Origin: Kiritimatiellales bacterium
GTDB taxonomy: Bacteria > Verrucomicrobiota > Kiritimatiellia > Kiritimatiellales > Pontiellaceae
Length of the DNA: 32,684 nucleotides
Direction: 5' to 3'
Assembly (NCBI GenBank): GCA_030630445.1
Contig: DAOVNC010000002.1
Location: forward strand, 1-32,684
Part shown: one piece after another, positions 1 to 32,684 of the stretch
Position numbering within the stretch: the first letter of the stretch is position 1
Layout of the letters: every line of letters starts with the position of its first letter
The notes under the pieces: model-generated
Told to the model about the DNA's origin: nothing
Seen by the model: only the letters and a program-made list of their open reading frames with translations
Databases searched by the model: none
Made by a program: the position numbers and the translations under genes

Positions 1-340
1 CATCGGCGGCCTGGTGGGTTTCGGGGAAGGCGCGTTTGCGCTCCTCGACGACGAGCGGCAGGCCGCGCTCGGCAAAGAAGTCGAACGTCTCCCGCACTGC
101 AAAGCGCGAGAAAGGGGAAAAGAGAAACTTGGCGCCATCGCCGAAAGAAGAAAGGAAGGTGCGGGTGTCGAACTCCGCGTTGGTAATGTTGCAGCGCCCG
201 CCGCCGGTCAGGTTCAGCTTTTCGCCAAACGTCCGGTTCTTTTCCACTAGCAGCACGCGGCGGCCATATTCCGCGGCATGCCCAGCCGCCATCATGCCCG
301 CCGGTCCGCCACCCACAACAACTACATCGAAACGTTCCAT
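1..340 (-). CDS. NAD(P)/FAD-dependent oxidoreductase, HI0933/BaiN-like family (5' part; runs off the window)
   Basis: Reverse-strand reading from ATG at 340 gives MERFDVVVVGGGPAGMMAAGHAAEYGRRVLLVEKNRTFGEKLNLTGGGRCNITNAEFDTRTFLSSFGDGAKFLFSPFSRFAVRETFDFFAERGLPLVVEERKRAFPETHQAAD. It has a Rossmann GxGxxG-like motif and the GEKLxLTGGGRCNxTN motif typical of the family. Missing from the ORF track because there is no stop in the window. Confidence 0.9.
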   Translation of the reverse strand, partial: MERFDVVVVGGGPAGMMAAGHAAEYGRRVLLVEKNRTFGEKLNLTGGGRCNITNAEFDTRTFLSSFGDGAKFLFSPFSRFAVRETFDFFAERGLPLVVEERKRAFPETHQAAD

Positions 341-447
341 GCGCGGGAATCTAGCAGATGGTTTCGCCGATGCAATTCATACGGCCATTCAGGTGTGCTT
401 CTTCGCGTGGATTCGGCTAAGACACTCCAAATCGGGCACTGTTTTTC

Positions 448-515
448 ATATAGTATACGATATATTTTGCCTCAAAATTGGCCCTATTTCGGTGGTTTTA
501 TGTCGTATACGACAT
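448..515. promoter_or_regulatory. Pair of palindromic GTATAC-core sites (putative operator)
   Basis: ATATAGTATACGATAT (448-463, imperfect) and ATGTCGTATACGACAT (500-515, perfect 16-bp palindrome), centres 52 bp apart, upstream of the leftward flavoprotein gene. Confidence 0.5.
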
Positions 516-547
516 AATTTTGTGCGGCGTTTTTTATGGGGATACGC

Positions 548-575
548 AAAAAAGGCACCCCTTTCGGAGTGCCTT
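548..575 (-). terminator. Rho-independent terminator of the truncated hcp copy
   Basis: Minus strand GGCACTCC-GAAA-GGGGTGCC followed by a T run. Confidence 0.7.
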
Positions 576-611
576 TCCTATTAACCGATAACGATTAACT
601 GCTAACTGCCG

Positions 612-802
612 CTAGGCTCCGAGGCACTGTGCCATATCGGCCTCGACGGTGGTGGTGGGTGCAATGTTGAAGTTGTCAACGAGCACTTGCAGCACGGTCG
701 GGGTGATGAAGGCCCGGCAGGGTCGGGCCGAGTTTGATATCCTTGATGCCCAGATGCAACAGGGACAGCAGGATGCAGACGGCTTTCTGCTCGTACGAGA
801 GG
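612..802 (-). pseudogene. Truncated, frameshifted duplicate of the hcp 3' end
   Basis: Near-identical to 2558-2755. Encodes ...[22 protein letters not shown] as in the intact gene, but has one extra C at ~712-715 (ggcccggcag vs ggccggcag), a 3-bp deletion near 796, and loses homology at ~802. Confidence 0.85.
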
Positions 803-1025
803 TTCATTTTGGCATGAGGCACCCTCCATTCTAATCCGGACAGTTTAATTTACAATCTACCTTCCATAAATTTTATAAGTCTATTGACTATTGTTAGGGG
901 GGGGGTAGCATCGCGTGCAGATGTAGGAGACTCCAGCTTTCACGGATGCTCGGATTGAAACTGAAAAGTTCAAGATACCTGAAATAAAAAATGGTGAAAC
1001 TAATTAAATTAGGGAAGGAAATAGT

Positions 1026-1586
1026 ATGGGAAAAACAATCATAATTCTATTAGCAAGCATGGTTGCCGGGGTTAGCTTGGAAAGTAGTGCCGCCTCCAAT
1101 TGTGCCAGACATCCCTACCTCATGAAAGCGATCTATCAACGAGATTTATCCGATTCTGAAAAAGATGAAGAGCGCCTAAATGGAAATGGTTGGCCCTTTG
1201 ACCATCATCATGATTTTGGAATTTTGGTTGAAAATGCAGATACTGATCCTCTGGCTGAGTGTGAGTTCACTATAGGATTATTTGCGGATAGCTTCTCGGA
1301 AGCTGCTGTTGGATTCTTGAACTATCTGGGTAGTGGTTTTGATGATATGGTTGGTTGGGTGGATGCTACTGTCAAGCCATCAAATGAAAGTAGAGGATAT
1401 GTTCTTGAAGTTGAAATAATAGACGCTACTGATTATGGAAATTGGAGGGCGCAACTCGATCCAGGAAAGGGAAGTACCTTGTTGCTGGGCCCAAAACCAG
1501 ATGGGTATCATTTGGCGCTACAGATGTGTCAACAGTATGCAGCCACACAATTCAACAGCATCTTTCCCGTTAAGGTTCACCAGTGA
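1026..1586 (+). CDS. Secreted protein of unknown function
   Basis: 186 aa with N-terminal signal peptide (MGKTIIILLASMVAGVSLESSAAS). AT-rich relative to neighbours and coupled to the next ORF. Confidence 0.7.
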   Translation: MGKTIIILLASMVAGVSLESSAASNCARHPYLMKAIYQRDLSDSEKDEERLNGNGWPFDHHHDFGILVENADTDPLAECEFTIGLFADSFSEAAVGFLNYLGSGFDDMVGWVDATVKPSNESRGYVLEVEIIDATDYGNWRAQLDPGKGSTLLLGPKPDGYHLALQMCQQYAATQFNSIFPVKVHQ

Positions 1587-2443
1587 TGAAAAAAATTATT
1601 ATAATGTTTATTTTGGCGTCTGCTTTGCCGGTAACAGCCAACGATTCGGAGTCCGCAGCAGTTACCCTTTTTAAAGAAATAATGGAGATTAAAGATATTG
1701 ATATAAACTCGCTTGACATAGAACTTCTTACGCAAGATCTATCCTTAAGTTCAAATTCGCCGGGAATATGCAGTGCGATTGTATATGCCTTGTACGGTTC
1801 AGCCAAACAAGGCTCATCGCTAGGGGTAGCCAAGGCAATAAATTATACTGACCGACTGCTCCCCGATGAAATTATTAAGAGCTCCAAGAAGTTTTTAATG
1901 GCAACAATAGAAGGACACACAAATCTTACCACAAGAACAATGTCGAACGTAGCTCTTGCCTTCTCCTTTCCTGGCGATGAAGAGGTTGCAGAGTGGCTCA
2001 GCACTCGGTATTTCTTCTCCGACATATCCGTTCGCGATAAGTCTGATATAATTCGGGCCATGGGGATAGGCGGATATAATACCTATAGTACAACTTTGGT
2101 TGTTAAGGATGGATTGTCGGGGGGTAGTGCGCATTTAGTGGGTAATGCTGCTACCTGTATACAACGAAATTTGGAGAAATATACATCCTTTCTTCCTGAT
2201 TGTGCCGCGTCGTTTCTGACCTTGGAGAAACGCGAGCAAGCGGATCCAAAAAGTTTTACTGATTATTTCGGAAGTATACATAGATGCTATGCAAGCTTGG
2301 GCCAAACTATTTTAATGTATGGCGACGAAGCCCAGACCTATCTTCCCCTTTTTGAACGGCTCTTAGATCAGACTGATCATCCATATGTCAAAGAGATGGT
2401 CTATCAGTTAAAAATGACAAGGGAGGAGAAGGGAACTCCCTGA
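1583..2443 (+). CDS. Secreted protein of unknown function, helix-rich (possibly HEAT-like)
   Basis: 286 aa, signal peptide MMKKIIIMFILASALPVTA. GTG at 1583 or ATG at 1586 overlaps the upstream stop (TGATG), consistent with translational coupling. Confidence 0.7.
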   Translation: MMKKIIIMFILASALPVTANDSESAAVTLFKEIMEIKDIDINSLDIELLTQDLSLSSNSPGICSAIVYALYGSAKQGSSLGVAKAINYTDRLLPDEIIKSSKKFLMATIEGHTNLTTRTMSNVALAFSFPGDEEVAEWLSTRYFFSDISVRDKSDIIRAMGIGGYNTYSTTLVVKDGLSGGSAHLVGNAATCIQRNLEKYTSFLPDCAASFLTLEKREQADPKSFTDYFGSIHRCYASLGQTILMYGDEAQTYLPLFERLLDQTDHPYVKEMVYQLKMTREEKGTP

Positions 2444-2492
2444 ACTCCCTGAAGCATTCCTTTTGTCTCTGTGAATACCTGGAGGCATAAGC

Positions 2493-2521
2493 AAAAGGCG
2501 CCCCCCGTGAGGAGCGCCTTT
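2493..2521 (-). terminator. Rho-independent terminator of hcp
   Basis: Minus strand AAAGGCGCTCC-TCACGG-GGGGCGCCTTTT hairpin directly downstream of the hcp stop. Confidence 0.75.
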
Positions 2522-2557
2522 CCTAATTAACCGATAACGATTAACTGCTAACTGCCG

Positions 2558-4150
2558 CTAGGCCCCGAGGCACTGTGCCATGTCGGCCTCGACGGTGGTG
2601 GTGGGTGCGATGTTGAAGTTGTCAACGAGCACTTGCAGCACGGTCGGGGTGATGAAGGCCGGCAGGGTCGGGCCGAGTTTGATATCCTTGATGCCCAGAT
2701 GCAACAGGGACAGCAGGATGCAGACGGCTTTCTGCTCGTACCACGAGAGGATGAAGGACAGCGGCAGGTCGTTCACACCGCAGTCGAAAGCACCGGCAAG
2801 AGCCACGGCCACTTGGACGGCCGAGTAGGCATCGTTGCACTGGCCCATGTCGAGCAGGCGCGGAATACCGCCGATATCGCCAAACTCAAGCTTGTTGAAG
2901 CGGAACTTGCCGCAGGCCAGCGTCAGGATCACGCTGTCATTCGGCACGGCTTCGGCAAACTCGGTGAAGTAGTTGCGTCCCGACTTCGCGCCGTCGCACC
3001 CGCCGATCAGGAAGAAGTGCTTGAGATCGCCGCTCTTGACGGCCTCGATGATTTGCGGTGCCACGCCGAGTACGGCGTTGTGGCCAAAGCCGGTCAGGAT
3101 GGTTTTTTCCTCTTCGGTTTCCGGGAACCCGTCGGCCGCCAAGGCCGCGTCGATGACGGGCGTGAAGTCGCCGTCGGAAATGTGCTGGACGTCCGGCCAC
3201 CGTACGAGGCCGCAGGTGAAGATGCGTGCCTTGTAGTTTTCCTTCGGCTTCTGGATGCAGTTGGTGGTCATCAGGATCGAACCCGGGAAGGCTTCGAACT
3301 CAGAGCGCTGGTCCTGCCATGCGCCACCATAGTTGCCGACGAGGTGCGGATACTTTTTGAGTTCCGGATAGCCGTGGCAAGGAAGCATTTCGCCGTGGGT
3401 GTAGATGTTGATGCCTTTGCCTTCGGTCTGCTTGAGCAGCAGTTCGAGGTCTTTCAGGTCGTGGCCCGAAATAAGGATCGCCTTGCCTTGAACCGCCGCA
3501 ATATTCACGGGGGTCGGGACGGGGTGGCCATAGGTGTCGGTGTTGGCGGCGTCGAGCAGTCCCATCACGGTCAGGTTGATCTCGCCGGTCTTCAGCGCGA
3601 GGGCAACGAGCTCGTCGACGGACGGCGCGGGGTTGAGCAGGAAGGCCATCGCCTCGTGGAAGAAGGCGAAGACGCTGTCGTCTTCCTTTTCGAGAATGAA
3701 GGCGTGGTCGGCATAGGCCGCGGTGCCTTTCAGGCCGTAGAGGATCAACTCTTGCAGGCCGGTAACATCCGGGCCGAGCGTGTCCATGCGGCTTTCGATG
3801 CCGACTTTTTCGCCTTGGGAAATCAGACCGTCGAGATCGCTAGGCAATTCCCAGTCGCCGCCCATCTCCTTCAGTACCTGTGCTCCGCGGCTGATGATGC
3901 CGGCCAGATCGTTGGGGTCGAAGTTGACGTTGGTGACGGTGGTGAAAAGACCTTCCATCACAAACAGGTCGGCCTCGCGGGTGGTGTTGCCGGCCTGGCG
4001 TGCTGCGTGTGCTTTTTCGGAAATCTTTTTGCACACCTGCATCAACAGGTCTTGCAGGGCCGCGGTTTCCGGATCTTTTCCGCATACGCCGAACGCGGTG
4101 CAACCCGTCGACTGGCTGGTTTGTTCGCACTGATAACAGAACATGCTCAT
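2558..4150 (-). CDS. hcp: Hydroxylamine reductase (hybrid cluster protein)
   Basis: 530 aa; MFCYQCEQTSQSTGCTAFGVCGKDPETAALQDLL N-terminal cysteine motif and later GGCDGAKSGRNYFTEFA, LACGKFRFNKLEFGDIGGIPRLLDMGQCNDAYSA are typical of Hcp. Confidence 0.97.
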   Translation of the reverse strand: MSMFCYQCEQTSQSTGCTAFGVCGKDPETAALQDLLMQVCKKISEKAHAARQAGNTTREADLFVMEGLFTTVTNVNFDPNDLAGIISRGAQVLKEMGGDWELPSDLDGLISQGEKVGIESRMDTLGPDVTGLQELILYGLKGTAAYADHAFILEKEDDSVFAFFHEAMAFLLNPAPSVDELVALALKTGEINLTVMGLLDAANTDTYGHPVPTPVNIAAVQGKAILISGHDLKDLELLLKQTEGKGINIYTHGEMLPCHGYPELKKYPHLVGNYGGAWQDQRSEFEAFPGSILMTTNCIQKPKENYKARIFTCGLVRWPDVQHISDGDFTPVIDAALAADGFPETEEEKTILTGFGHNAVLGVAPQIIEAVKSGDLKHFFLIGGCDGAKSGRNYFTEFAEAVPNDSVILTLACGKFRFNKLEFGDIGGIPRLLDMGQCNDAYSAVQVAVALAGAFDCGVNDLPLSFILSWYEQKAVCILLSLLHLGIKDIKLGPTLPAFITPTVLQVLVDNFNIAPTTTVEADMAQCLGA

Positions 4151-4188
4151 TTTTATTCCTCGCTAGGTTAATTTTTAAACAATCCAAT

Positions 4189-4256
4189 CTACAACTGTTG
4201 TAGACGATGCCGGGGATTATGCATAGCTCAGAATTTCAATCATTGATTTGAGTCAA
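4189..4256 (-). promoter_or_regulatory. hcp upstream control region: CTACAACTGTTGTAG palindrome (4189-4203) and FNR/HcpR-like box TTGATTTGAGTCAA (4243-4256)
   Basis: Perfect 7-1-7 inverted repeat 39 bp upstream of the start; TTGAT-N4-GTCAA box ~93 bp upstream of the start. Confidence 0.5.
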
Positions 4257-4283
4257 GAACCCTGGATTTTATGGAAAAGGGTT

Positions 4284-5606
4284 TTACACCACCCATGGTT
4301 TCCGGTGCGGGAAGTCGAGCATGCGGTTGGCTTCGTCGTCCCCGATAAACCGTTCGGCCTTTGGATCCCACTTGAGTTTTCTGCCGAGCTTCATGGCAAT
4401 GTGATGGATCACGCAGACGCTATTGGAGCGGTGCCCGGCTTCGACGGGGTTGCACGGATCCTTGCGGGTGCGCATGCTACGCAGGAAGTCGGCCTCGTGG
4501 TTTTTGCTTTCGTAGAGGTGGATTCCATCGTCGGGAATCTTTTCGCGGAAGATGGCGCGGTCGGGGGCCTTGAATCCGCCGCGATCCACCCAGATCCAGC
4601 CATCGGAGCCAATGAATTTCACGCCGGGATTTCCGTTATGCGAAACCATCTTGACGCCATTGGCATACATCGCTTCGGCTTGGTAGCCGACATGGACATC
4701 GAAGAGCCCGCGTTTGGGAAAGTCGGCGGTGGCTTTAATCTCCACCGGGCCGGAGGTGGTGTCGAGGCCAAGCCCCCACTGGGCAATATCGTACATGTGC
4801 GCGCCCCATCCAGTGATCATGCCGCGGCAGTACGCTTCGATCTGCAGCCAGCCGGGCCGCGAGAATCCTTTTTGCGGATGAACCCCTCGAACGGCATAGG
4901 GAACCTCTGGTGCTGGACCGATCCACATGTCGTAGTCGAGGTTGGTGGGTACGGGCGACTGCGCCGGATCGCCGGTGCCGTGGTCGGTCGGCACCACTAC
5001 CTCGATCTCCTGGAGCTTTCCGATGAAGCCGTTGCGCACCAGTTCGCAGGTCTTGCGGAAATAGATGCTCGAACGCTGCTGCGCGCCGGTCTGCAAAATC
5101 ACCTTGTTGCGCCGAACGGCCTCGACCAATTTCTGGCCCTCGACGATGGAATAGGTCAGCGGTTTCTGGAGGTAGATATCCTTTTTTGCGTTGGCCGCCG
5201 CAATGGCGTTGACGGCATGCTGATGATCCGGCGTGGCAATGATTACGCCGTCGATATCCGGCGAGGCCAGTAGCTTGCGGAAATCCTGGTAGACCTTGAC
5301 GTCAACCGTTATGCCCTTGTCCGCATATTTCTTTTCCAAATCCTTTTTGGCCTGCTGGGCGCGGTTGAGGTCGACATCGCACACGGCCGTGATGCGGGCG
5401 TTGATGCCTTTGTCCGCCCCGCAGCTCACCATCGCAAACATATTGCTGCGTCCCATGCGCCCCGAGCCGATGCAACCAATGCGCAGCACCTGCTCCGCTC
5501 CCAGCACCCCCGAGGGAAGGATGAACGGTGCGGCGGCGACTCCGGCCGAAATGTTTAGGAACGTATTTCGTGAAAGCGTTGTGCTGTTTTTCATTCTATT
5601 TTTCAT
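4284..5606 (-). CDS. Exported Gfo/Idh/MocA family oxidoreductase
   Basis: Start MKNRMKNSTTLSRNTFLNISAGVAAAPFILPSGVLGAEQVLRIGCIGSGRMGRSN: signal-like N-terminus then Rossmann GCIGSGRMG, AVCDVD, IATPDHQHAVNAIAAANAKKDIYLQKPLTYSIVEG. ORF-track start at 5756 is probably too far upstream. Confidence 0.92.
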   Translation of the reverse strand: MKNRMKNSTTLSRNTFLNISAGVAAAPFILPSGVLGAEQVLRIGCIGSGRMGRSNMFAMVSCGADKGINARITAVCDVDLNRAQQAKKDLEKKYADKGITVDVKVYQDFRKLLASPDIDGVIIATPDHQHAVNAIAAANAKKDIYLQKPLTYSIVEGQKLVEAVRRNKVILQTGAQQRSSIYFRKTCELVRNGFIGKLQEIEVVVPTDHGTGDPAQSPVPTNLDYDMWIGPAPEVPYAVRGVHPQKGFSRPGWLQIEAYCRGMITGWGAHMYDIAQWGLGLDTTSGPVEIKATADFPKRGLFDVHVGYQAEAMYANGVKMVSHNGNPGVKFIGSDGWIWVDRGGFKAPDRAIFREKIPDDGIHLYESKNHEADFLRSMRTRKDPCNPVEAGHRSNSVCVIHHIAMKLGRKLKWDPKAERFIGDDEANRMLDFPHRKPWVV

Positions 5607-6552
5607 TCTCATACTCCTTCCATAGGCGTTTAGCCTGTTCTTTGCTGATTTTTCCATCATAGACAAACATGCGGTAGCGGCGGGTGTATTTTTTCCCCGG
5701 CTCGAATTTCCACGGTTTTTCCTGCACCGGATTAAGGTTAACGAATATTGCGCCATTGTGCTGCTGCTTGTCCCAAGTGCGCAGCATTTCCGGATGGTCG
5801 CGGTTGTCCGGATGCCCCATCAGCAGCACCCCGGCGGTTCCACCGTCCGGCGTGGCGCCCTGTATGCGCGTCCAGTCGGCGCGGGTGAAGTTTGCTGTGG
5901 ACCGATCCTTGCCCTCACTGGTCAATATGGTGCTGGTGTCCTTGTTCCACGATGCCGCGCCACGGTAGCCAAATCCGCTGTAGCGATATGGGGAGACTTC
6001 CACCGGATGCTCCGTTGCGCAACGGTGGGTGATCTCTATATCAAGGTAGTAGCCATTGGCTGCCGATTTCTTGAAGCCGGTAATGCGCACGCTGGTTTCT
6101 TCGTTCAACACCACCAGCGGCCCACCGGGTGCGGTGCGGTCAATATAGTCACTTTCCGAAACGAACCCGTTGTCCAGTACCGTCGCCTGGCGTCCTTGGA
6201 TCAGTCCTTTGCCCTTTTGCAACTCCCAGCAGACGATCTTGCGGCCATCCACCTCGATGTATTTCCACGGCCACCAAACCCCGAAATGATGCAAATGGTC
6301 CTTCGGCTGCAAATCCGTTACCGCAAAGCCCGACGGCGTTCTGAGCGGGTGGATGAAATTGCTGCCCTTGAACGCATCCCCGCCCTTCGGGTTTTGCATG
6401 GGCAAAACCTGATAGCCCAGCAATTCTTGTCCGTCGTGTCCGATGGTTAGCCGCTTCCCGTCGTTTTGAATCTCCAGTGCGGTTCCGGCCTGCACTGCGA
6501 TGTGGGCGAGCAAAATGCCGGAAATTAAAACCGCTCGATTCAATGTCTTCAT
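5596..6552 (-). CDS. DUF6807/PmoA family protein, secreted
   Basis: Signal peptide MKTLNRAVLISGILLAHIAVQAG; FIHPLRTPSGFAVTDLQPKDHLHHFGVWWPWKYIEVDGRKIVCWELQ motif typical of the family. Overlaps the next gene's start. Confidence 0.85.
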   Translation of the reverse strand: MKTLNRAVLISGILLAHIAVQAGTALEIQNDGKRLTIGHDGQELLGYQVLPMQNPKGGDAFKGSNFIHPLRTPSGFAVTDLQPKDHLHHFGVWWPWKYIEVDGRKIVCWELQKGKGLIQGRQATVLDNGFVSESDYIDRTAPGGPLVVLNEETSVRITGFKKSAANGYYLDIEITHRCATEHPVEVSPYRYSGFGYRGAASWNKDTSTILTSEGKDRSTANFTRADWTRIQGATPDGGTAGVLLMGHPDNRDHPEMLRTWDKQQHNGAIFVNLNPVQEKPWKFEPGKKYTRRYRMFVYDGKISKEQAKRLWKEYENEK

Positions 6553-6580
6553 GCAAGCCTCTGTTTTCGGGACTGGGTCT

Positions 6581-7528
6581 CTATTTTATCGGGGAATCAT
6601 CGCACGGCAGGTCCCCGAGCGCGTACTGGATGCCGTCGAGGACAAACTGAAGCATGGCGGCGGTTTCGTAGCTTTCGGGTTGGTGCGAAGGCCCGCAGTA
6701 GAAAACCCGGCCCTTGCCATATCCCTTGATCCATGCCACATAGCGGACCTCGCCCGCGACTTTGGGGTTTTTCCGGGTCTGTTCATCCAGCTTGCCCACA
6801 TTCATTTCCAGAAGCGGGCGGAAGTTCTTTTTGGCATAGGCGTTCTTGAAGAGGTAGGGCTCGTCGTCGTGGATGAAACCCTTGCCGTGGAAGCCTGCCG
6901 CCAAGGGGTGGTCGGGGTCGACCAGGTCGAGCGTCACGCTTTGCCGTTTGGGGTGGAAATCAAAACTTCCACCCATCATTTCGCTGAATTCCGGCGAGTT
7001 GTTCTGGACGGCGATGGCGCCGTGCAGGGCGACCAGCCCTTTCCCGGTGCGCACAAAATCGAGCAGGCTCTGCTCCAGTTCCGCAGCCCGTTTGTTCCGT
7101 TCCACCTCCGGGGTATCGGCGAGCACGTCCAGAAACATATTGCGGTATTCCCTCTTCGGGCAGGTATTGTTCAGCACCACCGCATCGAACGTCTTGAGCT
7201 TTTCCGCCGAAAACATTTCGATATCGTTGCTCTCCACCACCGTGTACGCACCGGACTTGGTTCCCAGCACCTTGACCACTTCCGACGCGTGCGGAATCAC
7301 TTTATGCTTAAATCCGGTGGCGAGGGAAAACAGTAGAATCCGCCGCGGTGCGCCGGGTTGGACCGTCGCCTTGGCCGGGGCCAGTTCCGTGATTTTTGCG
7401 ACCCACTCCGGCGTCGGCGGAACGATATTATCCGAAGCGCCCGGTGCCGTTGTATATTCTTGTGCCGTCAAATTGATTGCCACTCCCATGCAGAGCAAGC
7501 CTGCCTGGATCCGGTTCGGTTTATTCAT
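6581..7528 (-). CDS. ThuA-domain protein, secreted
   Basis: RRILLFSLATGFKHKVIPHASEVVKVLG...DAVVLNNTC...GKGLVALHGAIAV...FSEMMGGSFDFHP...HPLAAGF...DDEPYLFKN is the ThuA-like (trehalose utilisation) pattern. Confidence 0.9.
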   Translation of the reverse strand: MNKPNRIQAGLLCMGVAINLTAQEYTTAPGASDNIVPPTPEWVAKITELAPAKATVQPGAPRRILLFSLATGFKHKVIPHASEVVKVLGTKSGAYTVVESNDIEMFSAEKLKTFDAVVLNNTCPKREYRNMFLDVLADTPEVERNKRAAELEQSLLDFVRTGKGLVALHGAIAVQNNSPEFSEMMGGSFDFHPKRQSVTLDLVDPDHPLAAGFHGKGFIHDDEPYLFKNAYAKKNFRPLLEMNVGKLDEQTRKNPKVAGEVRYVAWIKGYGKGRVFYCGPSHQPESYETAAMLQFVLDGIQYALGDLPCDDSPIK

Positions 7529-7562
7529 CCTGTTCCTCCCTATAAAAACGTCTTCATGTTAA

Positions 7563-7591
7563 CAGACGCTTTTCCATTTTGAAACAGGACA
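7563..7591 (-). promoter_or_regulatory. Promoter-like element upstream of the ThuA gene (TGTCCT-N17-CGTCTG)
   Basis: Shares TGTCC[T/G]GTTTCAA...AAGCGTCT with 13877-13905, with the same 17-bp spacing and a similar distance to the start codon. Confidence 0.55.
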
Positions 7592-7592
7592 T

Positions 7593-9926
7593 TCAAAGGT
7601 TTGCAGTCCCGCCTTCAGGTGGGTTGCTGGTTGCTGAATAGGGCCCGATTCGCTCAATCGGAATAGGGTGCCAAGGAACGAGTTTTGTTTTGATCTCTTC
7701 CAGGGATTTACCATGGAACGTCTTGTCGCCATTGCGGTTGGAAAACGAAATGGCATGTCTGACATTGCCCATGACACCCGTGCCCAAGCGCAGGTTGTCG
7801 ACGAGATAATTATGGTTGTCATTACCGTTGAGAAGATCCTTAACCATAGGATACTTTTTCTGCCAGGCTTCTGATTCCCAGGGGGTTTCCGCAAGCATTT
7901 TCTTGGAGTTGGAGTGCCCGGTGATGCATTGCTGCCAGTCTTTGCCTGTCGTGGATCGCCCGGTAAATGCTTTATGCCAGTCGATAATAATATTGCCTTC
8001 GACATAGTTATCGGTTCCCTGGTTGAACTGGACGGCTCCAAAGCCATGATCCGACCCTTTGCGGAAGATATTCTCACACACCATGAAGCCACTTATATAG
8101 TCGTCGTGACGAACGGCCGCCGCACCATAATGCTTGTCATTGTTGACGATTTGGTTGAAATCATTCCAGCGAATAATATTCCCGCGATACAGTGGATTCG
8201 CCCACATATCGATGGCGCCTTGGTCGCCGGATTCGTAGACACATCTATGGAAGTAGTTCAGTTCGATCAAAGCGTCGCAGGCTTCCACGCGAATGGCACT
8301 GCTCGGGATATCTACAAAGGAGTTGTATCGAACTTTCAAGCCCATCCCCTCAAGCAATACGGCCGGAGTATAGGTGCGGTCAATACGGGATAAGTTGGAT
8401 ATTCTACAGTTTTCAATAACGGAATTGCCGGGAATCAATTTCTTCCAATCACCCGCCAGAAGATCAATAGCTCCGCGCCCCATGCTGTTGATCTTGCAGG
8501 AATGCACGAGATGCCGTTTCCCACCATGGATTTGGATGCCCATACCGGAACAATCCTGGATATCCAATCCGCTCAGGAAAACATCAGACGTGTTTGCAAT
8601 GATCAAAGCATCACCCCTCACATAGTTGATCTTCAGATTCCGAATATGAAGGTTGGAACATCCGGTTGCCGTGATTGGAGTGTTGTATGATGAAAGGATA
8701 CACTTCGATGGGTCAAAATCATTTGGAGGCAGGTAGAAAATCAATCCTCTTTTTGCGTCAAGATACCATTCTCCAGGTTGGTCAATTTCGCATAGTGCGT
8801 TTACAACACACCCAATTCTCCTATTAAATCCATATCGGTTGACGGGAGGCACCAAGTTGATTTTCCCATTGGATTCAATCGATGCAACCTTTTCATACGC
8901 ATCCGCCCAGTCGTTGCCCCAGTATCCATACAACCAAAGATTTTCCTCTTTGGCCCAATTATCGGATCGGGGATCCTTCTTCTTCTTCGGAACTTCATTT
9001 GCCGCAATTCGGATAAGTTTGTCGTTCGGCCAACGAGCCATGGTTTGAGGCTCACCGTTGTAAAAGAGTTCGGGGACATTAAAGGTTTTGAAGCGGGCAT
9101 GTATGCCTTCGGCCCGTTTGCTGGAAAATCCGCCCAAAACAAGTTCGGCCATGTTTTTGATGCCGTGGTCTTTCAGGTTGCAGACCAAGACATCGCCACG
9201 GATCGAAGCGGGAAGACGGTTGAGAATTTCCTTTTCGGCAACCTTTTTCCACGTCTTCAACACCGTTCCTCCAGTCAGCGTGGCAGGTCTTGCAGGATTT
9301 TCTGAACGAATAACCAAGGGGCTGCCATTTGTTCCTGCATCATCCGCAGTTAGCTTAACCGTTTCTTTGACATGGTAGGTTCCCGTGGAAAGAATAATTT
9401 CAATAGCCCCCGGAGCCGCGGTCGTTCGGTGTTTCCGTGCTAGTTCAATTGCTTTCTTGAGTGTCCCGACGGGTTTGCTTTTTGTTCCCTCACCACCCAC
9501 TGCTCCGGCTTTCACGTAAACAGACGCCTTCACCGGTCCAATGGCTGGAATTGCGGTTCGCTGAAGACCGGGATGCGGTTCTCCAGCGATAACGGCTCTC
9601 ATTTCTTTTGCGGCGAGTGCCTGATGTTCCGGGATATAGTCCAGCGTATTCAATAGATCCAGAGTCTTTAGGCTGTCGGCATTATTGCCAACTGCCAGTT
9701 GTGCTTGCGCAAGTCGCATAATGAATAGGGAATGGAATGGCTTATGCGTTGGAGGGAGCGGGTTCACTAATTCCTTGTAGGGAGGTATCGCTTTCCCTGG
9801 AGAAGAGTTCTGCCATGCGGCATCAGCCTTGAGTAGTTTTGATTCAACACTTTCCGGCACCTCGGCCTGGGCGTATCCAAGCGGCAGACCTGTCATCATA
9901 ATCAGGGATAATAGGAGCTGTTTCAT
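7593..9926 (-). CDS. Right-handed parallel beta-helix protein (putative polysaccharide-active enzyme)
   Basis: 777 aa, signal peptide MKQLLLSLIMMTGLPLGYAQA; TLKKAIELARKH...IILSTGTYHVKETVKL start of helix, LFYNGEPQTMARWPND motif, and NSxIENCRISNLSR-type repeats. Confidence 0.85.
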   Translation of the reverse strand: MKQLLLSLIMMTGLPLGYAQAEVPESVESKLLKADAAWQNSSPGKAIPPYKELVNPLPPTHKPFHSLFIMRLAQAQLAVGNNADSLKTLDLLNTLDYIPEHQALAAKEMRAVIAGEPHPGLQRTAIPAIGPVKASVYVKAGAVGGEGTKSKPVGTLKKAIELARKHRTTAAPGAIEIILSTGTYHVKETVKLTADDAGTNGSPLVIRSENPARPATLTGGTVLKTWKKVAEKEILNRLPASIRGDVLVCNLKDHGIKNMAELVLGGFSSKRAEGIHARFKTFNVPELFYNGEPQTMARWPNDKLIRIAANEVPKKKKDPRSDNWAKEENLWLYGYWGNDWADAYEKVASIESNGKINLVPPVNRYGFNRRIGCVVNALCEIDQPGEWYLDAKRGLIFYLPPNDFDPSKCILSSYNTPITATGCSNLHIRNLKINYVRGDALIIANTSDVFLSGLDIQDCSGMGIQIHGGKRHLVHSCKINSMGRGAIDLLAGDWKKLIPGNSVIENCRISNLSRIDRTYTPAVLLEGMGLKVRYNSFVDIPSSAIRVEACDALIELNYFHRCVYESGDQGAIDMWANPLYRGNIIRWNDFNQIVNNDKHYGAAAVRHDDYISGFMVCENIFRKGSDHGFGAVQFNQGTDNYVEGNIIIDWHKAFTGRSTTGKDWQQCITGHSNSKKMLAETPWESEAWQKKYPMVKDLLNGNDNHNYLVDNLRLGTGVMGNVRHAISFSNRNGDKTFHGKSLEEIKTKLVPWHPIPIERIGPYSATSNPPEGGTANL

Positions 9927-9960
9927 CGGTAATTTTCTTTCGGTGAGTCCGTTGCGGATC

Positions 9961-10023
9961 TGTAGAGGCGGCTCTTAGAGCCGCTGGTGGTGGCTCGGAG
10001 CGTCTCTAAGAAACGCCGCTACA
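9961..10023. repeat. 63-bp imperfect palindrome with two internal hairpins (REP/MITE-like)
   Basis: TGTAG...CTACA ends; internal GCGGCTCT-T-AGAGCCGC (9968-9984, perfect) and GCGTCTCT-A-AGAAACGC (10000-10016, one mismatch). Confidence 0.6.
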
Positions 10024-10043
10024 ACTCTGAATTTTTGAACCCT

Positions 10044-13874
<3,831 letters not shown>

Positions 13875-13876
13875 TC

Positions 13877-13905
13877 AAGACGCTTCCCTACGTTGAAACC
13901 GGACA
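13877..13905 (-). promoter_or_regulatory. Promoter-like element upstream of the GH2 gene (TGTCCG-N17-CGTCTT)
   Basis: Same motif and spacing as 7563-7591; 38 bp between the CGTCTT box and the ATG at 13838. Confidence 0.55.
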
Positions 13906-14027
13906 CTGTAGGCTCCCTTTTCCGAGGAGGCAAGCCCGTTGGTTTTTTCAAATCGTAGTGCGGATATCCGATCTGCGTTCCGCCAAGCAACGCCTTCTTT
14001 CCGAAATACCCGCAACGGATTTGCGAG

Positions 14028-14320
14028 CTATGATTTTGCCCCGGACTTGATTCGGTAGTGCCCCGTTATCGGGAAGTCAAAGAGGCGGTTCTCCTCTTTG
14101 GTGCCAGCTCCAATGTTGTGAATAACGAGGGGGATTCCGCTGGATGTTTTCTTGTTGCTCACGACCATGATGTGCGGCCTGCCGCCGACCGTGCAGGTAA
14201 CTAGATCGCCCGGAAGGTCGTCTTCCGTCTTCTTGCCCGCATCGATGGAATAGCCGCTTCGCTCGAAATAGGTTTTCAGGTTGGGAACGCGGCGGGGTGC
14301 ATGGGCGATCTGATTTTTTT
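14028..14320 (-). pseudogene. C-terminal remnant of a DUF1287 family gene
   Basis: Minus strand reads ...RRVPNLKTYFERSGYSIDAGKKTEDDLPGDLVTCTVGGRPHIMVVSNKKTSSGIPLVIHNIGAGTKEENRLFDFPITGHYRIKSGAKS*, matching the DUF1287 C-terminal pattern (RRVPNL..FF, GD.V, PHI.IVS, P.IIHNIG.G..EE..LF...ITGHYR). No N-terminal half or start codon. Confidence 0.8.
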
Positions 14321-14428
14321 GAGAAAAAATGTCAGGATGAGGAGGCGGGGGGAATGTACTTATATATGACGGTTCGATTTTATCGTTCCTCCGGTTTGCC
14401 TATGAACGTATCAAAACAAGGGAGTGAG

Positions 14429-15919
14429 ATGAAAAAGTATGTACGTAGTTCAATTGCATTAGCCCTCGCTGTGGGCGCTTTTATTGCGACCAACAGCTAT
14501 GCGGCCCTGAGTGTGACCAATGGCGGTTTTGGAACGGTCAACCGAAATGGAGGGATCGTGGACGGGGGCGGATGGTTCGAAAGCGGAACCGCAAACTGGG
14601 TCGAAGGAACTTGGACGAGTGCCTCCACCCCAAACCCTGACGATGGAGGAGATACCTTCCTGCTTCTGATGGATGGAGGCAGCGCGGCCATGGGCTATAT
14701 CTACCAGAGTCTCGGTACGATCACGGCAGAGGAAATTGCTCTGGGATCACTGCCTGTCACTGCTGACTTTGCTGAAAAGAACGATGGATCAAGCAATGAC
14801 GTTACATTCGATTTTTATGTCGGCGCATTCCCCGGAGCAGCGACCGGCGTCGATATCGATGCAAACCTTACCAGTTTTACCAACATTACTTTGGGTGCAG
14901 TTGCTCAGGGGTTGACACCCGAGGCCGGCGATACCTCCCGGACGAATCAGGTCGCGATTGGCAGCATTGACGTTAGCGGCTTGATCGTAGATGACGAAGT
15001 TTGGTTGCGCATCGCCGAATCCAGAGACCCCGCCTTTACCTCCGGCGACCTCATGTTGGATAACCTTTTCATCGGCGAATATGTGGAACCTCCGTTCGAA
15101 CCGGCCACCAACAACCTCAGCTTCGAAAATCCGGATGTGGATCCCGGAGCGTACTCCAACGGATCCCCGCCGGAGTGGACTTTCAGTGGTGGCGGCGTCG
15201 AGCATGTTAATGATGACCGTTTTGGCGGCAACAACCCGCTTCCCGCTCCAGGAGATGGCGACCAAGTTGCTTATATTAACCTTGGCTTCGGCACAAACAA
15301 CACCGCTTGGGCCACTTCGGGGGCTATTACCCAACTGGTCGAGAGAGCCAGCTATACCTTGACCGTTGCCATTGGAGAACGTGCTGATGGCGACAAGAGT
15401 CCTAATGGTAGTATTGGCCTGTGGGTGGGTGGAAATCCGGTGGGCACGTTCACCTCCTACGACGGCACGTCCCTTGCCGACGGTACTTTTACCGATATGG
15501 TTTATACCTATACCGCACCGGGTGCGGGCGATCCCCTGATTGGCCAAGACGTGCAGGTTCGGATGGAGTTTAGCTCCATCAACGATACCAATGCCCATCA
15601 GCAGGCGCAGTTTGACAATGTCCGCCTGGAAATTGTTGGTGCCGAAGCAATCCCGGCAACCATCATTTCCTTCACCCAAGAGGGCGATAACATGAGAATG
15701 GTTATCGATGCTCCGTCCGCAGCGAACAAATACTACCCCAAAGCCACCGCGAATCTCGTGATTCCGGATTGGGATGGCGTTCCCCACTCGGATGATGGCG
15801 TGAATCCCTTTGTGACCACCAACCTTTCCTATTCCACAGCGGATGGGACCGGGACCAACGAAGTGATTTATGTGCAAGCCGACGATGCCGCGAAATTCTT
15901 TGGCATCGGCGGAGAGTAA
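14429..15919 (+). CDS. Secreted protein with two beta-sandwich-like modules (shared module plus a second related domain)
   Basis: Likely start MKKYVRSSIALALAVGAFIATNSYA (signal peptide). Module LSVTNGGFGTVNRNGGIVDGGGWFESGTANWVEGTWTS...LMLDNLFIG, then NNLSFENPDVDPGAYSNGSPPEWTFSGGG.....AQFDNVRLEI. Confidence 0.85.
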   Translation: MKKYVRSSIALALAVGAFIATNSYAALSVTNGGFGTVNRNGGIVDGGGWFESGTANWVEGTWTSASTPNPDDGGDTFLLLMDGGSAAMGYIYQSLGTITAEEIALGSLPVTADFAEKNDGSSNDVTFDFYVGAFPGAATGVDIDANLTSFTNITLGAVAQGLTPEAGDTSRTNQVAIGSIDVSGLIVDDEVWLRIAESRDPAFTSGDLMLDNLFIGEYVEPPFEPATNNLSFENPDVDPGAYSNGSPPEWTFSGGGVEHVNDDRFGGNNPLPAPGDGDQVAYINLGFGTNNTAWATSGAITQLVERASYTLTVAIGERADGDKSPNGSIGLWVGGNPVGTFTSYDGTSLADGTFTDMVYTYTAPGAGDPLIGQDVQVRMEFSSINDTNAHQQAQFDNVRLEIVGAEAIPATIISFTQEGDNMRMVIDAPSAANKYYPKATANLVIPDWDGVPHSDDGVNPFVTTNLSYSTADGTGTNEVIYVQADDAAKFFGIGGE

Positions 15920-16009
15920 AATCGAATAAGAGGATACTGGGCTGGGAAAATGATTCGTTGCAGGTGCAACCTATCCGAAAGCTCGTTAACAAGAAGGAAG
16001 GAATACAAG

Positions 16010-16741
16010 ATGAGAAGGAATACAATACATTCAGTCACGGCAGCTCTCGCTGTAAGCGTTCTGTTTGCGCTTAACAGCCACGCTACCTTGTCGGTAAGCA
16101 ACGGAGGCTTCGGATCCAACAATCAGAACGGTGGCACCGTGGACGGAGGGCTATGGTTCGAAAGCGGAACCGCAAACTGGGTCGAAGGAAGTTGGACGAG
16201 TGCCGGCACTCCAAACCCTGACGACGGTAACGATACCATCCTGCTTCTGATGGATGGCGGCGGCGCGAGCATAGGCTACATCTACCAAAGCCTCGGCACG
16301 GTCGATGCGGCGGAAATTGCGCTGGGATCACTTCAGCTCACTTCCGATTTTGCTGAAAAAGCGGACGGAACAGGAGCCAATACTGCCGTGATCGACTTCT
16401 ATGTCGGCTCCTTTACAGGAGGCAATGGAACAGACATCAACGCAAGCCTTAGTAGTGTACTTACCATCAATGCTACTGCCGCAGCCCAAGGCTTGTCTGT
16501 TGGCGGAGGAGTGAACGCTCGTAATAATGGCGTAGTTGTTGGTGCCCTCGACATCACTGGCCTGAATCCGGGAGACAACGTTTGGTTGCGCATCGGCGAA
16601 TCCAGACCTGGTGGACAAACCAGCGGCGACCTCATGATGGACAACGTTACTGTTACCGCCATTCCTGAACCTGCCACGCTCGGCATGGTTGCGCTGTTTG
16701 GCGGCGGAATCCTGTTCATCCGTCGCAAGCTGATGATCTAG
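16010..16741 (+). CDS. PEP-CTERM sorting domain protein carrying the shared module
   Basis: Signal peptide MRRNTIHSVTAALAVSVLFALNSHA; module LSVSNGGFGSNNQNGGTVDGGLWFESGTANWVEGSWTS; C-terminus AIPEPATLGMVALFGGGILFIRRKLMI is a PEP-CTERM tail. Confidence 0.93.
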   Translation: MRRNTIHSVTAALAVSVLFALNSHATLSVSNGGFGSNNQNGGTVDGGLWFESGTANWVEGSWTSAGTPNPDDGNDTILLLMDGGGASIGYIYQSLGTVDAAEIALGSLQLTSDFAEKADGTGANTAVIDFYVGSFTGGNGTDINASLSSVLTINATAAAQGLSVGGGVNARNNGVVVGALDITGLNPGDNVWLRIGESRPGGQTSGDLMMDNVTVTAIPEPATLGMVALFGGGILFIRRKLMI

Positions 16742-16781
16742 TTCATTCAACTAGTTCATCCAACGATTAGAATAACAGAGG

Positions 16782-16809
16782 AAACCCCGTCTCTTGGCGG
16801 GGTTTTTTT
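16782..16809 (+). terminator. Rho-independent terminator after the PEP-CTERM gene
   Basis: AAACCCCG-TCTCTTGG-CGGGGTTT followed by T run. Confidence 0.85.
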
Positions 16810-16817
16810 AACCGATT

Positions 16818-19800
16818 ATGAAAAACATATTCTTGCTGACCCTCTTGACCGCCACTTCGCTTTCTGCGCAGACCGTGATCAACGTCGCCGATCATGGAGC
16901 CTTTCCAGACGACGGCGGTGCATATAGCGCCGACCACTCTGCGCGTGCTGGCGACGATACCCAGCCGTGCAAAGATGCGATCGCTGCGGCCAAAGCAGTC
17001 GGCGGCCCCGTCACCTTGCTGATTCCACCGGGTACGTATGATTTCTACCCCAATAATGCCACCTCGCGCATTTGCTTTACGAGCAATAGCACCGAGAGCT
17101 CCTCGGACGGCACCAAAACCATCGCGATTGACATTGTGGATGTCGATGATCTGACGATTTCCGGCATGGGCGCGACAATGATGATGCGTGGAAAGATGAC
17201 CATGCTCGTCGCCGAGCAGTGCGACAACCTTACCCTTCAAGGGCTGACCTTCGATTTCAAACGCCCGACGATGTCGGAGATCACCTGTGTGGAAGTAGGA
17301 GGAAACTACTGGATCGGCGCTGTGCACCAGGACTCGGACTACGCGATTGTCGGTTCAACGATCAAATGGATCGGCGAAGGCTGGACCCTCTACCACAACA
17401 TGACCCAGCACTACGATCCCGAGTCGGAAACCACATGGCGCGGAGGGGATCCCCTGTCGATCCTCACATCCATCCAGGACCAGGGGAACCGGCGCTTGCG
17501 TTTCAATGGAACGGCAAGTCTGGGCAATGCGGTGGTGGGACGCACCTACCAATTCCGCAACACGACCCGCAACGCCGTGGCCATGTGGTTCAACCACTGC
17601 ACGGATGTTCTCATGCAGGATGTGACGGTGCGGGCGCTGCATGGCTTCGGCATTCTCGGCCAATTCTCCGAAAACATCACCATCGAACGCCTCAAGGTCG
17701 AACCCGATCCGGAGAGCGGCCGCACCAATGCCTCCGCGGCGGACGTTACCCATTTCTCGGGGTGCAAAGGACTCGTCCGCATCGTGGATAGCGTGCTGAG
17801 TGCCGCCCACGATGACGCCATGAACGTGCATGGCACCCACCTTGAGATTAAGGAGATGCCCGCCGCCAACCAGGCTCGGGTGCGGTTCGGGCAACACCAG
17901 TCGTGGGGGTTTCAAGCCTATTTTCCCGGGGATAATATTGAATTTATCGATGAGAGAACGCTACTACCCCATGGTAGTGCAATGGTGACGGCAGTGACCA
18001 TGTTGGCGGATCCCAAGGAGCAATTGCTTTCTTTTGATCAGAATATCCCTGGCACGGTCGCGAACGGTGACGTCATCGAAGATGTGTCATGGACCCCTTC
18101 CGTAGAGCTTATCAATTGCGACATCAAGCAGATCCCGACACGCGGTATTTTGCTGACCACCCGCCGGCCGATCCTGATTCAAGGCAACCGCTTCTTCCGT
18201 ACTCAAATGCACGCTATTTTAATCGAGGATGATGCGAACGGCTGGTTCGAGTCGGGGCGGGTGCTGGATCTTGCCGTACGTGGAAATGTCTTCTATGAAT
18301 GCGGCGAACAGGTCATCAAGGTCGACCCGGTAAACAGTATTCACGCGGGCTCCGTGCACGAGAACCTTCGCTTTGAAGATAACGAGTTTGTGATGAAGGG
18401 CACCGGGGCCTTCCGGCTGGCATCTTGCGGAAACGTGACGATCCGCAACAATCACTTCCGGATGCGCAACGGCAGCTCGACTCCGGTGGAGAGCATGACG
18501 TCGCAAAGCAGTGTCGATGGCATCTCCTTCTCTGGAAACATCTCGGAACCGGCGAACAATCCCGCCATCGAGCCAGACAACGGTGACTTTGAACTCCCGG
18601 GCGTAGGTAGTACGGCAACGCAGGCGGGCGTGACCAACTGGCTTGTTTCGCCCGGAGGGGCAACGAAGGGCAGCACATTGACCGAAAGCGATAGCGCGGC
18701 CTCCTACACCGCATCGGATACCGCCTTCATTCCAATGGGCGGGGTGCTGGTGCAGCGGGTGGGCTACTATGATCCCGATCAGGGCTCAAGCCTGAACTGG
18801 TCGCTGCGACAGACGACGCAGGTCTCTCCTTCCGTAGGTTCCGGCGCGGTGCGGGTGGCGCTTTTTCAGGGAGACGCCCGCTTTCCCGAAGCGAACGAAG
18901 TAGACCCCGAAGCGGAAGGCCTTGAACAGATTGGAGCCGAGACCTTGAGCACCAGTCTGGGATCGTTGCGTCTTTCACGAGTGGTGCGCGGCAATATTCC
19001 CTTGGACGGGGTAGGGGCCGGGGCGGAACTCTGGATACGCATCGAGGCGGCGAACCAAAATGCCACCTTGGATGATGTTCAAATCAACACGGCGGACGCC
19101 CCCTATCAGCCAGGCTTTACCCAGTGGATCGCGGATGAAAACATTCCGGCGGGCTCCCACTCCCCGGACTCGGATCTCGACAACGACGAAGTGGCGCTAT
19201 TGTTCGAATACGCGGTCGGGGGCCGGGATCCGCTTTTTCCGGAGCCGGAATCGGTGGTTGGGCTTGGAGATCTCCCGAACGGGGTGGGGTTTTTCTATTT
19301 ACCATCCATCCGGGACGATGTGGAAATCCGGCCTGGATATCGAACCAACCTCGTGTCTGGTGGATGGTCGCTTCTGGAGGAATCAACCCCCGGATTTACC
19401 ATAACGCCCGGGAGTCCCGTATCGATTGTTCCTGACCTCGCAGTATACAATCAGGTTTTTTGGAGGGCGGAAGCGACTCTGATTGACCCGCCCCCCGAAC
19501 CGATCGACCCCTTGCAGGTCACCAATGGCGAGTTTGGAACCGTTAACGTCAACGCGACGTATGTGTCCGGTGGCGGATGGTTCGAAAGCTCATCGACTGC
19601 TTGGGTCGAAGGATCTTGGCCGGGGAGCACTGCCAGTGATACGCCAATGGTTCTCCTGATGGATAATCTGGGTGATGGATCCTATGTATACCAAAGCCTC
19701 GGCACCGTGGGTACAAATACAAACCTCACCATAATTGCAGATTTTATCGAAAAATTCGATGGGAACACCAACGATGCGCGGTTTGATATCTATTCAGGAA

Positions 19801-20072
19801 GCTTCGCCGGAGCCGCCGATGGGAATGACATCTCCTCTGCCGGACTTACCCTTGAAGGCACATATATTTTGAATGCCGCTCAACAGGGATTGACCGCAGC
19901 CGCCGGCAACAACAGCAAATCATACGCCGTCACGGTTGGCACTTTGGATATCTCCGGCCTCGCAGGCACTGAACTTTGGATTCGAATCACTGACGCGACG
20001 GATGGAAGTGATGATTCTGGAAGTGGCGGCGATTTAATGATCGATAATCTCCGTCTGGGGGCGACACCCTGA
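16818..20072 (+). CDS. GH110-like right-handed beta-helix glycosidase (putative alpha-galactosidase) with C-terminal shared module
   Basis: Signal peptide MKNIFLLTLLTATSLSAQ; VINVADHGAFPDDG...DDTQPCKDAIAAAKAVGGPVTLLIPPGTYDFYP, VDSVLSAAHDDAMNVHGTHLEI, IPTRGILLTTRRPILIQGNRFFRTQMHAILIEDDANGWFESG. C-terminal LQVTNGEFGTVNVNATYVSGGGWFESSSTAWVEGSW...LMIDNLRLG. Confidence 0.82.
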   Translation: MKNIFLLTLLTATSLSAQTVINVADHGAFPDDGGAYSADHSARAGDDTQPCKDAIAAAKAVGGPVTLLIPPGTYDFYPNNATSRICFTSNSTESSSDGTKTIAIDIVDVDDLTISGMGATMMMRGKMTMLVAEQCDNLTLQGLTFDFKRPTMSEITCVEVGGNYWIGAVHQDSDYAIVGSTIKWIGEGWTLYHNMTQHYDPESETTWRGGDPLSILTSIQDQGNRRLRFNGTASLGNAVVGRTYQFRNTTRNAVAMWFNHCTDVLMQDVTVRALHGFGILGQFSENITIERLKVEPDPESGRTNASAADVTHFSGCKGLVRIVDSVLSAAHDDAMNVHGTHLEIKEMPAANQARVRFGQHQSWGFQAYFPGDNIEFIDERTLLPHGSAMVTAVTMLADPKEQLLSFDQNIPGTVANGDVIEDVSWTPSVELINCDIKQIPTRGILLTTRRPILIQGNRFFRTQMHAILIEDDANGWFESGRVLDLAVRGNVFYECGEQVIKVDPVNSIHAGSVHENLRFEDNEFVMKGTGAFRLASCGNVTIRNNHFRMRNGSSTPVESMTSQSSVDGISFSGNISEPANNPAIEPDNGDFELPGVGSTATQAGVTNWLVSPGGATKGSTLTESDSAASYTASDTAFIPMGGVLVQRVGYYDPDQGSSLNWSLRQTTQVSPSVGSGAVRVALFQGDARFPEANEVDPEAEGLEQIGAETLSTSLGSLRLSRVVRGNIPLDGVGAGAELWIRIEAANQNATLDDVQINTADAPYQPGFTQWIADENIPAGSHSPDSDLDNDEVALLFEYAVGGRDPLFPEPESVVGLGDLPNGVGFFYLPSIRDDVEIRPGYRTNLVSGGWSLLEESTPGFTITPGSPVSIVPDLAVYNQVFWRAEATLIDPPPEPIDPLQVTNGEFGTVNVNATYVSGGGWFESSSTAWVEGSWPGSTASDTPMVLLMDNLGDGSYVYQSLGTVGTNTNLTIIADFIEKFDGNTNDARFDIYSGSFAGAADGNDISSAGLTLEGTYILNAAQQGLTAAAGNNSKSYAVTVGTLDISGLAGTELWIRITDATDGSDDSGSGGDLMIDNLRLGATP

Positions 20073-20316
20073 TAAATAAGGAAGCTCTCGGAGAGCATGA
20101 ATATCCACGATTATCAGTTTCGCCGGCGCCAATATTACAATCCAAGACTTTCCCTCGGAGAAATGATCGGATTGGCTGGAAGTATTTCCCCTCCTTTCCG
20201 TTTTTCTTTATTTTGACACACAAATGTGAAGGAATTTCATTCGTCGTCAAATAGATTGAAAACCGAGGGAAAACCATTCAATCTGCCTGAACTTCATGGA
20301 TTGGTAGAAATAGCCA

Positions 20317-20991
20317 ATGACGAAAAGGGAAACAACAGAACTTACACGATCCAACGGTCTTCCTCAAACGGAGCAGAGCTCTGTCATGGAGGAGTTGCCG
20401 GGAAGTGGAGATCGGGCCGTTTCCCTGGCTAGCAGTCTTGCCGTCGGCGGTGCCAGCAACGAAACCGTCGTATTTACTGAGTATTACCTGGAAACCCGCC
20501 CTTCTCTCCGAGCCTATCTCACCTCGTTTATTCACGACCATGCCGCGGTTGAAGACTGCCTTCAGGAAACGTGTTTGGTGCTTTGGAAGAAAAAAGAAGC
20601 CCATTGGACACTAGAGGATTTTCGCAAGGTGGCCTTTACGTGTGCTCGCTTCAAGGCACTGAGTTGGTTGAAAAAGAATAAGCCCGCCTCACACCTTTCG
20701 TTCTCTCCGGAGATTGCGCAAAAACTGGCACTCAAAGCGGCGGAGACGGTTGGGGCCGATGGAGACACGCAGTCCGAGCGTATGGAGGCTTTGCTGAAGT
20801 GTCTTGAAGCGCTTCCCGGGGAGCAGCGGCACCTTATCGAGGTGCGCTATGACCCTGCGGAATCAGAAGACCTTGTCCAGATGGCAAAAAAAAAGAACCG
20901 GACGCTTTCGGCCTTGTATAAACAACTCGAACGCACCCGCACTGCTCTTAGGAACTGTGTTAAAATGCAACTAACCCGGTGTAAGGCATGA
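20317..20991 (+). CDS. RNA polymerase sigma factor, ECF-like sigma-70 family
   Basis: YYLETRPSLRAYLTSFIHDHAAVEDCLQETCLVLWKKKEAHWTLEDFRKVAFTCARFKALSWLKKNK (region 2) and ALPGEQRHLIEVRYDPAES...MAKKKNRTLSALYKQLERTRTALRNCV (region 4 HTH). Confidence 0.9.
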   Translation: MTKRETTELTRSNGLPQTEQSSVMEELPGSGDRAVSLASSLAVGGASNETVVFTEYYLETRPSLRAYLTSFIHDHAAVEDCLQETCLVLWKKKEAHWTLEDFRKVAFTCARFKALSWLKKNKPASHLSFSPEIAQKLALKAAETVGADGDTQSERMEALLKCLEALPGEQRHLIEVRYDPAESEDLVQMAKKKNRTLSALYKQLERTRTALRNCVKMQLTRCKA

Positions 20992-22097
20992 AACAGGAAA
21001 TTACCAAAAAACCCGAACTGCCACCCGATGAAGAACTCGCCATGCTGGTGGATGGCTTTCTTGATGGAAACTTGAGCGAAGCCCAGCGCGATGCATTGGA
21101 AAAGCGCCTCTTGTCGGACGAAAGGGACCAGGCGTATTATGCTGACAGAGTCCGGTTTCACGCTGAACTACAGGAAGTGATGCAACCCATTCGGGTTGAG
21201 GTGCTGCAGAAACGGCATCTGGTATTCGAGCGGAAACAAGGCTTGCCCCGTTTTATGGCCCGTATGAGCCAGGTAGTCCGAATAGGGAATCCGGTCTCTG
21301 GAAGCTTTCTTGAACTCCCGCCCGATCTCATTGAGCTGTCGACCTTGCGCCGCAGGTTGTGGATCATCGGCGGCGCATTGCTACTTCTGGTGCTTGGGCT
21401 TGTTGCTCTGGCCGTTTGGCAGGCGAAGCGGGCTGCGATTGTTGATCCTGTTATATTGGCACTGAAAAACGAGGGATTTGAACAGGTCGACTTGATTGAT
21501 GACGAGGATGCCCTCAGCTATACGATCTTGAATTGGCAGGACTTCTTTCTTTCCCGGGATGTTAGCACGTGTGATCTTGCCCGTTTTTCCCAGGGACGTT
21601 ATACCGCCCATTCTGGAAACAATGTGGCACAGATCCGACCTTTGGGCTACCTGACCCAGATCCTTCTCTACAGTGATGGGTCGCCATTGCTTGCCCAAAA
21701 GGGTCTGCACATACGCGTCAGGGGCTGGGCATTGATTGAAGGAGATAATAAGCGCGAAGTGCCGCTTCGTATTGACCTTCGGGTCGTCCAAGAGGTTAAA
21801 CCCGAGATGAGGCAATACGAGCCGAGCCATGCAGAGGCCAGGCTTGGCGGGAAGGGGTGGCAGGAGTTTTGCGTTGACCTTCCATTGCCGACTGATTCGT
21901 TGGTGATGATTCCCAGCGATGTAGAACCGGGGGATACCAACCGCGCCCTGCTGGATGTCTCGGGCAAGGTGCTCAATCTATCGATTCATAATCGTCAAAC
22001 ACTCCCCCCGGTGATCTACTTGGATGATTTATCGATTGAAATAGTTTCTGAGGAGTCCGCTGAAAAACACTCTGAACCAGAATCGCCTACAGAATAG
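20988..22097 (+). CDS. Single-pass membrane anti-sigma-like protein with beta-sandwich-like ectodomain
   Basis: ATGA overlap with the sigma gene; cytoplasmic LPPDEELAMLVDGFLDGNLSEAQRDALEKRLLSDERDQAYYADRVRFHAEL, TM LWIIGGALLLLVLGLVALAVW, then ectodomain ending VIYLDDLSIEIVSEES. Confidence 0.8.
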   Translation: MKQEITKKPELPPDEELAMLVDGFLDGNLSEAQRDALEKRLLSDERDQAYYADRVRFHAELQEVMQPIRVEVLQKRHLVFERKQGLPRFMARMSQVVRIGNPVSGSFLELPPDLIELSTLRRRLWIIGGALLLLVLGLVALAVWQAKRAAIVDPVILALKNEGFEQVDLIDDEDALSYTILNWQDFFLSRDVSTCDLARFSQGRYTAHSGNNVAQIRPLGYLTQILLYSDGSPLLAQKGLHIRVRGWALIEGDNKREVPLRIDLRVVQEVKPEMRQYEPSHAEARLGGKGWQEFCVDLPLPTDSLVMIPSDVEPGDTNRALLDVSGKVLNLSIHNRQTLPPVIYLDDLSIEIVSEESAEKHSEPESPTE

Positions 22098-22703
22098 GGT
22101 TCTTCGGGTGTGCAGAAGCTCAGCTGAGTCGAGTATATGTCCCGTGTTATCGGAGTTGCGGGCGTGGTGGGACGGGGAACCTGTGCGATCCGATTCCAGC
22201 GATTTCATTGCCGAATCGAATAGGGGTGCATACTTTTGTTTTACGGACTCGGCACAGGTGCAAGTGATGACAATGGTGCGGTCGACGTCCTGAATAACAT
22301 AGTGGAACAATGCAAGGGGCAATGTGTCCTTGTTTTCGCGGCGGGCAGCGATCCTGAATCCGGGCAGTCCGGATTTTGTTGCGAAGGGGCTTTGCCGAGC
22401 GACTTCATAGGTTCGGTGGTTTTTTCGGTTCGTTTCGACAATCTTTTCAACGACGCTGCCAGCTTGGCCGGGGGATTGCACGAAATCGACAAAGATGTTT
22501 GGCCGTGCGCCGAAATCTGGATCGGTCGAGGCAATGATGAAGTCGACCCCCGCCAGCTTGGTTCTGGACCAGTTGTCTGGGGTGACGAACGAGAACCCGC
22601 CTGCCGGTTGTAGGAGTCGGCCGGCCGGTACCGGTTTCCTTCCTCCGCATCCCGCCGCAACCATCAGAAGCAGAGCCAAGGCGGCAGAAATTATATTTCT
22701 CAT
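22029..22703 (-). CDS. Putative lipoprotein
   Basis: MRNIISAALALLLMVAAGCGGRKPV has a lipobox (VAAGC); body GGFSFVTPDNWSRTKLAGVDFIIASTDPDF...DVDRTIVITCTC resembles small DcrB/PsbP-like lipoproteins. Start set at 22703 rather than 22823. Confidence 0.65.
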   Translation of the reverse strand: MRNIISAALALLLMVAAGCGGRKPVPAGRLLQPAGGFSFVTPDNWSRTKLAGVDFIIASTDPDFGARPNIFVDFVQSPGQAGSVVEKIVETNRKNHRTYEVARQSPFATKSGLPGFRIAARRENKDTLPLALFHYVIQDVDRTIVITCTCAESVKQKYAPLFDSAMKSLESDRTGSPSHHARNSDNTGHILDSAELLHTRRTLFCRRFWFRVFFSGLLRNYFNR

Positions 22704-22788
22704 TTCTTCATCTCCATCTTTCTTGCCGAAGGTATGCACCGTGCGCCCTTCCCTAAAACCCGCAACGGATTTGCGAACTGCGAGGCTT

Positions 22789-22932
22789 CTAGAGCTTTTG
22801 CCGAAATGCCGAGTGTTCTTCAATCCCTTTCCGGTATGGAATGACGAACCAAGTGTCGGTGAGGTTGAACACGATGATGGCGAACATGCCGCCGATGCCC
22901 GGCAACGTCAGCCGTGCGAGGTGGGTTGCCAC
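22789..22932 (-). pseudogene. N-terminal remnant of a MATE family efflux transporter
   Basis: Minus strand VATHLARLTLPGIGGMFAIIVFNLTDTWFV matches the first TM helix region of MATE proteins, then diverges (IPYRKGIEEHSAFRQKL*). Confidence 0.65.
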
Positions 22933-22973
22933 GTTGCCTTCAGGAGTCTGCTTATGATTTGCACTGTGTATTT

Positions 22974-23073
22974 CTATTCATCCGCACCCACCTTGATATG
23001 GCGCTTGAGGAGGGCGGCGAAGGAGTCGGCCAAACTGTACATGAGCGGGACGAGGATGGTGGTAATGGGAACC
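22974..23073 (-). pseudogene. C-terminal remnant of an RND transporter
   Basis: Minus strand VPITTILVPLMYSLADSFAALLKRHIKVGADE* resembles the last TM helix and tail of RND permeases; in-frame stop just upstream. Confidence 0.5.
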
Positions 23074-23111
23074 TAAGCAAAAAAGGGAGGGGGAGGATCT
23101 AAATTATACGA

Positions 23112-23138
23112 TTGACTAAAATTATACGCCTGTATAAA
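23112..23138 (+). promoter_or_regulatory. Promoter and putative TetR operator of the first efflux operon
   Basis: TTATAC-GCCT-GTATAA inverted repeat (23122-23137) overlapping a TATAAA -10-like box; TTGACT at 23112; extra direct copy AAATTATACG at 23101 and 23119. Confidence 0.55.
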
Positions 23139-23167
23139 AAGTGGAATCAAGTTAGAGGAGAGTTAGT

Positions 23168-23836
23168 ATGACTGAATATAAAAAAAGCCGCAAAACACGA
23201 GAGTTGTTGATCGATACGGTCGGCGAGCTGGCGGCGGATGTTGGGTTTGCGAATGTATCGATGCGGGCGGTGGCGGAGCGATCGGGCGAAAATCTGGGCA
23301 GTATCCATTATCATTTTGGCAGCAAGGATGCGCTCTTTGAGGAGGTGGTCAAAAGCGCCATTGCCGATTTCAAGGAGCAGCCTTCGTGGAGCGCTGCGGC
23401 TGGGTTGGAGGTGGCGGATGCCACTCCGGAAAAGCTTTCGCAGGTGATTCGGGAGATTGTTCATCAACAAATTTGCATGTTGTTCAATCCGGAAAAACCG
23501 CGATGGCATGCGCCGGTTATTTATCAACTTCTCCAGTATGAAGGTCCGCTATGCGAGTTGTTTGCGCGAGAGGTGTTGAACCCTGAAATTGCCGCAATGC
23601 GACGGTTGTTCAAGATCGTCAATCCCGAGATGGATGGTGACGAAATTCTGCTGCATACCCTGATCCTGAATATGCCGATTTTTTCGCACGCTAATTACAT
23701 GACGACGATCCTGAAGTTGTTGAATACTTCGCAATATTCGGATGAATATTTGCAGCGGTTGGAGGATTTGCTGGTTCGCCAGACGCAGTTGCTGCTGGGG
23801 CTGCCGGTAGATGAAGAATTAAAAGGAACGATTTGA
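23168..23836 (+). CDS. TetR/AcrR family transcriptional regulator
   Basis: KTRELLIDTVGELAADVGFANVSMRAVAERSGENLGSIHYHFGSKDALFEEVV TetR N-terminal HTH. Confidence 0.95.
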   Translation: MTEYKKSRKTRELLIDTVGELAADVGFANVSMRAVAERSGENLGSIHYHFGSKDALFEEVVKSAIADFKEQPSWSAAAGLEVADATPEKLSQVIREIVHQQICMLFNPEKPRWHAPVIYQLLQYEGPLCELFAREVLNPEIAAMRRLFKIVNPEMDGDEILLHTLILNMPIFSHANYMTTILKLLNTSQYSDEYLQRLEDLLVRQTQLLLGLPVDEELKGTI

Positions 23837-24987
23837 TGAACAAGAAAAGGATAACGGCCATTGGAGGCGCCGGGCTGGCTGTTGTGTTGGTGGCGACAGG
23901 AGCCGTGGTTGGAGGAATGAAGAGGGCAAAGGCGACGCGCGATGCCGAGGCGAGGTTTGCCCTGCAACGGTCGGCGCGTCCGGTTGCGCTGGAACGGGTG
24001 ACGGCGGTTCGTCTGGAACAAAAGCGGGGATATCCGGGCATTGTGCGGGCTTCCGAGGAATCTGCGTTGTCGTTTCGGGTGGGCGGCCCGCTGACGAAGG
24101 TGGACGTTGTGCCGGGTCGGCCCGTGCCCCAAGGAACCTTGCTGATGCAGATTGATCCGCGCGATTTCGAGGACCGGATCCGTGCGCTGGAGGCGCAGTT
24201 GGCGGGGGTGCAGGCTGTACAGAAAAATGCAAAGCAGGAGTATGACCGTGCCGCTGGGTTGTTCGATGAAAAGGTGATTTCCCAGACTGATTATGATCGG
24301 GCCAGCAGTGCTTTCGACTCGGCGGATGCGGCGGTTGAGACGCTGGATTCCCAGTTGCAGATTGCACGGCACAGCCTGAAAGACACCTCGTTGTTCGCAC
24401 CCTATTCCGGCACGGTTTCCGAGCAGTTGGTTGAAAATCACGAAATGGTTAAATCGGGGGAGGTCGTGCTTGAATTTCATAATATCCAATGGCTGGAAGT
24501 GGCGGTGAGCGTGCCGGAAAACGAAATTGTTCGCCGGAATATGACTGGCGACAAAGCGGTGTGGGTTGGGTTTCCCGCCCTGCCCGGTAAAAAGATTGAA
24601 GCCAAGTTGAAGGAGTGGAGCTCTGCGGCCGATCCGATTACGCGCACGTATGCGGTGACGTTTGCCTTTGAGGCACCGGCGGACGTTAAGGTGCTGCCCG
24701 GAATGTCGGCCAAGGTGACTTGGACGGAAGAGCCACCTGCGGAAGCGCAGTTGACGGTTCCGGTTTCGGCGTTGAGTTCCGATGCGGAGGGACATTCCGA
24801 CCTTTGGATCTATGAGGATGGCCATGCCGTGCGGCGGCGGGTTCGGACGGGTGCGCTGGCGGGGGCTTCCCGGGTGGTGGTGCTGGAGGGGCTGGCCGAA
24901 GGCGAGCAGGTGGTGGTGGCCGGGAACCGGCTGATCACAGAGGGGCAGGCGCTTCACTCCTCGCTTGAGCAAAAGGCCGACCGATGA
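23833..24987 (+). CDS. Efflux RND transporter periplasmic adaptor subunit
   Basis: VALERVTAVRLEQKRGYPGIVRASEESALSFRVGGPLTKVDVVPGRPVPQGTLLMQIDPRDFE...LFAPYSGTVSEQLVENHEMV; ATGA overlap with tetR. Confidence 0.95.
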   Translation: MMNKKRITAIGGAGLAVVLVATGAVVGGMKRAKATRDAEARFALQRSARPVALERVTAVRLEQKRGYPGIVRASEESALSFRVGGPLTKVDVVPGRPVPQGTLLMQIDPRDFEDRIRALEAQLAGVQAVQKNAKQEYDRAAGLFDEKVISQTDYDRASSAFDSADAAVETLDSQLQIARHSLKDTSLFAPYSGTVSEQLVENHEMVKSGEVVLEFHNIQWLEVAVSVPENEIVRRNMTGDKAVWVGFPALPGKKIEAKLKEWSSAADPITRTYAVTFAFEAPADVKVLPGMSAKVTWTEEPPAEAQLTVPVSALSSDAEGHSDLWIYEDGHAVRRRVRTGALAGASRVVVLEGLAEGEQVVVAGNRLITEGQALHSSLEQKADR

Positions 24988-27900
24988 ATCCTGCAAATTT
25001 TGCGCTCAAGAATCGTACGGTGATGGTGGTGATGACCATCCTGCTTATAGGGGCCGGCTTCCTATCCTACCAGAAATTGGGCCGCCTAGAATATCCGGAC
25101 TTTACCATCAAGACCGCGCTGGTGGTCACGCCGTATCCCGGTGCCATCCCGACGGAGGTGGAGGAGGAAGTGACCGACCCGATCGAGGAGGCCATTCAAT
25201 CGATGGGGCAGCTGAAGGAGGTCTATTCGATTTCGCAGGAGGGGCTTTCCTTTGTGTTTGTGGAAATTCAGGATCGTTTTAAATCCAAAGAGATTCCGCA
25301 AATCTGGGACGAATTGCGCCGGAAGGTGAACGATGTTCAAGGGCAACTTCCGCCCGGGGCCGGCCCGACGATCGTGAATGATGATTTTGGCGATGTGTAC
25401 GGGGTCTTTTTTGCGCTCACGGATGGGGGGCATTCCTATGCCGAACTCAAAGCGTACGCCGACGAACTCAAGACGGGGCTGCTGGCGTGCGACGATGTGG
25501 CCAAGGTTGGTTTCTGGGGGGTGCAGCAGGAGATGATTTATGTCGAGTTTGAACGCGCCCGTCTAACTGAGCTGGGGCTTTCGCCCGAAATGATTGCCGG
25601 AACCCTCCAGACCCAAAACGCGGTTGCGCCCAGTGGAAAGGTAGAGGTGGATGGCAACTACCTGCGGATTACCCCGACCGGCAGTTTGTCGAGCGAAGAG
25701 GCGATTTCAAATTTAATGGTGGGTCGTGCGGGTGGCTTGGTACGGCTGGGCGATGTGGCGACGGTCAGCCGAGGCTATTTGGAACCGCCGCGCAATAGGA
25801 TGATCTTTAACGGCCAGCCTTCCTTGGGGATTGGCATCTCCACGGTGGCGGGCGGAAACGTGATTACCATGGGGAAGTCCGTTCGTGAAAAACTGGAGGA
25901 ACTCGATTCCGACCGACCGTCCGGGATGGAGTTGCATTCCATTTACTACCAGAGCGAAATGGTCACCGAGTCGGTGAACGGTTTTATCCTCAACCTGTTG
26001 ATGGCGGTGTTGATTGTTGTGGTTTTGCTGATGTTCTTTATGGGATGGCAGAGCGGGTTGCTGATCGGCGTGGTGCTGTTGCTGACCATTTGCGGAACCT
26101 TTGTCGGCATGCAGCTGCTGGATATTGATTTGCAGAAGGTCTCGCTGGGTGCGCTAATTCTGGCGCTCGGCATGCTGGTGGACAACGCTATTGTGGTGGC
26201 GGACGGAATCCTGGTTCGGGTGGAGCGCGGCGAGAGCCGCGAAGAGGCCGCCGCCGAAGTGGTTCGCGATACACAGTGGCCTTTGTTCGGTGCCACGCTG
26301 GTGGCCATTCTGGCCTTTTCCGCCATCGGGTTTGCTCCCGGCAAGGTTGGCGAATTTTGTATTTCCCTTTTTTCCGTAATGGCGCTTTCGCTTTCGATCA
26401 GCTGGGTGCTGGCCGTTACGGTGACGCCGTTGTTTTGCGTCTGGTTCCTCAAGATACCGGATGTCCATGGTGCCGACCCGTATGACAAGCCGATGTTTTG
26501 GAACTACCGCAGAATACTGCACATGGCAACGCACCATCGAATCATCACTATCGCGGTCACGGTGCTTCTGCTGCTTTCCGCGTTGTTCGGTTTCCGGTTC
26601 GTTCCGCAGTCGTTTTTCCCCGGCTCCACGAACCCGTATTTCTATATCGATTATTGGCGACCCAGCGGGACGCACATCGGCCAGACGGCGGCCGATCTGG
26701 AGAAGATAGATGCCTATGTACGGACGCTGGAGGGCGTGGAGAATATCAGCGGCTTTATCGGCGAGGGCGCCTTGCGGTTCGTGCTGACCTATAACTATGA
26801 AATCTCCAATTCCAGCTATGGACAGCTTCTAGTGGAGGTCGATGACTACCGCCGGATTCCCGAATACATGGATCAGGTCAATGCCTACCTAAAGGAAAAC
26901 TATCCCGATGCCGAACCCTATTGCAGCAGGATGCCGACCGGCCCTTCGATGGCATTCTTGGTGGAGGCCCGCTTTACCGGTCCCGACAAGACGGTGCTAA
27001 AGCAGTTGGGCGACCGGGCGCTTGCGGTGATGCGCGCCGAACCCAATGCAAAGGATGTTCGTCTCGACTGGCGCCAGCAAGTTCAGGTGCTTCGACCCGG
27101 ATTCTCGGAATCCCAGGCGCGGCGCAGCGGGGTCAGCCGGGCCGATCTTGCCCAGTCGCTTCAACTGAATTTCAACGGCGTTGCGGCGGGGCTATATCGC
27201 GAAGGCACGGAACTGATTTCCATCATGTTCCGTCCGCCGGAGGCCGAGCGGGCGACCGTCGATAATTTTGACGATGTCCAGGTTTGGAGTTCGCTTAATA
27301 AACGTTTCATCCCGATTCGCCAGGTGGTTTCCGGACTGGAGAGCGAGTGGGAGTGGCCTCTGGTTCCGAGGCGCGATCGGCTTAATTCCATCACGGCGCG
27401 TTGCAATCCCATTGTGGGGCTGGCCGATCCGCTACGCCTCAAAATCAAGAAACAGATCGAGGCGATCGGGCTGCCGCCGGGATACCGTTTTAAATGGGTC
27501 GGCGAATTCAAGGAGTCGGAGGAAGCGAAGGCACCCTTGAAAACTACATTTCCGATCTGTTTCCTCGGTATGTTTATCATCGTTGTGTGGTTGTTTAATT
27601 CGGTTCGCCGACCGCTGATCATCATCATGACCGTGCCGCTGTCCATTATCGGCGTAACGATGGCGCTTCTCTTGACCGGGCTCTCTTTCGGGTTTATGGC
27701 GATCCTTGGTTATCTCGGCCTCTCGGGCATGCTGATCAAGAACGCCATTGTGCTGATCGATCAGATCGAGATGGAACTCTCGCAGGGCAAGGCACCCTAC
27801 AAGGCCATTCTCGACTCGTCGGTCAGCCGCATGCGCCCCGTACTGATGGCGGCGGGAACCACGATTCTCGGAATGGCGCCGCTCTTGCGCGATCCGCTCT

Positions 27901-28022
27901 ATTCCGGCATGGCCGTCACCATTATGGGCGGGCTGTTTGCGGGCACGTTCCTCACGCTGCTGATCGTGCCGGTGGTCTACACCATGGTCTATCGCATCCC
28001 CGTCAAAGCCGAACATGTTTAA
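24984..28022 (+). CDS. Efflux RND transporter permease subunit
   Basis: 1012 aa AcrB-like: TVMVVMTILLIGAGFLSYQKLGRLEYPDFTIKTALVVTPYPGAIPTEVEEEVTDPIEEAI...LILALGMLVDNAIVVADGI. Confidence 0.97.
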   Translation: MNPANFALKNRTVMVVMTILLIGAGFLSYQKLGRLEYPDFTIKTALVVTPYPGAIPTEVEEEVTDPIEEAIQSMGQLKEVYSISQEGLSFVFVEIQDRFKSKEIPQIWDELRRKVNDVQGQLPPGAGPTIVNDDFGDVYGVFFALTDGGHSYAELKAYADELKTGLLACDDVAKVGFWGVQQEMIYVEFERARLTELGLSPEMIAGTLQTQNAVAPSGKVEVDGNYLRITPTGSLSSEEAISNLMVGRAGGLVRLGDVATVSRGYLEPPRNRMIFNGQPSLGIGISTVAGGNVITMGKSVREKLEELDSDRPSGMELHSIYYQSEMVTESVNGFILNLLMAVLIVVVLLMFFMGWQSGLLIGVVLLLTICGTFVGMQLLDIDLQKVSLGALILALGMLVDNAIVVADGILVRVERGESREEAAAEVVRDTQWPLFGATLVAILAFSAIGFAPGKVGEFCISLFSVMALSLSISWVLAVTVTPLFCVWFLKIPDVHGADPYDKPMFWNYRRILHMATHHRIITIAVTVLLLLSALFGFRFVPQSFFPGSTNPYFYIDYWRPSGTHIGQTAADLEKIDAYVRTLEGVENISGFIGEGALRFVLTYNYEISNSSYGQLLVEVDDYRRIPEYMDQVNAYLKENYPDAEPYCSRMPTGPSMAFLVEARFTGPDKTVLKQLGDRALAVMRAEPNAKDVRLDWRQQVQVLRPGFSESQARRSGVSRADLAQSLQLNFNGVAAGLYREGTELISIMFRPPEAERATVDNFDDVQVWSSLNKRFIPIRQVVSGLESEWEWPLVPRRDRLNSITARCNPIVGLADPLRLKIKKQIEAIGLPPGYRFKWVGEFKESEEAKAPLKTTFPICFLGMFIIVVWLFNSVRRPLIIIMTVPLSIIGVTMALLLTGLSFGFMAILGYLGLSGMLIKNAIVLIDQIEMELSQGKAPYKAILDSSVSRMRPVLMAAGTTILGMAPLLRDPLYSGMAVTIMGGLFAGTFLTLLIVPVVYTMVYRIPVKAEHV

Positions 28023-28032
28023 GGAAAAAACG

Positions 28033-29355
28033 ATGAAAAAAAGCATGCTAGTCATTCTATTGATAGCCGTTTCGGCGCTTGGGCAAACAAACGAATTCAT
28101 CCTGCCGGAAGGTTCGCTAACCCTTGCCGCCGCACGCCGAATCGCCCTCGAAAAGAACCCCGGCATAACCCGTGCGCTGAAGAATATCGATGCGTCGCAG
28201 GCCGTGTTGCGGCAAGCCCGTTCGTTCTGGTATCCCGGGGTCGCGGCCAACGCCGGATACAACCGAATGGATGTGGACATGCAGCCAGAGTGGGCACCCG
28301 ACATGCGCTACAAAGATTCCTTCAACGACTATTCCGCCAGCATCCAGGCAAGCTGGCTCGTGTTCGATGGCTTTGCCCGCCGCGCCAACATCCTGGCCTC
28401 GAAACATGGCGTGGAACAATCAGAGCAACTCCACACCGAAGCGCAGCGCTTGCTGCTGGATGCCGTAACCGCCGCCTATGTGCAGGCGCAGCGCTCGCTT
28501 GAAGCCATGGCCATCGCCGCGCAGGACCTTTTGTTCAACCGGATGCTCGAAGGCGACTCCCAAAAACGCTACGCCGCAGGAACCATTCCCGAGGCCGACC
28601 TGTTGAACTTTTCCGTCCGCGCCCTGCGGGCCGAAACCGGGTTCATGCAAGCCGAACGGAACCATCAAATCGCCTGCACCGTGCTGGCGCAACTGATGGC
28701 CCTGCCCGATGCCGCGCTCCCACCCGATATGCGGCCCGCCCGATATGCCGGGATGGGCGAGGCCCTATTGCCCGAATATGAAACCGAGATGGAATATGCG
28801 CTCAAGCACCGGCCCGACCTCTTGGCGCTTAAAGCCGGTTGCCGTGCGTTGCAGCAACAAGTGCGCGCAAAAAAGGGGGCGTATGCCCCGCAGGTGGCGC
28901 TCGTGGCCGGGATCGATTTTTCGCGTCAAAACGATATGGCCTATGAACCCGGCATCGATAATCACAACAGCTACGTCGGAGTGGCCGCCTCGTGGGATCT
29001 GTTTTCCGGTGGCCGCCGTCCCGCGCAGGTGCGCGAAGCCGCCGCTCAGCTCGCTGCCTTGGAAGAAACCTACTCCGAAACCATCCTGCATATTCAATCC
29101 GGTATTCGCCAGGCATTGGAAACCGCGCGCGTCGCATTCGAAACCTATCGCCGCAACCAGCAGGCCCACGAACTTACCGTTCGCATCCGCGAAAGCGTCG
29201 AGAAATCATACAAGGCCGGGGCGGCCTCGCTCACCCGCCTGAACGAAGCGCAGACCGACCTCACCCGCTCCGCCGGAGCCGCCGCGCTCAGCCGGATCGA
29301 ATACCTCCAAGCTCTGGAGCGCCTCGCCACCGAAACCGGGCGGATTCTGGAATAG
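28033..29355 (+). CDS. TolC family outer membrane protein
   Basis: LTLAAARRIALEKNPGITRALKNIDASQAVLRQARSFWYPGVAANAGYNR and coiled-coil repeat architecture; start chosen at MKKSMLVILLIAVSALGQ. Confidence 0.93.
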   Translation: MKKSMLVILLIAVSALGQTNEFILPEGSLTLAAARRIALEKNPGITRALKNIDASQAVLRQARSFWYPGVAANAGYNRMDVDMQPEWAPDMRYKDSFNDYSASIQASWLVFDGFARRANILASKHGVEQSEQLHTEAQRLLLDAVTAAYVQAQRSLEAMAIAAQDLLFNRMLEGDSQKRYAAGTIPEADLLNFSVRALRAETGFMQAERNHQIACTVLAQLMALPDAALPPDMRPARYAGMGEALLPEYETEMEYALKHRPDLLALKAGCRALQQQVRAKKGAYAPQVALVAGIDFSRQNDMAYEPGIDNHNSYVGVAASWDLFSGGRRPAQVREAAAQLAALEETYSETILHIQSGIRQALETARVAFETYRRNQQAHELTVRIRESVEKSYKAGAASLTRLNEAQTDLTRSAGAAALSRIEYLQALERLATETGRILE

Positions 29356-29376
29356 AAAGCTTTGCATGGGGATATT

Positions 29377-29871
29377 ATGATTCAAAAATCGAAGAAGCAT
29401 AAAGCAGAACCAAGGGATTCCCTGATGCAAGAACTGGGCGAAGTTTTTTCCTCATTCGTGGAGGAATACTGGAAGCGAGGCCATGACGAGATAAATTCCT
29501 CCTCCATATCACAGCCACAATTCCAAACCTTGGAACATGTGTATCGACAAAATGAATGCGCCATGCAGGACTTGGCTGAAGCCCTTGGGAAATCGCCTTC
29601 AACCATGACGGGTCAAGTCGATAGACTGGTTCGGCGAGGTCTGCTTGCGCGTCAGTACAATGAAGACGACAGAAGAACAGTGTTCGTAACGATTACACCA
29701 ACAGGGCAACAAATCCTTCGTGATCTGGTCGCTCGCCGCAAGAAGATTCTCTCCGCACTGTTTGAAATACTCGACCCAAGGGAGCAGGATACCTACCTGA
29801 AGGCCACGGAGAAACTGGTTGCCCATCTTTTCGCGCTTCGGAAGCGTGCAGGTGACAAGAAGGGAGACTGA
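29377..29871 (+). CDS. MarR family transcriptional regulator
   Basis: QFQTLEHVYRQNECAMQDLAEALGKSPSTMTGQVDRLVRRGLLARQYNEDDRRTVFVTITPTGQQIL winged HTH. Confidence 0.95.
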   Translation: MIQKSKKHKAEPRDSLMQELGEVFSSFVEEYWKRGHDEINSSSISQPQFQTLEHVYRQNECAMQDLAEALGKSPSTMTGQVDRLVRRGLLARQYNEDDRRTVFVTITPTGQQILRDLVARRKKILSALFEILDPREQDTYLKATEKLVAHLFALRKRAGDKKGD

Positions 29872-29874
29872 TAC

Positions 29875-30015
29875 ATGGCAGTGGAGATGAGTATAAGCCG
29901 CGACGAATTGTCCTGAGCAGCACGGGGAATCCCCGAGGTTGGCGTGGTGGCGATCAAGACGGAACGTGCGGTATTGACCACGGAGATATTTTTCAAAGGG
30001 GCGACAATAAAATGA
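29875..30015 (+). pseudogene. N-terminal remnant of an RND periplasmic adaptor
   Basis: In-frame reading MAVEMSISRDELS*AARGIPEVGVVAIKTERAVLTTEIFFKGATIK*; PEVGVVAIKTERAVLTTE matches the N-terminal PEVxVVxxxxxxVxLTTELPG signature of AcrA-type adaptors. Confidence 0.65.
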
Positions 30016-31385
30016 ATACAACCATCCATCGGTTATGCGCGGCAATGCTCTTTGTTTTCTTGTTCGCAGGAAACCATGTTCTTGCGGTCGAGCACAATAT
30101 GCCCGAGCCAAAAAACGGACGGCTTCAGCTGTCGTTGAATCATTGCGTTCAACTCGCGTTGGACCAGAATCTGGATGTTCAGCTTGCTGTCGAGCGATTG
30201 GCAGAGGCGGATACGAAAATCAGACAGGCCCGAGCCGCCATGCTCCCCATTCTTAGCGCCGAAGGCACCTACACCCGTTTGGATGAGGAGCTTGCCTTTG
30301 CCATGGGACCGCAATCCTTGACCTTTATGGAGAGCGACATCTACATGGCGGGCCTCGTGGTTCGTCAGCCGCTCTTTGCTGGTGGGCGGATTAACGCTGG
30401 ACGCAAGGCGGCGAAGTATTCCCGGGAGGCGTACGCCAGTGAGAAGCGGAGTGTGGAGGATGAAACTGTTTTTCAGGTGACCCGCGCGTATTGGGCCGCG
30501 CAGATAGCTGCTTCCGCTCAGCACGTTGCGGCGGAGGCCGTTGCATTGCTGTATGCGCACGAGCGGGATGTCAGCTCACTTGTAGAGCAAGGGGAAGTGG
30601 CGGAGCTTGACCTGCTCCGCACGCGCACGGAACGCGCAAACGCGCAAAAGCAGCTAAACGTGGCCGGCAATGCGGCAGAATTGGCACAATCGGCTTTGAA
30701 AAATCTACTGGCCATCGACCTCGACCAACTTCTAATGCTGACAGACCACTTGGAGATGCCGTCTCGACGACCAGGTACCGACCTTTGCACTCTGACGCAA
30801 CAGGCGCTTGCGCAGCGTGATGAACTTCACACGCTTGATTTCCTGATTGCCGCGACCGGGCAGTCGCTCAAAGCGGCAAAGGGTGAATACGCGCCGTCCA
30901 TCGCCATCGAGGGACGCTACGGGTACATCCAGGGGGATGTTCGCGACCTGGAAGGCGGTGAACACTGGACGATTGGCGTGGGGGCTGAACTCCCAATATG
31001 GAATTGGGGGCGAATCAGGGCCAAGGTGGGACAAGCAAACTCACAACTCGCACAGGTGAGGACGTTGCGCAGGAAAACGGCGGATGGCATCCGTCTGGAA
31101 GTTCACAAAGCACTACTCGACATAGAAACAGCGGCGAAGAATATCGAAGCGGCCGAGATGGCTCTGGGATCAGCGAAAGAGGCGTACCGCCAGGCAAGAG
31201 TTGGCTATCAGGCCGGAGAGGGAACGAATACGGATGTGCTGGATGCGCGAACGGCGCTGAGCCGTGCGGAGATGAATCATAGCCGTGCGCTTTTTGCCTA
31301 CAACGTCGCATTGGCGGCACTGCGCCGGGCGACAGGCACGGATGCCGGCGAAATGAAGAACTTTGGAAAGGAGTTGGACGAATGA
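30012..31385 (+). CDS. TolC family protein
   Basis: LSLNHCVQLALDQNLDVQLAVERLAEADTKIRQARAAMLPILSAEGTYTRLDEE...AYRQARVGYQAGEGTNTDVLDARTALSRAEMNHSRALFAYNVALAALRRATG. Confidence 0.93.
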   Translation: MNTTIHRLCAAMLFVFLFAGNHVLAVEHNMPEPKNGRLQLSLNHCVQLALDQNLDVQLAVERLAEADTKIRQARAAMLPILSAEGTYTRLDEELAFAMGPQSLTFMESDIYMAGLVVRQPLFAGGRINAGRKAAKYSREAYASEKRSVEDETVFQVTRAYWAAQIAASAQHVAAEAVALLYAHERDVSSLVEQGEVAELDLLRTRTERANAQKQLNVAGNAAELAQSALKNLLAIDLDQLLMLTDHLEMPSRRPGTDLCTLTQQALAQRDELHTLDFLIAATGQSLKAAKGEYAPSIAIEGRYGYIQGDVRDLEGGEHWTIGVGAELPIWNWGRIRAKVGQANSQLAQVRTLRRKTADGIRLEVHKALLDIETAAKNIEAAEMALGSAKEAYRQARVGYQAGEGTNTDVLDARTALSRAEMNHSRALFAYNVALAALRRATGTDAGEMKNFGKELDE

Positions 31386-32485
31386 AAAAGTCAGGTAGAT
31401 ATGTTGTGATCGCGGTTGTTCTGGTGGCCATTGGGCTAGTCGTTTTCCTGTTGGTGAAACAACGGGCAAACAGAAGCACTGGCGAGAAGACGGTGCAAGA
31501 TGCAATCCCGGTCGAGACAGTCCTCGTTGCGGAGCGGGAATTCAGGGATGAAATCCATGCGGTCGCTACCCTCAAGGCGCAGGAAGTCAGTCCGTTGAGT
31601 TCTAAAGTGCCGGGCAACGTGGCCACGGTGCTTGTCGATATTGGTACTCGCGTGAAGTCCGGCGACATCCTGCTCGAACTGGACGATACAAATTTCGATT
31701 TGGGAGCGAAACAGGCCGAAGCGAATTTCCAACAGGCGGACAGGCAATACGAACGCGCCTGTGCCTTGTTGGCGGAGAAAGTAATTCCCCAAAGCCGGTA
31801 CGATGCCGCGGAAGCGGCGTACGCCATTGCACGCGAGGCCTTGGCAATGGCAAGGGAGCATTTGAGAAATACGAAGATACGCGCGCCCATTGACGGCGTG
31901 GTGGTGGAGAGGAATGTGGAGGTAGGGCAGGCTGTGGCTCCGGGGGCACAGGTCTTGCGCATTGTGAATCAGTCCTCAATGAAGATTGATGTTGATTTGC
32001 CCGAGAAGGACTTCGGGCGGGTGAGTCCGAACCTGTCCGCCATTATCTCTGTGGATGCTTTTCAGGAAGAGGTGTTCCACGGACAAATCGCGCTGATCAA
32101 TCCAATGATAAGCCCGAAGACGCGCACTTTCCGTGTGAGAATCGAAATCCCCAACCCAAGCGGAACATTGGCAGACGGGATGTTTGTCAGAGTCTGTTTG
32201 GTTGCCGGGAAAAAAAACGCGATGGCTGTTTCCCGGGATGCGTTGCAACGGCTGCCCGGAAGCGGGACGTACTATGTTTTCGTCGTGGATGGAGAGAAAG
32301 CCGTGAAACGTACCATCAAGACCGGCGTTATAATGGATGACTACGCGGAGATTGTGGATGGGCTGTCCGAGGGTGAAAATGTCGTAGCGAGCGGGGCCGG
32401 TCGTTTGCGCTCCGGCACCGCGGTTGTGGTTTCGAAAAGCGCGGAGGGCGCTGAATATGTCGGTGAAGGAGGAACTGCGAAATGA
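31382..32485 (+). CDS. Efflux RND transporter periplasmic adaptor subunit
   Basis: AVATLKAQEVSPLSSKVPGNVATVLVDIGTRVKSGDILLELDDTNFDLGAKQAEANFQQADRQYERACALLAEKVIPQSRYD...IRAPIDGVVVERNVEVGQAV. Confidence 0.95.
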   Translation: MKKSGRYVVIAVVLVAIGLVVFLLVKQRANRSTGEKTVQDAIPVETVLVAEREFRDEIHAVATLKAQEVSPLSSKVPGNVATVLVDIGTRVKSGDILLELDDTNFDLGAKQAEANFQQADRQYERACALLAEKVIPQSRYDAAEAAYAIAREALAMAREHLRNTKIRAPIDGVVVERNVEVGQAVAPGAQVLRIVNQSSMKIDVDLPEKDFGRVSPNLSAIISVDAFQEEVFHGQIALINPMISPKTRTFRVRIEIPNPSGTLADGMFVRVCLVAGKKNAMAVSRDALQRLPGSGTYYVFVVDGEKAVKRTIKTGVIMDDYAEIVDGLSEGENVVASGAGRLRSGTAVVVSKSAEGAEYVGEGGTAK

Positions 32486-32684
32486 AACTTCCGGAAATTG
32501 CCGTCAGTCGGCCCGTTACCACGGTCATGGTGTTCGCCGTGATCGCCTTGTTGGGCGCTGTGTCGTTTTCCAAGCTCAATCTGGATATGCTACCGGACAT
32601 TGAACCTCCGGCAGTCAGCGTAATCACAACCTATCCGGGAGCGTCCGCAGCGGATGTGGAATCCGAAGTCACCAAATATCTGGA
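32482..32684 (+). CDS. Efflux RND transporter permease subunit (5' part; runs off the window)
   Basis: MKLPEIAVSRPVTTVMVFAVIALLGAVSFSKLNLDMLPDIEPPAVSVITTYPGASAADVESEVTKYL; ATGA overlap with the adaptor gene. Confidence 0.95.
   Translation, partial: MKLPEIAVSRPVTTVMVFAVIALLGAVSFSKLNLDMLPDIEPPAVSVITTYPGASAADVESEVTKYL

Follow-up and report, generated by a model that had tools for sequence, protein, structure and literature searches.

An ECF sigma factor and a putative membrane anti-sigma factor with a predicted CBM-like ectodomain in a Pontiella-type bacterium

A sigma factor gene and the membrane protein gene that it overlaps are a genuine, specific case of a kind of Verrucomicrobiota signalling pair that has apparently received little study, and the fold predicted for the sensor is CBM-like. 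The pair lies in the window, the whole stretch of Kiritimatiellales DNA that was analysed (32,684 nucleotides), which is one whole contig of a 472-contig draft genome. It probably works as a one-step transmembrane switch, in which the CBM-like ectodomain would sense a glycan and the anti-sigma factor would then free the ECF sigma factor. Verrucomicrobiota are major degraders of algal polysaccharides, and many are rich in pairs of an ECF sigma factor and a membrane partner; their glycan sensing is little studied, and three papers on Pontiella (PMC7356697 and PMC10880615 among them) make no mention of sigma/anti-sigma control. The pair lends itself to testing: its sensor domain is defined, and so are a candidate class of substrate (galactans that GH110 and GH2 enzymes cut) and a candidate regulon. 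The features of the window on which the argument rests are as follows.

10044..13874, minus strand: GH2 LacZ-type beta-galactosidase with an F5/8 type C domain; its homologue in the relative G636 lies about 4 kb from the pair
14297..15919, plus strand: secreted protein with a PEP-CTERM-type module (residues ~45-266) followed by an HpiC1-like domain (272-445), from domain matches
15950..16741, plus strand: stand-alone PEP-CTERM module protein; its G636 homologue lies directly behind the anti-sigma gene
16818..20072, plus strand: secreted GH110 alpha-1,3-galactosidase with a C-terminal PEP-CTERM-type module (residues ~882-1084), from GLAA-B barrels and Asp triad
20317..20991, plus strand: ECF sigma factor of TIGR02989 type (Rhodopirellula/Verrucomicrobium family), 224 aa, from profile matches and tree
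20988..20991, plus strand: ATGA overlap of the sigma stop and the anti-sigma start, from ORF coordinates
20988..22097, plus strand: putative membrane anti-sigma factor, 369 aa, from pairing and homologues
20988..21359, plus strand: predicted cytoplasmic part, residues 1-124, holding the anti-sigma domain (best conserved core at residues ~13-78)
21360..21416, plus strand: predicted transmembrane helix, residues 125-143, the lone hydrophobic segment
21417..22094, plus strand: ectodomain, residues 144-369 (~226 aa), with a predicted beta-sandwich core at ~158-353

The sigma gene and its membrane partner

The sigma protein has the sigma-70 region 2, the ECF profile match and the size (224 aa) of an ECF sigma factor. 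It matches PF04542 in Pfam (E 7e-7) and TIGR02937, sigma70-ECF, in NCBIfam (49.7 bits), both above their cut-offs; the best profile is TIGR02989, Sig-70_gvs1 (E 6e-32), at 110.7-111.3 bits, below that family's cut-off of 124.55 bits. Alignments to TIGR02937 and TIGR02989 reach residue 214-215, region 4 is not called by Pfam, and the orthologue in the nearest relative, G636, gives a weak PF04545 match. An extension of about 50 residues is present at the N-terminus. The -4 spacing between the sigma and partner genes is common to many relatives as well.

The partner contains a single hydrophobic segment, residues 125-143, with three K/R residues immediately ahead of it, suggesting that the protein is oriented N-in/C-out. 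Searches of Pfam, NCBIfam, PHROGs and PDB sequences gave it no significant match. The zf-HC2 family is sub-threshold (E 0.08), and since both Cys residues of the partner sit in the ectodomain, leaving the anti-sigma domain without cysteine, there is no zinc motif. A FecR domain (PF04773) is absent by Pfam, an RsgI N-terminal domain is absent by Pfam and NCBIfam, and the N-terminal domain bears no recognisable similarity to any solved anti-sigma structure.

The case for this domain is made by its context. A profile built from residues 1-90 was searched against 2,690 ORFs of 93 loci that had been kept out of its building (two of the 93 contain second copies of profile members). Nearly all of its matches, down to weak E-values, directly follow a sigma gene on its 3' side, and they include partners with very different outside parts, FecR/LamG and others; the rows without a listed sigma gene are read here as ORFs that a simple caller had over-extended upstream. 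Because the domain recurs almost only in ORFs directly after such sigma genes, its context argues strongly that it serves the whole sigma class as anti-sigma domain, and it would be expected to bind sigma.

Full-length homologues of the partner were found in one other Verrucomicrobiota family, which contains Rubritalea and which we take to lie near GTDB's Akkermansiaceae, going by this member. Three were found in a phylum sample and 22 in total with a family-level profile search, at 27-54% identity to the window protein; none turned up in the genus (27 other genomes) or the class (346 genomes). A genome scan with the lone partner protein found nothing, and one with a close alignment gave one named relative, an uncultured Rubritalea MAG (L143). 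At 22 of 22 loci a homologous sigma gene lies directly ahead of the anti-sigma homologue, often with the 4-base overlap, so that the partner is directly downstream of an ECF sigma gene and kept with it as a unit, as is expected of a class I anti-sigma factor (ASDI). Since each of the 22 directly follows a sigma homologue, the pairing is not a chance one. A preliminary description of the window had proposed a sigma gene overlapping at ATGA with the gene for a single-pass membrane anti-sigma factor. These points hold: the ORFs lie exactly at the coordinates given above, there is one hydrophobic segment between an inside part of 124 residues and an outside part of 226, and the profile of the N-terminal domain matches almost only sigma partners.

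The outside domain: predicted fold and variation

No family could be assigned to the ectodomain by sequence alone, since searches of Pfam, NCBIfam, PHROGs and the PDB (by phmmer and with a two-row profile) yielded no usable match. The lone low E-value in the PDB search came from a 28-residue match to a designed protein in which no stretch passes alone, and it was discarded. An AlphaFold2 model built from two sequences, that of the window and the Rubritalea homologue (47% identity), is all-beta, with a mean pLDDT of 58.6 and a pTM of 0.63, and with residues 1-38 below 50. In Foldseek against the PDB, its top matches fall between E 1e-5 and 2e-3. They comprise CBM4 (1k42, 3p6b), CBM16 (2zey) and CBM22 (4xup), these at E 7e-5 to 1e-3, along with a porphyran-binding CBM (8xmz) and a GH51 enzyme (6zps). 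HpiC1-type proteins stand just below the CBMs, and MAM domains and HpiC1 cyclases, which have the same sandwich, are both among the matches. The beta-sandwich that had been proposed for this domain is thus supported at the level of predicted fold, the nearest solved folds being CBMs. The results support a CBM4/16/22-like sandwich by Foldseek on a model of modest confidence, a fold that does not by itself prove sugar binding. Strongly conserved positions are N161, F164-E165, W183-Q184, F187, G210, Q224, G246-W247, W291 and L345-D346-D347-L348. In the CBM4/16/22-type fold, such an N-terminal Glu and a C-terminal Asp often bind structural calcium.

A kinship between the ectodomain and the adjacent PEP-CTERM modules, suggested earlier from a parallel between their endings (xxLDDLSIEI and LMxDNLxxG), does not extend beyond the last strand. 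Profile-profile comparison gives a probability of 2.9% over 35 columns. A control model of the module, made from its three window copies (pLDDT 64, pTM 0.64), is beta-rich; its top Foldseek matches include viral jelly rolls and meprins and no CBM4/16/22 cluster. The two models therefore have different nearest folds, and homology of ectodomain and module is supported on neither count.

The outside part varies on a constant inside part, as is expected of a sensor. The sigma clade that contains the window pair has an SH-aLRT support of 98, and three of its members (L092, L093 and L142) combine the same anti-sigma domain with an unrelated outside domain of about 300 aa. In a fourth, L094, the outside part is a weakly HpiC1-like sandwich (PF22825, E 0.004); L114, absent from the tree, has a comparable one (E 0.1). 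The homologues L089 and L123 carry an extra C-terminal domain that is weakly DUF5077-like (E 3e-4, below the cut-off) and that in L089 also matches CBM35_2 (E 0.13). At three loci in relatives from the host's own class (L013, L022 and L031), the outside part of about 500 aa of the sigma partner resembles, by eye, repeats of the prenyltransferase/squalene-cyclase type. Natural swaps on one anti-sigma domain would let specificity be assigned to the outside module.

These exchanges bear on the idea that general envelope stress triggers proteolysis, with the beta-sandwich acting as a cap that shields a juxtamembrane cleavage site and the carbohydrate genes being bystanders. This is improbable, given that ectodomains have been exchanged between close siblings of one sigma clade (L092/L093/L142 and L094), as sensors are, and that a block of enzyme genes (below) is kept between two distant genomes.

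A broader reading, put forward tentatively, is that Verrucomicrobiota possess modular sensors, in which one anti-sigma domain carries interchangeable glycan-recognising ectodomains and sensor-plus-enzyme cassettes move between classes. If so, the ectodomains (CBM4/16/22-like, HpiC1-like, DUF5077-like and LamG) would set the polysaccharide specificity of each ECF sigma factor. The resulting loci would be polysaccharide utilisation units that regulate themselves (here a galactan cassette passed from the Rubritalea-containing family to Pontiella), comparable across the phylum to hybrid two-component systems and SusC/FecR circuits.

Neighbouring genes, the proposed switch and its origin

The gene ahead of the pair, 16818-20072, encodes a protein with the GLAA-B barrels and catalytic Asp triad of GH110. 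It matches PF23764 above the cut-off and a solved alpha-galactosidase, 8yk3, at E 6e-83, as well as the named GH110 structures 7jw4/7jwf. The 23/24 spacing of its triad is that of D321/D344/D345, the catalytic Asp residues of PdGH110B (PMC7939477). Acting together, the GH110 and GH2 enzymes could attack alternating alpha/beta galactans, e.g., carrageenan-type polymers. In G636, a GH110 gene (53% identity), the sigma gene, the anti-sigma gene (54%), a PEP-CTERM module gene (59-64%) and a GH2 gene (42%) lie within about 11 kb, and thus the reported location beside glycan enzymes is seen in the window and recurs in its nearest relative. The sigma gene of G636 starts 28 bases past the GH110 stop; the window has a gap of 244 bases at this point, so co-transcription is not obvious there.

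Several other features of the window may be recorded here. A PEP-CTERM-type module of about 200 aa occurs three times in the consecutive secreted genes 14297-15919, 15950-16741 and 16818-20072 (46-63% mutual identity); one copy is fused to the HpiC1-like domain and another to the GH110 enzyme. A hairpin resembling a terminator, ccccgtctcttggcgggg, with a T run behind it (~16785-16815), ends a few bases ahead of the GH110 start at 16818, which leaves little room for a promoter; possibly the hairpin is an attenuator, or the true GH110 start lies later. On the minus strand, 4284-7528 is a series of consecutive GFO/IDH/MocA oxidoreductase, DUF6807 and ThuA genes, the first two overlapping, an arrangement that resembles clusters for the catabolism of 3-keto-sugars or sugar derivatives; ThuA domains adjoin the anti-sigma gene in several relatives as well. 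Next to it, 7593-9926 (minus strand) encodes a right-handed beta-helix protein with a weak match to a GH141 insertion domain. The G636 locus too has a beta-helix protein (L130, 11692-13806), which gives no tblastn match to the 7593-9926 protein.

Across the wider family the neighbourhood is more mixed. Enzyme-type neighbours of the pair elsewhere are GH97, GH43 with a ricin-B lectin, GH27, GH106, GH32, GH35 and GH2, found at a minority of loci, and large secreted proteins are more frequent. Autotransporter-like PATR or PEP-CTERM proteins near the pair form a cluster that spans 8 loci, and ThuA/NPCBM/DUF7133 proteins are near it at 7. Among the matches listed, there are eight to GH domains in 60 near neighbours, compared with one GH and one polysaccharide lyase in 71 farther genes; this enrichment is soft because it counts listed matches only, the near genes were chosen with a bias to large ones, and G636's own GH genes fall outside both sets. 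The proposed link of homologous pairs to glycan genes therefore stands for the window and G636 and for a minority of loci beyond them. A giant secreted protein directly adjoins the pair at seven loci (L091, L124, L125, L126, L131, L138 and L139); the members scanned contain ThuA, NPCBM, DUF7133 and HEAT domains, some with cytochrome c in addition, and the protein is a candidate regulon member. Word and dyad counts in the sigma upstream regions revealed no shared promoter motif above shuffles, the upstream regions of candidate target genes have no long word in common, and a search of Rfam gave no matches.

From these elements, the most probable working of the pair can be outlined. The N-terminal domain of the partner would hold the ECF sigma factor at the inner membrane, while the ectodomain, about 17 residues past the transmembrane helix, would bind a soluble glycan fragment in the periplasm. 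The likeliest ligand may be a galactan oligosaccharide with alpha-1,3/beta linkages, set free or processed by such enzymes as the GH110 alpha-galactosidase and GH2 beta-galactosidase encoded alongside. Once this ligand is bound (or cleared), the ectodomain would change or the short juxtamembrane linker would become open to proteolysis, and the freed sigma factor would transcribe its own operon plus the neighbouring secreted enzyme and PEP-CTERM genes.

The same neighbours could be taken to mean that the ectodomain senses proteins which the cell itself secretes or displays on its surface (PEP-CTERM/autotransporter-like proteins or an envelope glycoprotein) and that the pair is a checkpoint switch for envelope assembly or the cell surface. 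The large secreted proteins that are the commonest neighbours in the wider family, PATR/PEP-CTERM (8 loci) and ThuA/NPCBM/DUF7133 (7 loci), favour this idea, as does a PEP-CTERM protein that comes directly after the anti-sigma gene in G636 and directly before the sigma gene in L089. It is nevertheless unlikely, since the fold matches are CBMs rather than protein-binding domains, and glycans are suggested by neighbours such as NPCBM, GH97, GH43 plus ricin-B lectin, GH27 and GH110/GH2.

Seven Pontiella-type genomes have counterparts of the RND protein (24984-28022) at 72-75% identity, against 46% in G636, and the TetR-MFP-RND-OEP operon is syntenic in all five Pontiella-type genomes checked. In contrast, four genomes of the other family have a GH110 of 54-58% identity, against at most 34% (partial) within the genus. 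In the tree, the window sigma groups with G636 inside the clade of the other family (98 SH-aLRT), and a topology that constrains it to join ten sigmas of the genus is rejected (p-AU 0.011, quick tree). The GH2 gene has comparably close relatives on both sides, genus and other family, at 44-46%. Because the flanking RND operon is native to Pontiella and GH110 and sigma are closest to the other family, the GH110-sigma-anti-sigma block looks laterally acquired into a native Pontiella contig.

The draft state of the assembly (472 contigs), the lack of a pair homologue in the 27 other genomes of the genus or the 346 of the class, and the place of the sigma inside another family's clade might also suggest a chimeric or misbinned piece that is uninformative on Pontiella. 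This is very improbable: the RND operon on the same contig is syntenic with the genus, its RND protein being far closer to the genus than to the other family's nearest member, and this native TetR-MFP-RND-OEP operon speaks against a misbinned contig. The biology of the pair is, moreover, independent of its host.

Comparison with known systems

The closest known relatives are the TIGR02989 sigma factors of Planctomycetota and Verrucomicrobiota with FecR/LamG-type partners. By best profile match the window sigma belongs to the same class, although it falls below the family cut-off; the gene order and overlap are the same, and the N-terminal domain of the partner is the same at low similarity. 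Canonical pairs have FecR/LamG, whereas the window partner has a CBM4/16/22-like sandwich directly behind the transmembrane helix. A canonical TIGR02989-type sigma gene and a partner with FecR and LamG called are present in G636 (L130, 1779-3904, minus strand) at a distance of 5 kb from the CBM-type pair. Another canonical-looking pair of a TIGR02989-type sigma and a LamG-type partner occurs at L149, in the genome to which the window belongs.

In Clostridium thermocellum, the membrane anti-sigma factor of the SigI/RsgI systems carries an outside sensor (CBM, GH or PA14) and regulates polysaccharide enzymes (PMC12203970, PMC6056542); RsgI signals through a CBM sensor and a proteolytic cascade (PMC12203970). 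The window partner is likewise a putative membrane anti-sigma factor with a candidate sensor outside, CBM-like by predicted fold. The window sigma, however, is ECF rather than SigI, its partner has no match to the RsgI N-terminal domain, and the 17 residues between transmembrane helix and sensor leave no room for the autocleaving periplasmic domain of RsgI. The ectodomain had been described as different from CBM sensors, and this needs amending: its predicted fold is CBM-like, which brings it closer in concept to RsgI sensors than was first assumed, although the sigma, the anti-sigma domain and the linker have no SigI/RsgI kinship.

Bacteroides ECF-sigma/FecR trans-envelope systems control glycan genes through TonB-dependent (SusC-type) transducers (reviewed in PMC10766802). 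They share with the window pair an ECF sigma and a membrane anti-sigma factor, but the window partner has no FecR domain and the sensor-like fold is on the anti-sigma factor itself; no TonB-dependent transporter occurs among the window genes scanned. For the actinobacterial groups ECF52/ECF53, ECF regulation is predicted to be fused with carbohydrate-binding or GH domains, not validated there (PMC10766802). In these groups the sigma factor itself carries the anti-sigma part and the domains as a fusion, whereas the window system consists of two genes.

The nearest solved folds of the ectodomain are CBM4, CBM16, CBM22 and 8xmz, with no Pfam or PDB sequence match assigning a CBM family. In RsiV of Bacillus subtilis, a lysozyme receptor, the ectodomain of the anti-sigma factor binds its ligand directly (PMC5014341); it is a precedent for direct ligand binding only, the type of ligand being different and no similarity of ectodomains being claimed. 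RsiV, for ligand binding, and RsgI, for a CBM sensor with a proteolytic cascade, are precedents for the parts of the proposed mechanism, which does not place the window partner in either family.
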